From: Solirubrobacter soli DSM 22325
Lineage (GTDB): Bacteria > Actinomycetota > Thermoleophilia > Solirubrobacterales > Solirubrobacteraceae
DNA length: 64,000 nucleotides
Direction: 5' to 3'
Assembly (NCBI RefSeq): GCF_000423665.1
Contig: NZ_AUIK01000036.1
Span: 1-64,000, forward strand
The translations under genes and the position numbers were made by a program. The notes below the pieces were generated by a model. It did no database searches and was not told the DNA's origin. It saw nothing but the letters and a program-made list of their open reading frames with translations. Shown piece after piece: positions 1-64,000 of the stretch. Position 1 is the stretch's first letter; every line of letters starts with the position of its first letter.

Positions 1-768
1 TTCCCGAAGTCCTACCTGGTCAACATGCCGGGCGGGCAGACGGGCCAGTGGATGGGCCTGTTCTGGCAGGCGGGGGCGCGGCCCTTCACGTCTGATCCCA
101 ACAACATGACGGTCAACCTGACCGATCCGAAGATCAAGCAGGTCACGGAGTTCTGGGACAAGCTGTATGCCAACGGCTCGATCTCGCACGACGCCGACTT
201 CAACGACGCCTGGTATCAGGGCTTCTCGAAGGGCAAGTACGCGGGCTGGCTGTCGGCCGCGTGGGGCCCGATCTTCCTGCAGGACTACACCAAGTCCTCC
301 AAGGGCGAATGGGTCGCGCAGCAGCTGCCGCAGTGGGAAGAGGGCAAGACCGTCTCCGGCAACTGGGGCGGCTCGACCCTCGCCGTCCTGAAGGACTCGC
401 CGAACAAGGCCGCCGCGGTCGAGTTCGCACGCTGGATCTTGACCGAGAAGCAGCCGGTCGAGATGTTCTCCTATGACCGGTTCCTGTTCCCGCCGCAGAA
501 CAGCATGCTCACCAACGACACCTGGCTGACCAAGAAGTATCCGTTCTACGGCGGCCAGGCGGTCAACAAGACCTACGCACTGATGGCCAACGCCGTCGAC
601 AAGAACTGGCAGTGGCCGCCGATCCTCGAGTACGTCGCCACCCAGGGCGACGACATCAAGGGCAAGTCGGTCGATCAGGGCAAGGGCGCCACCGCGGCAC
701 TGCAGCCGTGGCAGGACGCCGTTGTCAAATACGCACAGGAGCAGGGCATCAAGGTCGCAGGGCAATAG
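1..768 (+). CDS. Sugar ABC transporter substrate-binding protein, 5' part missing
   Basis: C-terminal 255 residues of an extracellular solute-binding protein of the maltose/sn-glycerol-3-phosphate binding type; the reading frame is open from base 1, so the start and the lipoprotein signal lie outside the window. The protein would capture a sugar outside the membrane and hand it to the permeases just downstream. Visible family features are the Trp-rich ligand-binding segments, the GNWGGSTLAV stretch in the second lobe (frame residues 120-129) and a helical tail ending in EQGIKVAGQ. The three permease genes follow after a 63-base gap that contains a strong hairpin. Family assignment is secure; the sugar cannot be read from the sequence, although the glycosidases at 29.5-34.5 kb make a plant oligosaccharide plausible. 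Confidence 0.9.
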   Translation, partial: FPKSYLVNMPGGQTGQWMGLFWQAGARPFTSDPNNMTVNLTDPKIKQVTEFWDKLYANGSISHDADFNDAWYQGFSKGKYAGWLSAAWGPIFLQDYTKSSKGEWVAQQLPQWEEGKTVSGNWGGSTLAVLKDSPNKAAAVEFARWILTEKQPVEMFSYDRFLFPPQNSMLTNDTWLTKKYPFYGGQAVNKTYALMANAVDKNWQWPPILEYVATQGDDIKGKSVDQGKGATAALQPWQDAVVKYAQEQGIKVAGQ

Positions 769-778
769 CGGAACTCCC

Positions 779-807
779 GGCCCGCCCGCGCGCCGCGCGG
801 GCGGGCC
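779..807 (+). terminator. Perfect 13-bp hairpin between binding-protein and permease genes
   Basis: Arms 779-791 and 795-807 are perfect complements around a 3-base loop, all G and C. There is no T-run, so it is not a classic intrinsic terminator. Its place between a binding-protein gene and its permeases suggests partial termination or protection of the upstream mRNA, which would make more binding protein than permease, as known for other binding-protein-dependent importers. The structure is seen directly; the role is inferred. Confidence 0.6.
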
Positions 808-831
808 CTCCGCGCGGACTGAACCTCACAC

Positions 832-1773
832 ATGGCTCAAGCAACGGTCACGAGTTCGTCGGCGGCACGCATCCCCGGCGGTCGCCGGAAGGGCAAGTCG
901 CTCAATCGCCACGGCTTCGCGGGCTTCGCGTTCACGCTGCCGTTCATGGTGCTGTTCCTCGCACTGTTCATCGCACCATTGATCTACGCGCTGTACCTCA
1001 GCCTCTACCGCGAGCAGCTCGTCGGCGGCAACTCGTTCGTCGGCCTGGACAACTACAAGGACGGCCTGTCGGACACGGCCTTCACCGACGGCGTCAAGCG
1101 GGTGGCGCTGTTCATGATCGTGCAGGTACCGATCATGCTCGCGCTGGCGCTGATCTTCGCGCTGATCATCGACTCTGGGAAGGTCATCTTCGCCCGCCTG
1201 TACCGCGTCGGGTTCTTCGTGCCGTACGCCGTGCCGACGGTGATCGCCGCGCTGATGTGGGGCTTCCTGTATGGGCGCGACTTCGGCCCGATCGCCGACG
1301 TCGCCAACAAGATCGGCGCGAACCCACCGAACTTCCTCTCCGACCAGTTGATGTTGTGGTCGATCGCGAACGTCTCGACGTGGACGTACACGGGCTACAA
1401 CATGATCATCTTCTACGCCGCGCTGCGCGCGATCCCGGCGGAGCTCTACGAAGCCGCCGCGGTGGATGGTGCCGGCGCGTTCAGAACGGCGCTCTACGTG
1501 AAGCTGCCGCTGTTGCGCCCGGCGATCCTGCTCTGCACGATCTTCTCGGTGATCGGCTCGTTCCAGCTGTTCGCCGAGCCGCGCGTGTTCTATGACATCG
1601 CTCCGCAGGTGATCGGCAAGTCGTACACACCGAACCTCTACGTGTACAACCTCGCGTTCGCCGACCAGCGGCTCAACTACGCGGCCGCGCTCTCGTTCAT
1701 GCTCGGAGCCGTGGTGTTCGTCGTCTCGTTCGTGGTCATGCGGATCTCGACTCGTCAGGGGCAGCAGCTATGA
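832..1773 (+). CDS. Sugar ABC transporter permease, MalF/UgpA type
   Basis: A 313-residue integral membrane subunit of a carbohydrate importer (CUT1-like). It has a basic cytoplasmic N-terminus, a first membrane segment at about residues 36-58 (FAFTLPFMVLFLALFIAPL), and five more hydrophobic segments. The EAA loop that docks the ATPase is at about residues 205-225 (YEAAAVDGAGAFRTALYVK). The ATG at 832 gives a normal family length. It overlaps the next permease by 4 bases (ATGA), so the two are translationally coupled. No ATPase gene lies nearby; many actinobacterial CUT1 importers use a shared MsiK-type ATPase encoded elsewhere, which I infer here. Confidence 0.93.
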   Translation: MAQATVTSSSAARIPGGRRKGKSLNRHGFAGFAFTLPFMVLFLALFIAPLIYALYLSLYREQLVGGNSFVGLDNYKDGLSDTAFTDGVKRVALFMIVQVPIMLALALIFALIIDSGKVIFARLYRVGFFVPYAVPTVIAALMWGFLYGRDFGPIADVANKIGANPPNFLSDQLMLWSIANVSTWTYTGYNMIIFYAALRAIPAELYEAAAVDGAGAFRTALYVKLPLLRPAILLCTIFSVIGSFQLFAEPRVFYDIAPQVIGKSYTPNLYVYNLAFADQRLNYAAALSFMLGAVVFVVSFVVMRISTRQGQQL

Positions 1774-2699
1774 GCGTCCCGACCGTCGCGCCTGACGTCG
1801 GCGCCCCCACCAAGACCCGCGTCCGGCGCCGCGCCATGGCGCAGCGCAAGCCCGGCCAGAGCGGCGGGTTGGTCTTCCCGTCCATCTTCATGGTCGCGTT
1901 CCTCGTCTACTTCCTGATGCCGCTGTTCTGGCTGGTCGTGGCGTCGACGAAGTCGCTCGACGACCTCTTCAGCTCGTTCGGGCTCTGGTTCGCGGACTTC
2001 AACTTCATCCAGAACGTCAAGGACACGTTCGCGCAGGACAACGGCGTGTTCTGGGACTGGCTGCGCAACACGTTCATGTACTCGATCGTGAGCGCGGTCG
2101 GCGCGGCGCTGCTGGCGGCGCTCGCCGGCTACGGGTTCGCCAAGTTCTCCTTCCGCGGCAAGAACCTGCTGTTCTGGTTCGTGCTCGGTTCGGTGATGGT
2201 GCCGACGACGGCGTTGGCGATCCCGACGTACCTGATGTTCTCCAAGCTCGGGTTCACCAACAACCCGCTCTCGGTCATCCTGCCGTCGCTGGTCTCGCCG
2301 TTCGGGATCTACCTGATGCGCATCTACGCGGAGGCCGCGGTGCCGTCGGACCTGATCGAGGCGGCGCGCATCGACGGCGCGGGCGAGTTCCGGATCTTCC
2401 GGCAGATCGCCTTCCGCCTGTTGGCACCGGGCTTCGTGACGGTGCTGTTGTTCACGTTCGTCGCGACCTGGAACAACTACTTCCTGCCACTGGTGATGCT
2501 GTCCCAGCCGAAGTGGTATCCGCTCACCGTCGGCCTGCAGCAGTGGAATTCGCAGGCCACCGCCGGCGGCGGCGCGACCTCGGCCTTCAACATCGTCATC
2601 ACCGGGTCGCTGATCTCGATCATCCCGCTGATCCTCGCCTTCGTCTTCCTGCAGCGCTACTGGCAGAGCGGCCTCGGTAGCGGCGGCGTCAAGGGGTGA
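1770..2699 (+). CDS. Sugar ABC transporter permease, MalG type (copy 1)
   Basis: A 309-residue MalG-like permease. After a basic N-terminal tail of about 35 residues it has a first membrane segment (FMVAFLVYFLMPLFWLVVAS), an extracellular loop, and the EAA loop at about residues 195-215 (IEAARIDGAGEFRIFRQIAF). It should pair with the MalF-type subunit encoded upstream, with which it overlaps by 4 bases; it also overlaps the next gene by 4 bases. It is clearly paralogous to the product of 2696-3523 over its whole length, including the C-terminal FLQRYWQSGL. Confidence 0.93.
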   Translation: MSVPTVAPDVGAPTKTRVRRRAMAQRKPGQSGGLVFPSIFMVAFLVYFLMPLFWLVVASTKSLDDLFSSFGLWFADFNFIQNVKDTFAQDNGVFWDWLRNTFMYSIVSAVGAALLAALAGYGFAKFSFRGKNLLFWFVLGSVMVPTTALAIPTYLMFSKLGFTNNPLSVILPSLVSPFGIYLMRIYAEAAVPSDLIEAARIDGAGEFRIFRQIAFRLLAPGFVTVLLFTFVATWNNYFLPLVMLSQPKWYPLTVGLQQWNSQATAGGGATSAFNIVITGSLISIIPLILAFVFLQRYWQSGLGSGGVKG

Positions 2700-3523
2700 G
2701 ACGCAGCTCTGGGCGTGGAGGCGGCACGTTCGCCTCCACGCTCTTCATGCTGGCCTTCCTGGTCTACTTCGCGCTGCCGTTGTTCTGGCTGGTGGTGGCG
2801 TCGACGAAGCAGACCAGCGACCTCTTCAACGGCTTCGGCTTGTGGTTCGCGTCCGAGAACCACTTCGTCGACAACGTGCGGCGGTTGTTCGAGATCCGGA
2901 CGTTGGACGGCGGCACCTACGTGGTGTGGCTGCGCAACTCGTTCTTCTACTCGGTGACGAGCGCGGTCATCGCGGGCCTGTCCGCCGCTCTGGCGGGCTA
3001 CGGGTTCGCCAAGTACTCGTTCCGTGGGCGCGGGGCGTTGTTCTGGCTGATCCTCGGGTGCGTGATGGTGCCGACGCAGGCCTTGGCCGTCCCGACCTGG
3101 CTGATGTTCGCCGAGATCGACCTGACCAACAGCCCGCTGTCGGTGATCCTGCCGTGCTCGGTCTCGCCGTTCGGGGTGTATCTGATGCGGATCTACGCCG
3201 AGCGGGCGATCGACTCGGCGCTGATCGAGGCGGCCCGCTTGGACGGTGCGGGCGAGTGGCGGATCTTCCGCTCGATCGCCTTCCGCCTGCTCGCCCCGGG
3301 GATGGTCACCGTGATGCTGTTCGCGTTCGTGCAGACGTGGAACAACTACCTGCTGCCGTTGCTGATGCTTTCGGAGTCGAAGTGGTATCCGCTGACGATC
3401 GGGCTGACGCAGATCGGCTACGAGTCGATCGTGGGCTCACTGATCGCGATCGTACCGATGATCGCGGCGTTCGTGCTCCTGCAGAAGTTCTGGCAGAGCG
3501 GGCTCGCCGCCGGGTCCAGCTAG
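2696..3523 (+). CDS. Sugar ABC transporter permease, MalG type (copy 2)
   Basis: A second MalG-like permease of 275 residues, starting with GTG inside the stop of copy 1. It keeps the same first segment (LFMLAFLVYFALPLFWLVVA), the same EAA loop (IEAARLDGAGEWRIFRSIAF) and the same C-terminus (LLQKFWQSGL), but has a short N-terminal tail and lacks the Ala/Gly-rich insert before the last helix of copy 1. This looks like a tandem duplication within the operon. It could form an alternative heterodimer with the single MalF-type subunit. Its TAG stop shares the palindrome CTAG (3520-3523) with the stop of the convergent PhyH gene. Confidence 0.92.
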   Translation: MRRSSGRGGGTFASTLFMLAFLVYFALPLFWLVVASTKQTSDLFNGFGLWFASENHFVDNVRRLFEIRTLDGGTYVVWLRNSFFYSVTSAVIAGLSAALAGYGFAKYSFRGRGALFWLILGCVMVPTQALAVPTWLMFAEIDLTNSPLSVILPCSVSPFGVYLMRIYAERAIDSALIEAARLDGAGEWRIFRSIAFRLLAPGMVTVMLFAFVQTWNNYLLPLLMLSESKWYPLTIGLTQIGYESIVGSLIAIVPMIAAFVLLQKFWQSGLAAGSS

Positions 3524-4371
3524 CAGATGCGGCCTTCTTTGGCCTGCAGGCCGTGACCGATCGGGTCTTCGCCGACCCACCTCGGATCGATCGGCTGGTT
3601 CGCCGGTTGGTAGCGGGAGTCGGTCGAGAGGCGCAGCGGGTCGAGCTCGTTGTCGGTGCCGGCGTGGACGGTGCGCATGGTGAAGATCAGGACGTCGCCC
3701 ATGCGGTAGTGCGCGGTCAGCCAGCGGGTGCTCCAGTCGTCGGCGAGCTGGTGCGGGTCCTCGGTGATCTCGCCGTTCCAGTCGGTCTGGTCGCGCCAGT
3801 GCTCCCACCTCATGGCGCCGCTCGTGACCTTGTCGGCGTTGGGGCCGTTCTCGCAGTAGCTGTCGACGTCCTGCCGGAGGTAGTCGGCGAGCCGTTCCTG
3901 CGAGAGCTTGTGGCTGTTCTCGAGGACCATCAGCCCGCCGGCGCGGATCGGGAGGTCGCCGAACGGGATCCAGGCGGTGAGGACGTCGGGGGTGCCGCGG
4001 CCCATGAAGACCGTGTCGCAGTGCGGCGGGATGCCGTGACTCGGCGGCTGGTGGCGCAGCCAGATGAAGTCGTAGCTGCGGGCCTCGGTCGCGAAGAGGT
4101 CGTCGAAGAAGCCCATGATGCGCGGGCCGTGGATGACCTGCTGCATCGCCGCGCTGCGCATCGGATAGGTCTGCGTGAGCTCGGGCTGCGCGAGCAGGTC
4201 CTCGCGGCCCCTGATGACCTCGTCGCGGTCGAGCAGGCCGCGGATGAAGAGATAGCCGTCTCTCTTGAGGTTGGCGTCGAGGTCGTCGTGCGGGCTCGAC
4301 TCGGTGAGGAGCCCGAAGTCGGTGAGCCGGCGCCCGCGGGCGGCCGGGCCTAGGCTGTCGATGACCGCCAT
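3520..4371 (-). CDS. Phytanoyl-CoA dioxygenase (PhyH) family oxygenase
   Basis: A 283-residue Fe(II)/2-oxoglutarate-dependent oxygenase. The iron-binding H-x-D is visible in PPHCDTVFMG, the distal His in FTMRTVHAGT and a 2-oxoglutarate-binding Arg in LRLSTDSRYQ. The start is ATG 4371 (MAVIDSLGPA), because upstream in-frame sequence is low-quality translation lying over the divergent gene. Substrate unknown; PhyH enzymes near sugar genes often hydroxylate small molecules. The gene has no spacer on either side: its stop shares CTAG with the permease stop and its start shares CATG (4369-4372) with the divergent isomerase-like gene. Confidence 0.85.
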   Translation of the reverse strand: MAVIDSLGPAARGRRLTDFGLLTESSPHDDLDANLKRDGYLFIRGLLDRDEVIRGREDLLAQPELTQTYPMRSAAMQQVIHGPRIMGFFDDLFATEARSYDFIWLRHQPPSHGIPPHCDTVFMGRGTPDVLTAWIPFGDLPIRAGGLMVLENSHKLSQERLADYLRQDVDSYCENGPNADKVTSGAMRWEHWRDQTDWNGEITEDPHQLADDWSTRWLTAHYRMGDVLIFTMRTVHAGTDNELDPLRLSTDSRYQPANQPIDPRWVGEDPIGHGLQAKEGRIC

Positions 4372-5170
4372 GCCGACACCGTACCTCAGCCTCGGTCTCT
4401 GCTCGGTGACGCTGCGCGCATGTTCGATCGACGAGGTCGTGGCGGTCGCTTCGGGCGCGGGGTTGGAGTGCATCGAGTGGGGCGGCGACGTGCACGTCCC
4501 GCCGGGCGATCTGGACGCCGCGCGGCGGGCGCGCTCGGCCACGCTGGCGGCGGGTCTCCGGGTCGCGTCCTACGGCTCCTACTGGCGCTGCGCGGGCGAT
4601 TTCGCGCCGGTGCTCGCGTCCGCGCGAGCGTTGGGCGCCCCGCGGGTGCGGATCTGGGCGGGACAGACCGCGTCCGCAGACGCCTCACCGACGCAGCGCG
4701 ACGAGATCGCCGCGGCTGCGCGCGCCGCCGCGGCGCTGGCCGCCGCCACGCCGCCGCCAGCCGCCGCCACGCCGCCGCCCGCCGCGGCCACGCCGCCCGC
4801 CCCCGCGGCCTCGCCGCCCGCCCCCATCGCCCTCGCGTTCGAGCTCCACGGCGGCACGCTCACCGACACCTTCGACTCCGCGCTCGCCCTCGTGGAGGCG
4901 TCGGGGGTTCCCTGCTACTGGCAGCCGCCGCAATCGATGCCCGACGACTCGGCGCTCGCCGGGCTGCGCGCGCTGCCGGGCGTCCCGGCGGTGCACGTCT
5001 TCTCGTGGTGGCCGGGCAGCACGCGGCTGCGGCTGCGCGAACGCGCCGCGTTGTGGCGCGCGGTCTTCGAGATCTTCAGGAGCGGCGACGCGCTGCTCGA
5101 GTTCGTGCCCGATGACGATCCGGCGCTGGTCGCGGAGGAGGCGGAGGCGTGTCGCGCGTTGCTGTCGTGA
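4370..5170 (+). CDS. Sugar phosphate isomerase/epimerase-like TIM-barrel protein
   Basis: A 266-residue protein of the xylose-isomerase-like/AP-endonuclease-2 fold. It starts at ATG 4370 with a first beta strand (YLSLGLCSVTL); later strands include GLECIEWGG, RVRIWAGQT, IALAFELHGG and AVHVFSWWPG. The Glu in AFELHGG and the His in VHVFSWW fall where this family places metal or substrate ligands. Residues 126-152 are an Ala/Pro/Thr expansion (TPPPAAATPPPAAAT) encoded by a GC-rich repeat, inserted between barrel elements. It overlaps the next gene by 22 bases, so it probably acts with the dehydrogenase. Specific reaction unknown. Confidence 0.78.
   Translation: MPTPYLSLGLCSVTLRACSIDEVVAVASGAGLECIEWGGDVHVPPGDLDAARRARSATLAAGLRVASYGSYWRCAGDFAPVLASARALGAPRVRIWAGQTASADASPTQRDEIAAAARAAAALAAATPPPAAATPPPAAATPPAPAASPPAPIALAFELHGGTLTDTFDSALALVEASGVPCYWQPPQSMPDDSALAGLRALPGVPAVHVFSWWPGSTRLRLRERAALWRAVFEIFRSGDALLEFVPDDDPALVAEEAEACRALLS
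4730..4829 (+). repeat. GC-rich imperfect tandem repeat coding an Ala/Thr/Pro stretch
   Basis: About four imperfect copies of a 21-24 base unit based on gccgccacgccgccgcc, nearly all G and C. It lies inside the isomerase-like gene and encodes alternating Ala and Pro runs. It is probably a replication-slippage expansion that stays in frame. Confidence 0.7.
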
Positions 5171-6075
5171 TGATGATGCGGGCGGACCTGCCCGCGCGGC
5201 TCTTCGACGAGGCGCGGCTCGCCGCCGTCGCCGACCTGGTCGCCTTGGAGCACGCCGAGGTCGTGCTGAGCGGGTGGGGCTGCCCGCCGCTGGACGCGAT
5301 GTTGCTGGCGCAGGCGCCGGAACTGCGGGCGATCGTCCACGCCGCCGGCGGCGTCAAGGGCCATGTCACCGACGCCTGCTGGGACCGCGGGCTGCTCGTC
5401 TCGACCGCCGCGGGGGCGAACGCCGAGCCCGTCGCCGAGTACACGCTCGCCCGCATCCTGCTCGCCAACAAGGCCACCGACCGGCTGGCCCGCGAGTACC
5501 GCGCCCGCCGCTCCTCGATCGACCTGATCGGCGAGTTCCCCGGCATCGGCAACCTCGGCAAGACGGTCGGCATCATCGGCCTCTCGCGGATCGGGGCGAG
5601 GGTCGTCGAGCTGCTCCGCCCGTTCGACCTCGAGGTCCTGGTCAGCGACCCGTACGTCGAGGGCAGCGTCGAGCTCGACGACCTGCTGCGCGCGAGCGAC
5701 GTCGTCAGCCTCCACGCCCCGAGCCTCCCGGAGACCCGCCACATGCTCGACGCCCGCCGCCTCTCGCTGATGCGCGACGGCGCCACCCTCATCAACACCG
5801 CCCGCGGTGCCTTGATCGACCAGGACGCCCTCGTCGCCGAGCTCGTGACCGGCCGCATCGACGCTGTCATCGACGTGACAGAACCCGAAGTCCTCCCCGC
5901 GGAGTCGCCCCTGTACGACCTCCCGAACGTCGTCCTCACCCCCCACGTCGCGGGCGCGATGGGCGTCGAGGTCAGCCGCCTCGGCAACTCCGCCCTCGCC
6001 GAGCTCGAGCGCTACGCCCGCGGCGAGCCCTTCGCCCACCCGGTCACCCGCGCCGACCTCGCCCGCATCGCCTAG
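5149..6075 (+). CDS. D-isomer-specific 2-hydroxyacid dehydrogenase
   Basis: A 308-residue NAD-dependent oxidoreductase that would interconvert 2-keto and D-2-hydroxy acids. The N-terminal catalytic half is followed by the dinucleotide-binding motif (VGIIGLSRIG, about residues 142-151). The catalytic Arg lies in INTARGALID, the Glu in VTEPEVLPAE and the His in LTPHVAGAMG, so the Arg-Glu-His triad is complete. Start is GTG 5149, overlapping the upstream isomerase-like gene. The context suggests oxidation or reduction of a sugar acid produced by its neighbours. Confidence 0.9.
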   Translation: MSRVAVVMMMRADLPARLFDEARLAAVADLVALEHAEVVLSGWGCPPLDAMLLAQAPELRAIVHAAGGVKGHVTDACWDRGLLVSTAAGANAEPVAEYTLARILLANKATDRLAREYRARRSSIDLIGEFPGIGNLGKTVGIIGLSRIGARVVELLRPFDLEVLVSDPYVEGSVELDDLLRASDVVSLHAPSLPETRHMLDARRLSLMRDGATLINTARGALIDQDALVAELVTGRIDAVIDVTEPEVLPAESPLYDLPNVVLTPHVAGAMGVEVSRLGNSALAELERYARGEPFAHPVTRADLARIA

Positions 6076-6104
6076 CGGCGCGGCAATCGGGCACACTTCG
6101 ACGC

Positions 6105-6332
6105 ATGACCATGCGAACCCTTGATCTGCAGCGACGTGCGGCGGGCGAGCGAGCGGATGAGTTGCTCGATCGCCTGCAGATCTCGGTTCCGGAGGACCGG
6201 CGCGTGCGGTGGAACGAGTCGGGCCATGCGCGAATCGAGCTGCCGCACGAGCGTGACGACGCGCGTGAGTACCTCGCCGCCCAACTCGCCGCGCTCGGTG
6301 ACGACTGGGCGGAGCACATCGTGATCCTCTGA
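6105..6332 (+). CDS. Small conserved-looking protein of unknown function
   Basis: A 75-residue soluble protein starting at ATG 6105 (MTMRTLDLQRR). It is charged, with two short helices predicted by eye (AAGERADELLDRLQ and DAREYLAAQLAALGDDW) around a middle with RIELPHER. Codon use matches the neighbours, with strong G/C at third positions. It lies 29 bases after the dehydrogenase on the same strand. I do not recognise the family. Confidence 0.6.
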   Translation: MTMRTLDLQRRAAGERADELLDRLQISVPEDRRVRWNESGHARIELPHERDDAREYLAAQLAALGDDWAEHIVIL

Positions 6333-6463
6333 CGCTCAGTCGAGGGCGCGCGGTACCCCTCTTGCGCGACGGTTGAAACGTCGCCGCACCGCTCGGTGTC
6401 GTGGAACCGACGTTCTCATTTGCAGGGTGATCCGGTCGTCGTGGTCGGGGCGCAGCACCCGGC

Positions 6464-7138
6464 ATGTCAGATGAACTCAACATCGTCGACTTCGATGGCG
6501 ATGAGGCCGTGGCAGAGGCCGTGGCGGGGTTGGACGAGCACGCGAGCACGCGCTCGGGGCTGTTGAAGGCGGGCGCCGGAGCGCTGGCCGGGCTGGGCGC
6601 GGTCTCGCTGTTGCGTCCGGGTTCCGCGGCGGCGCGCTCAGGCGGCTCGAAGGCCAACGACATCAAGATCCTCAACTACGCGCTGACGCTCGAGTACCTC
6701 GAGGCGGCGTTCTACGCCGAGGCGCTGCGCGTCGGCGGCTACACGGGGGCGGTGGGGACGTTCGCGTCCACGGTCGCGGCGCACGAGGCCACGCACGTGG
6801 CGACGATCAAGGGCGTCCTCGGGGCCAAGGCCGTGAAGAGCCCGAACTTCGACTTCAAGGGCACGACGCGCAAGTGGAGCACGTTCCTGCGCACCGCGAA
6901 GGTGCTCGAGGACACGGGTGTCGCCGCCTATCAGGGGCAGGCGCCGCTGATCCATCAGAACGCGGTGCTGGCGCCGGCGGGCGCGATCCTCGCGGTCGAG
7001 GCCCGGCACGCGGCGTGGGTGCGGGACCTGCTCTACGCCGGCAAGTCGGTCAAGCCCGCGCCGGAGGCGTTCAGCACGCCGATGTCGATGTCACAGGTCC
7101 TCAGCGCGGTCAAGAAGACCGGCTTCATCAAGGCCTAA
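6464..7138 (+). CDS. Ferritin-like domain protein, probably exported
   Basis: A 224-residue ferritin-like (Ferritin_2-type) four-helix protein. The iron-ligand-like residues are in place: TLEYLEAAFY, AHEATHVATI, LEDTGVAAYQ and VEARHAAWV. The N-terminus resembles a Tat leader (RSGLLKAGAGALAGLGAVSL, about residues 31-50) but the twin arginine is replaced by R-S. It is the first gene of a tight operon with a second ferritin-like gene, tatA and tatC (gaps of 13, 2 and 4 bases). It may bind or oxidise metal at the cell surface; export by Tat, perhaps together with its partner, is inferred. Confidence 0.85.
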   Translation: MSDELNIVDFDGDEAVAEAVAGLDEHASTRSGLLKAGAGALAGLGAVSLLRPGSAAARSGGSKANDIKILNYALTLEYLEAAFYAEALRVGGYTGAVGTFASTVAAHEATHVATIKGVLGAKAVKSPNFDFKGTTRKWSTFLRTAKVLEDTGVAAYQGQAPLIHQNAVLAPAGAILAVEARHAAWVRDLLYAGKSVKPAPEAFSTPMSMSQVLSAVKKTGFIKA

Positions 7139-7151
7139 GCGGAGGAATCTC

Positions 7152-7802
7152 ATGGCACGAATCGATCTCACCGATGTGGTCGCCTTCGACACCGACGGGG
7201 CGCTGCAGGAGACGGCCGAGCGCGCGGAGCGACACTCCCGGCGCGGGTTCCTGAAGGGCACGGGGCTCGCTCTCGGCGGCGCAGTCGCCGCGGGCGCGGG
7301 CTTCCCGGCGCTTGCCGGCGCGGCGTCCAAGGGCGACGTCGCGATCCTGAACTTCGCGTTGACGCTGGAGTACCTGGAGTCCAACTTCTACGCGTCGGCG
7401 CTCAAGCACGCCGGCCTGAGCGGCGAGCTGGAACGCTTCGCCCGGCTCGTGCACCAGCACGAGGTCGCGCACGTGGCGGCGCTCAAGAAGGCGCTCGGCA
7501 GCGCAGCGGTCAAGCACCCGACGTTCGACTTCGGCGCGACGACGCGCAGCCCTGGCGCGTTCACGGCGACCTCGATCAAGCTCGAGGACACGGGCGTGAT
7601 GGCCTACCAGGGCCAGGCGCCGTTCATCAAGAGCCAGGACGTGTTCAAGGCGGCGATCTCGATCCACCCGGTCGAGGCGCGCCACGCGGCCTGGATCCGC
7701 CAGATCGCGCACCAGTCCCCGGCGCCCGCGTCGTTCAATCCGGCCCTGACCAAGAGCCAGGTGCTCGCGGCGGTCAAGGCAACCGGCTTCATCAAGGGCT
7801 GA
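7152..7802 (+). CDS. Ferritin-like domain protein with Tat signal
   Basis: A 216-residue paralogue of the upstream protein. It has a proper twin-arginine leader (SRRGFLKGTGLALGG, about residues 30-44) ending near LAGAAS. The ferritin-like residues recur: TLEYLESNFY, QHEVAHVAAL, LEDTGVMAYQ and VEARHAAWI. The C-terminus VKATGFIKG matches the upstream paralogue. A SD-like ggagga lies just before ATG 7152. With tatA starting 2 bases after its stop, it is the obvious substrate of the downstream Tat components. Confidence 0.88.
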   Translation: MARIDLTDVVAFDTDGALQETAERAERHSRRGFLKGTGLALGGAVAAGAGFPALAGAASKGDVAILNFALTLEYLESNFYASALKHAGLSGELERFARLVHQHEVAHVAALKKALGSAAVKHPTFDFGATTRSPGAFTATSIKLEDTGVMAYQGQAPFIKSQDVFKAAISIHPVEARHAAWIRQIAHQSPAPASFNPALTKSQVLAAVKATGFIKG

Positions 7803-7804
7803 CC

Positions 7805-8002
7805 ATGCCGAACATCGGACCGATGGAGCTGATCGTCGTGCTGGCGATCGCGCTGATGGTGCTCGGCCCCAAGCGACTGCCGCAGGCCGGCAAGTCGCTC
7901 GGCCGCGGGATTCGCGAGTTCAAGGGCGCGATCACCAGCGACGACCGCGACCACGACGAGGACGAGGACGAGGCCAAGCCTGAGCGCGAGCGGGTCGCCT
8001 GA
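7805..8002 (+). CDS. tatA: Twin-arginine translocase subunit TatA
   Basis: A 65-residue protein with the TatA/E layout: a single N-terminal membrane helix (MELIVVLAIALMVLGPKRLP), the FGP-like hinge as LGPKRLP, an amphipathic helix (QAGKSLGRGIREFKGA) and an acidic, disordered tail. TatA oligomers form the translocation path for folded proteins. Short even for TatA. It is sandwiched between a Tat substrate gene and tatC, which points to a dedicated translocase set. Confidence 0.92.
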   Translation: MPNIGPMELIVVLAIALMVLGPKRLPQAGKSLGRGIREFKGAITSDDRDHDEDEDEAKPERERVA

Positions 8003-8006
8003 CGCG

Positions 8007-8912
8007 ATGTCCGCGTTCCCGCTACGCCCGGTCGCCTTTGGCGACGAGCTGTCGCTCACGGACCACCTGAGCGAGCTGCGCACACGTCTGTTCGTGTGCG
8101 TGGCCGCGCTGGTGGTCCTGTTCGGCGGCTGCCTGTGGCAGAGCCGAGCGCTGCTGACGGTGCTCGACCGGCCGTTGGCGTCGATTGACACCCCCACGCC
8201 CGCTCAGGCCCCGTTGCGGACCGCCCTGGACCGCAGCGCGCGGGCGTTCTCGGCACTGTCGCACGCGCAGACCCTGAACCCCACCGACCGCCGCGCCGTC
8301 GTCGTCGCCGCGCAGTCGCTGAGCAGCGCGACTCGCTCGCTCGGCGAGCGCAAGCCGATCACGATCGGGCTCGGCGAGCCGTTCTCAACCTCGGTGACAG
8401 TGGCGTTCGCGTTCGCGCTGATGCTGGCCTCGCCGCTGCTGTTGTGGCAGCTGTGGGCGTTCATCGCCCCCGCGGTCGCGCCGGAGGACCGACGCGCGGT
8501 CCGACCGCTCCTCGCGCTGGCACCGGCGCTGCTGATCGGCGGCGTGGTGTTCGCGTACGAGCTCGTGCTCCCGCCGGCCGTTCGTTTCCTGCAGGGCTTC
8601 AACAGCGGCGCCTTCGACGCGCTCGTGCAGGCCAAGGACTACTACCACTTCGAGCTGTTGACGATGCTCGCGCTCGGCGCGATCTTCCAACTGCCCGTGG
8701 TCATGCTCGTCCTCGGACGAGCCGGGCTGCTCAGCGCGCAGACCCTGCGCACCCAGCGCCGCTACGCGATCGTGGGCCTCGCGGCACTCGCCGCGGCGCT
8801 GCCCGGTACCGACCCGGTCACGACGATGCTCGAGATCGTCCCGCTGATCGGGCTGTACGAGCTCAGCATCGTCCTGCTGCGCATCAGCGAACGGCGACGC
8901 TACGGCAGCTGA
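8007..8912 (+). CDS. tatC: Twin-arginine translocase subunit TatC
   Basis: A 301-residue TatC, the receptor for twin-arginine signal peptides. The conserved cytoplasmic motif HLSELRTRL is at about residues 19-27 and the second conserved region (LLWQLWAFIAPAVAPEDRR) contains the signal-peptide-binding Glu. The six membrane helices are recognisable. Unusually, the first extracytoplasmic loop carries an extra segment of about 55-60 residues (about 57-115, rich in Ala, Ser, Arg and Thr). It is the last gene of the ferritin-like/tat operon and its 3' end overlaps the convergent sigma factor gene by 13 bases. Confidence 0.92.
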   Translation: MSAFPLRPVAFGDELSLTDHLSELRTRLFVCVAALVVLFGGCLWQSRALLTVLDRPLASIDTPTPAQAPLRTALDRSARAFSALSHAQTLNPTDRRAVVVAAQSLSSATRSLGERKPITIGLGEPFSTSVTVAFAFALMLASPLLLWQLWAFIAPAVAPEDRRAVRPLLALAPALLIGGVVFAYELVLPPAVRFLQGFNSGAFDALVQAKDYYHFELLTMLALGAIFQLPVVMLVLGRAGLLSAQTLRTQRRYAIVGLAALAAALPGTDPVTTMLEIVPLIGLYELSIVLLRISERRRYGS

Positions 8913-10117
8913 TCGCGGCGGCGGGTCAGGGAAGCGGTCTCGGCGGTGTTGCCCGCGAGCTCGATGGCTCTGTCGTAGGCCGCGCGCGACTCATGCCCGC
9001 GGCCCAGCCGGCGCAGCAGGTCGGCGCGGGTGGCGTGGTAGGCGTGATAGCCGGCCAGCTTGTCCTCGAGACGGTCGACGTCCGCCAGTGCCACCTGCGG
9101 GCCGTCGAGCTCGGCGACCGCGATGGCCCGGTTGAGGGCGATGATCGGCGAGGGGTCGAGGCGGACGAGCTGGTCGTAGAGGGCGAGGACCTGCGACCAG
9201 TCGGTGTCACGCATGTCGCGGGCGGACGTGTGCACGGCGTTGATCGCGGCGAGGATCTGGTAGCGGCCCGGTGCCACCCCGGCGGCGAGGCGCTCGCGTA
9301 CCAGCCGATGCCCCTCGGCGATCAGCTCGACGTCCCACGCCCCGCGGTCCTGCTCGTCGAGGGCGACGAGCTCGCCGCCGGCCGACACCCGGGCGGGGCG
9401 GCGGGCCTCGGTGAGGAGCATCAGCGCCAGGAGCCCGGCGGCCTCACCGTCGTCCGGCAGGAGCGCACGGACCAGGCGGGTGAGCCGGATCGCCTCGGCG
9501 GTCAGGTCGTGACGCACGGGATCGGTGTCCGGGCCGGTCGCCAGGTAGCCCTCGTTGAACACGAGAAAGAGGACGGCGAGGACGCCGGAGACGCGTGCCG
9601 GGAGATCCTCGGCGTCCGGCACGCGATAGGGGATCCGAGCCGCTTTGATCTTGGCCTTCGCGCGGGTGATCCGCTGCCCCATGGCGGCCTCGGTCACCAG
9701 GAACGCGCGGGCGATCTCAGGCATCGTGAGCCCGCCGACCATGCGCAATGTCAGCGCCAGGCGGGCATCCATCGCCAGCGCCGGGTGACAGCAGGTGAAG
9801 ATCAGCCGGAGCCGGTCGTCGTCGATCGGGCCGAGCGGTTCGGGCGGGTCGTCGTCGTGCACCATCCGAGCCTCCCTGTGCTTGTCGTCGCGCTTGTTCT
9901 CGCGCCGGATCCGGTCGATGGCCTTGTTGTTGGCGGTTGTGGTCAGCCACGCGCCGGGATTGGGCGGCACCCCGGCGGCCGGCCACCGCTCGACGGCGGT
10001 CGCGAACGCCTCGGCCGCCGCCTCCTCGGCGATGTCGAGGTCACCGAATCGTCTCGCCAGGGCGGCGACGACCCGGGCCCACTCCTCCTGGTGGGCCCGG
10101 GTGATCGCCTCGCTCAC
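8900..10117 (-). CDS. ECF sigma factor with C-terminal TPR-like extension (ECF42 type)
   Basis: A 405-residue sigma-70-family factor. Region 2 is in the first 90 residues (AEEAAAEAFATAVERWP, NPGAWLTTTANNKAIDRIRR) and region 4 around residues 110-165 (IFTCCHPAL, LTMPEIARAFLVTEAAMGQR). About 200 further residues form helical repeats ending in LTRRRDQLP. This layout, with a DGPF gene directly upstream, is that of group ECF42, which has no anti-sigma factor and is thought to be controlled through its extension. GTG 10117 overlaps the DGPF stop (GTGA). It likely directs transcription of its own operon. Confidence 0.92.
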   Translation of the reverse strand: MSEAITRAHQEEWARVVAALARRFGDLDIAEEAAAEAFATAVERWPAAGVPPNPGAWLTTTANNKAIDRIRRENKRDDKHREARMVHDDDPPEPLGPIDDDRLRLIFTCCHPALAMDARLALTLRMVGGLTMPEIARAFLVTEAAMGQRITRAKAKIKAARIPYRVPDAEDLPARVSGVLAVLFLVFNEGYLATGPDTDPVRHDLTAEAIRLTRLVRALLPDDGEAAGLLALMLLTEARRPARVSAGGELVALDEQDRGAWDVELIAEGHRLVRERLAAGVAPGRYQILAAINAVHTSARDMRDTDWSQVLALYDQLVRLDPSPIIALNRAIAVAELDGPQVALADVDRLEDKLAGYHAYHATRADLLRRLGRGHESRAAYDRAIELAGNTAETASLTRRRDQLP

Positions 10118-10437
10118 AGGAACGGCCGCACCTCGACCTTGCGATTGCAGGCCTTCGACCCCTCGGTGGCGAGCTTGAGCGCCACGTCGAGGTCGGGGGC
10201 CTCGATGACCCAGAAGCCGGCGAGGTACTCCTTGGACTCCAGGAACGGCCCGTCGGTGACCACTGCCTCCCCACCCCGGTTGTCGATGACGGTGGCCGTG
10301 TCGGGGAAGGCGAGGCCGCCGGCGAAGACCCAGTGGCCGTCGGCCTGGAGCCGGTCGTTGAAGACGTCGATCGACGCCATCTCCTCCTCGGTGCCGAGTG
10401 ACGTCTGGTCGTGGATCACGCTGAGCAGGTATTGCAT
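10114..10437 (-). CDS. DGPF-domain (YCII-related) protein partner of the sigma factor
   Basis: A 107-residue YCII-related protein containing the diagnostic motif VTDGPFLESKEYLAGFWV (about residues 60-77). ATG 10437 is chosen because it begins the family's typical MQYLL strand. Such proteins are the standard genomic partner and regulon member of ECF42 sigma factors; their biochemical role is unknown, though the alpha/beta fold resembles muconolactone isomerase-like dimers. It sits 2 bases after the DHFR-like gene and overlaps the sigma gene by 4. Confidence 0.9.
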   Translation of the reverse strand: MQYLLSVIHDQTSLGTEEEMASIDVFNDRLQADGHWVFAGGLAFPDTATVIDNRGGEAVVTDGPFLESKEYLAGFWVIEAPDLDVALKLATEGSKACNRKVEVRPFL

Positions 10438-10439
10438 CG

Positions 10440-11060
10440 TCACACCTTTGCGTACTGCGGGCGGCCGGCGGGCCGGAAGACCTGCATCACCACGCCCTGC
10501 GAGTCGACGCGCGACCCGACGAGCTCGAGCGCGAGGTCCGGGCCGGTCTCCGGGAACAGCCGCGCGCCCTGGCCGACGACCACGGGAACGACCATCAGCG
10601 TCAGCTCGTCGACCAGGTCGTTCTCGAGCAGCCACCGGATCAGCGTGCCACTGCCGTGCACCTGCAGCTCACCCCCCGGCTTGGCCTTCAGCTCCGCGAT
10701 GGCGGTCGCCAGGTCGCCCGACAGGACGGTGGTGCCCGCCCACGCGGGGTCGGCGAGCGTGGTCGATGCCACGTACTTCGGCCGCGTGTTCAACGCGTCC
10801 AGGACGGGCTCCCAGCCGGGCACATCCGCGGCCGTCCAGGATCCCCACGAGCCGGCGAACAGCTCGTAGGTCCGCCGGCCGAACAGGAAGGCGTCGGCGC
10901 GCGCGTAGGTCTCCTTGATGTACGTGTGGGTGTTGTCGTCACCGGCACCGAGCGCCCACCCGCCGCGCTCGAATCCGTTCCTGCGGTCCTCTTCCGACGC
11001 ACCGCCATTGCCCTGCACCACGCCGTCGATGGTGATCTGGGTCATGGTGGTCAGCTTCAT
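10440..11060 (-). CDS. Dihydrofolate reductase-like (RibD C-terminal domain) protein
   Basis: A 206-residue protein of the RibD_C/DHFR-like reductase family. The first strand reads KLTTMTQITIDGVVQGNGG, followed by FLFGRRTYELFAGSW, the ELQVHGSGTLIRWLL glycine-rich nucleotide-binding region and LTLMVVPVVVGQGARLF near the end. It is the first gene of the ECF42 operon, with a good SD (aaggagc) before ATG 11060. A NADPH-dependent reductase activity is expected; substrate unknown. Confidence 0.87.
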   Translation of the reverse strand: MKLTTMTQITIDGVVQGNGGASEEDRRNGFERGGWALGAGDDNTHTYIKETYARADAFLFGRRTYELFAGSWGSWTAADVPGWEPVLDALNTRPKYVASTTLADPAWAGTTVLSGDLATAIAELKAKPGGELQVHGSGTLIRWLLENDLVDELTLMVVPVVVGQGARLFPETGPDLALELVGSRVDSQGVVMQVFRPAGRPQYAKV

Positions 11061-11084
11061 GATCGTGGCTCCTTGTGCGGTGGC

Positions 11085-11104
11085 GCCGCCCTCTCGTGGG
11101 CGGC
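11085..11104 (-). promoter_or_regulatory. Hairpin in the leader of the sigma-factor operon
   Basis: Arms 11085-11091 and 11098-11104 are perfect 7-bp complements around a 6-base loop, with a further GGTG/CACC pairing outside. It lies 25 bases upstream of the DHFR-like start, between the candidate promoter and the SD. It could be a leader structure or an operator. Confidence 0.4.
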
Positions 11105-11113
11105 CTCACCCCT

Positions 11114-11142
11114 GCAACGAACGCCCTCGCCCCGATCCGACA
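11114..11142 (-). promoter_or_regulatory. Candidate ECF-type promoter of the sigma-factor operon
   Basis: On the minus strand TGTCGG (11142-11137) is followed after 17 bases by CGTTGC (11119-11114), in front of the DHFR-like/DGPF/sigma operon. TGTCGA-like -35 and CGT-containing -10 elements are typical of ECF-controlled promoters, and ECF42 operons are usually autoregulated. Only a pattern match by eye. Confidence 0.35.
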
Positions 11143-11175
11143 ACCCTTCCGAATTTCTTTTGAAATGATCGCCGC

Positions 11176-11916
11176 GTGGATGAGGTCAGAGTCCTCGTCG
11201 CCCACAGCGAGCGGGCGACCCTGCGCGTCGGCGACGTATTCCTGAAGATCGATGCCGATCAGACGCACATCGACGTCGAGGTCGAGGCGATGGCCCTCGC
11301 GCCGGTCCCGACGCCGGCGGTCCTCTGGAGCAAGCCGCCCGTGCTCGCGCTCGCGGCCGTTGAAGGAACGGCGCTCGGCCGCCTCGGCGAGCCGTCCCCC
11401 GCGTCGCCGGCGGCGTGGGCGGCGGCGGGTGCCGCGGTGCGGCGGCTTCACGACGCGCCGCTGCCGCCGTGGCCAGGCCGCACCCGTGAGGAGCTGGAGG
11501 CGGACCTCGATCGCGAATGCGCGTGGCTGATCGCCGAGGACGTCCTCCCCACCGACCTCGTGACGCGCAACCGTGAGGTCGCCGCGGCCGCGCTCCGGCC
11601 GTGGACGCCCGTGTTCATCCACGGCGACCTGCAGATCACGCATGTGTTCGTCGACGGCGACGACGCGGTCACCGGCGTGATCGACTGGTCCGAGGCGAGC
11701 CGGGGCGACGCCCTCTTCGATCTCGCGATCTTGACGCTCGGACACGAGGAGCACCTGGACGACGTCCTCGCCGGCTACGGCACGGAGGTCGACCGCGACG
11801 TGATCCGCGGGTGGTGGTCGCTGCGGAGCCTGTCGGTGATCCGCTGGCTGGTCGAGCACGGGTTCGACCCGTCCGCGCCCGGCTGCGAGGTCGACGTGCT
11901 CCGCGCCCGGATGTGA
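11176..11916 (+). CDS. Aminoglycoside phosphotransferase-family kinase
   Basis: A 246-residue small-molecule kinase of the APH/choline-kinase fold. The catalytic loop is FIHGDLQITHVFV (about residues 151-163) with the general-base Asp, and the metal-binding Asp is in VIDWSEASRGD (about 172-182). The N-terminal lobe is short, with a Lys in VFLKIDAD. Start GTG 11176 gives a compact enzyme. Whether it modifies an antibiotic or a metabolite cannot be told; the family in soil actinobacteria is mostly uncharacterised. Confidence 0.85.
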   Translation: MDEVRVLVAHSERATLRVGDVFLKIDADQTHIDVEVEAMALAPVPTPAVLWSKPPVLALAAVEGTALGRLGEPSPASPAAWAAAGAAVRRLHDAPLPPWPGRTREELEADLDRECAWLIAEDVLPTDLVTRNREVAAAALRPWTPVFIHGDLQITHVFVDGDDAVTGVIDWSEASRGDALFDLAILTLGHEEHLDDVLAGYGTEVDRDVIRGWWSLRSLSVIRWLVEHGFDPSAPGCEVDVLRARM

Positions 11917-11926
11917 GCCGACCCTT

Positions 11927-12613
11927 CTACGGCAATGGCGTCTCGGCCGCGCCGCGCACCTGCAGGAGCGCGAAGTAGAGCACCGAGGTCGTGAGCGCCG
12001 CCACCGGTTGCGTGAGCGCGCTGAAGATCCAGCCCAGGAGGGCGCGGCCGGCGTCCCCGAGCACCACCCCGAGCAGTGCTGCCGCGACCGTGGCCGCGAC
12101 GACGAGCAGGAACACGAGCACGATCGCGCCGAAGACGGGCCACGCATTGCCGCGCACCAGTTCCCAGCTGCGGCCGAAGGCGCTGAACACGCCCGGCCGC
12201 TCGATCACGGTCACGGGCGCCACCACGGACCAGAACGTCAGCAGGAACAGGCCCGGGACGATGCACAGCACGAAGCCGATGCCGATCCCGATACCCGCGA
12301 GGATCGAGACGCCGATCAGCGGCAGCAGCACCGGCGACACACTGCCGAACAGCTCTCCCACCGAGCTGTCGCGCCGGCCGTCCTGCACGTCGCGAACCAG
12401 CTGCACGACCATGCCGTTGTAGAGCGTCGCGAGCACGAGCGAGACCACGGCCGAGACCAGCGCCAACAGGCCATGGTCGAACACCCAGCTCACGACGGCG
12501 TCGATGGCGAACACGACCAAGGCGGCCGGCACCAGGACGCCGAACTGGTCGCGGTAGATCTGAAACGCCCGGCCGATGATTTCGAAAGGCGATATCGCGC
12601 GCACGAGCCACAC
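11927..12613 (-). CDS. Multi-pass membrane protein, YciC-like
   Basis: A 228-residue membrane protein with about six hydrophobic segments. The N-terminal amphipathic stretch (SPFEIIGRAFQIYRDQFGV) and the later VIERPGVFSAFGRSWELVRG resemble the DUF975/YciC and glycerophosphodiesterase-membrane-domain group, where such segments lie along the membrane. GTG 12613 is the start. Function unknown. It converges on the kinase gene with a 10-base gap and diverges from the DHFR-like gene at 12678. Confidence 0.75.
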   Translation of the reverse strand: MWLVRAISPFEIIGRAFQIYRDQFGVLVPAALVVFAIDAVVSWVFDHGLLALVSAVVSLVLATLYNGMVVQLVRDVQDGRRDSSVGELFGSVSPVLLPLIGVSILAGIGIGIGFVLCIVPGLFLLTFWSVVAPVTVIERPGVFSAFGRSWELVRGNAWPVFGAIVLVFLLVVAATVAAALLGVVLGDAGRALLGWIFSALTQPVAALTTSVLYFALLQVRGAAETPLP

Positions 12614-12677
12614 GCTACAGGGCGTGGGGGACGCCGCGTGCCGATGAGTTCACGCGAGCGGGTAGGTCTGTACCGAC

Positions 12678-13235
12678 ATGAGCGATCGAAAAGTGGTTCT
12701 CAAGATGGTCGTGTCCCTCGACGGGTTCGCCACCAGCCCCGACGGGACCCATGGATGGATGTTCGAGTTCTTCGGCGACGACTCGGGTGAGTGGAACCTC
12801 CGGGCGCTCGAGGAGGCCGGCGTTCACGCGATGGGCCGCCGCAGCTACGAGATCATGGGCCCGCACTGGGCCGCGTCCGAAGGGCCGATCGCGTCCGCGA
12901 TGAACGAGAAGCCGAAGGCCGTCTTCTCGCGGACCCTGGAGAAGGCGGACTGGGGACCGGTCGAGATCTTCGGCGACGACCTTGCCGCGGCGATCGCGGA
13001 CCTCAAGGCCCGCGACGACGCGGGGACGATCCTGGTCCACGGCGGCCCGGGCTTCGCCCAGTCGCTGACCCGCCTGGGCCTCGTCGACGAGTACCAGCTG
13101 ATGACGGTCCCGATCGCGATCGGCGCGGGGCGCAGCCCGTTCGCCGAGCTAGGAGAGCATCTGAAGCTGGACGTCGTCAAAGAGGAACGCTTCAAGAGCG
13201 GCGCCCTCGGGCAGATCCTGGTGCCGAAGCGATGA
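12678..13235 (+). CDS. Dihydrofolate reductase-like (RibD C-terminal domain) protein
   Basis: A 185-residue RibD_C-type reductase: first strand VVLKMVVSLDGFATSPDG, then AVFSRTLEKADW, the TILVHGGPGFAQSLTRLG nucleotide-binding segment and DEYQLMTVPIAIGAGRSPF. Related to but distinct from the protein at 10440-11060. Stand-alone gene. The sequence just beyond its stop is the broken end of a gene on the other strand (13260-13367). Confidence 0.88.
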   Translation: MSDRKVVLKMVVSLDGFATSPDGTHGWMFEFFGDDSGEWNLRALEEAGVHAMGRRSYEIMGPHWAASEGPIASAMNEKPKAVFSRTLEKADWGPVEIFGDDLAAAIADLKARDDAGTILVHGGPGFAQSLTRLGLVDEYQLMTVPIAIGAGRSPFAELGEHLKLDVVKEERFKSGALGQILVPKR

Positions 13236-13259
13236 GCAGGCGCGGCTGCGCCGGTCGTC

Positions 13260-13367
13260 GATCGGATCCCAGATCGCGAACAGGAGCAGGCTCAGGTCGC
13301 CATGTCCCCGGGCCGCGAACCAGGCGGCCCACTCCTCTGCGCTCATTCTGAAATCGCGTTCGAGCAT
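13260..13367 (-). pseudogene. 5' remnant of a small unknown-family gene at the end of an ABC operon
   Basis: ATG 13365-13367 overlaps the stop of the ABC permease by one base (TGATG). The first 36 residues (MLERDFRMSAEEWAAWFAAR... LLLFAIWDPI) read like the start of a small bacterial family whose members continue past a conserved WDPI motif with a Gly-rich, Asp/Glu/Tyr-containing segment. Here, right after WDPI, the frame runs into sequence antisense to the 3' end of the DHFR-like gene and only stops at 13149. The gene therefore seems to have lost its 3' part at a junction near 13260. Confidence 0.55.
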
Positions 13368-14938
13368 CACGGAGCGAACTTCTGGGCGGCCAGGCCACGG
13401 GCGAGCACGCTCGGCAGGAGCACCAACACGATGACGAACGTCGGCACTGAAGACGGGCCGTCGTTGACGACGATGCCGATCGTCGCCGCACAGGTGACAG
13501 CCGCAACCAGCGGCCAGAGAATGATCCACCCGAAGATCAGACCGACGCTCATGCCACTCGTGTCGCCGTAGGTGGCCGCGAGCAGGCTCGGCGGGAGCCG
13601 GCCGCCGCGGCGGCTCGAGAGTGCCGCGCACAGCGTGATCGTGGGGGTGGCGAGCACGGCCAGGACCACAGCGGCGCCACCGTGGTCGGGCAGCGCGCCC
13701 GCCGCGGCGCAACCGGCGACCGCCAGCAGCGCACCGACCACGACGACCGCCAGCGGGACGAGCGCGTGTTGGACGAGCACCTTGCCGATCGGTGCGCGGA
13801 GCAGCACGCGGACGCGTCCGGGCTTGTCGACCTCCGCCCGCAGCGGCTCGAGGAGCCGCGAGGCGCCGGCGTAGATCGCCAGCGCACCGGCGCCGACGGC
13901 CACGGGATGGGCGCCGTTGACCAGGCAGACCGCGGTCCCGCCCGCGGCCAGCACGAGCGCCTCGGCGAGCCGTTGCGGGACGGCCAGCGCGGCGACCGCG
14001 TCGCGCCAGGCGATCGTCAGGCGCGATGAACGTGGCGGCTTGAGACGATTGGCGCCGCGTGCCGCGACCGGCCCGGTGCTCACCGCCGTGAGGCTTCGCC
14101 GGACGTAGCGGGCGTTCATGGAGTAGATCGCCGCGACCGCGCCGCCGCGAGCTTCGGCGCGCACGAGGTGACGCTCGGTCGGCGTCGCGCCGCGGCGGCG
14201 GACGGCGAGCGTGGTGATCGCCGCGGTGAGCGCGGCCAACAGCACGACGGCGACCGGCCACGCGGCGGCGGTCCCGGCCAGCGGCTGGACGGCCCACCCC
14301 CACGGTCCCGACCACAGCGCGATGTGACGGCCGGTGGTCGAGGAGTCCGCGAGCACGACCAACCCGCCCGCGATCACGACCGCGGGCCAGGCGGCGCGAC
14401 GCGTGGCGCGATCGACCCGCTCGGAGCCCGCCACGAGCGCCGCGCCGACGACGCCGAGCAGACCGAAGATCGCGCTCGCGACCACGAAGCCCGCCGCGCG
14501 CACGGCGTCGATCCCGCGATGGTCACCGGCGACGCCGACCAGGACGAGCCCGCCGACGACCGCAGCCGCGCCCGTCCACGCCAGCAGCCCTCGGATCAGG
14601 CGCCCCAGGACCAACTCCGCGCGGCGCAGCGGCGCGCCGAGCAGGTGGGTGATGTCGGCGACGCTGAAGACCACCGGGCCCTGGACCGCGCCCCAGCGCA
14701 CGACCGCCAGCAGCGCGACGAGCGCGATCGACGGTCCCCAGATGCCGACCGCGTGCGGCGTCGCGACCTCGGACAGCGCCGTGCTCACCGTCCCGTAGAC
14801 CAACGGTCCGCCGATCGCCAGCGTGATGAACACGTAGTACGCGGGCTCCAGTCGCTTGAGCAGCGTCGGCGGCGCCTGCACGACGTGCCAGAAGCGACGG
14901 ATGTCACTGACGCGCGTTCGGGCGACGAGCTCAGGCAT
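13367..14938 (-). CDS. ABC exporter membrane subunit
   Basis: A 523-residue protein with some 12-14 hydrophobic segments and no ATPase motifs, translated 8 bases overlapping the ATP-binding gene upstream. ATG 14938 (MPELVARTRVSD) is chosen because the longer frame lies over the ATPase gene. Its internal two-fold look and the TFHLLGAP-like 'VADITHLLGAPLRRAEL' segment resemble large actinobacterial ABC-2-like permeases (DUF6297 is a possible match). Transported substrate unknown. Confidence 0.75.
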   Translation of the reverse strand: MPELVARTRVSDIRRFWHVVQAPPTLLKRLEPAYYVFITLAIGGPLVYGTVSTALSEVATPHAVGIWGPSIALVALLAVVRWGAVQGPVVFSVADITHLLGAPLRRAELVLGRLIRGLLAWTGAAAVVGGLVLVGVAGDHRGIDAVRAAGFVVASAIFGLLGVVGAALVAGSERVDRATRRAAWPAVVIAGGLVVLADSSTTGRHIALWSGPWGWAVQPLAGTAAAWPVAVVLLAALTAAITTLAVRRRGATPTERHLVRAEARGGAVAAIYSMNARYVRRSLTAVSTGPVAARGANRLKPPRSSRLTIAWRDAVAALAVPQRLAEALVLAAGGTAVCLVNGAHPVAVGAGALAIYAGASRLLEPLRAEVDKPGRVRVLLRAPIGKVLVQHALVPLAVVVVGALLAVAGCAAAGALPDHGGAAVVLAVLATPTITLCAALSSRRGGRLPPSLLAATYGDTSGMSVGLIFGWIILWPLVAAVTCAATIGIVVNDGPSSVPTFVIVLVLLPSVLARGLAAQKFAP

Positions 14939-15695
14939 CGGCGGGAAGCCAACCGCGCTCGGCGGCCCGCTTGCGAACCGCGGCCCACGGGCCGTGGTCG
15001 AGCACCTCGCCCTCGCCGAGGACGATCGCCCGATCGGCGACACCATCGGCGAACGCCATCTGGTGCGTCGTCAGCAGGACCGCGGTGCCGCTCGCCTTGG
15101 CCTCGAGCAGCAGCTCGACCAGCAGCGCCTGCGACGGCGGATCGAGCCCGACCACGGGCTCGTCCAGAACCAGCAGCTTCGCGGGCCGGATCAGCGCACA
15201 CGCCAAGCCGGTCTTCTGCTTGAGGCCGCGCGACAGCTCGGCGGGCAGGAAGTCCGCGCGATGCGAGAGACCGAGACGTTGGAGCAACCCGTCGATCCGC
15301 TCCTCGATCCCGTCGTCGCTCACGCCGTGCGCGAGCGCGACCAGCGACAGGTGCTGCCGGACCGTGAGGTCGTCATAGAGCATCGGCGTGTCGGGGACGA
15401 GCGCGAGCGCGGCGCGAGCGGCTTCGGCGTCCGGCTCGCTGTGCGGGTCGTGGCCGCAGACACGCACCGTGCCCTCGGTCGGCTCCAACAGCCCGGAGAT
15501 CGTCCGGACCGCGGTGGACTTCCCCGAGCCATTGGCGCCGATCAGCGCCACGCACTGGCCCGACTTGAGCTCGAGGTCGAAATGGGCGAGGCCGACGAGG
15601 CGACCGTAGTGGCGCGCCAGCCCGGTGACCTGCAACGGGATCGCGACGGGGGCGGCAGACACTCGCACCAGTCTGACGACGGCTGCGCCCGACAC
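14931..15695 (-). CDS. ABC transporter ATP-binding protein
   Basis: A 254-residue ATPase subunit. Walker A is GANGSGKST (about residues 53-61), the signature is a divergent LSRGLKQK, Walker B is LLVLDEPVVG with the catalytic Glu, and the switch His is in LLTTHQMAF. It drives the membrane subunit encoded immediately downstream. The first ~20 residues may be non-native: other GTG starts (for example V17, IPLQVTGLARHY) are possible. Confidence 0.92.
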   Translation of the reverse strand: MSGAAVVRLVRVSAAPVAIPLQVTGLARHYGRLVGLAHFDLELKSGQCVALIGANGSGKSTAVRTISGLLEPTEGTVRVCGHDPHSEPDAEAARAALALVPDTPMLYDDLTVRQHLSLVALAHGVSDDGIEERIDGLLQRLGLSHRADFLPAELSRGLKQKTGLACALIRPAKLLVLDEPVVGLDPPSQALLVELLLEAKASGTAVLLTTHQMAFADGVADRAIVLGEGEVLDHGPWAAVRKRAAERGWLPADA

Positions 15696-15770
15696 GATCG
15701 CCGTCTCTCATCTTGAGCGAGATCCTCCGAGTCGGGTGATGGCGACAAGGCCCCCCACGCGAGATGCTGC

Positions 15771-16394
15771 GTGGCGATGACGGCCATCCACCCCGACCGC
15801 ACACCACCCGTCGCTTCGAGCCGGCGCCGCGAGCGCTGGATGGCGGCCCTGTTCGCGATCGGATCGACGTGCTTCCTCGTCGGGCCCTTCCCGGGCTACG
15901 TCGGACTCGTCGGACCAGAGGCCGACGCGGTGACGTTCTTCGTCGGCTCGATCTTCTTCACCGGCGGCGGGGCGCTGCAGTCCTGGCTGGCGTTCCCCGA
16001 CCGTCGCGGCGCGGGCCGCGCCGCATGGTGGGCGGCGATCATCCAGTCCGCGGGCACGCTGTTCTTCAACGTCACGACGTTCCTGGCCCTGAGCACGACG
16101 CTGTCGAATCCCGAATACGACCGGCTCGTCTGGCGCCCGGACGCCTTCGGCTCGATCTGTTTCCTCGTCTCGGGCGCGATCGCGTTCAAGGCCGCCGACC
16201 GCCGCTGGTGGCAGCCGGCGATCAACCTGCTCGGGTGCGTGTTCTTCGGTGTGTCGGCGATCGCCGGCTACGCCGTGCCGGACACAGGCTCCGAGATCGA
16301 CCTGGCCGCCGCGAACTGGAACACCGCTGCCGGCGCCGCGTGCTTCCTCGCGTGTGCGGTCGCGGGACTGCGAGGGCGGAGCGGCGACGCTTGA
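15771..16394 (+). CDS. Membrane protein with YrhK-like domains
   Basis: A 207-residue protein with five or six membrane segments. The repeated arrangement 'ERWMAALFAIGSTCFLVGPF' and 'WRPDAFGSICFLVSGAIAF' suggests two related hydrophobic units like those of YrhK-type proteins. Start GTG 15771 or ATG 15777. No enzyme motif; function unknown. It is separated by 42 bases from the regulator gene downstream. Confidence 0.7.
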   Translation: MAMTAIHPDRTPPVASSRRRERWMAALFAIGSTCFLVGPFPGYVGLVGPEADAVTFFVGSIFFTGGGALQSWLAFPDRRGAGRAAWWAAIIQSAGTLFFNVTTFLALSTTLSNPEYDRLVWRPDAFGSICFLVSGAIAFKAADRRWWQPAINLLGCVFFGVSAIAGYAVPDTGSEIDLAAANWNTAAGAACFLACAVAGLRGRSGDA

Positions 16395-16436
16395 GGCGGG
16401 CGTCGGGTCTCGCCGTGGCCATAGGCTGCTCGTGAC

Positions 16437-18017
16437 ATGTCCTCGGTGGCACGGGACAGGGTTGGTCTGGCGGAACTCGTCGCGTTGCTGTCGCTGGGCA
16501 CCGACCTGGGGCTCGGGCAGCCGATGGAGCACATGATCCGCGCATGTCTGATCGCGCTGCGGCTGGGCGAGCGGCTGGGTCTGACGGAGTCAGAGCGAGG
16601 CGTGGTCTACTACTCGGGACTGCTGGCGTGGGTCGGGTGTCACACCGATGCGTATGAGCAGGCGAAGTGGTTCGGGGACGACACCACGCTCAAGCGCGAC
16701 GCGCACTACCTCTACGACATGGGCAGGGTCGGGCCGGCGATCTCGTTCGTTCTCACGCATGTCGGCGGGCCTGAGCGATCGCCGGCGGCGCGCACCCGGG
16801 TCGGGATGGCGTTCATCGCCGAGGGGCGGCGCGCGATGCGGGCACTCGCGGAGAACCACTACCGCGCGACCGACGAGCTGGTCGAGCGTCTCGACCTCGG
16901 CGAGGACGTGCGCAAGAGCCTCAGGCAGACCTACGAGCGCTGGGACGGCCGGGGCGCATACGGGATGAGGGGCGAGGAGATCGCGCTCAGCTCGCGGCTG
17001 ATCAATCTCGCCGACGTCGTCGAGGTGTTCGCGCGCGCCGGCGGCGTCGAGGCGGCGATCACCGTGGCCAGAGAGCGCAGCGGCACGCAGTTCGATCCGG
17101 AGTTGGTCGACGCGTTCTGCGATCAGGCGCCGATCGTTCTGGCCGAGCTCGATCACGCGCCGAGCTGGGAAGCCGTGATCGCGGCCGAGCCGGCGCTGGG
17201 GAGGGAGATCGCGGGCGAGGAGCTCGACCGCGCGCTCGAGTCGATCGGCGAGTTCGCCGAGTTGAAGTCGCCCGACATCATGGGTCACGTCCACGCCGTC
17301 CGAGGCTTGGTCACCGAAGCGGCGACGAGCTTCGGCCTCCCGGACGCCGACCTGGCCGATCTGCGGCGAGCGGCCTGCGTCTATGACCTCGGTCGGCTGG
17401 GCGTGCCGAACACGGTCTGGGACAAGCCGGGGCCGCTGACCCGTTCGGAGCTGGAACGGGTGCGCACGCATCCGTACCTGGGTGAGCGGATGCTCGCGTT
17501 CGCGCCATCGCTGGACGGCCTCGGCAGGATCGCGGTCCAGCATCACGAGCGACTCGACGGCTCCGGCTATCCCCGTGGCCTGTCCGGCGATCAGATCGAG
17601 CCGACCGTGCGGTTGCTGGCCGCGGCGGACGTCTACCAGGCGCTGCGCGAGCCGCGTCCGCACCGGCCGGCTCGCGCCGCGCAGGACGCGGCAGGCGAGC
17701 TGCGCCGAGAGGTCACCGCCGGACGGCTCGACGGCGACGCGGTCGACAGCGTCCTGCGGGCCGCGGGCCACAAGGTCGGGCGTCGGCGCGAGTGGCCCGC
17801 GGGCCTGACGACGCGCGAACTCGAAGTACTCAGGCTGTTGGCCCGAGGACTGTCGAACAAACAGATCGCCGCGGAGCTGGTGATCTCACCGAAGACCGCC
17901 GGCAGCCACGTCGAACACATCTACCGCAAGATCGACGCGTCCAACCGCGCCCAGGCCAGCCTGTTCGCGCTGCGCCACGGACTGATGCGCGGCGCGCCCG
18001 CACCGGACGACGCATAG
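16437..18017 (+). CDS. HD-GYP-type regulator with LuxR HTH and degenerate HD motif
   Basis: A 526-residue protein with three parts. Residues 1-250 are a degenerate HD-like domain (GLLAWVGCHTDAYE in place of the HD motif). Residues 265-445 are an HD-GYP domain with HHERLDGSGYPRGL intact (370-382). Residues 455-515 are a LuxR HTH (LTTRELEVLRLLARGLSNKQ, ISPKTAGSHVEHIYRK). In the HD-GYP half the metal-binding His of the HD pair is Tyr316 (VYDLGRLG), so c-di-GMP hydrolysis is doubtful and the domain may act as a ligand sensor. The family is common in actinobacteria with the His present. Confidence 0.88.
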   Translation: MSSVARDRVGLAELVALLSLGTDLGLGQPMEHMIRACLIALRLGERLGLTESERGVVYYSGLLAWVGCHTDAYEQAKWFGDDTTLKRDAHYLYDMGRVGPAISFVLTHVGGPERSPAARTRVGMAFIAEGRRAMRALAENHYRATDELVERLDLGEDVRKSLRQTYERWDGRGAYGMRGEEIALSSRLINLADVVEVFARAGGVEAAITVARERSGTQFDPELVDAFCDQAPIVLAELDHAPSWEAVIAAEPALGREIAGEELDRALESIGEFAELKSPDIMGHVHAVRGLVTEAATSFGLPDADLADLRRAACVYDLGRLGVPNTVWDKPGPLTRSELERVRTHPYLGERMLAFAPSLDGLGRIAVQHHERLDGSGYPRGLSGDQIEPTVRLLAAADVYQALREPRPHRPARAAQDAAGELRREVTAGRLDGDAVDSVLRAAGHKVGRRREWPAGLTTRELEVLRLLARGLSNKQIAAELVISPKTAGSHVEHIYRKIDASNRAQASLFALRHGLMRGAPAPDDA

Positions 18018-18031
18018 ACCCGCCTCCAAAG

Positions 18032-18049
18032 ATCGGGCGAATGCCCGAT
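18032..18049. terminator. 7-bp inverted repeat downstream of the HD-GYP/LuxR gene
   Basis: ATCGGGC (18032-18038), loop gaat, GCCCGAT (18043-18049). It lies 15 bases past the regulator's stop and 62 bases before the hydrolase start. No T-run follows. It may be a transcription terminator or an operator for the next gene. Confidence 0.45.
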
Positions 18050-18110
18050 GCCGTCTACGCGCCCGGTTGCGAGCCTGCCCGCATCGCACCACACCAGCTC
18101 GGAGGACACC

Positions 18111-18971
18111 ATGAGCACCACGCAGAGCACGCCGGCGTCGCAGGGTCAGCGCGTTCACGCCAACGGCATCGACATCCACTACCTCGACCAGGGTCGGGGT
18201 GAGCCACTCGTGTTGCTGCACGGCGGCGTCGTGTCGACCAACCCGATCTGGGCGGGCGTGCCGGTGGCGTACGCCGGCCACATGGACCGGCTCGCCGAGC
18301 ACTTCCGGGTGATCGCGCCGGACACGCGCGGCTGCGGCAAGACCGCTCACACGGACGGGCCGATCAGCTTCGACCTGCTCGCCGACGACGTCGCGGCCCT
18401 GATCGACGCGCTCGACCTCGAGCGACCGTTGGTCGTCGGCTTCAGCGAGGGCGCGGTCACCGCGACCGTGCTCGGGATCCGGCACCCCGACGCCATCCGC
18501 GCGCTCGTCAACCACGCCGGCTTCGACGCGTTCGACCCGCAGGCACCGACGATCGCGATGATGCGCCAGATCCTCGGCGGCACCCCCGACGCGACCGCAC
18601 CCGACCCGGACGCCGCGGCGCGCGGGTTCGAGGCCTCAGAGCAGATGCGGCCGATGCTCGAGCTGATGAAGCGCGACCAGGACAGCGGCCAAGGGCAGGG
18701 ACACTGGCGCACGTACCTGCGCCTCTGCTGGGACCGCTGCACCCGGCCTCCCGGCTACACCCACGCCGATCTCGCGGAGATCACCGTTCCGACTCTGATC
18801 CTCGTCGGCGACCGCGACGACTTCTGCACCGTCGAGCAGGCCGTCACCGCCTACCGGGCGCTCTCGGACGGCGAGCTCGCGATCCTGCCCGGCCACGGCC
18901 ACTACATCCCGCCGGCCGCGATCGACACGACCGTCGAGTTCCTCTCGCGCCGGCCCGCCGCCGGATCGTGA
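18111..18971 (+). CDS. Alpha/beta-hydrolase fold protein
   Basis: A 286-residue alpha/beta hydrolase. The oxyanion region is LVLLHGGVVS, the nucleophile elbow is VVGFSEGAVT (Ser in G-x-S-x-G), the acid is in LILVGDRDDF and the catalytic His in ILPGHGHYIP. ATG 18111 is preceded by a strong SD (ggagg, 5-base spacing), which decides the start over an upstream ATG at 18048. Likely an esterase or epoxide/haloalkane-type hydrolase; substrate unknown. Confidence 0.88.
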   Translation: MSTTQSTPASQGQRVHANGIDIHYLDQGRGEPLVLLHGGVVSTNPIWAGVPVAYAGHMDRLAEHFRVIAPDTRGCGKTAHTDGPISFDLLADDVAALIDALDLERPLVVGFSEGAVTATVLGIRHPDAIRALVNHAGFDAFDPQAPTIAMMRQILGGTPDATAPDPDAAARGFEASEQMRPMLELMKRDQDSGQGQGHWRTYLRLCWDRCTRPPGYTHADLAEITVPTLILVGDRDDFCTVEQAVTAYRALSDGELAILPGHGHYIPPAAIDTTVEFLSRRPAAGS

Positions 18972-18974
18972 CGG

Positions 18975-19997
18975 CTACTCGGGCTTGCCGTAACTGGCGA
19001 AGTAGGTCTTGTCGTCGCTGACGCAGTAGACCGTCGGGCTGTCCGTTCCGCTCGTGTCGAGGCGCTTGCATTCGTAGCCGGTGTCGAGCTCGGCCTCGCC
19101 GTCGATGGGAGCGTCCAGCAGTTCGTCGCCGTATTTCTCGAGCTCGTCCTCGACCTCGTCGCAGCCGACGCCCTTCGCCGTGATCGCGTCCCAGTCATCG
19201 GTGTTGGCGCACGGTTCGACCGTGTCGTCCTCGGCCGCGTCGCCGGGCTCTCCGACGTAGGTGGCGTGGAAGTTCGCATCGCCGCTCACGCACCGCACCG
19301 TCGGGTCCGTGGCCTCGCTCGTGTCCACGCGCGTGCACCTGAAGTTGCTGCTGAGCCTGACGGTCGCGCCGCTTCTGGCTCTCGTGAGCCGGTCCGTGTA
19401 GGTCTTGAGGTCGCCCTTGACTTCGGGGCAGTCGACATTCGTCACCGTGATCGCGTCCCAGCCGGCCGTCTTCGTGCACACACCGACGACCTTCACCGGG
19501 TCTCGGTCCCGGTCTCGGCCCTGTGACCCGGGTGGTGCCGGAGCCGGACGCGTGTCGAGGCTGAAGCGGACCGTCGCATCGCCCTTGGTGCAGCGGATCG
19601 TCACGTCCCGGGAGGTCCTGTCGACCCGCGCGCAGGAGTAGCGGTCGACGTCGGACTCGCTCGAACCCAGGCGCTCCCAGCGAGAGGCGCCGCTCGTGAG
19701 CAGCTCGTTCGCCTCGGCGCAGGTCGCGATTCGCGCGGTGATGTCGAAGAACTTCTCCACGGGGGCGCAATACCGGACCGCCCGCGACACTCTCGGGGTG
19801 GGCGTCTCCGTCGCGGTCTCGGTCGCTGTCGCCGTCCCGGTCGGCACCGCAGGGCCCTTGACCGGCCCTGGCGTCCGCGTCGGGACCGCGGGCCCCTTGA
19901 CGGGGCCGCCGCCGGCGACATCGTCACTGCCGTTGCGGCAACCGCCAAGCGCGAACGTCAAGACGACCAACAGCACGGATGCGCGCGTCGCGAACAT
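18975..19997 (-). CDS. Lipoprotein made of three four-cysteine modules
   Basis: A 340-residue secreted lipoprotein with signal peptide 1-19 and lipobox LGGC (Cys20). A low-complexity linker with two copies of GPVKGPAVPT follows (residues 31-53). Then come three homologous modules, each with four Cys: 77/93/122/136, 174/190/221/236 and 263/279/310/325. Cys spacing is nearly identical (16, 29-31, 14-15). Shared elements are DAIT, DPTVRC/SPTVYC and GDANFHATY/DDKTYFASY. Each module would carry two disulphides. I recognise no named family; a cell-surface binding role is a guess. Confidence 0.8.
   Translation of the reverse strand: MFATRASVLLVVLTFALGGCRNGSDDVAGGGPVKGPAVPTRTPGPVKGPAVPTGTATATETATETPTPRVSRAVRYCAPVEKFFDITARIATCAEANELLTSGASRWERLGSSESDVDRYSCARVDRTSRDVTIRCTKGDATVRFSLDTRPAPAPPGSQGRDRDRDPVKVVGVCTKTAGWDAITVTNVDCPEVKGDLKTYTDRLTRARSGATVRLSSNFRCTRVDTSEATDPTVRCVSGDANFHATYVGEPGDAAEDDTVEPCANTDDWDAITAKGVGCDEVEDELEKYGDELLDAPIDGEAELDTGYECKRLDTSGTDSPTVYCVSDDKTYFASYGKPE
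19847..19906 (-). repeat. Direct repeat encoding GPVKGPAVPT twice in the lipoprotein linker
   Basis: Two near-identical copies of about 30 bases (ggcccctt-gacgggg type) encode the tandem GPVKGPAVPT linker units directly after the lipobox. Probably a small in-frame duplication. Confidence 0.6.
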
Positions 19998-20034
19998 CCG
20001 CGCACCCTGTCAGACGACGCCGCAGAGCGTCGGA

Positions 20035-20904
20035 TCACGTGGTGTTGAACAGGCTGCAGACGCGGTCGAAGCGGCCCGCCCTGAGATCGGCCGGTGAAAT
20101 GGCGATCTGCAGCCAGCCGCCGTCGGGTATGTCGAAGCCGAGCTCTTGGTCGTAGTCGATGGTGAACAGGTGCCGCCATGGCGAGCGCATTCGATCGGTT
20201 CGGCTCGCGCATGGGTCCGGGTTCAGCGGCGTGCCCAGATATCCGAGCAGGTAGTGGTCGCGCTCATCGCGTCCGCCTCGAAGCGCGTCATGAAACTCGA
20301 ACCAACGCTCGTAGTCGGTGACCTTGACGCGGCGCAGCGGGGCCATCAGCCGATCAGCGTCGACGGCCAGGCCGGGCACGTCGGGGTGCACTTCGAACCG
20401 GAGCCGCGCGGGCTTGAGTTCGATGATGTCCTGCGCCGGCGAGATGCGTTCGAGCGGCGCGCCTGCTTTTGCGTGCACGACCGCTGAGCACAGACCAGGC
20501 CAGACGTCGTAACGGTCCTCGTCATCGGCTGACCCGTTGACGGTGAAGAAGAGCAGCGAGCCGCCGAGGCGTCGCAGCTCTTTCGCCTCCTTGGGAAGGT
20601 CGCGCACCCGGATCTGGCCCAGGAACGACTGTTGCAGGCCGCGACAGCGCGGCCACGCCGTTCCGACCGGTAGGTCGGGGCGCCCACCGAGTCGCGTCGT
20701 GCCTCTTTCGCGCGGCTCACGCCTGAGCACCTGACGGTCGATCATCACCGCCGGACGCGAGGCTGCAGACACCTGGTCGGCGATCGTCTCGAAACCCGCG
20801 GCGTCCAGCGCTCTGCGTACCTCCGCCGCCCGGAATCCACCGGCTTGCGCGGACGGCGCGGCGACCAGGAGCGCCAACAGGAGCGAGGCGAAAGCGCGCA
20901 TCAT
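20035..20904 (-). CDS. Exported DUF1963-family protein
   Basis: A 289-residue protein with a cleavable signal peptide (ASLLLALLVAAPSAQA, residues 6-21). The body has the DUF1963 (YwqG-like) hallmarks: TRLGGRPDLPVGTAWPRC, FLGQIRVRDLP, LLFFTVNG and the C-terminal GGWLQIAISPADLRAG with FDRV. Most DUF1963 proteins are cytoplasmic, so the signal peptide is notable. Function of the family is unknown. Confidence 0.82.
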   Translation of the reverse strand: MMRAFASLLLALLVAAPSAQAGGFRAAEVRRALDAAGFETIADQVSAASRPAVMIDRQVLRREPRERGTTRLGGRPDLPVGTAWPRCRGLQQSFLGQIRVRDLPKEAKELRRLGGSLLFFTVNGSADDEDRYDVWPGLCSAVVHAKAGAPLERISPAQDIIELKPARLRFEVHPDVPGLAVDADRLMAPLRRVKVTDYERWFEFHDALRGGRDERDHYLLGYLGTPLNPDPCASRTDRMRSPWRHLFTIDYDQELGFDIPDGGWLQIAISPADLRAGRFDRVCSLFNTT

Positions 20905-20930
20905 CGGCGTGGCATCGTACTGGCGCGTTC

Positions 20931-21599
20931 TCAGGAACTGCCGCGCTGCGCGTCCTGGACGAGGAGGGCGATCTGCACGCGGTTGTCGAGCGAGAGCTTC
21001 GTCAGCAGGGCGGACACGTGACCCTTCACCGTCGCCAGGCTGAGGTGGAGTTGGGCGGCGATCACGGCGTTGGAGCTCCCCTGCGCGACGGCGAATGCGA
21101 TCTCTCGCTCTCGCGGTGAGAGCGCGTCCAGTCGGGCGGCGGCCTCCACATTCCGGCGCTCGGCCTCGCGGTCGCCAGAGAGGCGATCGATCAGCCGGCG
21201 CGTGACCGTCGGCGACAGCATGCTCTCCCCGGCCGCGACGAGCTCGATCGCGCGGATGATCTCGGTCGGCGGCGTGTCCTTGACGAGGAATCCGGCCGCG
21301 CCACGGCGTAGCGCGCGCAGCACGGCCTCGTCGGTGTCGAAGGTCGTCAACACGACGACCGCCGGCGGGTTGGGCTGCGTGCGCAGCAGGTCGAGCACCG
21401 CGAGGCCGTCGAGCCGTGGCATTCGCAGGTCGAGCAGGATCACATCCGGGTGATGGCGATCGAGCGCGCCCAGCACCTCGGTGCCGTCGGCGGCCTCGCC
21501 GACCACCTCGATGCCACTCGCGCTGAAGAGCATCAGCCGGATTCCGGCGCGGACCAGCGCATCGTCGTCGACGAGCAGCACGCGGATCACGGCGGCCAC
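20931..21599 (-). CDS. NarL/LuxR-family response regulator
   Basis: A 222-residue response regulator. The receiver has the acidic pocket DDD (11-13), the phospho-acceptor Asp57 (ILLDLRMPRLDG), Thr in VLTTFDTDE and Lys in FLVKDTPP. The output is a LuxR HTH (LSPREREIAFAVAQGSSNAV, LSLATVKGHVSALL). GTG 21599 overlaps the kinase gene by 13 bases, so kinase and regulator form one two-component system. Targets are not evident in the window. Confidence 0.93.
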   Translation of the reverse strand: MAAVIRVLLVDDDALVRAGIRLMLFSASGIEVVGEAADGTEVLGALDRHHPDVILLDLRMPRLDGLAVLDLLRTQPNPPAVVVLTTFDTDEAVLRALRRGAAGFLVKDTPPTEIIRAIELVAAGESMLSPTVTRRLIDRLSGDREAERRNVEAAARLDALSPREREIAFAVAQGSSNAVIAAQLHLSLATVKGHVSALLTKLSLDNRVQIALLVQDAQRGSS

Positions 21600-22738
21600 G
21601 GAATCGTCGCGGTCAATCGGAAGCCGCCACCGGCCGGCGCTTCGTGCTCGAGCGCGCCCCCGGTGAGCAACAAGCGCTCCGCGAGCCCGATCAGGCCCGT
21701 CCCCGCGCCCACGTGCTCACCGGAACGGCCGCCGCCGCCATTGACGACCTCGACCCGGATCTGCTCCCCGGGCGCGCCGGCGAGCGAGATCGAGACCGGC
21801 TGCCCGGCCGCGTGCTTGCGCGCGTTGGTCAGCGCCTCTTGCAGGACCCGGTAGACGGTCCGGCCGGCCAGCGTGGGCACGGGCCGGTCTCCAAGCTCGT
21901 CGAGCAGGGTCACGTCCATCCCGGCCTCCCGGTTCTGCGCGACGAGGTCGCCGACGTCGGCGATCGTGGGCTGCGGCGGCTGCGCCGCGCGGCCGCCCGG
22001 GTCGGCGCGCAGTATGCCGAGCACCTCGCGCAGCTCCTCCTGCGCGGCTCGCGCGCTGGTCCGGATCACGCTCGCCGCCCGGACGATCTCCTCGCGCGGC
22101 GCGTCGGGGCTGACCTCGAGCGCGCCCGCGTGGACGCTGAGCAACGAGATCCGGTGGGCGAGCACGTCGTGCATCTCGCGCGCGATCCGCGCCCGCTCGG
22201 TCAGTCGCGCGTCACGCACCCGCAACTGCTGCTCGGCGTGCAGGCGATCGACGAGCTCGCGCCGCGCGCGAACGAACGAGCCGAGCGCCAGCGCCACGAT
22301 CGCGTACGTGGACCACACGGCGAAGAAGCCCGCGTCGAGGTAGATCGCCGACGCAACGGCCGTGGCGGCGATCGCGCCTACCGTCGCCTCCAGCGCGCGG
22401 CGCGGCCGTGCGTGGATCGCCGCCGAGAAGATCGCCACGTGGGCCGCGTGCACCGACGCGCTGCTGGCCGCCGACAACGCCACCGTCAACCACGCCACGG
22501 CGACCGGATGTCGCCTGCGAGCCCACAACGACAGGCACGCGGGGACCGACAGCGCAACGTTGAGCGCGACGAGCTCGTCGGGGTGGGTGATCGCCGTGCT
22601 CGCGGCGGCGAACACCGCGAACGCGAACATCAGCGAGTCCACCAGCCGGTCCCGTGCCGGACCACCGGATCCCAGCTCCAGCCCCAACAGCAGCCGTTCC
22701 CAGCGCGGGAGCGAGCCGTCAAGTTCCGCGGTGTCCAT
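21587..22738 (-). CDS. Sensor histidine kinase (NarX/DesK-like HisKA_3 type)
   Basis: A 383-residue membrane kinase. About five membrane segments in residues 33-155 are followed by a dimerisation helix with phospho-acceptor His190 (REMHDVLAHRISLL), and an ATPase domain with the N box (LQEALTNARKHA) and a G box (GTGLIGLAERLLL). There is no large extracytoplasmic sensor domain, so the signal is probably sensed in or near the membrane. ATG 22738. Partner: the response regulator at 20931-21599. Confidence 0.93.
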   Translation of the reverse strand: MDTAELDGSLPRWERLLLGLELGSGGPARDRLVDSLMFAFAVFAAASTAITHPDELVALNVALSVPACLSLWARRRHPVAVAWLTVALSAASSASVHAAHVAIFSAAIHARPRRALEATVGAIAATAVASAIYLDAGFFAVWSTYAIVALALGSFVRARRELVDRLHAEQQLRVRDARLTERARIAREMHDVLAHRISLLSVHAGALEVSPDAPREEIVRAASVIRTSARAAQEELREVLGILRADPGGRAAQPPQPTIADVGDLVAQNREAGMDVTLLDELGDRPVPTLAGRTVYRVLQEALTNARKHAAGQPVSISLAGAPGEQIRVEVVNGGGGRSGEHVGAGTGLIGLAERLLLTGGALEHEAPAGGGFRLTATIPWPP

Positions 22739-22817
22739 TGCCGTTCAACGTAGGGCATCCAGCCCCGACTTAAGTCGGGATCGGCGCGGTCCCATCAGCC
22801 GTGGTGGGCGCTACCGC

Positions 22818-23444
22818 ATGGCACCGATCATGCGGCCCGTGACCGCTACCGAACTTCCCACGACGCTCCAGCACCTGTTGCAGGCGAACGCCGACTCCAA
22901 CCCGGCGTTCGACGCGCTCCTCCACGACTACGCCAAGTACCACGCGGTGCTGGCGGTGCTCGGCGGGCTCGTGACGAGCGGCCTCGTGCTGCTGACCGTC
23001 CGGGCATGGAGACGATCGCGCGCGCTCGCCGTGGCGAGCGCCGCGCTGGGCCTGCTGACGGCGTTGATCGTGTTCGCGAACGCCGGCAACGCCCTCAACC
23101 CCCGGCACGGCCTCGAAGGCACCATCCCGATGCTGCGCGCGACGCAGCCCGGGACGGAGCCGGCGCGGGTGCAACAGGCCACGAACGCGTGGCTGCGCTC
23201 CGGCAGCGCCGACGAGCCGCGGTTGCTTCAGGACAAGATCGACGCCCGCCTGTCATGGCAGCGTCCCAAGGCGATCATCACCAGCGTCCTGTTCGCCGCC
23301 TTCGTCGGTCTCTGCATCCGGGTCCGGCGCCGGCGGATCGTGACCGCGGTCGCGCTGCTCTGCACCCTCGCGCTGCTGGTGATGGCCGTGGCGAACACGC
23401 AGGCGTCATTCGCGCCCATGTTCCTGACGGTGCTCTACGGCTAG
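22818..23444 (+). CDS. Hypothetical membrane protein
   Basis: A 208-residue protein with three or four membrane segments (VLAVLGGLVTSGLVLLTV, ALGLLTALIVFANAG, ITSVLFAAFVGLCI, VALLCTLALLVMAVAN) around a soluble loop of about 60 residues (NPRHGLEGTIPML...). ATG 22818 or 22830. Divergent from the histidine kinase with an 79-base gap, so it may be under the same two-component system. No family recognised. Confidence 0.65.
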   Translation: MAPIMRPVTATELPTTLQHLLQANADSNPAFDALLHDYAKYHAVLAVLGGLVTSGLVLLTVRAWRRSRALAVASAALGLLTALIVFANAGNALNPRHGLEGTIPMLRATQPGTEPARVQQATNAWLRSGSADEPRLLQDKIDARLSWQRPKAIITSVLFAAFVGLCIRVRRRRIVTAVALLCTLALLVMAVANTQASFAPMFLTVLYG

Positions 23445-23491
23445 TGCCCTGACCGCTGGCGGGTTCACGCGGCGACGAGTACGGTCGGTGG

Positions 23492-24022
23492 ATGACCCGA
23501 GCCCTCGTCATCGTCGACATCCAGCGCGACTACTTCCCCGGCGGCAAGATGCCGCTGCACGAGCCGGAAGCCGCGTCGGAGAAGGCCGCGCAGGTTCTCG
23601 AGGCGTTTCGCGCCGCCGGCGACCCCGTGATCCACGTGCAGCACCTCAGCCCCGTCGGTGACGGGTTCCTGGAAGAAGGGACCGAAGGCGCCGAGATCGT
23701 GCTCTCGCCTCGGGAGGGCGAGAGGCTGATCACCAAGCGAACGCCGAATTCGTTTCTCGGCACCGACCTCGAACAGACGCTGCGCGGCCTCGACGTCGAG
23801 GAGGTCGTGGTGACCGGGATGATGACCAGCATGTGCGTCGACGCGACCACACGCGCCGGCGCGGACCTCGGGTTCAAGATGACGCTCGTTCCGGACGCCT
23901 GCGCCGCTCCCGACCTCGAGTTCGGCGGGCGCAAGGTGGACGCGCGGGACGTGCACGCGTCGTTCGTCGCCGCTCTCGGCCAGTTCTACGCCACCGTGAC
24001 GCCCGCGGACGAGATCTGCTGA
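23492..24022 (+). CDS. Isochorismatase-family cysteine hydrolase
   Basis: A 176-residue hydrolase of the isochorismatase/nicotinamidase fold. The Asp-Lys-Cys triad is present: Asp9 (VIVDIQRDYF), Lys82 (ITKRTPNSF) and Cys115 (TGMMTSMCVDATTR). Small single-domain enzymes like this cleave C-N bonds in amides or ureido compounds; the exact substrate cannot be read. Single gene between a membrane-protein gene and a convergent kinase gene. Confidence 0.9.
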   Translation: MTRALVIVDIQRDYFPGGKMPLHEPEAASEKAAQVLEAFRAAGDPVIHVQHLSPVGDGFLEEGTEGAEIVLSPREGERLITKRTPNSFLGTDLEQTLRGLDVEEVVVTGMMTSMCVDATTRAGADLGFKMTLVPDACAAPDLEFGGRKVDARDVHASFVAALGQFYATVTPADEIC

Positions 24023-24049
24023 ACACTCGCGACGCGACACCGAAGTGCG

Positions 24050-24604
24050 TCAAGAGATCGACGGCGGCCAGCGATGTCCGCGCCACTCGTCCCATGTCGC
24101 GAATCCAGCGGGCGGGTCATCGATGGGCTCAGTGCCGTGGAGTTCGCCTGGCGTCGGGATGTCGAATCCGGCGGCCCACTCGGCAAGTTCCTCGTCGGAC
24201 ATGGGCCACGTCGTGTGTGGCGCCACGGCTTGGCGTTGGTCGACTCGTCTCCGCTGCTCCGCCGGTGCGAGTTCGAGGTAGCGCATCTCGACCGTCGCTC
24301 CGCGGTCTGCTGCTGCCTGCCGCAGAGCCGAGCGCTCGTCCCGGCTCCAGAGGCCGTAGTCGATCACCACGTTGATGCCGAGCTCAAGTGCGCGCAGCCC
24401 GATCTGAATGAGCCGTCCTTCGATCACTTCCTGAGCCGACGGCGGGTTCTCATGCCCGTACAGCGCCTTCACCCACTCGTCCTTGGTGAGACGGAGGGCC
24501 TTGTGCTCGACCTCGATACGCCGCGCGGCAGTCGTCTTCCCGGTGCTTGGAAGTCCCACCATGAGAAACAGGGTTGTCGTCAACAGACGGTCCTTCGCTT
24601 GCAT
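24050..24604 (-). CDS. P-loop kinase-like ATPase
   Basis: A 184-residue protein with a Walker A motif GLPSTGKTT (residues 17-25), a downstream KDEW and VVIDYGLWSRDER that fits the second acidic motif, as in zeta-toxin/chloramphenicol-phosphotransferase-like kinases. ATG 24604 is preferred; an in-frame TTG at 24637 would add 11 residues. Likely phosphorylates a small molecule; no antitoxin-like gene is adjacent, so a toxin role is not supported. Confidence 0.78.
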   Translation of the reverse strand: MQAKDRLLTTTLFLMVGLPSTGKTTAARRIEVEHKALRLTKDEWVKALYGHENPPSAQEVIEGRLIQIGLRALELGINVVIDYGLWSRDERSALRQAAADRGATVEMRYLELAPAEQRRRVDQRQAVAPHTTWPMSDEELAEWAAGFDIPTPGELHGTEPIDDPPAGFATWDEWRGHRWPPSIS

Positions 24605-24691
24605 GGGGGTGGGCAGGAAAACCTTCCTATGAGTCAAGTTTCCCTTGCCACCCCCGGGGCGCGGCGGTACCGCCGCGGTCCAGATGCCTGC

Positions 24692-25189
24692 TCAGGCGAG
24701 CCGGCGGTGCATGACGTGGAGCCCCACGAGCCCGTGTTCCGGGTGGTCGAACGCCTCCGGCACCGTGCCCACGATCGTGAACCCGAGCGACTCGTACAAC
24801 GCGACCGCGCCGGTGTTCGTGGCCGCGACCGCGTTGAACTGCATCGCCTGGAACCCTGCCGCACCCGCCCATGCGAGCGCGTCCGAGACCAGTGCCCGGC
24901 CGAACCCGCGACCACGAGCCGACGCGGCCACCATGAAGCTCGCGCTCGCGACGTGCGCGCCCGGGCCCGCGCGGTTGGCGTACATGTTCGCTGTCCCGAC
25001 GATCGTGTCGCTCGCGTCGATCGCCACCGTCGTGCGACCCGGCGGGCCGACCATCCACATCGCTCGCGCCACGTCCTCGGTCATCGCCGGGTCGTAGGTG
25101 AACGTGTCAGCGGCGACGACGACCTCGCGGACGATCCGCCAGATCGCCGGCCAGTCACCCGCCGTCGCATCGCGAATTCCCGACGTCAT
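24692..25189 (-). CDS. GNAT-family N-acetyltransferase
   Basis: A 165-residue acetyltransferase. The acetyl-CoA pyrophosphate-binding loop is ARGRGFGRAL (about residues 91-100), preceded by the beta-4 strand ASASFMVAAS; the late motif is ALYESLGFTIVGTVP. It resembles the L-amino-acid/phosphinothricin acetyltransferase-like branch by layout. Acceptor unknown. It is 8 bases upstream of the YciI-like gene's stop on the same strand. Confidence 0.87.
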   Translation of the reverse strand: MTSGIRDATAGDWPAIWRIVREVVVAADTFTYDPAMTEDVARAMWMVGPPGRTTVAIDASDTIVGTANMYANRAGPGAHVASASFMVAASARGRGFGRALVSDALAWAGAAGFQAMQFNAVAATNTGAVALYESLGFTIVGTVPEAFDHPEHGLVGLHVMHRRLA

Positions 25190-25197
25190 GCCACCCC

Positions 25198-25479
25198 TCA
25201 GGTCAGGTCGAGCCCCGGAGCGGTCTGGGAGGCGCGGAACTGGATGACCTCGACGGTCGCGACGCCGCCGCGCACGAACGGGTCCTGCGCCGCCAAGGCC
25301 TCGATCTCGACACGGTCATCGCCGCGGGCGAGGATGACGCCGCCCGTGCGCGGGATCTGGCGGCCCGAGACGACGAAACGCCCCGCGGCGTACTGCTCGT
25401 TGAGCCACTTCATGTGCGGGCGCATCAGCGCGTCGACCTCGTCGAGCGGCTTCGTGTAGGTGAGCAGCAGCACGAACAT
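25198..25479 (-). CDS. YciI-like protein
   Basis: A 93-residue YCII-family protein: N-terminal strand MFVLLLTYTKPLDEV, a conserved central His in LMRPHMKWLNEQ, SGRQIPRTGGVIL and DPFVRGGVATVEVIQF at the end. ATG 25479 matches the family start better than the GTG two codons upstream. Members are small dimeric alpha/beta proteins, sometimes with hydrolase or dehydrochlorinase-like activity; role unknown here. Followed after 8 bases by the acetyltransferase. Confidence 0.85.
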   Translation of the reverse strand: MFVLLLTYTKPLDEVDALMRPHMKWLNEQYAAGRFVVSGRQIPRTGGVILARGDDRVEIEALAAQDPFVRGGVATVEVIQFRASQTAPGLDLT

Positions 25480-25535
25480 GCCCACGCAAGCTAGCTGCTG
25501 GACCTCGCGCGGGGGCGTGCTCGTATCTCTCAGCG

Positions 25536-26105
25536 ATGCGGATCTGGATCACGCTCGCCCTGCTGTTGTCGATGGCGTCGTGCGGTGCCGACGAGGTCGA
25601 GCAGAGACGCCCGGCGGCGGTCGCGGAAGGCGCGCGCGGCGTCAGCGTCGAGCTGGCCGCCGGCTGGCAGGCCGCGCCCGCCAGCCTCACGCCCAACCTG
25701 ACCGATCCCCGCGAGGTCCTCGCGGTCGGCACGTACCCGCTGCGGTTCCGCGAGACCGCGTGCGCCCACATGCCCGGCAGCGCACTCGAGGACCTCGGAC
25801 CGACCGACGCCCTCGTCACGGTGCAGGAGCGAGGCGTGGACCCCGGCTCCTCGTGGTCGGACTTCCCGGCGCGGCCCGCCCACTTCGGCCCGGAGCTCGG
25901 CGCCGCCTCCGAGGCCTCGGCCTGCGCGCCCGGAACCCGCTTCACCGACCACTGGTTCCGCTTCAGTCAAGGCGACCGCCACTTCCACGTGCTGGTCGCG
26001 TTCGGCCCGCAAGCATCTCCCGCCGTGCAGGCCCAGGCGTGGGCGACCCTCGATCGCCTCAGGATCGACCCGGCCATGACCCCCGACTGGCGGTCGAGCG
26101 GGTGA
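25536..26105 (+). CDS. Putative lipoprotein of unknown function
   Basis: A 189-residue protein with a short signal peptide and lipobox-like MASC (Cys16). The mature part has two further Cys pairs (FRETACAHM, ASACAPGTRF) and ends in a helix (QAQAWATLDRLRIDP) typical of small surface lipoproteins. No family recognised. It diverges from the YciI-like gene, and its stop is 1 base from the stop of the convergent secreted protein. Confidence 0.7.
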   Translation: MRIWITLALLLSMASCGADEVEQRRPAAVAEGARGVSVELAAGWQAAPASLTPNLTDPREVLAVGTYPLRFRETACAHMPGSALEDLGPTDALVTVQERGVDPGSSWSDFPARPAHFGPELGAASEASACAPGTRFTDHWFRFSQGDRHFHVLVAFGPQASPAVQAQAWATLDRLRIDPAMTPDWRSSG

Positions 26106-26106
26106 G

Positions 26107-26547
26107 CTAACAGATCGCGGCCACGTCGAAGGACACGTTGGTCAGGAAGGGCGTGATCTTGTTGTCGCCGAACGGGAGCAGGCGGGTGGACTCGACGAAG
26201 ATGCGGGCGCCGCCGAGGCGTTGGACGTCGACGTCGGCGGCGACCTCCTCGGGCTTGGAGGCGGTCTCCACGCGCGGGGTGGCGACGATCGCGCAGCGCT
26301 CGAGGTCCAAGGGCAGCTTGCCGCCCGCCGGACCCGCGTCGAACGTGATGTCGTAGATGCCGACGCCGGCCTTCTTGACCGTGCCGTCGTTGTCGGTGCC
26401 GATCAGCTTGCCGTCCTTGGTGACGCGCAGCTTCAACACGGTCTCGGGGGTATCGGAGGACGTGGCGACCTGGGCGATGGCGCTGCCGCCCAAGGCGACG
26501 ACGAGGGCGGTGACGGCGACCGCGAACGAGGGGGTGAGGAGCTTCAT
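26107..26547 (-). CDS. Secreted protein with Thermoleophilia-style signal peptide
   Basis: A 146-residue exported protein. The signal peptide MKLLTPSFAVAVTALVVALG, ending near SAIA, is of a kind I associate with many secreted proteins of Solirubrobacterales. The mature part is beta-rich (ETVLKLRVTKDGKLIGTD, GVGIYDITFDAG, LTNVSFDVAAIC) with two Cys that could pair. ATG 26547 is chosen because upstream codons look non-coding. Function unknown. Confidence 0.72.
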   Translation of the reverse strand: MKLLTPSFAVAVTALVVALGGSAIAQVATSSDTPETVLKLRVTKDGKLIGTDNDGTVKKAGVGIYDITFDAGPAGGKLPLDLERCAIVATPRVETASKPEEVAADVDVQRLGGARIFVESTRLLPFGDNKITPFLTNVSFDVAAIC

Positions 26548-26664
26548 GCCCACAAGGACGCCTCGACGCGACGGCGCCAACGGGGGTTCCCCCCGCCGAT
26601 CCCCTGGGTGAAATCGACACCTGGGTGATGCGCGCTCACCCACCCTGCCGAGAAGGTCGCCCGC

Positions 26665-27765
26665 ATGTTGCGTCATCTACTTGCGGCCGGAGTGGCCGCG
26701 CTGATCCTTCCGACGGCGACGGCCTCGGCCCAGAGCTTCGACATCCACGCGAGCTCGCAGTGGATGAAGCTCGGCGGCTACACCGTCTCCGGCGGCGACG
26801 ACCAGAACCTCGCCAAGCTCAACGTCACCGTCACCGCCGAAGCGCAGTGGACGGCCGACCTCAAGACGATGGTCGGCTGGAACTCCGACCAGGTGCGCCA
26901 AGGCGGCGAGCTCTACATCACCCGCTCCGTTCCGCTGCCCAGCGGCCAGCTGCAGGTCGTGTGGACGATCAAGGGCAGCACCACGCCGGGCGGGACCTTC
27001 TCGACCAAGACCGTCAAGACCACCGCGACCTGCATCCCGAAGCTCCTGGACGGCGCCGCCCCGTACAGGTGCACCGTGACCGCACCCAACGTCACCCTCG
27101 CCCAGACGGTCGGCCTCCCGGGCAGCACGTACATCAACTTCCAGCCGCGGGCGCGCTTCACGATCCAGCCCCGCAGCGCCGACATCACGCGCGAGCTGAC
27201 CCTCGACGGCGGCACGGGCACCAAGAACCTGTCGCTCTCGCAGCTCCCGCAGAGCGACTACGACTACCTGTCGTGCTCGGGGTCGCCCGCGCAGATGGTC
27301 ACGTATGAGCTGGGCCACTTCCAGTACTACCCCGACGTGAAGGTGGAGCAGCAGCCGCTCGTCCAGGTCGGGAAGATGGACCCGGTCATGGGCCTGGTCG
27401 AGACCGACGCGCTGATCAACGGCGTGTTCGGGCCCAAGTACGTCTCCGACCCGTTCTTCGTCCTGCTGGGCGGCGGGAAGACGATGAACCTCGGGCTGCT
27501 CAAGCCCAACCTGACCCCGCCGGACATCCACCCGCTCCCCGTCTTCACCGGCGACGCGGGCTCCACCATCTACTTCGAGGGCTACGCCTCGAGCCCGTGC
27601 GCCCTCGACCTGACCTATCGCTGGGACTTCGGCGACGGCGAGACCTCGTCCACGCAGTTCCCGCACCACGTGTACGCCACTCCGGGCATCCACGGCGGCA
27701 CGCTGACCGTCAAGGACCCGAGCGGGCTCAAGAGCACGCGCTCGTTCAGCGTCTTCGTCAAGTAG
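26665..27765 (+). CDS. Secreted PKD-domain protein
   Basis: A 366-residue exported protein with signal peptide 1-23 (cut near ASA-QS). Residues 24-280 are beta-rich with no family I recognise, with Cys pairs near CIPKLL/YRCTV. The C-terminal 75 residues are a PKD domain (LTYRWDFGDGETSS, HHVYATPGIHGGTLTVKDPS). PKD domains mediate carbohydrate or protein contacts at the cell surface. Its 3' end overlaps the convergent isomerase-like gene by 8 bases, at the edge of the glycosidase island. Confidence 0.82.
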   Translation: MLRHLLAAGVAALILPTATASAQSFDIHASSQWMKLGGYTVSGGDDQNLAKLNVTVTAEAQWTADLKTMVGWNSDQVRQGGELYITRSVPLPSGQLQVVWTIKGSTTPGGTFSTKTVKTTATCIPKLLDGAAPYRCTVTAPNVTLAQTVGLPGSTYINFQPRARFTIQPRSADITRELTLDGGTGTKNLSLSQLPQSDYDYLSCSGSPAQMVTYELGHFQYYPDVKVEQQPLVQVGKMDPVMGLVETDALINGVFGPKYVSDPFFVLLGGGKTMNLGLLKPNLTPPDIHPLPVFTGDAGSTIYFEGYASSPCALDLTYRWDFGDGETSSTQFPHHVYATPGIHGGTLTVKDPSGLKSTRSFSVFVK

Positions 27766-28594
27766 CGACGCCGAGCTCGTCCGCCACGGCGCGGACGTGC
27801 GCGACCGCCAGGACGTACTCCTCGTCGCTCGGCAGGTGCTCGACCAGGAACGGCGTGTCCGGGTCGAGCCCCTGCATCAGCTCGAGGAAGACGCGGTAGT
27901 CGACGATGCCGGTCCCCGGGCGGCGCTCGGGCATGTCCAGCGTCAGCGACGAGGTGATGTCCATGTCCTTCGCGTGCACCGCGCGCACGTGCGGGCCGAG
28001 CTTCTCGAAGCACTCGCGCAAGAAGCCCGCGTTGTCGTAGAGCTTGGCCGGCGTGTTGATCATGTTCACCGGGTCCAGGTGGACGGCGAAGCGATCCCGG
28101 TCCACGGCCTCCAACAACGCCAGGTAGGAGTCCGGGGAGTCCGGCAGCAGGTACGGCATCGGCTCGAGCGTGTAGTAGGTGCGCTCGGGCGCGACCGCAT
28201 CGATGATCTCGCGCACGCTGTCGACGATCAGCGCGAACGTGTCCGCGCTGAGCGCCTCGACGTGCGGCCCGTCCCAGGTCTCCGAGAACGAGCCGGCGAT
28301 GTTGACGCAGCAACGCGCGTTGACGCGGTCGGCGAGCGCGAGCCGCTCCTGGCAGCGCGCCACGCCCGCGGCCCGCACAGCGTCGTCGCGGCTCAATGGG
28401 TTCGCCAGCCACGCGCCGATCTCGGCGATCGAGATCCCCGCGGCCTCGGCGGCGGCCGCGTACGCGTCGGCCTCGTCCAACCCAGCGTCATCGGGCAGCG
28501 GCCAGTACGCGGTGCGGAACCCGCGCGAGCGCAGCAGCTCGATCCAGCCCTCAGGCGAGTCGAAGGAGCTCGGAAGTGGCGCACCTAGACGCAT
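27758..28594 (-). CDS. Sugar phosphate isomerase/epimerase (xylose-isomerase-like TIM barrel)
   Basis: A 278-residue TIM-barrel protein. Metal-ligand positions of the family are visible: Glu in YTLEPMPYLL, Asp/Asn in FAVHLDPVNMIN, His in RAVHAKDMDI and Glu in FLVEHLPSDE. ATG 28594 (MRLGAPLP) is preferred. It probably isomerises or epimerises a sugar or sugar acid. It is divergent from the aldo/keto reductase with only 21 bases between the starts, so both share one promoter region. Confidence 0.88.
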   Translation of the reverse strand: MRLGAPLPSSFDSPEGWIELLRSRGFRTAYWPLPDDAGLDEADAYAAAAEAAGISIAEIGAWLANPLSRDDAVRAAGVARCQERLALADRVNARCCVNIAGSFSETWDGPHVEALSADTFALIVDSVREIIDAVAPERTYYTLEPMPYLLPDSPDSYLALLEAVDRDRFAVHLDPVNMINTPAKLYDNAGFLRECFEKLGPHVRAVHAKDMDITSSLTLDMPERRPGTGIVDYRVFLELMQGLDPDTPFLVEHLPSDEEYVLAVAHVRAVADELGVAT

Positions 28595-28615
28595 GATCCG
28601 GACGCATCGTCCCAT

Positions 28616-29548
28616 ATGCTGCGGCGCATGGTCCGATATGGAGGAGAGGGCCTTGCGTTCCGCACGCTTGGCCGGACCGGGTTGGAGGTCACACCGCTGT
28701 GCGTCGGCAGCGCGCCACTCGGCAACACGCCCCTGCCCTACAAGCAGGAGGTCCCGCTCGAGGACGCCCTGGCCACGGTGCGACGGGTCTTCGAGGGCCC
28801 GATCAACTTCCTCGACACGTCGAACAACTACGGCGACGCGGAGCGCCGGATCGGGCTCGTCATCCGCGAGCGCGGCGGCCTCCCCGACGGCTTCGTGCTC
28901 GAGACCAAGGTCGACCGCGACATGGACACGGGCGACTTCTCAGGCGATCGCGTGAAGCTGTCGGTCGAGGAGTCGCTCGAGCGGCTGGGCCTCGACCGCC
29001 TCGGGCTCGTGCACTTCCACGACCCCGAGAACATCACGTTCGAGGAGGGCGTCGCCAAGGGCGGTCCGCTGGAGGCGCTGCAAAAGCTCAAGGAGGAGGG
29101 CGTGATCGCCCACCTCGGCGTCGCGGGCGGCCCGATCGACCTGATGCAGCGATACATCCGCACCGGCGCGTTCGACGTCGTCCTCACCCACAACCGCTTC
29201 AACCTCGTCGACCGCTCCGCCGAGCCGCTGCTCGACGAGGCGAAGGAGCTCGGTGTGGCGGTGCTCAATGCGGCGCCGTTCGGCGGCGGCATCCTGACGG
29301 GCGCCAAGCCGGCGCAGGGCTACTTCGCCTACCACGAGGTGGGCGAGGAGATCCTCAAGCGGATCGAGGACCTGCACGCGCTCGCCGCGAAGTACGACGT
29401 CCCGCTCGCCGCGGTCGCCATCCAGTTCCCGATGCGCGAGCCGCGCATCACCGCCACGCTCGCCGGGTGCGTCCTCCCCTCCGAGGTCGACCGCCTGCTC
29501 GAGAACGCGCGCCACGAGATCCCCGACGCACTGTGGGAGGAACTATGA
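28616..29548 (+). CDS. Aldo/keto reductase (aldose dehydrogenase-like)
   Basis: A 310-residue NAD(P)-dependent oxidoreductase. The catalytic tetrad is Asp67, Tyr72 (DTSNNYGD), Lys98 (ETKVDRD) and His135 (VHFHDPE). The overall pattern is that of the D-threo-aldose/L-fucose dehydrogenase branch, which oxidises sugars to lactones. ATG 28616 or 28628. It overlaps the GH1 gene by 4 bases (ATGA), which links sugar release to sugar oxidation. Confidence 0.9.
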   Translation: MLRRMVRYGGEGLAFRTLGRTGLEVTPLCVGSAPLGNTPLPYKQEVPLEDALATVRRVFEGPINFLDTSNNYGDAERRIGLVIRERGGLPDGFVLETKVDRDMDTGDFSGDRVKLSVEESLERLGLDRLGLVHFHDPENITFEEGVAKGGPLEALQKLKEEGVIAHLGVAGGPIDLMQRYIRTGAFDVVLTHNRFNLVDRSAEPLLDEAKELGVAVLNAAPFGGGILTGAKPAQGYFAYHEVGEEILKRIEDLHALAAKYDVPLAAVAIQFPMREPRITATLAGCVLPSEVDRLLENARHEIPDALWEEL

Positions 29549-30864
29549 GCTTTCCGGACGGATTCGCCTGGGGTACGGCGACCGCCAGCTACCAGATCGA
29601 GGGTGCCGTCGCCGAAGGCGGCCGGTCGAAATCGATTTGGGACACCTTCTCGCACACGCCGGGCAAGGTGGACAACGGCGACACGGGCGATGTCGCCGAC
29701 GACCACTACCACCGCTACGCCGAGGACATCGGGCACATGGTCGACATGGGCATCGGCTGGTACCGCTTCTCGCTCGCCTGGCCGCGCATCCAGCCCGCCG
29801 GCCGCGGCGCGCTCAACCAGCAAGGCCTGGACTTCTACGCCCGCCTGATCGAGGCCCTGCTCGAGAAGGACATCCGCCCGTGGGTGACGCTCTATCACTG
29901 GGACCTCCCCCAGGTGCTCGAGGACGCGGGCGGCTGGCCCAACCGCGATACCGCGGAGCGCTTCGCCGAGTACGCCGCGGCCACGCATGAAGCGCTGGGC
30001 GACCGCGTCCAGCACTGGACGACGCTGAACGAGCCGTGGTGCTCGTCGATCCTCGGCTACGGCGCCGGCGCCCACGCGCCCGGCCGGACGAACGACGACG
30101 ACGCGATCAAGGCCTCGCACCACCTCCTGCTCGGCCACGGCCTGGCGGTGGCCGCGATGCGCGCCCAGGAGCCGTCCCACGCCTACGGCATAACCCTCAA
30201 CCTGAGCCCTACGGATCCGGCCTCGGACGACCCGAAGGACGTCGACGCGGCCCGGCGGGCGGACGGGATCGCGAACCGGCACTTCCTCGACCCGCTGTTC
30301 AAGGGCAGCTACCCGGACGACCTCGGGTTCCCCACCGGTCACGTCCTGGAAGGCGATCTCGACACGATCAGCGCCGACCTCGACTTCTTCGGCGTCAACT
30401 ACTACTTCCGGACCGTCGTGACCAGCGGCGAGGCGAAGCCGCACTCGATCTGGCCGTTCAACCACGACATCGAGCCGGTCGAGCGCGGCCTCCCCACGAC
30501 CGACATGGGGTGGGAGATCGACGCCCCCGGGCTGTACGACCTGCTCACGCGGGTCGCACGTGACTACCCGGGCGTCCCGCTGTACGTGACCGAGAACGGC
30601 GCGGCGTTCGACACCGGCGTCCACGACACCGACCGGGTCGAGTACCTGCGCGACCACTTCGCCGCCGCCGAGCGGGCGATCGCCGACGGCGTCGACCTCC
30701 GCGGCTATTTCGTCTGGTCGCTGCTGGACAACTTCGAGTGGGCGTACGGCTACAGCAAGCGCTTCGGCCTCATCCACGTCGACTACGAGACGCTGGAGCG
30801 CACGCCGAAGGACAGCGCGGTGTTCTACGCGGCGGTCACGCGGGCGAACGGACTGCCGGCGTAG
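29545..30864 (+). CDS. GH1 beta-glucosidase/beta-glycosidase
   Basis: A 439-residue family-1 glycosidase. It starts with the family N-terminus FPDGFAWGTATASYQIEGA; the acid/base is Glu163 (TTLNEPWC) and the nucleophile Glu350 (YVTENGAAF). The C-terminal WSLLDNFEWAYGYSKRFGL signature is complete. No signal peptide, so it would hydrolyse imported beta-glycosides in the cytoplasm. Translationally coupled to the aldo/keto reductase. Its 3' end overlaps the convergent GH3 gene by 29 bases. Confidence 0.95.
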   Translation: MSFPDGFAWGTATASYQIEGAVAEGGRSKSIWDTFSHTPGKVDNGDTGDVADDHYHRYAEDIGHMVDMGIGWYRFSLAWPRIQPAGRGALNQQGLDFYARLIEALLEKDIRPWVTLYHWDLPQVLEDAGGWPNRDTAERFAEYAAATHEALGDRVQHWTTLNEPWCSSILGYGAGAHAPGRTNDDDAIKASHHLLLGHGLAVAAMRAQEPSHAYGITLNLSPTDPASDDPKDVDAARRADGIANRHFLDPLFKGSYPDDLGFPTGHVLEGDLDTISADLDFFGVNYYFRTVVTSGEAKPHSIWPFNHDIEPVERGLPTTDMGWEIDAPGLYDLLTRVARDYPGVPLYVTENGAAFDTGVHDTDRVEYLRDHFAAAERAIADGVDLRGYFVWSLLDNFEWAYGYSKRFGLIHVDYETLERTPKDSAVFYAAVTRANGLPA

Positions 30865-33118
30865 TCAGCACGCGATTGTGGCCGACCTCGCGTTCCTCGC
30901 CGACGAGCTGGAGCGTGAGGCGGCCGCGGATGTCCGCGGCCGAGGCGCCGATCGCCACCCCGATCTCCCCCGCCTGCACGATCCGCCGCAGGTCCACACC
31001 GGTGAACGCCGTGCGGTCGGCGTGCAGGGTGAACGTCACCCGCGCGGCCTCGCCGGGCTCCAGGTCGACGCGCAGGAACCCCGCGAGCCACGTCACGGGT
31101 CGCGTGACCGGCGCGACCGGATCGCTGAGGTAGAGCTGCACGACCTCCGCGCCCGCCCGCTCGCCGCTGTTGCGCACGACGCAAGAGATGTCGACCGAGC
31201 CGTCGGTCCCGATCTCGGTCGAGGACAGCCCGAACGCGCCGTACTCGAACGTCGTGTAGGAAAGCCCGTGGCCGAACGCGAACGCCGGATCGGTGTCGAT
31301 GTTGCTGACGCCGCCGCTGGTGCCGCCGAGCGGTGGGTGCAGGTAGGTGCTCGGCTGCGCGCCGGGGTGAGCGGGCACCTGCACCGGCAGCCGCCCGGTC
31401 GGCATCACGTCGCCCGTCAGCACGCCCGCGATCGCCGCCGCGCCCTCCTCCCCCGGCAGGAACGCCTGGACGATCGCGGCGACCCGGTCCACGTAGCGCC
31501 CGAGCGCGTACGGCCGGCCCGACACCACCACGAGCACGACCGGCGTCCCCGTCTCGAGCACCGCCTCGACCAGCTCGTCCTGGATGCCCGGCAGCGCGAC
31601 GTCCTCGGCGTCGCACCCCTCGCCCGAGGTCCCGCGGCCGAACAGGCCGGGGTGATCGCCGACCGCGACGACGCACAACTCGGCGGCCCCGGCGGCCTCG
31701 ACCGCGGCCGGCAGGCGCGTCGGGTCGTCGTCCTGGACGTCGCAGCCCTGCGCGTAGATCGCGTGCGGGAGCGCGTCCAGCAACGTCGGCACCTCGATCC
31801 CGATCGGCATGTCCGGGTGATGGGCCATCACGCCGTGGTTCGGGTACGAGTAGCAACCGAGGAACGGCAGCGGGTCCGCCGCGCACGGTCCGACGAGCGC
31901 GAGCTGCCCCGAGCGCAGCGGCAGCGTGCCGTCGTTGGCCAGCAGCACGATGGAGCGGTCGGCGAGCTCACGCGCGATCGCTCGATGCTCCGGCGGGTCG
32001 ATGTCGAGCGAGCCCTCCGGCACGGTCGACGTCCAGCCCGGGTCGAGCAGGCCGAGCTCGCCCTTCTGGACCAGCACCCGTCGCGCGGCGCGGTCGACCA
32101 GCGCCTCCGGCACGACCCCGGAGCGCACCGCGGCCGCGAGCGGCTCGCCGTAGCAGCGCACGTGGGGCAGCTCGACGTCGATCCCCGCCGCTAGCGACAG
32201 CGCACCCGCCTCGGCCGGGGTCGACGCGACCCGGTGCATGTTGAGCAGGAAGACGACCGACCAGTAGTCGCTGACGACGGTCCCCTCGAAGCCCCACTCG
32301 TCGCGCAGGATGCCGGTCAGCAGGCCGGCGTCGGCGGCGACCGGCAGCCCGTCGATCTCCGTGTAGGAGTTCATGACCGAGCGCGCGCCACCCTCGCGGA
32401 TCGCCATCTCGAACGGCACCAGCATCACGTCGCGCAGCACCCGCGGCCCCATCATCACCGGCGCGTGGTTGCGCGCCGCGACCGACGCGCTGTAGCCGGC
32501 GAAGTGCTTCAAAGTCGCGACCAGGCCGGTCGACTCGAGCCCGCGCACGTAGGCCGCGCCCATCATCCCGACCAGGTACGGGTCCTCGCCGAAGGTCTCC
32601 TCGACGCGGCCCCAGCGGTAGTCGCGGACGACGTCCATCACCGGCGAGAGCCCCTGGTGGGCGCCGGTGGCGCGCATCGACTCGCCGATCGCGACGGTCA
32701 TCCGCTCCACGAGCGCCGGGTCGAAGGTCGCGGCGAGTCCGAGCGGCGTCGGGAACACGGTCGCGCCGTAGGTGGTGAAGCCGGTCAGGCACTCCTCGTG
32801 GGCGATCGCCGGGATCTTCAGCCGCGTGCGCGCGACGAGATCCGCCTGCAGCTCGGCGAGCTTGCGGGCGCCCTCGGCGGGATCGACCGGGCTGGTGCCG
32901 AGTGGACGGGTGATGTGGCCCATGCCGTGCGCGCTGGCCCGCGGCCACGGCGCCGGGTCCTCGAACGCCTCCGCCAGCGGCGCGACGTCGCCCGAGCTGA
33001 GCTCCGCCCCGACCCACACACTGGCGAGCTGCGCGAGCTTCTCGTCGAGTGTCATCTCGGCCAGGAGCGTCTCGACGCGCTCGGCCAGCGGGCGTTCGGT
33101 GTCCGTCCACGGCATCAT
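30836..33118 (-). CDS. GH3 beta-glycosidase
   Basis: A 760-residue family-3 glycosidase with the full layout: an N-terminal barrel with KHFAGYS (204-210) and RNHAP, nucleophile Asp284 (TVVSDYWSV), a C-terminal sandwich domain (SIVLLANDGTLPL, VSGRPYALG) and a final fibronectin-III-like domain (GHGLSYTTFEYGAF onward). No signal peptide. Start is ATG 33118 or the next codon, ATG 33115. Likely a beta-glucosidase or beta-xylosidase acting on imported oligosaccharides. Divergent from the GH51 gene. Confidence 0.93.
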   Translation of the reverse strand: MMPWTDTERPLAERVETLLAEMTLDEKLAQLASVWVGAELSSGDVAPLAEAFEDPAPWPRASAHGMGHITRPLGTSPVDPAEGARKLAELQADLVARTRLKIPAIAHEECLTGFTTYGATVFPTPLGLAATFDPALVERMTVAIGESMRATGAHQGLSPVMDVVRDYRWGRVEETFGEDPYLVGMMGAAYVRGLESTGLVATLKHFAGYSASVAARNHAPVMMGPRVLRDVMLVPFEMAIREGGARSVMNSYTEIDGLPVAADAGLLTGILRDEWGFEGTVVSDYWSVVFLLNMHRVASTPAEAGALSLAAGIDVELPHVRCYGEPLAAAVRSGVVPEALVDRAARRVLVQKGELGLLDPGWTSTVPEGSLDIDPPEHRAIARELADRSIVLLANDGTLPLRSGQLALVGPCAADPLPFLGCYSYPNHGVMAHHPDMPIGIEVPTLLDALPHAIYAQGCDVQDDDPTRLPAAVEAAGAAELCVVAVGDHPGLFGRGTSGEGCDAEDVALPGIQDELVEAVLETGTPVVLVVVSGRPYALGRYVDRVAAIVQAFLPGEEGAAAIAGVLTGDVMPTGRLPVQVPAHPGAQPSTYLHPPLGGTSGGVSNIDTDPAFAFGHGLSYTTFEYGAFGLSSTEIGTDGSVDISCVVRNSGERAGAEVVQLYLSDPVAPVTRPVTWLAGFLRVDLEPGEAARVTFTLHADRTAFTGVDLRRIVQAGEIGVAIGASAADIRGRLTLQLVGEEREVGHNRVLTTPAVRSPA

Positions 33119-33146
33119 GGCGGGGAAGCTACTCCGGAGGAGACGA

Positions 33147-34550
33147 GTGCGGATCGTGATCGACCCGGCCTTCGCGGTCGGCGAGGTGGATGAGCGGCTG
33201 TTCGGCTCGTTCGTCGAGCACATGGGACGGGCGGTCTACGGCGGGATCTACGAGCCGGGCCACCCCACCGCGGACGCCGACGGGTTCCGCGGCGACGTGC
33301 TGGACCTCGTGCGCGAGCTGGGCGTCTCGCTCGTGCGCTACCCAGGTGGGAACTTCGTGAGCGGCTACGACTGGGAGGACGGCGTCGGGCCCGAGCGGCC
33401 GAGACGGCTGGACCTCGCGTGGCACTCGATCGAGCCGAACACGTTCGGCACCGACGAGTTCATGCGCTGGGCGGCGGCGGCCGGCGTCGAGCCGCTGCTG
33501 GCGGTCAACCTCGGCACCCGCGGGATCGATGCCGCCCGGGCGCTGCTCGAGTACGTCAACCTGCCGCGCGGCACGAAGTGGGCGGACATGCGCCCGCGCG
33601 ACGAGCCGTATGGCGTCAAGCTCTGGTGCCTGGGCAACGAGATGGACGGGCCGTGGCAGATCGGCCAGAAGACCGCGGTCGAGTACGGCCGTCTCGCCGC
33701 CGAGACGGGCAAGGTCATGAAATGGGTCGACCCCACGATCGAGCTGTGCGTCGCGGGCTCCTCCAACTCCTCGATGCCGACGTTCGGGCACTGGGAGGAC
33801 ACGGTGCTCGACCTCGCGTGGGACGTCGCCGACTACGTCTCGCTGCACACCTACTACGACCCGCTGAAGTTCGAGACCGTCGACGACTACCTGCGCTGCT
33901 CGCAGGACCTCGACGGCATGATCGACACGATCGTCGCGACCGCCGACGCGGTGGCGGGCCGAAAACGCTCACGCAAGCGGCTGAAGATCAGCGTGGATGA
34001 GTGGAACGTGTGGCATCAGACGGCCAATCCGCACCACGTCGGCCACGACGGCCCGTTCAAGCACGCGCCGGCGCTGGCCGAGGACGAGCACACGATCGCC
34101 GACGCACTGGTCGTCGGCTGCTTGGCGATCACGCTGCTGCGCCACGCCGACCGGGTGAAGATCGGCTGCCTGGCGCAGCTGGTCAACGTGATCCCGCCGA
34201 TCCGGACGCTCGACGGCGGGCCTGCCTGGCGTCAGACGACCTTCCACCCGTTCGCCCACGCCGCGCGGTTCGGGCGCGGGACCGTGCTGCGCGTGGAGCC
34301 GGACGACGACGTGCTCGAGGCGACCGCGGTGCTCGGCGACGGACTGACGGTCTTCGCGGTCAACCGCGGCGAGACCGAGCTGGCACTCGACCTCGTGGTG
34401 CGCGACCTGGACGTCACATTGAGCGAGCACCTGGTGCTCGACGGCGACCTCGCGCTCTCGAACACGGCGACGCAGGAGCGGGTGCGGCCGAGGCGTGTCG
34501 CCGGCGAGGCGCTGCCCGCGCGATCATGGAACGTGCTGCGGTTCACATGA
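33147..34550 (+). CDS. GH51 alpha-L-arabinofuranosidase
   Basis: A 467-residue family-51 enzyme that would release arabinose from arabinoxylan or arabinan fragments. It has the N-terminal GSFVEHMGRAVYGGIYEPG, acid/base Glu165 (WCLGNEMDGPW), nucleophile Glu285 (ISVDEWNVWH) and the C-terminal beta domain. GTG 33147 has a strong SD (ggaggag) and decides the start; longer frames lie over the GH3 gene. It begins a six-gene run to 39599 with overlaps or near-zero gaps. Confidence 0.94.
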   Translation: MRIVIDPAFAVGEVDERLFGSFVEHMGRAVYGGIYEPGHPTADADGFRGDVLDLVRELGVSLVRYPGGNFVSGYDWEDGVGPERPRRLDLAWHSIEPNTFGTDEFMRWAAAAGVEPLLAVNLGTRGIDAARALLEYVNLPRGTKWADMRPRDEPYGVKLWCLGNEMDGPWQIGQKTAVEYGRLAAETGKVMKWVDPTIELCVAGSSNSSMPTFGHWEDTVLDLAWDVADYVSLHTYYDPLKFETVDDYLRCSQDLDGMIDTIVATADAVAGRKRSRKRLKISVDEWNVWHQTANPHHVGHDGPFKHAPALAEDEHTIADALVVGCLAITLLRHADRVKIGCLAQLVNVIPPIRTLDGGPAWRQTTFHPFAHAARFGRGTVLRVEPDDDVLEATAVLGDGLTVFAVNRGETELALDLVVRDLDVTLSEHLVLDGDLALSNTATQERVRPRRVAGEALPARSWNVLRFT

Positions 34551-34561
34551 AGGAGGAAACC

Positions 34562-35494
34562 GTGCAACCACTGCCAGGAGAGGCGGCGCTGGCCCGGCTC
34601 GGACTGGACGTCACGCAACCGCGCCCGGTGACGTCGGAGAAGCGCTTCCCCGACGGCGGGGCCTGGCGGGTCGAGATCCCGTCGGTCGAGGGGCCGCACG
34701 CGCTCGAGGCGGTGCTGGAGGAGGCGCAGGACCTCGGCGTCACGATGCACCGGGTCAGCCAGGGCAGCGGCGTGATGATGCTCACCGACGCCGAGATCAA
34801 GGCGATGCTCGACCTAGCGGGCCACATCGAGCTCTCGCTGTTCCTCGGACCGCGCGGGACGTGGGACATCGGTGCGGCGACGCGCTCGCTGAGCGGAGGC
34901 TCCGGCCCGCGGGCGCGCGGCCGTGACCAGCTCGGGCAATGCCTCGTGGATTGCGCGCGGGCCGCGGAGCTGGGCGTGCGCAACGTGCTCGTCGCCGACG
35001 AGGGCGTGCTGTGGGCGGCGCATCAGCTGCGCGAGGCGGGTGAGCTGCCGGCGGACATGCGCTTCAAGGTGAGCGTGCTCACCGGGCCGACGAACCCCGC
35101 CGCGTTCCGGGTCTGGGCGGGTCTGGGCGCCGACTCGATCAACGTGCCGTCGGACCTGACCGTCTCCCAGATCGCGGAGCTGCGTGCGGCGAGCGACGCC
35201 ACGCTGGACCTGTACGTCGAGGCGCCGGACGACGTCGGCGGGTTCGTGCGTCTCTACGACACGACCGAGCTGATCCGCGTCGCCGCGCCGGTCTACATCA
35301 AGTTCGGGCTGCGGCTGGCGCCGGGGATCTATCCCGTCGGGCGGCATCTGCGGGCGGTCGCGGCCGACACGGGGCGCGAACGCGTGCGGCGGGCGCGGCT
35401 GGCGTTGGACATCGTCGAGCGCGGGGGCGGCGCGCCGCTGCCGATGTCACCGATCGGGGAGCCCGCGCTGCCGGTCCCGGAGCGGTTCTCGTGA
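34562..35494 (+). CDS. Peptidase-U32-like TIM-barrel protein
   Basis: A 310-residue protein of the U32-like group that I recognise only from its general layout: barrel strands VTMHRVSQGSGVM, HIELSLFLGPRG, LGVRNVLVADEG, FKVSVLTGPTNP, SINVPSDLTVSQ and PVYIKFGLRLAPG. GTG 34562 is favoured by a perfect SD (aaggagg) although an ATG at 34547 overlaps the GH51 stop. No protease residues can be identified. Its fixed place between the GH51 and dehydratase-like genes suggests a sugar-acid catabolic enzyme rather than a protease. Confidence 0.7.
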   Translation: MQPLPGEAALARLGLDVTQPRPVTSEKRFPDGGAWRVEIPSVEGPHALEAVLEEAQDLGVTMHRVSQGSGVMMLTDAEIKAMLDLAGHIELSLFLGPRGTWDIGAATRSLSGGSGPRARGRDQLGQCLVDCARAAELGVRNVLVADEGVLWAAHQLREAGELPADMRFKVSVLTGPTNPAAFRVWAGLGADSINVPSDLTVSQIAELRAASDATLDLYVEAPDDVGGFVRLYDTTELIRVAAPVYIKFGLRLAPGIYPVGRHLRAVAADTGRERVRRARLALDIVERGGGAPLPMSPIGEPALPVPERFS

Positions 35495-36639
35495 AGATCA
35501 CGTCGATCACGACGCACGTGTTGGGGACGCCGTGGCGCGACCTCACGTTCGTCCAGGTCCACACCGACGAGGGACTGACCGGCGTCGGCGAGACCCGCAT
35601 GCTCGGCCACACGCAGGCGCTGCTCGGCTACCTCGCCGAGGCCGAGCGCAACCACATCGTGGGCAGCGACCCGTTCGCGATCGAGTCGCTCGTCCAGCGG
35701 ATGAAGTACGGCGACTACGGCCGCGCGGGCGAGATCGTGATGTCCGGCATCGGGTGCGTCGAGGTCGCGTGCTGGGACATCATGGGCCAGGCGCTCGGGG
35801 TCCCCGTCTACAAGCTGCTCGGCGGGGCGGTGAACGACCGGGTGAAGGCGTACGCGAACGGCTGGTACACGGTCGAGCGCACGCCGGAGGAGTTCCACAC
35901 GGCGGCGCGGCGGGTGGTCGAGCTCGGCTACCGGGCGCTGAAGTTCGACCCGTTCGGCGAGGGGCGCTTCGAGCTGACCTACGAGGAGCGGGTGCGCTCC
36001 GTGGGTCTCGTCGAGGCGGTGCGCGACGCCGTCGGCCCCGAGGTCGAGATCCTGGTCGAGATGCACGGGCGCTTCGCCGCGCATGAGGCGATCCGGGTGG
36101 CGGGGATGATCGAGCGCTTCGAGCCCTCGTGGATCGAGGAGCCCGTGCCGCCGGAGAACCTCGCTGCGCTGCGGTCGGTCGCCGAGCACACGCCGCTGCC
36201 GATCGCGACCGGCGAGCGCATCCACGACCGGATCGAGTTCCGCGAGCTCTTCGAGCACCGCTCGGTGAACATCATCCAGCCGGACATCGGCCACATCGGC
36301 GGCCTGTTGGAGACCCGCAAGCTGGCGGCGACGGCCGAGACCCACTACGTGCTGATCGCGCCGCACAACGTGGGCGGGCCGGTTCTGACGGCGGCCAACC
36401 TGCACCTCGCGGCGTGCACGCCGAACTTCAAGATCCAGGAGCACTTCAACGACTTCGCCGACCACGAGGTCCTCCAGGCCGCGCCCGGCCTGCCGCCGGT
36501 GGTCGACGGCTACTTCGCGCTCCCGGACGCGCCCGGCCTGGGCGTGACGCTCGACGTGGACTTCGTCGCCGAGCGCCCGTCGACCGGCGCCCACTTCGAC
36601 CTCTTCCAGCACGACTGGCACTTCCGGGGGACGAAGTAG
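35491..36639 (+). CDS. Enolase-superfamily sugar-acid dehydratase, galactonate-dehydratase-like
   Basis: A 382-residue mandelate racemase/muconate lactonising enzyme-family protein. The barrel ligands are in ILVEMHGRF, SWIEEPVPPEN and IATGERIHDR; PDIGHIGGLLE and IAPHNVGGPV follow the DgoD-like pattern. Such enzymes dehydrate an aldonic acid to a 2-keto-3-deoxy acid. GTG 35491 overlaps the upstream stop (GTGA). The substrate could be an arabinonate, xylonate or galactonate; the GH51 neighbour slightly favours a pentonate. Confidence 0.88.
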   Translation: MKITSITTHVLGTPWRDLTFVQVHTDEGLTGVGETRMLGHTQALLGYLAEAERNHIVGSDPFAIESLVQRMKYGDYGRAGEIVMSGIGCVEVACWDIMGQALGVPVYKLLGGAVNDRVKAYANGWYTVERTPEEFHTAARRVVELGYRALKFDPFGEGRFELTYEERVRSVGLVEAVRDAVGPEVEILVEMHGRFAAHEAIRVAGMIERFEPSWIEEPVPPENLAALRSVAEHTPLPIATGERIHDRIEFRELFEHRSVNIIQPDIGHIGGLLETRKLAATAETHYVLIAPHNVGGPVLTAANLHLAACTPNFKIQEHFNDFADHEVLQAAPGLPPVVDGYFALPDAPGLGVTLDVDFVAERPSTGAHFDLFQHDWHFRGTK

Positions 36640-37713
36640 ATGGCGGTGCAGATCTCCGCGCCGGGCGTGATCGAGCAGGTCGACGTCGACGTGGGCCCGC
36701 CCGGCCCGGGCGACGCGGTCGTGCGGATCGCGTACGCGGGGATCTGCGGCTCGGACCGGGAGATCCTGGAAGGTGGGCGGCCGGCCGAGTTCGTCCGCTA
36801 TCCGGTCGTGCCGGGCCACGAGTGGTCCGGCGTCGTCGAGGCCGTCGGCGCGGGCGCGGACCCGCGGCTGATCGGCCGCAAGGTCGTCGGCGAGGGCTTT
36901 CGCAACTGCCAGGCGTGCGATGCCTGCCGCACCGGGCAGACGACCCTCTGCGAGGCCCCCTACGAGGAGACCGGCTTCACCCAGCCAGGCGCGTGGAACG
37001 AGCGGTTGAAGCTGCCGGCGCGCCTGCTGCACGTGCTGCCCGAGGACGCCGACCTGCGCGTGGCTGCGCTGCTGGAGCCCGCCGCGTGCGTCGCGGAGGC
37101 GTGCCTGCTGGCCGCGCCGGTGCCGGGCGAACGAGTCGCGGTCGTGGGCGGCGGGACCCTGGGCCTGCTGAGCGCACAGCTGCTGCGGGCGTCGTCGCCG
37201 CGCGAGCTCGTCGTGGTGGCACGCCGAACGGAGCGGGCGCCACTGGCGCAGCGGATGGGTGCCGACGCGCTGGTCGCGCCGGACGAGCTGGTGCCGCGAG
37301 GCGACGCGGCGGCGGGCGGCGACGCGGGCGCCGGCGGCGCCGGCTCGCAGGGCGCCTCCACGCCGCGACGCGCGGCCGGCTTCGACGTCGTCGTCGAGGC
37401 CGCGGGGACGCCCGGGTCCGCCCAGCTCGCGGTCGACATCGCGCGGCGCGGCGGGCGGGTCGTCCTCACGGGCATCCCGACCGACCGCGCGGACGGCGTC
37501 TCCGCGCAAGGCCTCGTCACGCAGGCCGTGACGGTCTTCAACGTGTTCGGCGCGCCGTCGCGGGCGTGGGTGCACACGGTGCGCGCGTTCGCCGCCGGGC
37601 TGCTGGACCCCACGCCGCTGATCACCCATGAGTTGCCGCTCACCGAGATCGAGGAGGCGTTCCGCGTGATGACCTCCGATCCGAAGGTCGGCAAGATCCT
37701 GTTGCGGCCATGA
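36640..37713 (+). CDS. Zinc-dependent alcohol/polyol dehydrogenase (MDR family)
   Basis: A 357-residue medium-chain dehydrogenase starting directly after the upstream stop. Catalytic-zinc residues are in AGICGSDRE and VVPGHEWSG; the structural-zinc lobe has four Cys (NCQACDACRTGQTTLC). The NAD-binding motif is VVGGGTLGLL. An Ala/Gly-rich insertion (about residues 224-245) sits inside the Rossmann domain. It probably oxidises a sugar alcohol or sugar; overlaps the GMC gene by 4 bases. Confidence 0.9.
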   Translation: MAVQISAPGVIEQVDVDVGPPGPGDAVVRIAYAGICGSDREILEGGRPAEFVRYPVVPGHEWSGVVEAVGAGADPRLIGRKVVGEGFRNCQACDACRTGQTTLCEAPYEETGFTQPGAWNERLKLPARLLHVLPEDADLRVAALLEPAACVAEACLLAAPVPGERVAVVGGGTLGLLSAQLLRASSPRELVVVARRTERAPLAQRMGADALVAPDELVPRGDAAAGGDAGAGGAGSQGASTPRRAAGFDVVVEAAGTPGSAQLAVDIARRGGRVVLTGIPTDRADGVSAQGLVTQAVTVFNVFGAPSRAWVHTVRAFAAGLLDPTPLITHELPLTEIEEAFRVMTSDPKVGKILLRP

Positions 37714-39599
37714 AAGACCTCGTCGATCAGGTCATCCCTCCTGACGCGTGGCCGGGCGGGTGGGACGGGGGCGTCGCCGACCTGCTCGAACGCGAGCCGC
37801 TGCGCTGGGCGCGGCCGCTGCTCGCCCGCGCCGCGGCGTTCGCCGACGTCGCGAGCCTCCGACGCCACGACCCCGAGGCCTTCGCCGCGCTCCTGCGCGT
37901 CTGCTTCGAAGGCTTCTACGCCGCGCGCGCCGGCTTCACCCCGCCGGCCTGGGACATGCTCGGCTTCCCGGTCACGCCGACGGTCGAACCGGAGCCGGTC
38001 CCGGTGATCGCACAGCCGCGCGACGCGTACGACGTCATCGTGATCGGCGCCGGCGCGGGCGGCGGCGTCACCGCGCACGTGCTCGCCCAGGCGGGCGCGC
38101 GGGTCCTGCTGGTCGAACGCGCTCGCCGCCACACGCAGGCCGAGCTCACGAGCGATCACCTGCACGGCAAGCGCGCACAGCTCTATGACCCGGTCGCCGG
38201 GCCGGGACGGGGCCACCCGCGCGTGCTCGACGGCCGAGGCGTGATCGACGTGCTCGACGACCCGCCCGCCTGGGGGCTGAACGCGATGGCCGTCGGCGGC
38301 GGCACCCGCGTCTGGCAGGGGATGGCGTGGCGCTTCCTGCCCGAGGACTTCGAGATGGCGACCCGCTACGGCGTGCCCGCCGACAGCACGCTGTCCGACT
38401 GGCCGATCACCTATGACGAGCTCGCGCCGTACTACGACCGCGTCGAGTGGGAGATCGGCGTGTCCGGAGCGTCGGACGGGCCGCTCGCCGACCGCTTCGT
38501 GCGCGAGCGCGGGTACCCGATGCCACCGCTGCGCGACGACGCGATCCGGCTCGCGTTCGCCGCGGCCGCGGACCGCCTCGGCTGGGGCTCGGGCCCGGTC
38601 CCGTTCGCGATCAACAGCATCCCGCGCGACGGCCGCGCGGCGTGCGTGCACTGCTCGCAGTGCCTCGGCCACGCCTCCCCCGTCAACGCCAAGAACGGCA
38701 CGCACAACACGGTCATCCCGCGGGCCGTCGCCTCCGGGAACTGCGACCTGCTCGTGCGCGCGCAGGTCGTCGCGATCGAGCCCGGCGGCGTCCGCCTCGT
38801 CCTCGACGCCGAAGAGCGGACCGTGCGCTGCGACCGCGTCGTCGTCTGCGCGGGCGCGGTCGAGACCCCGCGGCTCCTGCTCGCCTCCGGCCTCGGCAAC
38901 GCCGTCGTCGGCACCAACCTGCACAACCACTCGTTCGTGATGCTCTACGGCCATGCCGACGAGCCGCTCGAGCGCTTCGAAGGCCCGGGCCACTCGGTCG
39001 CGACGCTCGACTTCGTCCACCGCGATGGCGAGGCGTGGGGCGGCGGCGTGCTCTTCGACGCGCCGTCCCTGCTGCCGGTCGTCGCCGCGGGCATCGCGCC
39101 CCAGCTCGGCCACGCCGCGTACGGCGCGGGCCACAAGGCGTGGATGCGCGACGGCCTGCGGCACGTGATCGGCGGCATGGGCATCGGCCAGGAGATCCCC
39201 TCCGCACACGCCCGCGTCACGCTCGACCCGGCCGTCCGCGACGTCCACGGCATGCCCGTCGCCCGCCTGCACGGCGCCATCCATCCCGCCACGCTCGAGG
39301 TCCGCGACTACATGGAGCGCCACCTCAACACCTGGCTCGACGAGGTCGGCATCGCGGACCGGTTCGTCTACGGCTCCGGTCGCACACCCGCCGCCGCCGG
39401 CGAGCACTCCGCCGGCACCTGCCGGATGGGCGACGACCCTGCCACTTCGGCCTGCGACCGTTTCGGCCGCGTGCACGGCACCGAGCGCGTCTACGTCGCC
39501 GACGCCTCGCTGCTGAACACCAACGGCGGCGTCAACCCGTGCGAGACGACGATGGCCAACGCCTGGCGCGTCGCCGACGCCCTCGTGACCAAACCCTAG
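37710..39599 (+). CDS. GMC-family FAD oxidoreductase with extra N-terminal domain
   Basis: A 629-residue glucose-methanol-choline oxidoreductase. Residues 1-105 are a helical domain like the small subunit of gluconate 2-dehydrogenases, here apparently fused. The FAD motif is VIVIGAGAGGGV (about 109-120). A Cys cluster (CVHCSQC) precedes the substrate-domain, and the catalytic region is EHSAGTCRMGDD followed by the terminal VNPCETTMANAW. It likely oxidises a sugar or sugar acid with a membrane or cytochrome electron acceptor. Last gene of the island. Confidence 0.88.
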   Translation: MKDLVDQVIPPDAWPGGWDGGVADLLEREPLRWARPLLARAAAFADVASLRRHDPEAFAALLRVCFEGFYAARAGFTPPAWDMLGFPVTPTVEPEPVPVIAQPRDAYDVIVIGAGAGGGVTAHVLAQAGARVLLVERARRHTQAELTSDHLHGKRAQLYDPVAGPGRGHPRVLDGRGVIDVLDDPPAWGLNAMAVGGGTRVWQGMAWRFLPEDFEMATRYGVPADSTLSDWPITYDELAPYYDRVEWEIGVSGASDGPLADRFVRERGYPMPPLRDDAIRLAFAAAADRLGWGSGPVPFAINSIPRDGRAACVHCSQCLGHASPVNAKNGTHNTVIPRAVASGNCDLLVRAQVVAIEPGGVRLVLDAEERTVRCDRVVVCAGAVETPRLLLASGLGNAVVGTNLHNHSFVMLYGHADEPLERFEGPGHSVATLDFVHRDGEAWGGGVLFDAPSLLPVVAAGIAPQLGHAAYGAGHKAWMRDGLRHVIGGMGIGQEIPSAHARVTLDPAVRDVHGMPVARLHGAIHPATLEVRDYMERHLNTWLDEVGIADRFVYGSGRTPAAAGEHSAGTCRMGDDPATSACDRFGRVHGTERVYVADASLLNTNGGVNPCETTMANAWRVADALVTKP

Positions 39600-39653
39600 G
39601 GTCCTCGTCTCGGGGTCACCCCATTTCGCCGTCCGGCCGATGGCGGGAGGGTC

Positions 39654-40475
39654 GTGACCATGAGAACACGATCCACACGCTCGGGGCTCGAGGAGCGCCG
39701 GCGCGACGAGGGCGACGCGGCGCGCCGGAGGCCCGAGGCCGCGATCCTCGCTCTGCAGCGCAGCGCCGGCAACCAGGCGGTGGCCCGCGTCCTGCAACGG
39801 CGGTCGCTTCAGCGCTTGCAGGAGATGGACGTTCCGCGGGAAGAGAAGAAGGAATACGAACGCGTCAAGAAGCTCTACGCGGACAGCTTCAATGACGGCA
39901 AGCCCTTCGCGGCCTATGAGACGAAGGGAACGTGGGTTGCACTCCGCAACGCGGCGCAGAACGTTGCGGAGCTCGTCCAGACGATCGACACGCTCGTCGC
40001 GCAGGCGAAGGCCGCGATGCCGCAGGCCGCGAAGACGGCCGCGCCGGAGCCGAAGGCGCCACAGAAGCGCTCGGGCCGGGGCACCAAGACGATCCAGGTC
40101 GGCACGCTCGACGAGTACGTCCTCAATGAGGGCAAAGACCCGGCCGACGTCGCGAAACCCGTCGACAGCCTCCCTCCCCACCTCGCGAACGTCCAGCGAG
40201 CGCTCGACAACTGGGGCGTGGACGGCCATGCCGGAATGGGCCAGGAGACCGTGCGCCTGGACCGCGACGACGTGATCCTGGTCTACCGGTACATCACCGC
40301 CAAGTGGGCGGCGACGCCGTTCAAGGGCCTTGGCTCGGGCCGACACGCGGGCGTGTACCAACTCAAGGTGAGCGACACGCGCAAGCACCCGGTGTCGCAG
40401 AAGCAGCTCACGTGGCACATGGACCTGTCGCAGGACACCTACGCGAACCTTCCGCCGTACATCAGAGAGCGGTAG
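39654..40475 (+). CDS. Unknown protein with LQR-AGN-AV-LQR N-terminal motif (injection-system-linked type)
   Basis: A 273-residue soluble protein. After a basic N-terminus, residues 31-49 read ILALQRSAGNQAVARVLQR. I know this motif from actinobacterial proteins, often with DUF4157 domains, associated with extracellular contractile injection systems. It is followed by a coiled-coil-like charged stretch (52-115), a Pro/Ala/Lys linker (117-135) and a C-terminal domain (136-273; DEYVLNEGKDPADVAKP, GRHAGVYQLKVSD, LTWHMDLSQDTY) that I do not recognise. No HExxH is present. GTG 39654 has a good SD (gggaggg). A cargo or effector role is a hypothesis. Confidence 0.65.
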   Translation: MTMRTRSTRSGLEERRRDEGDAARRRPEAAILALQRSAGNQAVARVLQRRSLQRLQEMDVPREEKKEYERVKKLYADSFNDGKPFAAYETKGTWVALRNAAQNVAELVQTIDTLVAQAKAAMPQAAKTAAPEPKAPQKRSGRGTKTIQVGTLDEYVLNEGKDPADVAKPVDSLPPHLANVQRALDNWGVDGHAGMGQETVRLDRDDVILVYRYITAKWAATPFKGLGSGRHAGVYQLKVSDTRKHPVSQKQLTWHMDLSQDTYANLPPYIRER

Positions 40476-40484
40476 TGCGAATGG

Positions 40485-41461
40485 TCAGAACGGGCTCGGC
40501 AGCGCGACCCGCGTCCGCACGGAGCGCCGGCGTCCGTCGAAGAGATGCAGCACGAACAGGCAGGCCAGCGCGACCACCGCGAGCAGGCAGAAGCCGAGCG
40601 CGTAGCCACCGGTCGCGGACTTCACGATGCCCATGACCAACGGCGGGAAGAAGCCGCCGAGCCCGCCCGCGGCGCCGACGACGCCGGTGACCGCGCCGAC
40701 ACGCTCCGGGAACCACTGCGGGACGAGCTTGAACACGGCGCCCGTGCCGAGGCCGAGGAAGACGCCCATGGTCAGACCCCGGTCAGCAGCTTCGGGAGGT
40801 ACAGGAACATCGCGACGAACCCGCCGAAGGCGAGGAAGTAGAACAGCGTCAGCGCCCACGCACGCCCGCTCTCGCGGAACACCCGCAGCGAGGCGAGCAT
40901 CGAGGCGCGCGGCGCGTTCGGGTCGGGAGCGGTCGCGTCTCGCGCGAGCACGGCGAAGAGCACCGCGGTCACGACGATCACGGCGGCGGCGATCCAGAAC
41001 GGCGCGGCAAGGCCCCACGCCTTGGCGATCTTGGGGGCGGTGAACCCGGCGAGCACCGAGCCGATCATCCCCATCCCGTACACGCCCAGCGCCATGCCTT
41101 GGCGCTCCGGGCTGTACCAGCGGTTGACGAACGGCACGCCGACGGCGAACGACGCGCCCGCGAACCCGAGCAGGAGGCCGAACACCAGCATTCCGGCGTA
41201 GGAGTCATGCCACAGCGCCAGCGCCACCAGCGGCAACGGGGTGAACGCCAGCAGCGCGATGAAGACCCGGCGTCCACCGTGGCGCTCGGCGAGGATGCCG
41301 AGCGGGATCCGCATCACCGAGCCGAGCAGCACCGGCACGGCGACCATGACCGCCAGCTGGAACTCGGTGAGGCCGAGGTGGTCCTGGAGGTCGGGTCCGA
41401 GTGGACCGAGCAGGCTCCAGGCGAAGAAGCAGGCGGCGAACGCGAGCGTGGCGAGGGTGAG
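40485..41461 (-). pseudogene. Broken NarK-type nitrate/nitrite transporter
   Basis: Sequence homologous to the intact narK at 48072-49208, in two frames. From 41461 (LTLATLAFAACFFAW) to 40775 ([11 protein letters not shown]) one frame matches the first half, then a TGA at 40772-40774 follows. Homology resumes in another frame at ATG 40769 ([20 protein letters not shown]) and runs to 40485. About 68-70 residues of the intact protein are missing at the junction, so roughly 200 bases were deleted and the frame was lost. No ATG, GTG or TTG exists upstream of Met at 41347 in this frame, so the start is lost too. Divergent from narG. Confidence 0.85.
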
Positions 41462-41568
41462 TGCCGGTGTGGGTGACCGGCGGGAGGGGGCGAACTACGG
41501 AGGCCATCGGCTCGCGTGCGGTGATAGCTTCGCGGCGCCACCTTCGCAGCGTGGAGAGGAGAGTCTTT

Positions 41569-44500
41569 GTGGCGTCACCACGGCTGACCGCGGCGCACGA
41601 GTTCTTCCGTAAAGGAGAGCCGAGCGCGGAGGGCTGGAGCATGCTGATCGCCCAGCGCCGCGGCTGGGAGTCGGCCTACCGCGACCGCTGGCGGCACGAC
41701 AAGGTCGTGCGCTCCACCCACGGCGTCAACTGCACCGGCTCGTGCTCGTGGAACGTGTACGTCAAGGACGGGCTGATCACCTGGGAGAGCCAGGCGGTCG
41801 ACTATCCGCGGACCGATCCCGGGCGGCCGAACCATGAGCCCCGCGGGTGTCCGCGCGGCGCGTCGTTCTCCTGGTACACGTACTCGCCGGTCCGGCTCAA
41901 GCACCCGTACGTCCGCGGCAGCCTGATCGAGCGCTGGCGCGCGGCGAAGGCCTCCTCGCCCGACCCGGTCGCGGCGTTCGCGCAGGTCGCGGCCGACGGC
42001 TCCCATCGCGGCGAGCGCGGCCGCGGCGGCTTCGTCCGCTGCAGTTGGGAGGAGGCGACGGAGCTGATCGCCGCGGCCACCGTGCACACGATCCGCGAGC
42101 ACGGCCCCGACCGCGTCGGCGGGTTCACCCCGATCCCCGCGATGTCACCCGTCTCGTTCACCGCCGGAACCCGGTTCCTCTCGCTGATCGGCGGCCACAC
42201 GACCACCTTCTACGACTGGTACGCGGACCTCCCGCCGGCATCGCCGCAGGTGTTCGGCGACCAGACCGACGTCCCGGAGTCGGCCGACTGGTGGGACGCG
42301 AGCTACCTGATCGTGTGGGGGACGAACCTCCCGATCACCCGCACGCCCGACGCCCACTTCATGACCGAGGCGCGCTACCGCGGCCAGAAGGTCGTCGTCG
42401 TCTCGCCCGACTACAGCGACCACGTCAAGTTCGCCGACGAGTGGCTGCCGGCGCAGCCCGGGACGGACGCGGCGCTGGCGATGGCCATGGGCCACGTGAT
42501 GCTCAAGGAGTTCTGGGTCGACCGGCCCGTCGGGCGCTTCGAGGACTACGGCCGGCGCTTCACCGACCTGCCGCTGCTGGTGGCGCTCGAGGAACGCGAC
42601 GACGGCACGCGGGTGCCGGGACGCTTCGTGATGGCGTCCGACATCGGCGACACGAGCGAGAACGCCGACTGGAAGCCTGTGCTGCTCGACGCCGCCACCG
42701 GCGAGCCGGCGGTCCCCAGCGGCTCGGTGGGCTTCCGCTACGGCGAGGAGGGCAAGGGGCGCTGGAACCTGCGGCTCGGCGACCTGGACCCCGTGCTGAC
42801 GCTGTTCGGCCGCCACGAGGAGACCGTCGAGGTCGCGCTGCCCCGCTTCGACGTCGGCGACAACCCCGGCGGCGCGGTGATGCGCCGCGGCGTGCCGGCG
42901 ATCCGCGTCGGCGGGCAGCTGGTGACGACCGTCCTCGACCTGATGCTCGCCACCTACGGCGTCGCCCGCGACGGGCTGCCGGGCGAGTGGCCGGAGGACT
43001 ACGACGACGCGTCCGTGCCATACACGCCCGCGTGGCAGGAGGCGATCACCGGCGTCGACCGCAAGCTGGCCGTGAAGATCGCGCGCGAGTTCGCCCGCAA
43101 CGCCGAGGTCAGCGGCGGGCGGTCGATGATCTGCATGGGCGCGGGCACCAACCACTGGTTCCACTCCGACGAGACGTACCGCGCGTTCATCGCCTTGCTG
43201 CTGCTCGGCGGCTGCGTGGGCATCAACGGCGGCGGCTGGGCGCACTACGTCGGGCAGGAGAAGATCCGCACGTTCGCAGGCTGGCAGCAGCTGGCGTTCG
43301 CGCTGGACTGGCGCCGACCTGGCCGGCAGGCCCAGGGCACCTCCTTCTACTACACGCACACCGAGCAGTGGCGGTACGACCGGATGCGCCCCGAGCTCTT
43401 CGCTTCGCCGCTCGGCGACGGCCGGTTCGCCGGGATGACGGCGATCGACGCGCACGCGAAGGCCGTGCGGATGGGCTGGATGCCCGCGTACCCGCAGTGG
43501 AACCGCAACCCGCTCGACGTCGCCGACGAGGGCGGCGAGGACCCGATCGCGCACGTCGTCGAAGAGCTCAAGGCGGGGAGGCTGCGCTACGCCGTCGAGG
43601 ACCCGAGCGCGCCGGAGAGCTTCCCGCGCGTGTTCTTCGTCTGGCGCTCGAACCTGCTCGGCTCCTCCGGCAAGGGCCAGGAGTACTTCCTGCGCCATCT
43701 GCTCGGCTCGACGCACGACGGGCCGCCGGCCGAGCCGCTGCCCGAGGGCGAGCGGCCGTCGGAGGTGCGCTGGCGCGACGAGATCCCCAACGGCAAGCTC
43801 GACCTGCTGGTCAACGTCGACTTCCGCATGACCACGACCGGGCTCTACTCGGACATCGTGCTGCCCGCGGCGACGTGGTATGAGAAGTACGACCTGTCGA
43901 TGACCGACATGCACCCGTTCGTGCATTCGTTCAACCAGGCCGTGCCGCCGCCGTGGGAGGCGCGCAGCGACTGGGACTGCTTCGGCGGCATCGCCCGCGC
44001 GTTCTCCGACCTCGCGCGCGAGCACCTCGGCGTGCGCCGGGACATCGTCTCCGGACCGGTGCAGCACGACACGCCGGGCGAGATCAGCCAGCCTCGCGGC
44101 GAGGTGCTCGACTGGCGCGCCGGCGAGTGCGAGGCGGTGCCGGGCAAGACGATGCCGGCACTGGCGGTGGTCGAGCGCGACTACGGCGCGGTCGCCGAGA
44201 TGTGGGCGTCGCTCGGCCCGCTCGCGGAGGAACTCGGCTCGGTGGTCAAGAGCGCGTCGTTCAAGCCCGATCGCGAGGTGAAGCAGCTCGCCGCGCGCAA
44301 CGGCGTCGCGCCCAACGGCCGCCCGTCGCTGGAGCGCCCCGAGCACGTCGCGGAGACGATGCTCGCGCTCTCGTGCGTCACGAACGGCCGCCTGTCGGTG
44401 GCGGGGTTCAAGTCGCTGGAGGAGCGCTGCGGGGTGCCGCTCGCCGACCTCGCCGAGGTCGCGGAGGAGACCCGCATCACCTTCCAGGACACGCAGGTGC

Positions 44501-45201
44501 AGCCGCGGCGGGTGATCACGTCGCCCGAGTGGTCGGGGATCGACGAGGAGGGCCGCGCCTACGCGGCGTTCACGATCAACGTCGAGCGCGACAAGCCGTG
44601 GCACACGCTGTCCGGCCGCATGCACCTCTACGTGGACCACGCGTGGATGCGCGAGCTCGGCGAGAGCCTGCCCGCCTTCCGCCCGCCGGTCGACCACCGG
44701 TTGATGCTCGCGGGCGCTCGGCCGGTCCCCAACGACGGCGTCCCGGAGGTGACGCTGCGATACCTCACACCGCACTCGAAGTGGTCGATCCACTCCGAGT
44801 ACCAGGACAACCTGCACATGCTGACGCTGTTCCGCGGCGGCTCGGGCCTGTGGCTGAGCCCGCAGGACGCCGCCACGATCGGCGTGGCGGACAACGACTG
44901 GGTCGAGGCCCACAACCGCAACGGCATCGTCGTCACACGCGCGGTGGTCTCCCACCGCGTCCCGGAGGGCGTGTGCCTGATGTACCACTCCAAGGACCGC
45001 CAGATCGGCACGCCGCGATCGCAGATCGACGGCCGCCGCGGCGGCACCGAGAACGCGCTCACCACGATCGCGATGAAGCCGACGCACATGATCGGCGGCT
45101 ACGCGCAGCTCTCGTGGGGACCGAATTACTACGGGCCGACCGGCTCCAACCGCGACTCGGTGACGATCGTCCGCCGCCGCAGCCAGGAGGTGAGGTACTA
45201 G
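41569..45201 (+). CDS. narG: Respiratory nitrate reductase, alpha (molybdenum) subunit
   Basis: A 1210-residue NarG, which reduces nitrate to nitrite at Mo-bis-MGD on the inner membrane face. The FS0 cluster ligands His51, Cys55, Cys59 and Cys94 have exactly the Escherichia coli spacing. The Mo-ligand Asp lies in WYADLPPASPQ (Asp220). The usual N-terminal segment without a twin-arginine export signal argues for a cytoplasmic active site. GTG 41569 has a SD (aggagag); longer frames add poor sequence. The TAG stop overlaps the narH GTG by one base. Confidence 0.96.
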   Translation: MASPRLTAAHEFFRKGEPSAEGWSMLIAQRRGWESAYRDRWRHDKVVRSTHGVNCTGSCSWNVYVKDGLITWESQAVDYPRTDPGRPNHEPRGCPRGASFSWYTYSPVRLKHPYVRGSLIERWRAAKASSPDPVAAFAQVAADGSHRGERGRGGFVRCSWEEATELIAAATVHTIREHGPDRVGGFTPIPAMSPVSFTAGTRFLSLIGGHTTTFYDWYADLPPASPQVFGDQTDVPESADWWDASYLIVWGTNLPITRTPDAHFMTEARYRGQKVVVVSPDYSDHVKFADEWLPAQPGTDAALAMAMGHVMLKEFWVDRPVGRFEDYGRRFTDLPLLVALEERDDGTRVPGRFVMASDIGDTSENADWKPVLLDAATGEPAVPSGSVGFRYGEEGKGRWNLRLGDLDPVLTLFGRHEETVEVALPRFDVGDNPGGAVMRRGVPAIRVGGQLVTTVLDLMLATYGVARDGLPGEWPEDYDDASVPYTPAWQEAITGVDRKLAVKIAREFARNAEVSGGRSMICMGAGTNHWFHSDETYRAFIALLLLGGCVGINGGGWAHYVGQEKIRTFAGWQQLAFALDWRRPGRQAQGTSFYYTHTEQWRYDRMRPELFASPLGDGRFAGMTAIDAHAKAVRMGWMPAYPQWNRNPLDVADEGGEDPIAHVVEELKAGRLRYAVEDPSAPESFPRVFFVWRSNLLGSSGKGQEYFLRHLLGSTHDGPPAEPLPEGERPSEVRWRDEIPNGKLDLLVNVDFRMTTTGLYSDIVLPAATWYEKYDLSMTDMHPFVHSFNQAVPPPWEARSDWDCFGGIARAFSDLAREHLGVRRDIVSGPVQHDTPGEISQPRGEVLDWRAGECEAVPGKTMPALAVVERDYGAVAEMWASLGPLAEELGSVVKSASFKPDREVKQLAARNGVAPNGRPSLERPEHVAETMLALSCVTNGRLSVAGFKSLEERCGVPLADLAEVAEETRITFQDTQVQPRRVITSPEWSGIDEEGRAYAAFTINVERDKPWHTLSGRMHLYVDHAWMRELGESLPAFRPPVDHRLMLAGARPVPNDGVPEVTLRYLTPHSKWSIHSEYQDNLHMLTLFRGGSGLWLSPQDAATIGVADNDWVEAHNRNGIVVTRAVVSHRVPEGVCLMYHSKDRQIGTPRSQIDGRRGGTENALTTIAMKPTHMIGGYAQLSWGPNYYGPTGSNRDSVTIVRRRSQEVRY

Positions 45202-46769
45202 TGCTCGTCAAGGCGCAGGTGGCGATGGTCATGAACCTCGACAAGTGCATCGGCTGCCACACCTGCTCGGTCACCTGCAAGCAGGTCTGGACGAACCGGC
45301 CGGGCACCGAGTACGTCTGGTTCAACAACGTCGAGACCGCCCCCGGGCAGGGCTATCCGCGCCAGTGGGCCGATCAGGCGCGCTGGAAGGGCGGCTGGAT
45401 GCTGGACCGCAAGGGCCGGCTCAAGCTCCGCGCGGGCGGGCAGGTGAAGAAGCTGCTGACGATCTTCTCCAACCCCGATCTGCCCGCGATCGACGACTAC
45501 TACGAGCCCTTCACGTACGACTACGAGACGCTCGTCGACGCGCCGCTCGGCGACTTGGACCCGGTCGCCCGCCCGCACTCGCAGCTCACGGGCAGGCCGA
45601 TGGACGTCAAGTGGGGCCCGAACTGGGACGAAGGGCTGGCCGGCGGGCAGGAGTCCGCGCCGCTGGACCCCCACATCCGCGCCATGCAGGAGGAGGTCCG
45701 CCTGACCTACGAGCAGGCGTTCATGTTCTTCCTGCCGCGGATCTGCGAGCACTGCCTGAACCCGTCGTGCGTGGCCAGCTGCCCGTCGGGCGCGATGTAC
45801 AAGCGCGACGAGGACGGCATCGTGCTCGTCGACCAGAACAAGTGCCGCGGCTGGCGCTACTGCGTCTCCGGCTGCCCGTACAAGAAGGTCTACTTCAACC
45901 ACCGCACCGGCAAGGCCGAGAAGTGCACGCTCTGCTATCCGCGGATCGAGAACGGCCAGCCGACGATCTGCTCGGAGACCTGCGTCGGGCGCATCCGCTA
46001 CCTCGGCCTCGTGCTCTATGACGCCGACCGGGTGCAGGCCGCCGCGTCGGTGCCGGACGAGCGCGACCTGCTGGCCGCCCAGCGCGACGTGTTCCTCGAC
46101 CCCGAGAACCCGGAGGTCCGCGAGGCCGCGCGCCGTGAGGGCATCCCCGAGGACTGGCTCGACGCCGCGCGGCGCTCGCCGGTGTACGACCTCGCGATCC
46201 GCTGGGGCGTGGCGCTGCCGCTGCATCCGGAGTTCCGGACGCTGCCGATGGTCTGGTACGTGCCGCCGCTCTCCCCCGTCGTCTCGACCCTGGAGACCGA
46301 CGGCTACGAGGCCGATCCCGACGACGTCTTCGGCGCGATCGATCACCTCCGCATCCCGCTCGAGTACCTGGCGAACCTGCTGACCGCGGGTGACACGGAG
46401 GCGATCCGGTTCGTCCTGCACCGGCTCGCCGCCATGCGGGCGTACATGCGCAAGCTCGAGGTGCTCGGGTCCTCCGACGAGGAGCTGCCCGCTCGGGTGG
46501 GCCTGAACGCGGTCGAATTGCGGCGCATGTACCGGCTGCTGGCGATCGCCAACTACGAGGACCGCTACGTGATCCCGCTCGCGCACGCCGAGCTCGGCGA
46601 GCGCCTGATGCAGGAGCAGGGCAGCTGCGGGCTGGACTTCGCGGGCGGCCCGGGCAACTGCGGCGCGGTCGATCCGCGCCCCGACACGTCCTCGCCGCAC
46701 GTCCCCTACGACGGCGAGCGCTTCCACCTGATCGACATCCTCCAGCGCGAGGAGCGGCCGGGGCCATGA
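45201..46769 (+). CDS. narH: Respiratory nitrate reductase, beta (iron-sulfur) subunit
   Basis: A 522-residue electron-transfer subunit. Four cluster-binding sets are visible: CIGCHTCSVTC near the N-terminus, CEHCLNPSCVASC, CRGWRYCVSGC (the Trp replaces a Cys, as in the 3Fe-4S centre of NarH) and CTLCYPRIENG with CSETC. The aromatic NHRTGKAEKC region is conserved. GTG 45201 follows a strong SD (aggaggtgagg). It passes electrons from NarI haems to NarG. Overlaps narJ by 4 bases. Confidence 0.96.
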   Translation: MLVKAQVAMVMNLDKCIGCHTCSVTCKQVWTNRPGTEYVWFNNVETAPGQGYPRQWADQARWKGGWMLDRKGRLKLRAGGQVKKLLTIFSNPDLPAIDDYYEPFTYDYETLVDAPLGDLDPVARPHSQLTGRPMDVKWGPNWDEGLAGGQESAPLDPHIRAMQEEVRLTYEQAFMFFLPRICEHCLNPSCVASCPSGAMYKRDEDGIVLVDQNKCRGWRYCVSGCPYKKVYFNHRTGKAEKCTLCYPRIENGQPTICSETCVGRIRYLGLVLYDADRVQAAASVPDERDLLAAQRDVFLDPENPEVREAARREGIPEDWLDAARRSPVYDLAIRWGVALPLHPEFRTLPMVWYVPPLSPVVSTLETDGYEADPDDVFGAIDHLRIPLEYLANLLTAGDTEAIRFVLHRLAAMRAYMRKLEVLGSSDEELPARVGLNAVELRRMYRLLAIANYEDRYVIPLAHAELGERLMQEQGSCGLDFAGGPGNCGAVDPRPDTSSPHVPYDGERFHLIDILQREERPGP

Positions 46770-47383
46770 GACGTCGCGAAGCGCCGGCCCCCTGGGCCCT
46801 GCTGTCGTTCCTGCTGCGCTATCCGGACGAGGACGTGGCCGCCGCGCGGGAGGAGCTCGAGGCGGAGGTCGCGCAGCTGCCGTCAGGCGAGGTGCGCGCC
46901 GCGCTCCAGCGCTTCCTCGCGGACTGGACCGCCGACCCGGCGCACTTCGTCGAGACGTTCGACCTGCGCCGGCGCGCGAGCCTGCACCTGACCTACTACG
47001 CGCACGGCGACACGCGCGAGCGGGGGATGGCGCTGCTGCGGCTGCGCAAGCTCTACCGCGTCGCCGGGCTCCCGATGGAGTCGGCCGAGCTGCCCGACCA
47101 CCTCACGGTGATGCTCGCGTTCGCGGCGCTCGCCCCGCCGGGCCACGGCGAGGCGCTGCTCGCCGAGCACCGGCCCGCGATCGAGCTGCTGCGGTTGTCG
47201 CTGCACGACCTCGGCAGCCCGTACGGCCACCTGCTGGACGCGGTCGCCGCGTGCCTGCCGGCGCTGAGCGTGTCCGAGCGCTCAGAGGTCGCGCGACTCG
47301 CCCACGACGGTCCCCCCGACGAAGCGGTCGGTCTCGAGCCCTACGGGCCGCCCGAAGCGATGCCGATCGGAGCCCGCCCATGA
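46766..47383 (+). CDS. narJ: Nitrate reductase assembly chaperone
   Basis: A 205-residue NarJ, a helical chaperone that inserts the molybdenum cofactor into NarG and is not part of the final enzyme. Characteristic segments are LLSFLLRYPDEDVAA, HFVETFDLRRRASLHLTYYAHGDTR... and ELPDHLTVML. ATG 46766 overlaps narH (ATGA) and its stop overlaps narI (ATGA), so synthesis is coupled within the operon. Confidence 0.94.
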   Translation: MRRREAPAPWALLSFLLRYPDEDVAAAREELEAEVAQLPSGEVRAALQRFLADWTADPAHFVETFDLRRRASLHLTYYAHGDTRERGMALLRLRKLYRVAGLPMESAELPDHLTVMLAFAALAPPGHGEALLAEHRPAIELLRLSLHDLGSPYGHLLDAVAACLPALSVSERSEVARLAHDGPPDEAVGLEPYGPPEAMPIGARP

Positions 47384-48075
47384 CCGCCGGCGAAGTCCTG
47401 CTGTGGGTCATCTTCCCGTACGTCGCCGTCACCACGTTCGTCGTCGGCACCTGGTGGCGCTACCGCGCCGACCAGTTCGGGTGGACCAGCGGGTCGACCC
47501 AGATCTTCGAGCAGCGGATCCTCGGCTGGGCCGGGCCCGCCTTCCACTACGGCGCCATCGCGGCGATCGGCGGCCACGTGATCGGCCTGATGATCCCGAA
47601 GTCGTTCACCGAGGCGATCGGGATGTCGGAGCGCACGTACCGCTGGTTCTCCGCGATCGCGGGCGCGGTCGCGGGCGCCGTCTGCGTGGTCGGGTTCGTC
47701 GGCCTCGTCTACCGGCGCATCACCAACGTCCGCGTGCGCCGGACCACCTCGCGCACCGACCTGCTCGTCTACCTGCTGCTGGTGATCCTGATCGGGCTCG
47801 GCTGCTGGATGACGTTCGCGCACAACCTGATCACCTCGTCGCCGTACGACTACCGCGACTCGATCTCGGAGTGGTGGCGCTCGCTGTTCATCCTGCAGCC
47901 CGACGTCGCCGCGGCCGCCGGGGCCAACACCGTGTACCAGGTCCACGCGATCATCGCGTGGGCGTTCTGGGCGCTGTTCCCGTTCAGCCGGCTCGTGCAC
48001 GTCTGGAGCATCCCGCTCCAATATCTGGGCCGCCCGTACATCCTCTACCGGCGGCGCTACGCGCAGCACCGGTGA
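47380..48075 (+). CDS. narI: Respiratory nitrate reductase, gamma (cytochrome b) subunit
   Basis: A 231-residue membrane protein with five helices that oxidises quinol and carries two b haems. His ligands are seen in FHYGAIAAIGGHVIGL (two His, helix 2) and in VYQVHAIIAWAF and SRLVHVWSIP (helix 5). ATG 47380 overlaps narJ; the stop overlaps the narK GTG. Length and topology match the family. Confidence 0.95.
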   Translation: MTAGEVLLWVIFPYVAVTTFVVGTWWRYRADQFGWTSGSTQIFEQRILGWAGPAFHYGAIAAIGGHVIGLMIPKSFTEAIGMSERTYRWFSAIAGAVAGAVCVVGFVGLVYRRITNVRVRRTTSRTDLLVYLLLVILIGLGCWMTFAHNLITSSPYDYRDSISEWWRSLFILQPDVAAAAGANTVYQVHAIIAWAFWALFPFSRLVHVWSIPLQYLGRPYILYRRRYAQHR

Positions 48076-49208
48076 CCGGCAACACGCGGCAGCTCACGCT
48101 CGCGCTGGTCGCCTTCACGGTGACCTTCTACGGGTGGGCGCTGCTCGGGCCGCTCGGCCCGGACCTGCAGGACGACCTCGGCCTCACCGACGTGCAGCTC
48201 TCGATCGCCGTCGCCGTGCCGGTGCTGCTCGGCTCGCTGATGCGCATCCCGATGGGCGTGCTGAGCGAGCGCTTCGGCGGGCGACGCGTCTTCACGTGGC
48301 TGCTCGTCTACACGATTCTCCCGCTGGTCGCGCTCGGCTTCGTGCACGACTCGTTCGGGGCGATCATCGCGCTCGGCTTCCTGCTCGGGTTCGCGGGCGC
48401 GTCGTTCGCGATCGGCGTGCCGTTCGTCAACCGCTGGTACCCGCCCGAGCGCCAGGGCGCGGCACTGGGGATCTACGGCGCGGGCATGGGCGGCACCGTG
48501 CTCGCCGGGCTCACCGCGCCGCGCCTGGGCAGCGTCTCCGCGGCCTTCTTCCTCGCCGCCGGACTGGTCGCGATCGTGCTCGTGATCTGGGTGCTGTTCG
48601 CGCGCGACGCGCCCGGGCCGCCGAGCAACGCGTCGATGCGCGACCCGATCGCCGTGCTCGGCACCGGCGTCAGGGCGTGGGCGCTCGTCCTGTTCTACTT
48701 CCTCGCGTTCGGCGGCTTCGTCGCGATGTACCTGTACCTGCCGAAGCTGCTGACCGGGGTCCACGACCTCACGAAGACCGACGCGGGAGCGCGGGCGGCG
48801 GGCTTCGCCCTGCTCGCGGTGATCGGCCGCCCGCTCGGCGGTGTGCTTTCGGACCGGATCGGCGCCGAACGTGTGCTGCGCGTCTGCTTCGTCGGCGTCC
48901 TCGTGCTCGCCCTCGGCCTCGCCGCCGGCTACAAGTCGATCGTGCCGCTGACGATCTGCTGTCTCGTCATGGCGGCCGGCCTCGGCCTCGGGATGGGCGC
49001 CGTGTTCAAGCTCGTCCCGGTCTGGTACCCGGAGAACGTCGGTGCCGTCACCGGCGTCGTCGGCGCCGCCGGCGGGCTCGGCGGGTTCTTCCCACCGCTC
49101 GTCATGGGCTTCGTGAAGTCCGCCACCGGCGGCTACGCGCTCGGCTTCATCCTGCTCGCGCTCGTCGCGCTCGCCTGCCTGGTCATGCTCACCAGGCTCC
49201 GGGCCTGA
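48072..49208 (+). CDS. narK: NarK-type nitrate/nitrite transporter (MFS)
   Basis: A 378-residue MFS transporter with 12 membrane segments. The two nitrate-signature stretches are [20 protein letters not shown] (about residues 110-129) and [19 protein letters not shown] (about 331-349). It brings nitrate to the cytoplasmic active site and/or exports nitrite. GTG 48072 overlaps narI by 4 bases, so it is the fifth gene of the nar operon. Its paralogue at 40485-41461 is inactivated, leaving this as the functional copy. Confidence 0.95.
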   Translation: MTGNTRQLTLALVAFTVTFYGWALLGPLGPDLQDDLGLTDVQLSIAVAVPVLLGSLMRIPMGVLSERFGGRRVFTWLLVYTILPLVALGFVHDSFGAIIALGFLLGFAGASFAIGVPFVNRWYPPERQGAALGIYGAGMGGTVLAGLTAPRLGSVSAAFFLAAGLVAIVLVIWVLFARDAPGPPSNASMRDPIAVLGTGVRAWALVLFYFLAFGGFVAMYLYLPKLLTGVHDLTKTDAGARAAGFALLAVIGRPLGGVLSDRIGAERVLRVCFVGVLVLALGLAAGYKSIVPLTICCLVMAAGLGLGMGAVFKLVPVWYPENVGAVTGVVGAAGGLGGFFPPLVMGFVKSATGGYALGFILLALVALACLVMLTRLRA

Positions 49209-49672
49209 GCGCGCAACGCCTCGCGGTTGCGCTCCTCGAGACCCGGGCGGGGCGTGACCGCCGCCGCGAGGCGCAGGAACCGGGTGAGCGCCCGCTCGGC
49301 GTGGAGGACCGGCTCGTACAAGCGCAGGTTCACCCATTCTGCGGGCTGCCACACGCAGACGCCGATGCAGAGTTGGGGCAGGTCCACGTTGCCGCAGCGG
49401 TCGCACCACCAGCCGACAACGACGTCCGGCTCGGGGAGCGCGTCCGCGACGACCGCGTCCCGTGCCTGTGCGCGCAGCATGTCGAACGGCTCGTCCGACT
49501 CCGCGAATCGCTCGACAAGCGCGATCCGCTCGCACACGACCTCGGCGAGGGCATCGAACTCCGCCGCCGCGACCAGCGGCAGCTTGTGCTCGGTGCACAC
49601 GTCGCACTGCTCCTGCCGCCCCATCCCACCGCAGCCGATGCAGGTCAGGACGGTCACGCGGTCAGGCGTCAT
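49133..49672 (-). CDS. Cys-rich protein with zinc-ribbon-like pairs
   Basis: A 179-residue protein. Cys pairs near the N-terminus (CIGCGG, CDVC) and in the middle (WWCDRCGN, CIGVC) suggest two zinc-binding knuckles; the C-terminal 60 residues are helical and basic. ATG 49672 shares the palindrome CATG with the start of the divergent EamA gene. Its 3' end overlaps narK by 76 bases, so the last ~25 residues are constrained by narK. I do not recognise the family. Confidence 0.65.
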   Translation of the reverse strand: MTPDRVTVLTCIGCGGMGRQEQCDVCTEHKLPLVAAAEFDALAEVVCERIALVERFAESDEPFDMLRAQARDAVVADALPEPDVVVGWWCDRCGNVDLPQLCIGVCVWQPAEWVNLRLYEPVLHAERALTRFLRLAAAVTPRPGLEERNREALRAQARSLVSMTRQASATSASRMKPSA

Positions 49673-50591
49673 GCTCCCCAGCGTGGCGGATATCACCGCG
49701 ACCCGCACGGGACGACTCAGCGCACTGACGCTCGGCGTGCTCGCCGTGGCGGGGCTGGTGGCCGCGTTCTCGCTCAGCTCGACGCTGGTCAAGCGCGCCG
49801 AGACGCCGGGAGTGCTGGTCGCGTTCTGGCGGATGCTCGCGGTCAGCGTGCTGTGGAACGCGCTGCTGTGGGGCACGGGCCGGGGGCGGGTGACGTTGGC
49901 CGACGTCCGTCAGGTGTGGCTCCCGGGCGTGTTCTTCGGCCTCAACCTCGCGGTGTTCTTCGCGGGCGCGACGCACAACAGCGTCGCCAACGCGGCGCTG
50001 ATCGGGGCGCTCGCGCCCTTCCTGATCGTGCCTGTCGGCGCGTGGCGGTTCGGCGAGCACATCAGCCCGCGGGCGATCGGCTTCGCGGTGCTCGCGTTCG
50101 GCGGTGTCGTGCTGGTGCTGCTGTCGGCGCCCGCGGGCGGGGACGCGTCGCGCGAGGGCAACGTGTTCGGCGTGATCGCGATGCTGCTGCTGGTCGCCTA
50201 CGTCACGTCGACGAAGCAGTTCCGAGGCGAGATGGACGTGACGCGGTTCATGGCGACGATCTGCCCGATCGCCGCGCTCGCGGTCCTGCCGATCGCGATC
50301 GCCCACGGGGGCGTGTTCGAGCTGTCCGCGAACGGGTGGCTGTTCACCGCGATCCTGACCTTGACCAGCGGGATCACCGCGCAGGCCCTGCTGGTCTATG
50401 CGCAGAAGTCGATCCAGATCGGCACGATCGGCATCGCCCAGCAGTTGCAGCCCGCGCTGGCGGTCGTGTGGTCGTTCCTGCTGCTCGGCGAGGTCATCAA
50501 CGCACGCCAGGCGCTCGGCATCGCGGTCGTCGTCGCCGGGCTCACGGCGTTCGTGATCGTGCACGATCGGTCCGGTCGCGATCGCCGATGA
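49671..50591 (+). CDS. EamA/DMT-family transporter
   Basis: A 306-residue drug/metabolite transporter with ten membrane segments in two EamA repeats (LSALTLGVLAVAGLVAAFS..., GVIAMLLLVAYVTSTKQF). The ends of the repeats show the usual LIGALAPFLIVPVGAW and QLQPALAVVWSFLLLGE motifs. ATG 49671 or GTG 49683; the latter would give 4 fewer residues and a 10-base gap to the divergent gene. Substrate unknown. Confidence 0.88.
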   Translation: MLPSVADITATRTGRLSALTLGVLAVAGLVAAFSLSSTLVKRAETPGVLVAFWRMLAVSVLWNALLWGTGRGRVTLADVRQVWLPGVFFGLNLAVFFAGATHNSVANAALIGALAPFLIVPVGAWRFGEHISPRAIGFAVLAFGGVVLVLLSAPAGGDASREGNVFGVIAMLLLVAYVTSTKQFRGEMDVTRFMATICPIAALAVLPIAIAHGGVFELSANGWLFTAILTLTSGITAQALLVYAQKSIQIGTIGIAQQLQPALAVVWSFLLLGEVINARQALGIAVVVAGLTAFVIVHDRSGRDRR

Positions 50592-51219
50592 AGTGCGACG
50601 CGTCGGCCATCCGCGCATCGGCTTCCTCGTAGCGGCCGAGCGCGTCGAGCGCGAACACCTCGACCGGCGCGTCGCCCGCGCTCGCCCGCAGCACCGCTTC
50701 GAGCCGCTCGCGGTCGCCGTCCAGCGCGGCGAGCAGGACGTCGCCGAGCCGTTCCTGCTCGCCGCCGCCGGCGGCGCGGTGGAAGTCGGCCGCGCGCTGG
50801 AGCGCCTCGCGCGCCTCCTGGTCGCGGCCGAGCGCCCGCAGCACCCGCCCGAGGTGGACGCGGCCGAGCGCCGCGAGCCGGACGTCGCCGGTCGCCTCGG
50901 CCTTGCCGATCCCGAGCGCGAGGGTCGCCGCGCCCGCCTCGTAGTCGCCCGCCTGGCACTGGGCGCGCCCGAGGCTCGTGGTCTGGTAGGCCTCGGTCTG
51001 GAGGAACCCGAGCCGGCCGGAGGTCTCGGCCGCGCGGGCGATGTGCGCGACCGCGGCGTCGAAACGGCGCTCGAGCCGCGCCAGCTCCCCGAGCATCGCC
51101 TCGCGGCGGGCGTGCAGCCAGGGGTCGTCGACGACATGCAGCCAGCGGTCGACCTGCTCGCGTGCCGCGTGCGCGCGCTCGATGTCACCCGCCGAGATCG
51201 CCGCGCGCGACGCGAACAT
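50542..51219 (-). CDS. Detached C-terminal TPR part of the interrupted SARP regulator
   Basis: In-frame continuation of the regulator at 51292-53349 beyond its TAG. The frame is open from 51291 and has its first ATG at 51219; if translated alone it would give 225 residues of helical TPR repeats (AHAAREQVDRWLHVVDDPW, RFDAAVAHIARAAETSG, EARE-ALQRAADFHRAAGG). TPRs of this kind end SARP/AfsR proteins, so this is the lost tail, not an independent gene. No convincing SD precedes ATG 51219. Its 3' end overlaps the EamA gene by 50 bases. Confidence 0.7.
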   Translation of the reverse strand: MFASRAAISAGDIERAHAAREQVDRWLHVVDDPWLHARREAMLGELARLERRFDAAVAHIARAAETSGRLGFLQTEAYQTTSLGRAQCQAGDYEAGAATLALGIGKAEATGDVRLAALGRVHLGRVLRALGRDQEAREALQRAADFHRAAGGGEQERLGDVLLAALDGDRERLEAVLRASAGDAPVEVFALDALGRYEEADARMADASHFIGDRDRTDRARSRTP

Positions 51220-51291
51220 GGCGTTCGCCGCCTGGTCCCACGGGTCCGCGAGCCGCTCGGCCGCGCGTGCGGTGAGCCGCAGCGCGTGCTC

Positions 51292-53349
51292 CTAGTCGCC
51301 GTGGTGGGAGACGACGTAGGCGAGGTAGTAGTCGCTGCGCGGGTCGTCGGCGAGCGCGTCGGCCTGCTCGATGTGCCGCCGGGCGGGCTCGAGGTCGCCG
51401 GCGGAGGCCTCGATCCACGACGCGAGCAGGAGCGCGGCCGCCCGGTCCGCGGCGGGCGCGGCTCGCGCGCACGCCAGCGCACTCAATAGCCGTTGCGCGC
51501 CGCGATGGTCGCCGAGCACGATCCAGGCCCAGCCGAACCCGGTTGCGATCGCCAGCGCGCGCTGCGGGTCGTTCGCCGCGCTCCATGCCAGCGCGGCGTC
51601 GATGTTGGTGCGCTCGATCCGGACGAAGTCCAGGTACTCGGCCTGGCCGGCACCGCGGACGCCGGCGGTGGACGCCGCGGCGCGCGTGGCGAACCACGCC
51701 GCGTTCGCGTCCAGCCCCTGCCCGGAGGACTCCTCCAGCGCGAACGCGCGGACGCTGTCGAGCAGCCGGAAGCGGTCGCCGTCGACGATCACGAGCGAGC
51801 GCGCAGCGAGGCGGCCCATGACGTCGATCGTCGCGGGCACGCCGAGCGCCGCCAGGACCGCCTCCACCGCGGGGAGGGACGCGCCGCCGGCGAACGTGGC
51901 CAGCGCCCACAGCCCGCGCTTGTCGTCCGGGAACAGCAGCTCGTAGCTCCAGCCGATCGTCGCCCGCAGCGCACGCCGGCGCTCGGGCTTGCGGCTCGCC
52001 GGGTCGCTCAACACGCTGAAGCGATCGTCGAGGCGGCGGGCGATCTCGTCGACCGACAACGTGCGCGTGCGCGCGGCGGCGAGCTCGATCGCGAGCGGCA
52101 GCCCGTCCAGCGCGCGGCACAGGTCGGTGGGGTCCTCGCCCGCGCGCGGCGCGCGGCGGGTGAACAGGCGCACGGCGTCCTCGACGCCGAGCGGCGCGAG
52201 CTCGAGCGCGGCCTCACCGTCGATGTCGAGCGCGACCTGGCTGGTGGCGAGCACCCGCAGCGACGGGACCGCGTCGAGCAGCCGCACGATCAAGTCCGCC
52301 GCGGCATCGCGCACGTGCTCGCAGTTGTCGAGGATCAGCAGCGTCCGCGACGCCCGCAACCGTTCGAGCAGCGCGGCCTCGCCGCCGGTCACGTTCAGCG
52401 CCGCGATCACGGCGTCGAGCACCTCGTCGGCGGTCGTCGCGCCTTCCAGGCGTGCGAGCCAGACGCTCCCCGGACGCAGCCGGCCCGCGGCGATCGCCAG
52501 CGCGGTCTTGCCGATGCCACCCGTGCCGAGGAGCACGACCAGGCGCTGCGCGTCGAGCAGCGCCTGCACTGTCGCCAGGTCCCCGTCGCGGCCGATCAGC
52601 TCGACCTGCAGCGACGGCAGATTGCCCGCCGGCGCGGCCCGCAGCAGCGGGTCCTGCTCCAGCACCTGGCGCTCGAGCTCGCGCAACCGCGGGCCCGGGT
52701 CGAGGCCCAGGTCGTCGGCGAGACGCACCCGCACGCGCTGATACGCCGCGAGCGCGTCGGCCTGGCGACCCGCGCGGTACAGCGCGGTGATGAGCAGCTC
52801 CCAGAGGCGCTCCTGGTAGGGCGCGGTCGCGACCGCCGCCTCGAGCTCCGCGATGACCGGCTCGCTCAGCCGCAGCCGCGCCGCGAAGTGCGTCTCGAGC
52901 AGCCGCGCCCGCGCCTCCTCGAGCTCCACCCGCCACGGTGCGGCCCAATCACCCGCCCCGGGGAGGAGATCCGCGCCGAAGCCGTCGAGCGCGGCGACGC
53001 TCAACGCGCGCGCCCCGTGCTCGTCCCCCGCCTCGAGGCGCCGCGCCGCCGCCGCGGCCGTGCTCAGCACGCGCAGCGCGTCGACCTGCGCGGGGTCGAC
53101 CGCGAGCCGGTAGGCGCCCTCGATCGCTCCGGGGATCGCGCGGCGCAGCCGCGCGACCTTCGCCTGCAGCGTGTTGCGTTGCGTCGGCGCGCCGGCCCAC
53201 AGGTCGTCGAGCAGCCGGTCCGCGCCCACCGTGCGCCCGGCGTCGAGCGCGAGCCGGACGAGCAGCTCGGCCGTCTTGCCGCCGGGGATCGTGACCGGCA
53301 CGCCGTCGCGCCGGACCTCGACCGGCCCCATCACGGAGACCTCGATCAC
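51292..53349 (-). CDS. SARP/AfsR-family regulator, truncated by an in-frame amber codon
   Basis: Residues 1-685 of a SARP-type activator: an OmpR-like winged HTH (1-85; IPGGKTAELLVRLALDAGRT), BTAD domain (90-235; VELEEARARLLETHFA, DALAAYQRVRVRLADDLG) and a NB-ARC-like ATPase (250-520; Walker A VVLLGTGGIGKTAL at 271-284, LLILDNCEHV). It stops at TAG 51292-51294 after VVSHHGD, while the same frame continues for 250 codons of TPR repeats. The codon before mutation could have been CAG or a Tyr codon. A truncated SARP may still bind DNA. Candidate operator lies 14 bases upstream. Confidence 0.85.
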   Translation of the reverse strand: MIEVSVMGPVEVRRDGVPVTIPGGKTAELLVRLALDAGRTVGADRLLDDLWAGAPTQRNTLQAKVARLRRAIPGAIEGAYRLAVDPAQVDALRVLSTAAAAARRLEAGDEHGARALSVAALDGFGADLLPGAGDWAAPWRVELEEARARLLETHFAARLRLSEPVIAELEAAVATAPYQERLWELLITALYRAGRQADALAAYQRVRVRLADDLGLDPGPRLRELERQVLEQDPLLRAAPAGNLPSLQVELIGRDGDLATVQALLDAQRLVVLLGTGGIGKTALAIAAGRLRPGSVWLARLEGATTADEVLDAVIAALNVTGGEAALLERLRASRTLLILDNCEHVRDAAADLIVRLLDAVPSLRVLATSQVALDIDGEAALELAPLGVEDAVRLFTRRAPRAGEDPTDLCRALDGLPLAIELAAARTRTLSVDEIARRLDDRFSVLSDPASRKPERRRALRATIGWSYELLFPDDKRGLWALATFAGGASLPAVEAVLAALGVPATIDVMGRLAARSLVIVDGDRFRLLDSVRAFALEESSGQGLDANAAWFATRAAASTAGVRGAGQAEYLDFVRIERTNIDAALAWSAANDPQRALAIATGFGWAWIVLGDHRGAQRLLSALACARAAPAADRAAALLLASWIEASAGDLEPARRHIEQADALADDPRSDYYLAYVVSHHGD

Positions 53350-53362
53350 CGGGCGAGTCTAC

Positions 53363-53382
53363 GTGTCAGCCAAGTGTCAGCC
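53363..53382. promoter_or_regulatory. SARP-type direct repeat upstream of the regulator
   Basis: GTGTCAGCC occurs twice (53363-53371 and 53374-53382) with an 11-base period, equal to a heptamer TGTCAGC with a 4-base spacer. SARP proteins are known to bind heptamer direct repeats at exactly this period. It sits in the 53-base gap between the SARP start and the divergent operon that ends in the DHA2 exporter, so it could serve both. Confidence 0.6.
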
Positions 53383-53402
53383 CTGGTCGCGAAGGTCGCG
53401 CC

Positions 53403-53684
53403 ATGCACCTGTTCGGAGAGCTCGCCGTGGACCTCGCCGCGGCGCGCGAGAGCCGTGACCCGGCCTTGCTGGTGGCCGCCGCGCTGAGCGCGCCCGACGC
53501 CGACGCGCTGCTCGCCCGCGCGAGCGCGCTGGCGACGTCGGAGCGCGACCGCCAGCTCGTCGCCATCGCCGCGGCACACCTGCGCGGGGAGCGCGACCTG
53601 GTCGACGCCCTCGCCCGCGACCACCTCGTCGACTACCCGGACAGCGTGCTCGCCGCCTGGATCGCCCACAAGGAGCAACCATGA
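53403..53684 (+). CDS. Small helical protein of unknown function
   Basis: A 93-residue Ala-rich helical protein (MHLFGELAVDLAAARESRDP, ALLARASALATSERDRQLV, LVDYPDSVLAAWIAHKE). No membrane segment. It looks like a small TPR-like helical bundle. First gene of a three-gene operon with the DUF4386 protein (4-base overlap) and the DHA2 exporter, divergent from the SARP gene. Confidence 0.65.
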   Translation: MHLFGELAVDLAAARESRDPALLVAAALSAPDADALLARASALATSERDRQLVAIAAAHLRGERDLVDALARDHLVDYPDSVLAAWIAHKEQP

Positions 53685-54328
53685 ACCGCAGGCTCACGGC
53701 CGCATTGCTGATCGTCGCGGCGGTGCTCGCGAACGTCGCGTTCACCGCGCTCGGCTCGGTCTTCAACTACCCCGACGTGCTCGACGAGCCCGCCGGCGAC
53801 GTGCTCGCCTCCTTCCGCGAGCACCAGGGCGCCGTCAGCGCCTGGTTCACCGTGCTGGCGCTGTCCGCCGCGCTGCTGGCACCGATCGCGATCGGCGTCG
53901 GCCGGCTCACGGAGCGGCGGCCGATGCGCCTCGCGGTGTGGGTCGGCATCGCGGCCGCGATCGTGCAGGTGATCGGGCTCGCGCGCTGGCCGATCCTCGT
54001 CCCCGGCTTCGCGGCCGACGACGACCGCGGCGCGTTCGACACCGCGAGTGACATCCTCGGCACCGCGCTCGGCGAGACCGTCGGCTACTTCCTCACCGCG
54101 CTCTGGACGGCGCTCGTGATCGCCGCGCTCGGCCGCGCGTTCGCGGGCCGCTGGTTCTCATGGCTCGGCGGTGCCGCGGCAGCGCTCGTGTTCACGGGCG
54201 TGTTCGCGCCGACCGGGGTCGAGCTCTTCGACCAGGCGAACTTCGTCGGATACGTCCTCTACAGCCTGTGGCTGATCGCGTTCGGGGTCGTGCTGGCGGT
54301 GCGCAAGCCCGTGGCGGTGACGCCGTGA
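53681..54328 (+). CDS. DUF4386-like membrane protein
   Basis: A 215-residue protein with six membrane segments (ALLIVAAVLANVAFTALGSVF, WFTVLALSAALLAPIAIGVG, LGGAAAALVFTGVFAPTG and others). The FNYPDVLDEPAGDVLASFRE loop resembles DUF4386-type proteins. Function unknown. Overlaps both neighbours by 4 bases, which ties it to the exporter gene. Confidence 0.75.
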   Translation: MNRRLTAALLIVAAVLANVAFTALGSVFNYPDVLDEPAGDVLASFREHQGAVSAWFTVLALSAALLAPIAIGVGRLTERRPMRLAVWVGIAAAIVQVIGLARWPILVPGFAADDDRGAFDTASDILGTALGETVGYFLTALWTALVIAALGRAFAGRWFSWLGGAAAALVFTGVFAPTGVELFDQANFVGYVLYSLWLIAFGVVLAVRKPVAVTP

Positions 54329-55737
54329 GGTGGGTCGCGCTCGGCGTGCTGTGCACCAGCCTGCTGGTGATCGTCGTCGACAACACGATCGTCAACGTGG
54401 CGCTGCCGACGCTCGTGCGCGAGCTCGACGCCGGCACCACCGAGCTGCAGTGGGTGGTCGACGCCTACACGCTCGTCTTCGCGGGGCTGCTGTTGCTCGC
54501 GGGTGCGCTCGGCGATCGCTTCGGCCGCCGACGCACGCTGCTCGCCGGGCTGCTCGTGTTCGCGGTCGCCTCGACCGCGGCCGCGTGGGCGGGAAGCGTC
54601 GAGGAGCTGATCGCGTGGCGCGCGGTGATGGGTGCCGGAGCGGCGTTCATCATGCCGGCGACGCTCTCGCTGATCGTCACCGTCTTCGAGGACGAGCGCG
54701 AGCGCGCGACCGCCGTCGGCCTCTGGGCGGCCACGGCCGGCCTCGGCGTCGCGCTCGGCCCGACCTTGGGCGGCCTCCTGCTCGACCACTTCTGGTGGGG
54801 CTCGATCTTCATCGTCAACGTCCCGCTGTGCGTGCTGGCGATCGGCCTCGGCGCGGTCGTCGTGCCCAACTCGCACGACCCGGCGGCGCCGCGGCTCGAC
54901 TGGGCCGGCGCGACGCTGTCCGGCGTGGGGTTGATCGCGCTCGTGTGGGCCGTGATCGAGGCGCCGTCGAAGGGCTGGACGTCACCCGCCGTCCTGGCGG
55001 CGTTCGCCGTGGCCGCGAGCGCCCTCGGTCTGTTCGTGCGCCAGCAGCGCGCGACGGCGGCCCCGCTGCTGGACCTGCGGCTCTTCCGCGACCCGCGCTT
55101 CAGCGCCGCCAGCGCGACGGTGATGGTCCTCTTCTTCGCCCTCTTCGGCTTCCTGTTCCTCGCGACCCAGTACCTGCAGTTCGTGCTCGGCTTCTCGCCC
55201 GCCGAGGCCGGCGTGCGCATCCTGCCCTACGCGGGCGCGATGATCGTCGCGGCGGCGAGCTCGGCGAAGCTCGTCGAGCGCTTCGGGACCAGGCGGATCG
55301 CGACGCTCGGCATGGTGCTGTTCGCGGCGGGCCTGACCGTGGCGGCGACCGTCACCCTCGACACCGGCTACGAGCGCCTGGCGATCGCCTTCGTCCTGAT
55401 GGGCCTCGGCATGGGCTGCGCGGGCGCACCCGCCACCGAGTCGATCATGCGCTCGCTCCCTCCCGCCCGCGCGAACGTCGGCTCCGCGGTCAACGACACG
55501 ACCCGCGAGCTCGGCGGCGCGCTGGGCGTCGCCGTCGTCGGCAGCATCATGTCCTCGCTCTACGGCAAGGACCTGCCGACGCTCGGCGCCGCCGTCGAGC
55601 TCGGCGGCGATGTGAGTCAGGCCGCGCAGGCCGCGTTCGTGGACGCGATGTCGACGTCGGCGATCTTCGTCGCCGCGATCGCCGCCATCGGGGCCGCGCT
55701 GGCCTGGCGGCACCTGCCCGGAATGAGTCGTGAATGA
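54325..55737 (+). CDS. DHA2-family MFS drug exporter
   Basis: A 470-residue transporter with 14 membrane segments. DHA2 hallmarks: the first-helix motif VIVVDNTIVNVALPTL (about residues 12-27), GALGDRFGRRRTLL (motif A), and WRAVMGAGAAFIMPATLSL (motif B/C area). GTG 54325 overlaps the DUF4386 gene stop (GTGA). It likely exports toxic organic compounds by proton antiport. Divergent to the SARP regulator, which may control it. Confidence 0.92.
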   Translation: MRWVALGVLCTSLLVIVVDNTIVNVALPTLVRELDAGTTELQWVVDAYTLVFAGLLLLAGALGDRFGRRRTLLAGLLVFAVASTAAAWAGSVEELIAWRAVMGAGAAFIMPATLSLIVTVFEDERERATAVGLWAATAGLGVALGPTLGGLLLDHFWWGSIFIVNVPLCVLAIGLGAVVVPNSHDPAAPRLDWAGATLSGVGLIALVWAVIEAPSKGWTSPAVLAAFAVAASALGLFVRQQRATAAPLLDLRLFRDPRFSAASATVMVLFFALFGFLFLATQYLQFVLGFSPAEAGVRILPYAGAMIVAAASSAKLVERFGTRRIATLGMVLFAAGLTVAATVTLDTGYERLAIAFVLMGLGMGCAGAPATESIMRSLPPARANVGSAVNDTTRELGGALGVAVVGSIMSSLYGKDLPTLGAAVELGGDVSQAAQAAFVDAMSTSAIFVAAIAAIGAALAWRHLPGMSRE

Positions 55738-55757
55738 TCAACATTCCACGTTCATTC
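55721..55757. repeat. Imperfect inverted repeat at the end of the DHA2 gene
   Basis: GAATGAGTCGTGAATG (55721-55736) and CATTCCACGTTCATTC (55742-55757) pair at 11 of 16 positions, with perfect outer and inner pairs (GAATGA...TCATTC, GAATG...CATTC), around ATCAA. It is AT-richer than its surroundings and spans the exporter stop codon. It could be a bidirectional terminator for the two convergent genes. Confidence 0.4.
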
Positions 55758-55780
55758 GCAGAGGTTTGAGGCATGGCCGG

Positions 55781-55796
55781 CGAGTCGACCGACTCG
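55781..55796. terminator. 7-bp perfect inverted repeat in the convergent gap
   Basis: CGAGTCG (55781-55787), AC, CGACTCG (55790-55796) in the 183-base region between the DHA2 gene and the convergent LAL-type gene. A further short stem CGCCG-AAA-CGGCG lies at 55817-55829. Apart from these structures I see nothing in 55738-55920, including no HTH-coding remnant. Confidence 0.35.
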
Positions 55797-55920
55797 GGCG
55801 TCACCGGCAGCGTCGCCGCCGAAACGGCGTAACCGGTCAGCGGAACGCGGGTCTCGGCACCGCCCGCCGGAGGTGGCCTACGAACCGCCCCTCTACGGGG
55901 GCGAAACGTCGAACACCCCC

Positions 55921-58353
55921 TCACCCGACGCTTGATCGTTGGCGACGCGCGCGCATGGTCCAGCCGTTGGCGCCGGCCGCGTCAAACGCCGCGATCGCCC
56001 GCGTCAGCGCGGCGTCGGCGTCGACGGGGCGGCCTTGAGCGGCGAGCCGGCGGCCATGGGCGAGTGCGAGGCGGCCGCGGTTGAACGGACCGCAATCCTG
56101 CGCCTCGTCGCCCGCCAGGATCGCGTCCGCGAAGCCGAGCGCGTCGTGCAACGCCCGCGCCGCTCCCGGGCCCGCGTCCGCGCGGAGGCGGGCGATCAGG
56201 TCGCGGGCCTCGTCCTCGCGCCCGCAGGCCGCGGCGGCCTCGGCGTAGAAGCTCACGCCGCCGAACTGCTCGCGGTAGTGGTGGGCCGGGTCCGCGGGGT
56301 CGAAGAGGCGACCGAGGACCGCCAGGGCGTCCTCGTGGCGTCCTTCCGTGACGGCGGCGATCCCGCGGGCGGTGAGCAGGACGGCATGCATGTCGGCGAG
56401 GCCGTGCGGCACGATCACCGCCTCGGCTCTGGCGGCGAGCCGCTCGGCGCGGGCGAAGTCGCCGCGGATCGCGGCCGCGGCGGAAAGCCCGCAGGTGAGG
56501 CCGGCGCCCCACACGGGCTGCCCGGTCTCCTCGGCGAGCCGGTCGCCTTCGGCGGCCGTGGCCTCGACGGCCTCCCAGTCGCCGAGCATCGCCGCGTCCC
56601 ACTGGATCATCGAGAGCGTCTGTGTGAGCAGCCCGTACCGGCCGTGCCGGCGCAGCACGGGTGCGAGGTCGGCGAGCAGCCCGAACGCGAGCGCGTGGTC
56701 GGCGACCGCGTGCGCGGCCATCGCCACGAACCAGGCCCCGAGCGGGTCCTCCCCGGCCTCCTGGAGCGCGAGCGGGACGCGCTCGACGATCTCCGCGCCG
56801 CGCTCCAGCGGCGCGGCGCAGGCGATGATCGCCAGCAGGCGCGGGTGGTGCGCCGAGACCGCCAGCGCCTCGGCGCTGGCGGTGACCTGCCCGCGGACGG
56901 CCGGGTCGAGCGAGGCCCACCAGCAGCGGACGGCCGCGCCCTGCAGGAGCTCGAGGGCGAGCTCGCGATCGCCCAGCGCGGCGACCTGGCGCGCGTCGTC
57001 GACCAGGGCGATGACACGCGGGACGTCCCCGGCGACGCCGTCGTAGAAGATCTCCGACAGCAACTCGGCGCGGGCGCGGTCGCGGACGTCGAGCGTGAGG
57101 CGCTCCGCTTCGCCGACCGCGGCCTGGACGAGGTCGGCACGGCCGGCCTCGTAGGCGAGCGCGGCGGAGGCGAGCAGACGCTCGCCGCGGGTCCCGGCGT
57201 CCTCGGTCAGCTCCGCCGCGCGCCGCAGCGTCACGGCGGCCTCGAGGATCGCGCCGCGTGCCTGGGCGCGCTGCGCCATCGCCTCGACGGCGTCCGCGAC
57301 GTCGTCGTCGCACCGCACGGTCGCTGCGGCGCGATGCCACGTGCGGCGGTCGGCGTCGCCGAGCGCGTCGGCGAGCGCGGCGTGCGCCGCCAGCCGTTGC
57401 GCCAGCGGCGCGGACTGGTAGATCGCCGAACGCACGAGCGGGTGGCGATAGCGCACGGTGTCGCGGTCCACGGCGATCAGCCCCGCGTCGACGGCCGGGC
57501 CCAGCGCGTCGGCCGGCACCGGCGCGTCCGCCAGCAGCGTCCCGGCCCGGAGGATCTCGTCGATCCCGCTGGCCTCGTCGGAAGCGGCCACGAGCAGCAG
57601 CGCGCGAGCCGGTGCGGGCAACTCACGCAGCCGGCCGGCGAACGCCCGCTCGAGCCTCGCCGAGATCGGCAGCAGCGCGGGCTCCTCGCCCGCGGCGTCG
57701 GCGGTCGCGGGAAGCTCGATCAGCGCCAGCGGGTTGCCGGCGGCCTCGGCCAGCAGCCTGCGGCGGACCGGGGACGAGAGGACGGCGCGGTCGTCGAGGA
57801 TGCGCGCCGCGGCATCCGGTGTCAGACCGCAGAGCTCCAGGATCGGGATTCCGAGGTCGCGCCCGTTGTACCCGTCGCGCTGCGCGGCGAGCAGCACGAT
57901 CGGGCGGCCGGTGAGATGACGGCCAACGTAGCCGAGTGCGTCGCGCGACGGACGGTCGAGCCAGTGCAGGTCGTCGGCGACCACCGCCAGCGGGCTCCTC
58001 CGGGACAGCAGGTCGAGCAACGCCAGGCCGACGAGGAGCGGCTCGCCCGGCGGCTCGTCGCCGAGACCCAGCGCGGCGCGCAGCACGCCTCGATGGAGCG
58101 CGTCGAGCGCGTCGATCTCGGGCAGCAACGGCCGCAGCAGACGGTGCAGCCCCGCGTACGGCATGCCGGTCTCGAGCTCGACGCCGGCGGTGGCGAGGAC
58201 CGTGAGGCCGCGCGCCCGGGCGTGCTCGCGGGCGGCGTCGAGCAGGGTCGACTTGCCGATCCCGGGCTCGCCGATCAGCAGCAGCGCTGCGCCCCCGCGA
58301 TCCACCGCGTTGCTCAGGATCGCCAGCTCCTCGTCGCGGCCGATGAGCGTCAT
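55921..58353 (-). CDS. AAA/TPR protein, LAL-regulator paralogue without HTH
   Basis: An 810-residue STAND-type ATPase with Walker A GEPGIGKSTLL (28-38), Walker B-like LAVVADDLHWLD and a long TPR-like helical half. It is colinear with the upstream regulator from GRDEEL to the final repeat (AFDAAGANGWTMRARRQ), but stops where that protein enters its LuxR HTH; no HTH is found in any frame downstream. ATG 58353 overlaps the upstream stop (ATGA). It might heterodimerise with the HTH-bearing partner, as a signal-sensing subunit, or be a decayed copy. Confidence 0.85.
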   Translation of the reverse strand: MTLIGRDEELAILSNAVDRGGAALLLIGEPGIGKSTLLDAAREHARARGLTVLATAGVELETGMPYAGLHRLLRPLLPEIDALDALHRGVLRAALGLGDEPPGEPLLVGLALLDLLSRRSPLAVVADDLHWLDRPSRDALGYVGRHLTGRPIVLLAAQRDGYNGRDLGIPILELCGLTPDAAARILDDRAVLSSPVRRRLLAEAAGNPLALIELPATADAAGEEPALLPISARLERAFAGRLRELPAPARALLLVAASDEASGIDEILRAGTLLADAPVPADALGPAVDAGLIAVDRDTVRYRHPLVRSAIYQSAPLAQRLAAHAALADALGDADRRTWHRAAATVRCDDDVADAVEAMAQRAQARGAILEAAVTLRRAAELTEDAGTRGERLLASAALAYEAGRADLVQAAVGEAERLTLDVRDRARAELLSEIFYDGVAGDVPRVIALVDDARQVAALGDRELALELLQGAAVRCWWASLDPAVRGQVTASAEALAVSAHHPRLLAIIACAAPLERGAEIVERVPLALQEAGEDPLGAWFVAMAAHAVADHALAFGLLADLAPVLRRHGRYGLLTQTLSMIQWDAAMLGDWEAVEATAAEGDRLAEETGQPVWGAGLTCGLSAAAAIRGDFARAERLAARAEAVIVPHGLADMHAVLLTARGIAAVTEGRHEDALAVLGRLFDPADPAHHYREQFGGVSFYAEAAAACGREDEARDLIARLRADAGPGAARALHDALGFADAILAGDEAQDCGPFNRGRLALAHGRRLAAQGRPVDADAALTRAIAAFDAAGANGWTMRARRQRSSVG

Positions 58354-61079
58354 GGCTGCGCCGGGAGGACGCCGTTGAGCTGGGAGCGGGAGGTGATCCC
58401 GAGCTTGGGGAACGCGCGGTAGAGATGGCTCGCCACGGTGCGGTGCGAGAGATACAGCTGCTGGCCGATCTCGCGGTTGCTCAGCCCGGCCGCGGCGAGC
58501 TGCACGATCTGGAGCTCCTGCGGCGAGAGGTCGTCCCAGGCCTGGCGCTGGCGCGCCTGGCTCGCCTCGCCCGCCGCGCGCAGCTCCTGCCGCGCCCGCT
58601 CGCCCCAGGCGGGTGCGTCGAGCGCGTCGAACCCGCTGCGGGCGATCCGCAGCGGGTCGCGCGACTCGACCACCCGCCGCTGCCGTCGCAGCCACATGCC
58701 GTAGGCCAGCTGGAGCCGGGCGCGGGTGAAGGGCCTGGCCGACCACGGGGCGGCGAGCGCCGCGGTGAACGCCGCTTCCGCGTGCGCGTCGTCCGCGAGC
58801 AGCGCCCGCGCGTAGAGCACGCCCCAGCGCACGCGCAGCTCGCGCTCGCTGCCGGCGAGCTGCTCGAGGCCTTCGATCACCGCGCGCGCCTCGTCGACGC
58901 GCCCGCAGCCGACCGCGGCGTCGGCGAGGAACGTCACGCCCAGGAACTGGTCGCTCAGATGGTGGCTCGGGTCCCGCGGGTCGAAGATCCGCACCACCTG
59001 GTCGTAGGCCTCGTCGTAGCGGCCCGCGGCGAGGTCGATGACGGCGCGGATGGTGTAGAGCCAGCCCAGGACCGCGGTGGTGGCCGCTGCCTCGCTGATC
59101 GCCATCGCCTTGGCGGCGAGCCGCTCGGCGGCGGGGACGTCACCGTGCAGCGCCGTCAATCCGGCGAGCGAGCCGGTCGCGCCCGAGTGCCAGATCGGCT
59201 GGCCGGTCTCGTCGGCCAGCCGCGCCGCCTCGAACGCGGCGGGGTGCGCGGCGCCCCACTCGCCCAGGACGACCGACACGACCGAGCGCATCACCAGCGC
59301 CTGGGCGAGCAGCGCCAGCCGGCCCTGCTCGCGCAGGCCGTCCGAGGCGATCGTGAGCAGGCGCAGCGAGGCGTCGGAGTCGCCGATCGCGTGCGAGGCG
59401 AGGCCGAGCAGGTGCACGCTGCGCGGGTCCAGGCGGCCGGTCGCGCCGGCCTCGGTCACGAGGCGCCGGACGCGGGTGGCGCCGGAGATCGGCTGGGCCA
59501 TCGCGAGCGTGGCGACGCGCCGCGGGTCGGTGGCGGCGCCGTCGAGCGCATCCACCGCGTCGGTCACCTGCCGTCGCACCCACGCATCCGAGTTCCCCCA
59601 CCAGGTGCGCAGCCCCGCGGCCATCAGCAGCGCTGTCGCGCTCTCGCGATCGCCGTCGGCGTCGGCCGTCCGCGCGAGGTCGAGGAGATGCAACACGCGC
59701 GACGCGTCGCCCTGCCCCGGTCCCGCGCCGTCGTGGAAGATCTCCGAGAGCCATTCGACGCGACCCTGGTCGCGCGCGCTCAGCGGCAGCTCGCGGGCCT
59801 GCTCCACCAGCGTCTTGACCAGGTCCGCGCGCCCGGCCTCGAACGCGGGCTCGGCGGCCGCCAGCAGCCGCCGCACGCGCCCCTCCGCGTCGACCGAGAG
59901 CTCTGCGGCGCGGGCGAAGGCGGCGGACGCCTGCAGCGCGGCCCCGCGCCGGAGCGCCCGCTCCCCCATCGCCTCGAGGTCGCTCGCCACCGACTCGTCC
60001 GGGCCGACGGCCGCAGCCGCTCGATGCTGGGCGCGCCGGTCAGGCTGATCCGCGAACAGCTCGGCCAGCGCGGCGTGCGCGGCGTGGCGCAACTCGACCG
60101 GTGCGGCCTGGTAGATCGCGGAGCGCACCAGCGGATGGCGGAAGCGCAGGCCGCTGCCGTCCAGCGAGATCAGCTCCGCGTCGAGCACGGGCTGCAGCGC
60201 CGCGACGGTGATCGGGCGGCCGAACACCCGCTCCCCGGCGGCCAGGACCGTCGCGAGCGGGCTGGCGACATCGGCGGCGAGGACGAGCAGCAGCGACCGC
60301 GTGTCCGGGCCCGCCTCGCGCAACCGGTGCGCGAACGCCTGCTCGAGGCGCGCGGAGATCGGCACCATCGGGCCTTCCGCGGACGTCTGGAGCTGGTCGA
60401 CCGTCGTCGGCAGCTCGGCCAGCGCGAGCGGATTGCCGTCGGCCTCGAGCAGGATGCGCTGCCGCAGCGGCGCGGGAAGCCCCGGCGCGCTGCGGTCCAG
60501 CAGCGCTCGCGCGGCGTCCGCGTCCAGGCTGTCGATCCGCTGCTCGGGCAGGCCGAGATCGCCGACGCCGTCACGCGTGGCGGCGATCAGCACGATCGGG
60601 TCGGCTTCGATGCGCCGGCCCACGAAGCTGATGACGTCCCGCGAGGCCGCGTCGAGCCAGTGCACGTCGTCGACCACCACCAGCAGCGCCTGCCGGGAGG
60701 CTTCGGCGGCCAGCAGGCCGAGCGTCCCGAGCCCCGCGAGGAACAGGTCTCCGCCCTCGCCCTCGGCCAAGCCGAACGCCGTCCGCAGCATCTCGCGCTG
60801 TGGCACCGGGAGCGTGTCGAGGTCGCCGAGCAGCGGCTGCAGGAGGCGATGCAGCCCGGCGTACGGGAGCGCGGACTCGGTCTCGACGCCCGCCGTGACG
60901 AGGATCCGCAGCCCCCGCTCGCGCGCCGACGCGCAGGCGGCGTCGAGCAGGACCGACTTGCCGATGCCCGGCTCCCCGCGCAGGACCAGCGCGCTTCCCC
61001 GCTCCCCGACCGCGTCGAGCACGCCGCGCATCCGCGCGAGCTCGCCGGTCCGGCCCAGGAGTCCATGTTCGGCCGACAT
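58350..61079 (-). CDS. LAL-type LuxR-family transcriptional regulator
   Basis: A 909-residue regulator: N-terminal STAND ATPase with Walker A RGEPGIGKSVLL (34-45) and DVHWLDAASRD, a large TPR-like region, and a C-terminal LuxR HTH (about 845-905; LSPQELQIVQLAAAGLSNRE, LYLSHRTVASHLYRAFPKLG). ATG 61079; the TTG just before it is unlikely. LAL regulators are ATP-dependent switches that activate target operons on binding an inducer. Coupled to the HTH-less paralogue downstream; divergent from the ferritin-like gene. Confidence 0.92.
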   Translation of the reverse strand: MSAEHGLLGRTGELARMRGVLDAVGERGSALVLRGEPGIGKSVLLDAACASARERGLRILVTAGVETESALPYAGLHRLLQPLLGDLDTLPVPQREMLRTAFGLAEGEGGDLFLAGLGTLGLLAAEASRQALLVVVDDVHWLDAASRDVISFVGRRIEADPIVLIAATRDGVGDLGLPEQRIDSLDADAARALLDRSAPGLPAPLRQRILLEADGNPLALAELPTTVDQLQTSAEGPMVPISARLEQAFAHRLREAGPDTRSLLLVLAADVASPLATVLAAGERVFGRPITVAALQPVLDAELISLDGSGLRFRHPLVRSAIYQAAPVELRHAAHAALAELFADQPDRRAQHRAAAAVGPDESVASDLEAMGERALRRGAALQASAAFARAAELSVDAEGRVRRLLAAAEPAFEAGRADLVKTLVEQARELPLSARDQGRVEWLSEIFHDGAGPGQGDASRVLHLLDLARTADADGDRESATALLMAAGLRTWWGNSDAWVRRQVTDAVDALDGAATDPRRVATLAMAQPISGATRVRRLVTEAGATGRLDPRSVHLLGLASHAIGDSDASLRLLTIASDGLREQGRLALLAQALVMRSVVSVVLGEWGAAHPAAFEAARLADETGQPIWHSGATGSLAGLTALHGDVPAAERLAAKAMAISEAAATTAVLGWLYTIRAVIDLAAGRYDEAYDQVVRIFDPRDPSHHLSDQFLGVTFLADAAVGCGRVDEARAVIEGLEQLAGSERELRVRWGVLYARALLADDAHAEAAFTAALAAPWSARPFTRARLQLAYGMWLRRQRRVVESRDPLRIARSGFDALDAPAWGERARQELRAAGEASQARQRQAWDDLSPQELQIVQLAAAGLSNREIGQQLYLSHRTVASHLYRAFPKLGITSRSQLNGVLPAQP

Positions 61080-61200
61080 CAACGGAGCGGCACGCTACGC
61101 GCGCGACATGGGACAGGCTTAAGCAGGATCACTGAACGGTGACGGCGCGCAGTCATCGTGCGCAAGCCCGGCAGGGAGATCCGGCCTAGCTTCGCCGGCC

Positions 61201-61854
61201 ATGTCCATCATCGACGCAACCGCCCACGCCGCCCAGATCGGCGACGGCGACAGCCTGCAGGACATCCTCGACTTCCTCGTCACCGAGGAGGCGCTCGGCG
61301 TGACCTTCGTCACCGCCGCCATCGAGCACGCCCCCGGCACGCCGTCAGAGGCGTTTCTCCCGGTGCTGCGCAACGCCGTCACGCAGGAGTTCCATCACGT
61401 CGAGGCGCTCAAGGAGGCCGGCGGCAGCCACCTGACCCGCTCCTACTGGTTCCCGGACGCGGCCTTCGACGACGGCGGGGTCGGGCTCTTCTCGACCCTC
61501 GAGGTCGTCGAGACCGTCGAGATCAGCCTGTACCTGCTGGGGGTCAGCGCCTACGCACGCAAGGGCGAGGACTTCGGCGCTCGCCTGTGCGCGGAGGCGA
61601 TGGGCACGGAGGCGGTCCACCGGGCGCTGGTCCGCCACGCGCAGAACGAGCTCGGCAAGGACGTCGGCGTGCCCAACGACGTCGGCTTCGAGAACTTCGA
61701 CTGGCCGAGCCTGAAGCGGGTCCGCGCGGCGCTCGAGGCGCTCGGCATCGGCTACGGCACGCAGACCGACCAGCCGGGGCGCTTCTACGAGTACCCCGGC
61801 GACCCGATCGCCCGCGGCGTCGGCACGCCGGTCAGCCACACGCTGCCCGCCTGA
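61201..61854 (+). CDS. Ferritin-like domain protein, cytoplasmic
   Basis: A 217-residue ferritin-like protein without a signal peptide, unlike those at 6464-7802. Family segments: ILDFLVTEEALGVTFV, VTQEFHHVEALKE with the E-x-x-H pair, STLEVVETVEISLYL and EAMGTEAVHRALVRHA. A diiron-type four-helix bundle is likely, but function is unknown. It diverges from the LAL regulator with a 121-base gap, making it a possible target of it. Confidence 0.82.
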   Translation: MSIIDATAHAAQIGDGDSLQDILDFLVTEEALGVTFVTAAIEHAPGTPSEAFLPVLRNAVTQEFHHVEALKEAGGSHLTRSYWFPDAAFDDGGVGLFSTLEVVETVEISLYLLGVSAYARKGEDFGARLCAEAMGTEAVHRALVRHAQNELGKDVGVPNDVGFENFDWPSLKRVRAALEALGIGYGTQTDQPGRFYEYPGDPIARGVGTPVSHTLPA

Positions 61855-61855
61855 T

Positions 61856-61875
61856 ACTTAGTCATCTACCTAAGT
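61856..61875. promoter_or_regulatory. Palindromic operator candidate for the ArsR-type regulator
   Basis: ACTTAG (61856-61861), 8-base spacer, CTAAGT (61870-61875), a perfect 6-8-6 inverted repeat just after the ferritin-like stop and overlapping the first possible start (GTG 61874) of the ArsR gene. The dyad layout fits binding of an ArsR dimer for autoregulation. Confidence 0.6.
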
Positions 61876-62245
61876 GTTTGATACGCTCTCGTTCGTGCCG
61901 ACCGCCGAGGCCGAACAGCTCGACCGGGCCTTCCACGCCCTGGCCGACGAGAGCCGCCGCGCGATCGTGGTGCGGCTCGCCCGCGGACCCGCGTCCGTGA
62001 GCGAGCTCGCCGCGCCGCTGGCGATGTCACTGCCGTCGGTGATGCAGCACCTCGACGTGCTCCAGCGCAGCGGGCTCGTCCGGTCCGAGAAGGTCGGGCG
62101 GGTCCGCACCTGCCGGCTCGAAGCCGCGCCGATGCGGTCGCTGGAGCACTGGATCGCCGAGCACCGGGCGACCTGGGAGCGGCACTTCGACCGTCTCGCC
62201 GGCGTGCTCGACGAGGTCTTCCCCACCGACGAAGGAGAACGATGA
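61874..62245 (+). CDS. ArsR-family winged-helix regulator
   Basis: A 123-residue ArsR-type repressor (LDRAFHALADESRRAIVVRL, VSELAAPLAMSLPSVMQHLDVL recognition helix region, GLVRSEKVGRVRTCRLE wing). It lacks metal-binding Cys, as expected for ArsR proteins paired with SRPBCC genes. GTG 61874 lies in the palindrome; GTG 61895 (seven codons later) is an equally good start that would leave the operator upstream. Overlaps the SRPBCC gene by 4 bases. Confidence 0.9.
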   Translation: MFDTLSFVPTAEAEQLDRAFHALADESRRAIVVRLARGPASVSELAAPLAMSLPSVMQHLDVLQRSGLVRSEKVGRVRTCRLEAAPMRSLEHWIAEHRATWERHFDRLAGVLDEVFPTDEGER

Positions 62246-62703
62246 GTATCCGCCAGCACGACTTCACGATCGAGCGGACCCTGCGCCAGAGCCCCGACCA
62301 GGCCTTCCAGGCGTTCGCCGACCCGGAGCTCAAGGGCCGGTGGTTCCGGACCCCGGACGGCTGGACCGACCGGGCGTGGGAGCTGGACTTCCGCGTCGGC
62401 GGCAGCGAGCTGAGCGTGGGCCGCGACACGACCGGGACACTGCACGAGTTCCGCAGCCGCTACCACGACATCGTCGACGGCGAGCGGATCGTCTTCGCCT
62501 ACGACCTGCTGATCGACGGGCAGCTCATCTCGGTGTCGCTGACGACGATCGAGGTCCACCCCGACGGCACCGGCACGCAACTGGTCTTCACCGAGCACGG
62601 CGCGTTCTTCGACGACCTCGAGGACCCGGCGCAGCGCGAGCACGGCACCGGCCTGCTCCTCGACGGCCTGACCGCGTTCCTCGCCGATCAGGTCGCGGCG
62701 TGA
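62242..62703 (+). CDS. SRPBCC (AHSA1-like) family protein
   Basis: A 153-residue START/SRPBCC-fold protein: FTIERTLRQSPDQAFQAFAD, the GRWFRTPDGW segment, LDFRVGGSELSVGRD, and the C-terminal helix REHGTGLLLDGLTAFLADQ. Such proteins have a hydrophobic ligand cavity and are the usual partners of ArsR regulators of this type, where their role is mostly unknown. Overlaps both neighbours by 4 bases. Confidence 0.9.
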   Translation: MSIRQHDFTIERTLRQSPDQAFQAFADPELKGRWFRTPDGWTDRAWELDFRVGGSELSVGRDTTGTLHEFRSRYHDIVDGERIVFAYDLLIDGQLISVSLTTIEVHPDGTGTQLVFTEHGAFFDDLEDPAQREHGTGLLLDGLTAFLADQVAA

Positions 62704-63326
62704 TCCTGTATCAGCACCCGTTCGCCGCCTACTGCTGGAAGGCGCTGATCGCGCTGTACGAGCGCGACGTCGCGTTCACGAGCGTGCTCGTCGAGGCCGA
62801 TCGCTCGGCCGTCGCCGCGCTCTGGCCGCCCGCGACGCTGCCCCTGCTGGTCGACGGCGACACGGTCGTCCCTGAGTCCTCCGCCGTCGTCGAGTACCTC
62901 GACCGGTTCGGCGACGCCCCACCGCTCGTCACGAGGCTGTCGACCCGCGTCTGGGATCGGGTGATCGACGGGCAGGTGGCGACGCCGATGCAGGCGATCG
63001 TCTTCGACGCGCTGCGCCCCGCCGACGCCAAGGACCCGTACGGCGTCGATCAGGCGCGCGCGAAGCTCGACGAGTCCTATTCGCTGCTCGACGCGCGACT
63101 CGGCGATGACTGGCTGACCGGCGAGAGCTTCACGCTGGCCGACTGCGCCGCCGCGCCCGCGTTGCACTACGCGGACGTCGTCCACGAGATCGATCGCGTC
63201 GCCCACCCGTCGCTGGCGGCGTACTTCGACCGGCTGCTCGCCCGCCCGTCGGTCGCCCGCGTGATCGACGAGGCGCGGCCGTACCGGGAGGTCTTCCCCC
63301 TCCCGTGGCCGGCCCACGTCTCCTGA
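62700..63326 (+). CDS. Glutathione S-transferase-fold protein
   Basis: A 208-residue GST-like protein: thioredoxin-fold half (ILYQHPFAAYCWKALIALYE, LPLLVDGDTVVPESSAVVEY with the cis-Pro and ES motif) and an all-helical half (LLDARLGDDWLTGESFTLADCAAAPALHY). Actinobacteria generally lack glutathione, so the thiol partner may differ or the protein may be non-enzymatic. GTG 62700 overlaps the SRPBCC stop (GTGA). Last gene of the ArsR operon. Confidence 0.88.
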   Translation: MILYQHPFAAYCWKALIALYERDVAFTSVLVEADRSAVAALWPPATLPLLVDGDTVVPESSAVVEYLDRFGDAPPLVTRLSTRVWDRVIDGQVATPMQAIVFDALRPADAKDPYGVDQARAKLDESYSLLDARLGDDWLTGESFTLADCAAAPALHYADVVHEIDRVAHPSLAAYFDRLLARPSVARVIDEARPYREVFPLPWPAHVS

Positions 63327-63428
63327 TCGAGCAGCCACCCCGGCCCTGTTGCGTTCGAGCGAGTCCGTCGAAAGACAGCACTTTCGGTCGGCATCCTGAA
63401 CCGCGGGATTCGTACCGTTCTCGTCGAG

Positions 63429-64000
63429 ATGGATCGAATCCGGGCCTCCGACAGCGAGCGCGAGCGCGTCGTGACCATTCTGCGTGAGGCTGCGATCGCG
63501 GGACGGTTGACCGTCGAGGAACTCGACTCCCGGTGTGAGCGGGCGTATGCGGCCGTGACGCGCGGCGAGCTCGCTGCCCTGCTCGAGGATCTGCCCGCCG
63601 GCGCATCGATGAAGTCGCGGTCGGCCCCGCCAGTTCCGGCGCGCGCCGTCTCAACGGCGCCGTCGGAGGACCGGTGGCCGGGGCCGTCGCCGTGGCTGGT
63701 CGGTGACCAGCGCTTCTACGTTCAGTGGCAGGGACCGGCCGATCCACGTCAAGCCGGCGCACAGATCATCGAGCACCTGGTCCCGATGTTCCTCGAGTTC
63801 GACTACGAGATCGTCGACCGATCGCCCGACACGCTGTTGCTGCGTCGCGGACTTCCCTCCGTCGCTGCCATGCAGACCACCCCAGGAGTTCTCCCGCGCG
63901 CGGAGGTCACGATCGCGATGAGCGACGCCGGCGACCACAGCGTCACCGAGATCTACGGCGTGGCCCCGCAGCCCATCCGCGAGGCGCTCGCCCGACTCGC
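63429..64000 (+). CDS. DUF1707 domain protein, 3' end beyond the window
   Basis: At least 190 residues, running off the window end. The first 58 residues are a DUF1707 domain (RASDSERERVVTILREAAI, RLTVEELDSRCERAYAAVTR, LAALLEDLP), common in actinobacteria near the N-terminus of small membrane or regulatory proteins. A Pro/Ser/Ala linker (residues 60-85) leads to a second alpha/beta domain (LVGDQRFYVQWQGPADPR, MFLEFDYEIVDRSPDTLLL) that I do not recognise. ATG 63429 directly precedes the domain. Confidence 0.85.
   Translation, partial: MDRIRASDSERERVVTILREAAIAGRLTVEELDSRCERAYAAVTRGELAALLEDLPAGASMKSRSAPPVPARAVSTAPSEDRWPGPSPWLVGDQRFYVQWQGPADPRQAGAQIIEHLVPMFLEFDYEIVDRSPDTLLLRRGLPSVAAMQTTPGVLPRAEVTIAMSDAGDHSVTEIYGVAPQPIREALARL

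What the first reader, a model, noticed from the sequence alone, without database searches (positions are those of the whole stretch)
39654..40475. Orphan protein with the LQR-AGN-AV-LQR motif linked to contractile injection systems
Residues 31-49 carry ILALQRSAGNQAVARVLQR, a motif I know from actinobacterial proteins near extracellular contractile injection systems, where it often precedes DUF4157. Here it precedes a different, unrecognised C-terminal domain of about 135 residues. No structural injection genes are nearby. This could be an unlinked cargo or toxin with a new payload domain, the motif acting as a loading tag.
Basis: partly seen in the sequence, partly recalled or inferred. Interest (0 to 1): 0.7.

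Follow-up and report, generated by a model that had tools for sequence, protein, structure and literature searches.

The report
Tagged cargo-like protein for injection machine
This soil-bacterium gene carries a short front-end helix found on about 37 mostly unrelated, scattered proteins of its genome, and in two bacterial phyla that helix goes with molecular syringes, so it may be a shared loading tag for syringe cargo.

Summary
In detail: a 271-273 aa gene carries ILALQRSAGNQAVARVLQR near its N-terminus and an unrecognised C-terminus. It is not alone. Its Solirubrobacter-type genome has 37 credible proteins with this N-terminal tag on 16 contigs, none within 50 kb of a contractile injection system (CIS) locus on the same contig, with mostly unrelated C-termini: EndoU nuclease, GDPD, D-Ala-D-Ala carboxypeptidase, two DUF4157, most unknown. 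The genome has three CIS loci. The tag tracks CIS: 11 of 13 tagged Actinomycetota genomes carry Pvc16_N against 24 of 295 overall; 22 of 24 tagged Chloroflexota against 60 of 301. In a congener, two tagged proteins without DUF4157, one PLD-like, lie directly behind the CIS AAA ATPase. AlphaFold2 gives the tag core as a confident helix. Best reading: a CIS docking or loading tag shared by a large unlinked payload set, this gene being a member with an orphan payload. Loading, injection and toxicity are untested; the payload has no relatives in what was searched and no usable model.

The parts
39645..39651 (+). Shine-Dalgarno-like GGGAGGG, 8 nt before ATG 39660
   Evidence: read from sequence
39660..40475 (+). 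tagged cargo-like gene, 271 aa from ATG (273 aa from GTG 39654), stop included
   Evidence: GC by codon position 0.69/0.46/0.89
39660..39743 (+). hydrophilic, charged N-terminal leader before the tag
   Evidence: mean Kyte-Doolittle of first 35 residues -1.40 (median of 300 controls 0.07)
39744..39800 (+). LQR-AGN tag, residues 31-49 (GTG numbering)
   Evidence: confident helix in an AlphaFold2 model on 30 aligned tag regions
39801..40004 (+). middle region, residues 50-117; helical only in a low-confidence model
   Evidence: mean pLDDT 40.4
40005..40088 (+). Ala/Pro/Lys-rich linker, residues 118-145
   Evidence: read from translation
40089..40472 (+). C-terminal putative payload, residues 146-273, no relatives found in the searches made

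Best explanation
The gene encodes one payload of the contractile injection system(s) of this Solirubrobacter-type bacterium. Its N-terminus is a charged, probably disordered leader followed by a short amphipathic helix (consensus LALQR[STG]AGN[QA]AV.R[LM]LAR). The helix would dock the protein on the CIS, most likely through the Pvc15-like AAA ATPase or the DUF4157/spike adaptor, so that it is loaded; the C-terminal part would be the exchangeable effector. Shown: the tag, its sharing by 37 scattered proteins with mostly different C-termini, its co-occurrence with CIS in two phyla, its presence in CIS operons beside the AAA ATPase, and enzyme domains of toxin-like kinds on several paralogues. 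Inferred: docking partner, loading, injection, and an antagonistic role of this payload.
For: Own genome: 40 profile matches at E<=1, 37 kept in convincing frames; phmmer finds 2 of 666 pairs alike in C-termini, and the two DUF4157 proteins are a third pair by Pfam; Pfam above cut-off: eCIS_core x2, EndoU, GDPD, M15, PG_binding_1, SH3_3, OmpA, DUF922. C4 CIS locus with AAA, Pvc16_N, sheath, gp19 tube, gp25, Baseplate_J, eCIS_core. Co-occurrence, own genome left out: Actinomycetota 11 of 13 tagged vs 13 of 282 untagged genomes have Pvc16_N, p 6e-12; Chloroflexota 22 of 24 vs 38 of 277, p 2e-15. 14 of 16 tagged genomes outside Solirubrobacter found have Pvc16_N (two of the 16 are also in the Chloroflexota set). 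The 6 other Solirubrobacter genomes drawn have 4-21 tagged places and one sheath match each. G002: AAA, two tagged proteins without DUF4157 (NfeD-like; PLDc_2), sheath and tube on one strand. 10 of 38 and 9 of 79 tagged places lie within 25 kb of a Pvc16_N match. Tag helix pLDDT 95-96 in its core. N-termini more hydrophilic and richer in disorder-promoting residues than controls, none of 37 with a transmembrane-like stretch (24% of 300 controls), in line with published eCIS signals (PMC11297309, passages).
Against: No loading or injection data. This gene is far from CIS genes, lacks DUF4157, has no recognisable toxin domain, and no immunity gene was seen by eye. Net charge at residues 6-21 of the tagged set does not differ from controls (median -1 vs 0, p 0.24), whereas the published signal is described as positive. 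13 of 24 Pvc16_N-positive Actinomycetota (own genome left out) and 38 of 60 Chloroflexota show no tag at the threshold. The partial CIS stretches fetched from G004 and G005 show no tagged gene. Co-occurrence was not corrected for phylogeny or genome size. The start sites behind one search are my choice.
Confidence: 0.66

Rival explanations
1. The tag docks proteins on the CIS, but they are accessory or self-acting factors (assembly, cell-wall passage, programmed lysis of the producer) rather than payloads injected into other cells.
For: Several paralogues carry cell-wall-type domains (M15, PG_binding_1, SH3_3, OmpA). Streptomyces CIS are reported to act on the producer (titles and abstract starts of PMC10066040 and PMC10020575 in the listing; passages of PMC11126660).
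Against: EndoU and PLD-like domains and more than 30 different C-termini seem more than accessory roles need (inference).
Confidence: 0.18
2. The tag serves another trafficking or regulatory route and goes with CIS only because both are common in the same lineages or in large environmental genomes.
For: Most tagged genes are unlinked to CIS: 0 of 37 within 50 kb on their contig; 4 of 32 named loci have a CIS gene in the flank. Some tagged genomes lack Pvc16_N: G179 (which has a sheath match), G284 (no sheath match either), G586, G623, and two of 16.
Against: Tag within CIS operons beside the AAA ATPase; association found separately in two phyla; 9 of 10 named non-Solirubrobacter genomes with a tagged ORF lacking DUF4157 in the local test have Pvc16_N.
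Confidence: 0.12
3. The motif is a chance or generic amphipathic helix in GC-rich proteins.
For: Short and alanine-rich; three of the 40 own-genome matches look spurious.
Against: Shuffle and control-gene tests; Q four residues before the G in 35 of 37; rarity in genomes without Pvc16_N.
Confidence: 0.02

Closest known systems
eCIS-associated toxins (EATs) and DUF4157 / PVC-metallopeptidase effectors (PMC3482391; PMC8213781; PMC11297309)
   Same: constant N-terminus with variable, often enzymatic C-termini, in CIS-positive genomes; hydrophilic N-terminus; often no adjacent immunity gene
   Different: here the constant part is a conserved ~19-residue helix, without DUF4157 in 35 of 37, and the genes are unlinked and numerous. 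PMC11297309 says a conserved signal sequence was not detected and assumed very few EATs per genome; it classed 2,194 genes in 950 genomes as EATs (passages)
PVC N-terminal signal peptides and the Pvc15 AAA ATPase (PMC11495950, abstract and passages)
   Same: N-terminal signal proposed to address cargo to the CIS; a CIS-type AAA ATPase is next to tagged genes in G002, L062 and L071. That paper does group eCIS lineage I signal peptides by sequence alignment
   Different: PVC signals are described as 50-70 residue disordered peptides of cargo encoded downstream of the operon; this one has a strict motif, a predicted helix, and mostly unlinked genes
Streptomyces Sle1/Sle2 and Tme (PMC13277306, PMC11126660; passages)
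   Same: actinobacterial CIS cargo tied to DUF4157 proteins and the spike or baseplate
   Different: tape-measure-like cargo encoded in the CIS cluster; no LQR-AGN tag in the passages seen

Membership tests
LQR-AGN-tagged family (defined here) | tag helix close to the N-terminus | tested here: met
   G of GN at residue 37 of the 271-aa form; 38.3 bits
CIS effector / EAT | CIS core genes in the same genome | tested here: met
   spike and tip proteins were not checked
CIS effector / EAT | gene within or just beside the CIS operon | tested here: not met
   no sheath, Pvc16_N or DUF4157 match on contig C28
CIS effector / EAT | hydrophilic, disordered, non-Sec N-terminus, slightly positive, aromatic residue in the first eight | tested here: inconclusive
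   hydropathy and disorder-type composition fit, charge does not; aromatic residues and Sec signals were not tested as such
CIS effector / EAT | recognisable toxin domain | tested here: inconclusive
   no family match; model pLDDT 40.4
CIS effector / EAT | physical loading and injection | not testable with these tools
   needs particle proteomics
DUF4157 (eCIS_core) proteins | PF13699 match | tested here: not met
Polymorphic toxin systems | constant N-terminus, variable C-termini | tested here: met
   37 proteins; 2 of 666 pairs alike by phmmer plus the DUF4157 pair by Pfam
Polymorphic toxin systems | adjacent immunity gene | tested here: inconclusive
   neighbours read by eye as an oxidoreductase-type and an MFS-type gene; no immunity family was searched

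The most novel reading that the evidence does not exclude
Many Actinomycetota and Chloroflexota use one sequence-encoded N-terminal helix as a common loading address for their CIS, so that a single machine can be armed with tens of interchangeable, genome-scattered payloads, most of unknown domain families.
Probability: 0.5. Interest if true: 0.88.

Novelty: new variant of a known kind. Interest (0 to 1): 0.74.

Why it matters
How CIS select cargo, and how many cargoes they carry, is open: PMC11297309 reports no conserved loading sequence and assumed few effectors per genome. A strict, searchable tag would let payloads be listed anywhere in a genome, make loading testable by mutation, and point to dozens of uncharacterised payload domains.

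Tried and rejected
C-terminal matches in G033 and G028 rejected: they lie antisense to long coding frames that I read, from memory, as trehalose-synthase-like. The payload gave no match in plasmids or phages and no confirmed relative in viral contigs (54, residues 61-273) or PDB; weak PHROG hit E 0.0075 at residues 99-125. No fold search was run: the single-sequence model has pLDDT 40.4 and the tag model is a bare helix. Three of 40 own-genome matches were dropped as doubtful (C1:11648, C8:279237, C31:16410). The tag alone found nothing in plasmids or phages at E<=1. A viral-contig scan with A2 gave one locus (L203) with two tagged ORFs, one with DUF4157. No sigma-70-like promoter or terminator was found near the gene. 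An exact-string paper search gave 1 paper, on protein linkers; the other paper searches were 8, 45, 55, 66, 67, 95.

Full report
Observation. The ORF is at the stated coordinates and the motif at residues 31-49. ATG 39660 is the likelier start, 8 nt behind GGGAGGG. Codon-position GC (0.69/0.46/0.89) supports a gene. The protein has no Pfam or NCBIfam match, no PDB match better than E 0.93, none in plasmids or phages, and no confirmed relative in viral contigs. In 101 genomes (own plus 100 relatives) 5 matched, own included; on inspection only the tag region recurred, two weak C-terminal matches being antisense artefacts.

CIS in the genome. PF04984 matches at five places, PF14065 at three, PF13699 at three. 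The C4 locus has AAA, Pvc16_N, sheath with its C-terminal domain, gp19 tube, gp25, Baseplate_J and eCIS_core. The two C3 loci rest on sheath and Pvc16_N, plus an AAA in one; their other genes were only read locally, and spike or tip proteins were not checked. The DUF4157 protein of C4, directly before the AAA, carries a degenerate tag (VGNQAFGGAIAR, read) and is not among the 37 below. The other two DUF4157 proteins (C6, C30) carry a full tag and are on contigs without a sheath match.

The tag family. Profile A1 (8 rows, 3 from this genome) gave 40 own-genome matches at E<=1, 31 at E<=1e-3. I kept 37 (30 of the 31, and 7 of the 9 weaker): open frame, coding-type GC pattern, GN pair 19 to 69 residues from my chosen start; 3 were dropped. 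They lie on 16 contigs, none within 50 kb of a CIS locus on the same contig, the nearest at 52.6 kb (distances across contig ends unknown). All 37 have the GN pair, but the windows were anchored on it; Q four residues before the G is in 35 of 37. With the tag removed, phmmer finds 2 of 666 pairs alike at E<1e-3; it missed the two DUF4157 proteins, a third related pair by Pfam. Pfam over all 37: above cut-off eCIS_core x2, EndoU, GDPD, DUF922, PG_binding_1, M15, SH3_3, OmpA; below cut-off an AID/APOBEC-like deaminase, nucleotidyltransferase, AstE-like and others; most have nothing. NCBIfam on 10 of the 37 gave only sub-threshold hits. Controls: 0 of 300 other genes from fetched stretches carry the tag; best of 9000 shuffled N-termini 9.6 bits.

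Link to CIS. A2 (34 of the 37 own-genome tags, so matches in other genomes are independent) was searched in 296 Actinomycetota genomes: 14 matched, own included. PF14065 in the same 296: 25, one of them below the family cut-off. Leaving out the own genome, 11 of 13 tagged and 13 of 282 untagged genomes have Pvc16_N (Fisher 6e-12). Of the two misses, G179 has a sheath match, G284 none. Chloroflexota, 301 genomes: 24 tagged, 60 with Pvc16_N, 59 over the cut-off, overlap 22; without G390 and G394, which had been reached through the tag, 20 of 22 (4.6e-14). Counts of tags per genome are lower bounds, where at most 26-27 candidates per genome were scored. Of 32 named loci, 15 are Solirubrobacter and one a Solirubrobacterales MAG, not tested; the other 16 were: 14 have Pvc16_N. 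The misses are a Streptomyces alkaliphilus genome, where the tagged DUF4157 gene is beside a CIS-type AAA, and a Pseudonocardiales MAG. By a local profile from three DUF4157 sequences, 10 of these 16 have a tagged ORF without DUF4157, and 9 of the 10 have Pvc16_N; one of the 10 (L062) does carry a DUF4157-like flank. 4 of 32 loci had CIS genes in the flank by local search with own-genome queries. In the genus, G001-G006 have 21, 10, 4, 12, 21, 21 tagged places (G001 and G006 look near-identical) and one sheath match each.

Operon case. In G002 the CIS region reads AAA (1253828-1255810), tagged 468-aa protein with an NfeD-like end, tagged 649-aa frame with a PLD-like domain (2.9e-17), sheath, tube, gp25, all on one strand. 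Neither tagged protein matched DUF4157, locally or in Pfam. No tagged or DUF4157 gene was seen in the CIS stretches fetched from G004 and G005, which cover only part of their loci; so a tagged gene in the operon is not a rule of the genus.

Structure. The single-sequence model of this protein is not usable (mean pLDDT 40.4). A 56-residue tag region aligned with 29 related ones gives mean pLDDT 79.4 and 95-96 in the tag core, one helix. Read by eye, V/I-8, L-5, A-1, A+3, L+7 relative to the G line one face with small residues in the middle, as in a docking helix (inference).

N-terminus. Against 300 control genes the 37 are more hydrophilic in the first 35 residues (median -0.61 vs 0.07, p 2e-7) and richer in disorder-promoting residues at 6-21 (0.75 vs 0.56, p 4e-11); net charge does not differ (p 0.24); 0 of 37 against 24% have a transmembrane-like stretch. 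The measures are simple composition scores and the starts are my choice.

Mechanism. From published work, PVC cargo enters the tube through N-terminal signals and the Pvc15 AAA ATPase (abstract and passages of PMC11495950), and Streptomyces cargo is tied to the spike through a DUF4157 protein (passages of PMC13277306). The tag is placed to do this job; which partner binds it is inferred. The payload of this gene is an orphan; toxicity is a guess from its paralogues.

Print status. PMC11297309 states that a conserved signal sequence was not detected and assumed very few effectors per genome (passages); PMC11495950 reports that eCIS lineage I signals can be grouped by alignment (abstract). Section 13 of PMC3482391, seen whole, describes the metallopeptidase as the constant part and no upstream helix. 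Passages of PMC8213781 and PMC12961389 mention no such motif. Searches listed no paper that I could tell describes the tag; most listed papers were not opened, and subscription papers and preprints are not held, so prior mention is possible.

Noticed in passing
window 40485-41347 (-): The MFS-type transporter downstream reads in two overlapping frames, as if frameshifted by assembly or mutation; named by eye, no family search.
   Followed up: no
window 41461-46769 (+): Large molybdoenzyme-like and iron-sulphur-like ORFs, read by eye as a nitrate reductase-type operon.
   Followed up: no
L018:8275-13998 (G000 C4:56275-61998): Very long Ala/Pro-rich frame at the end of the C4 CIS locus with repeated lytic-type segments (read by eye), running off the fetched stretch; no tag seen.
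   Followed up: no
L199:9420-11366 (G002): Tagged PLD-like protein inside a CIS operon, a good first candidate for a loading test.
   Followed up: partly
L088:4226-5113 (G000 C17): Tagged EndoU nuclease, unlinked to CIS.
   Followed up: partly
L203:1821-4397: IMG/VR contig with two tandem tagged ORFs, one with DUF4157, perhaps a cellular CIS fragment binned as viral.
   Followed up: partly
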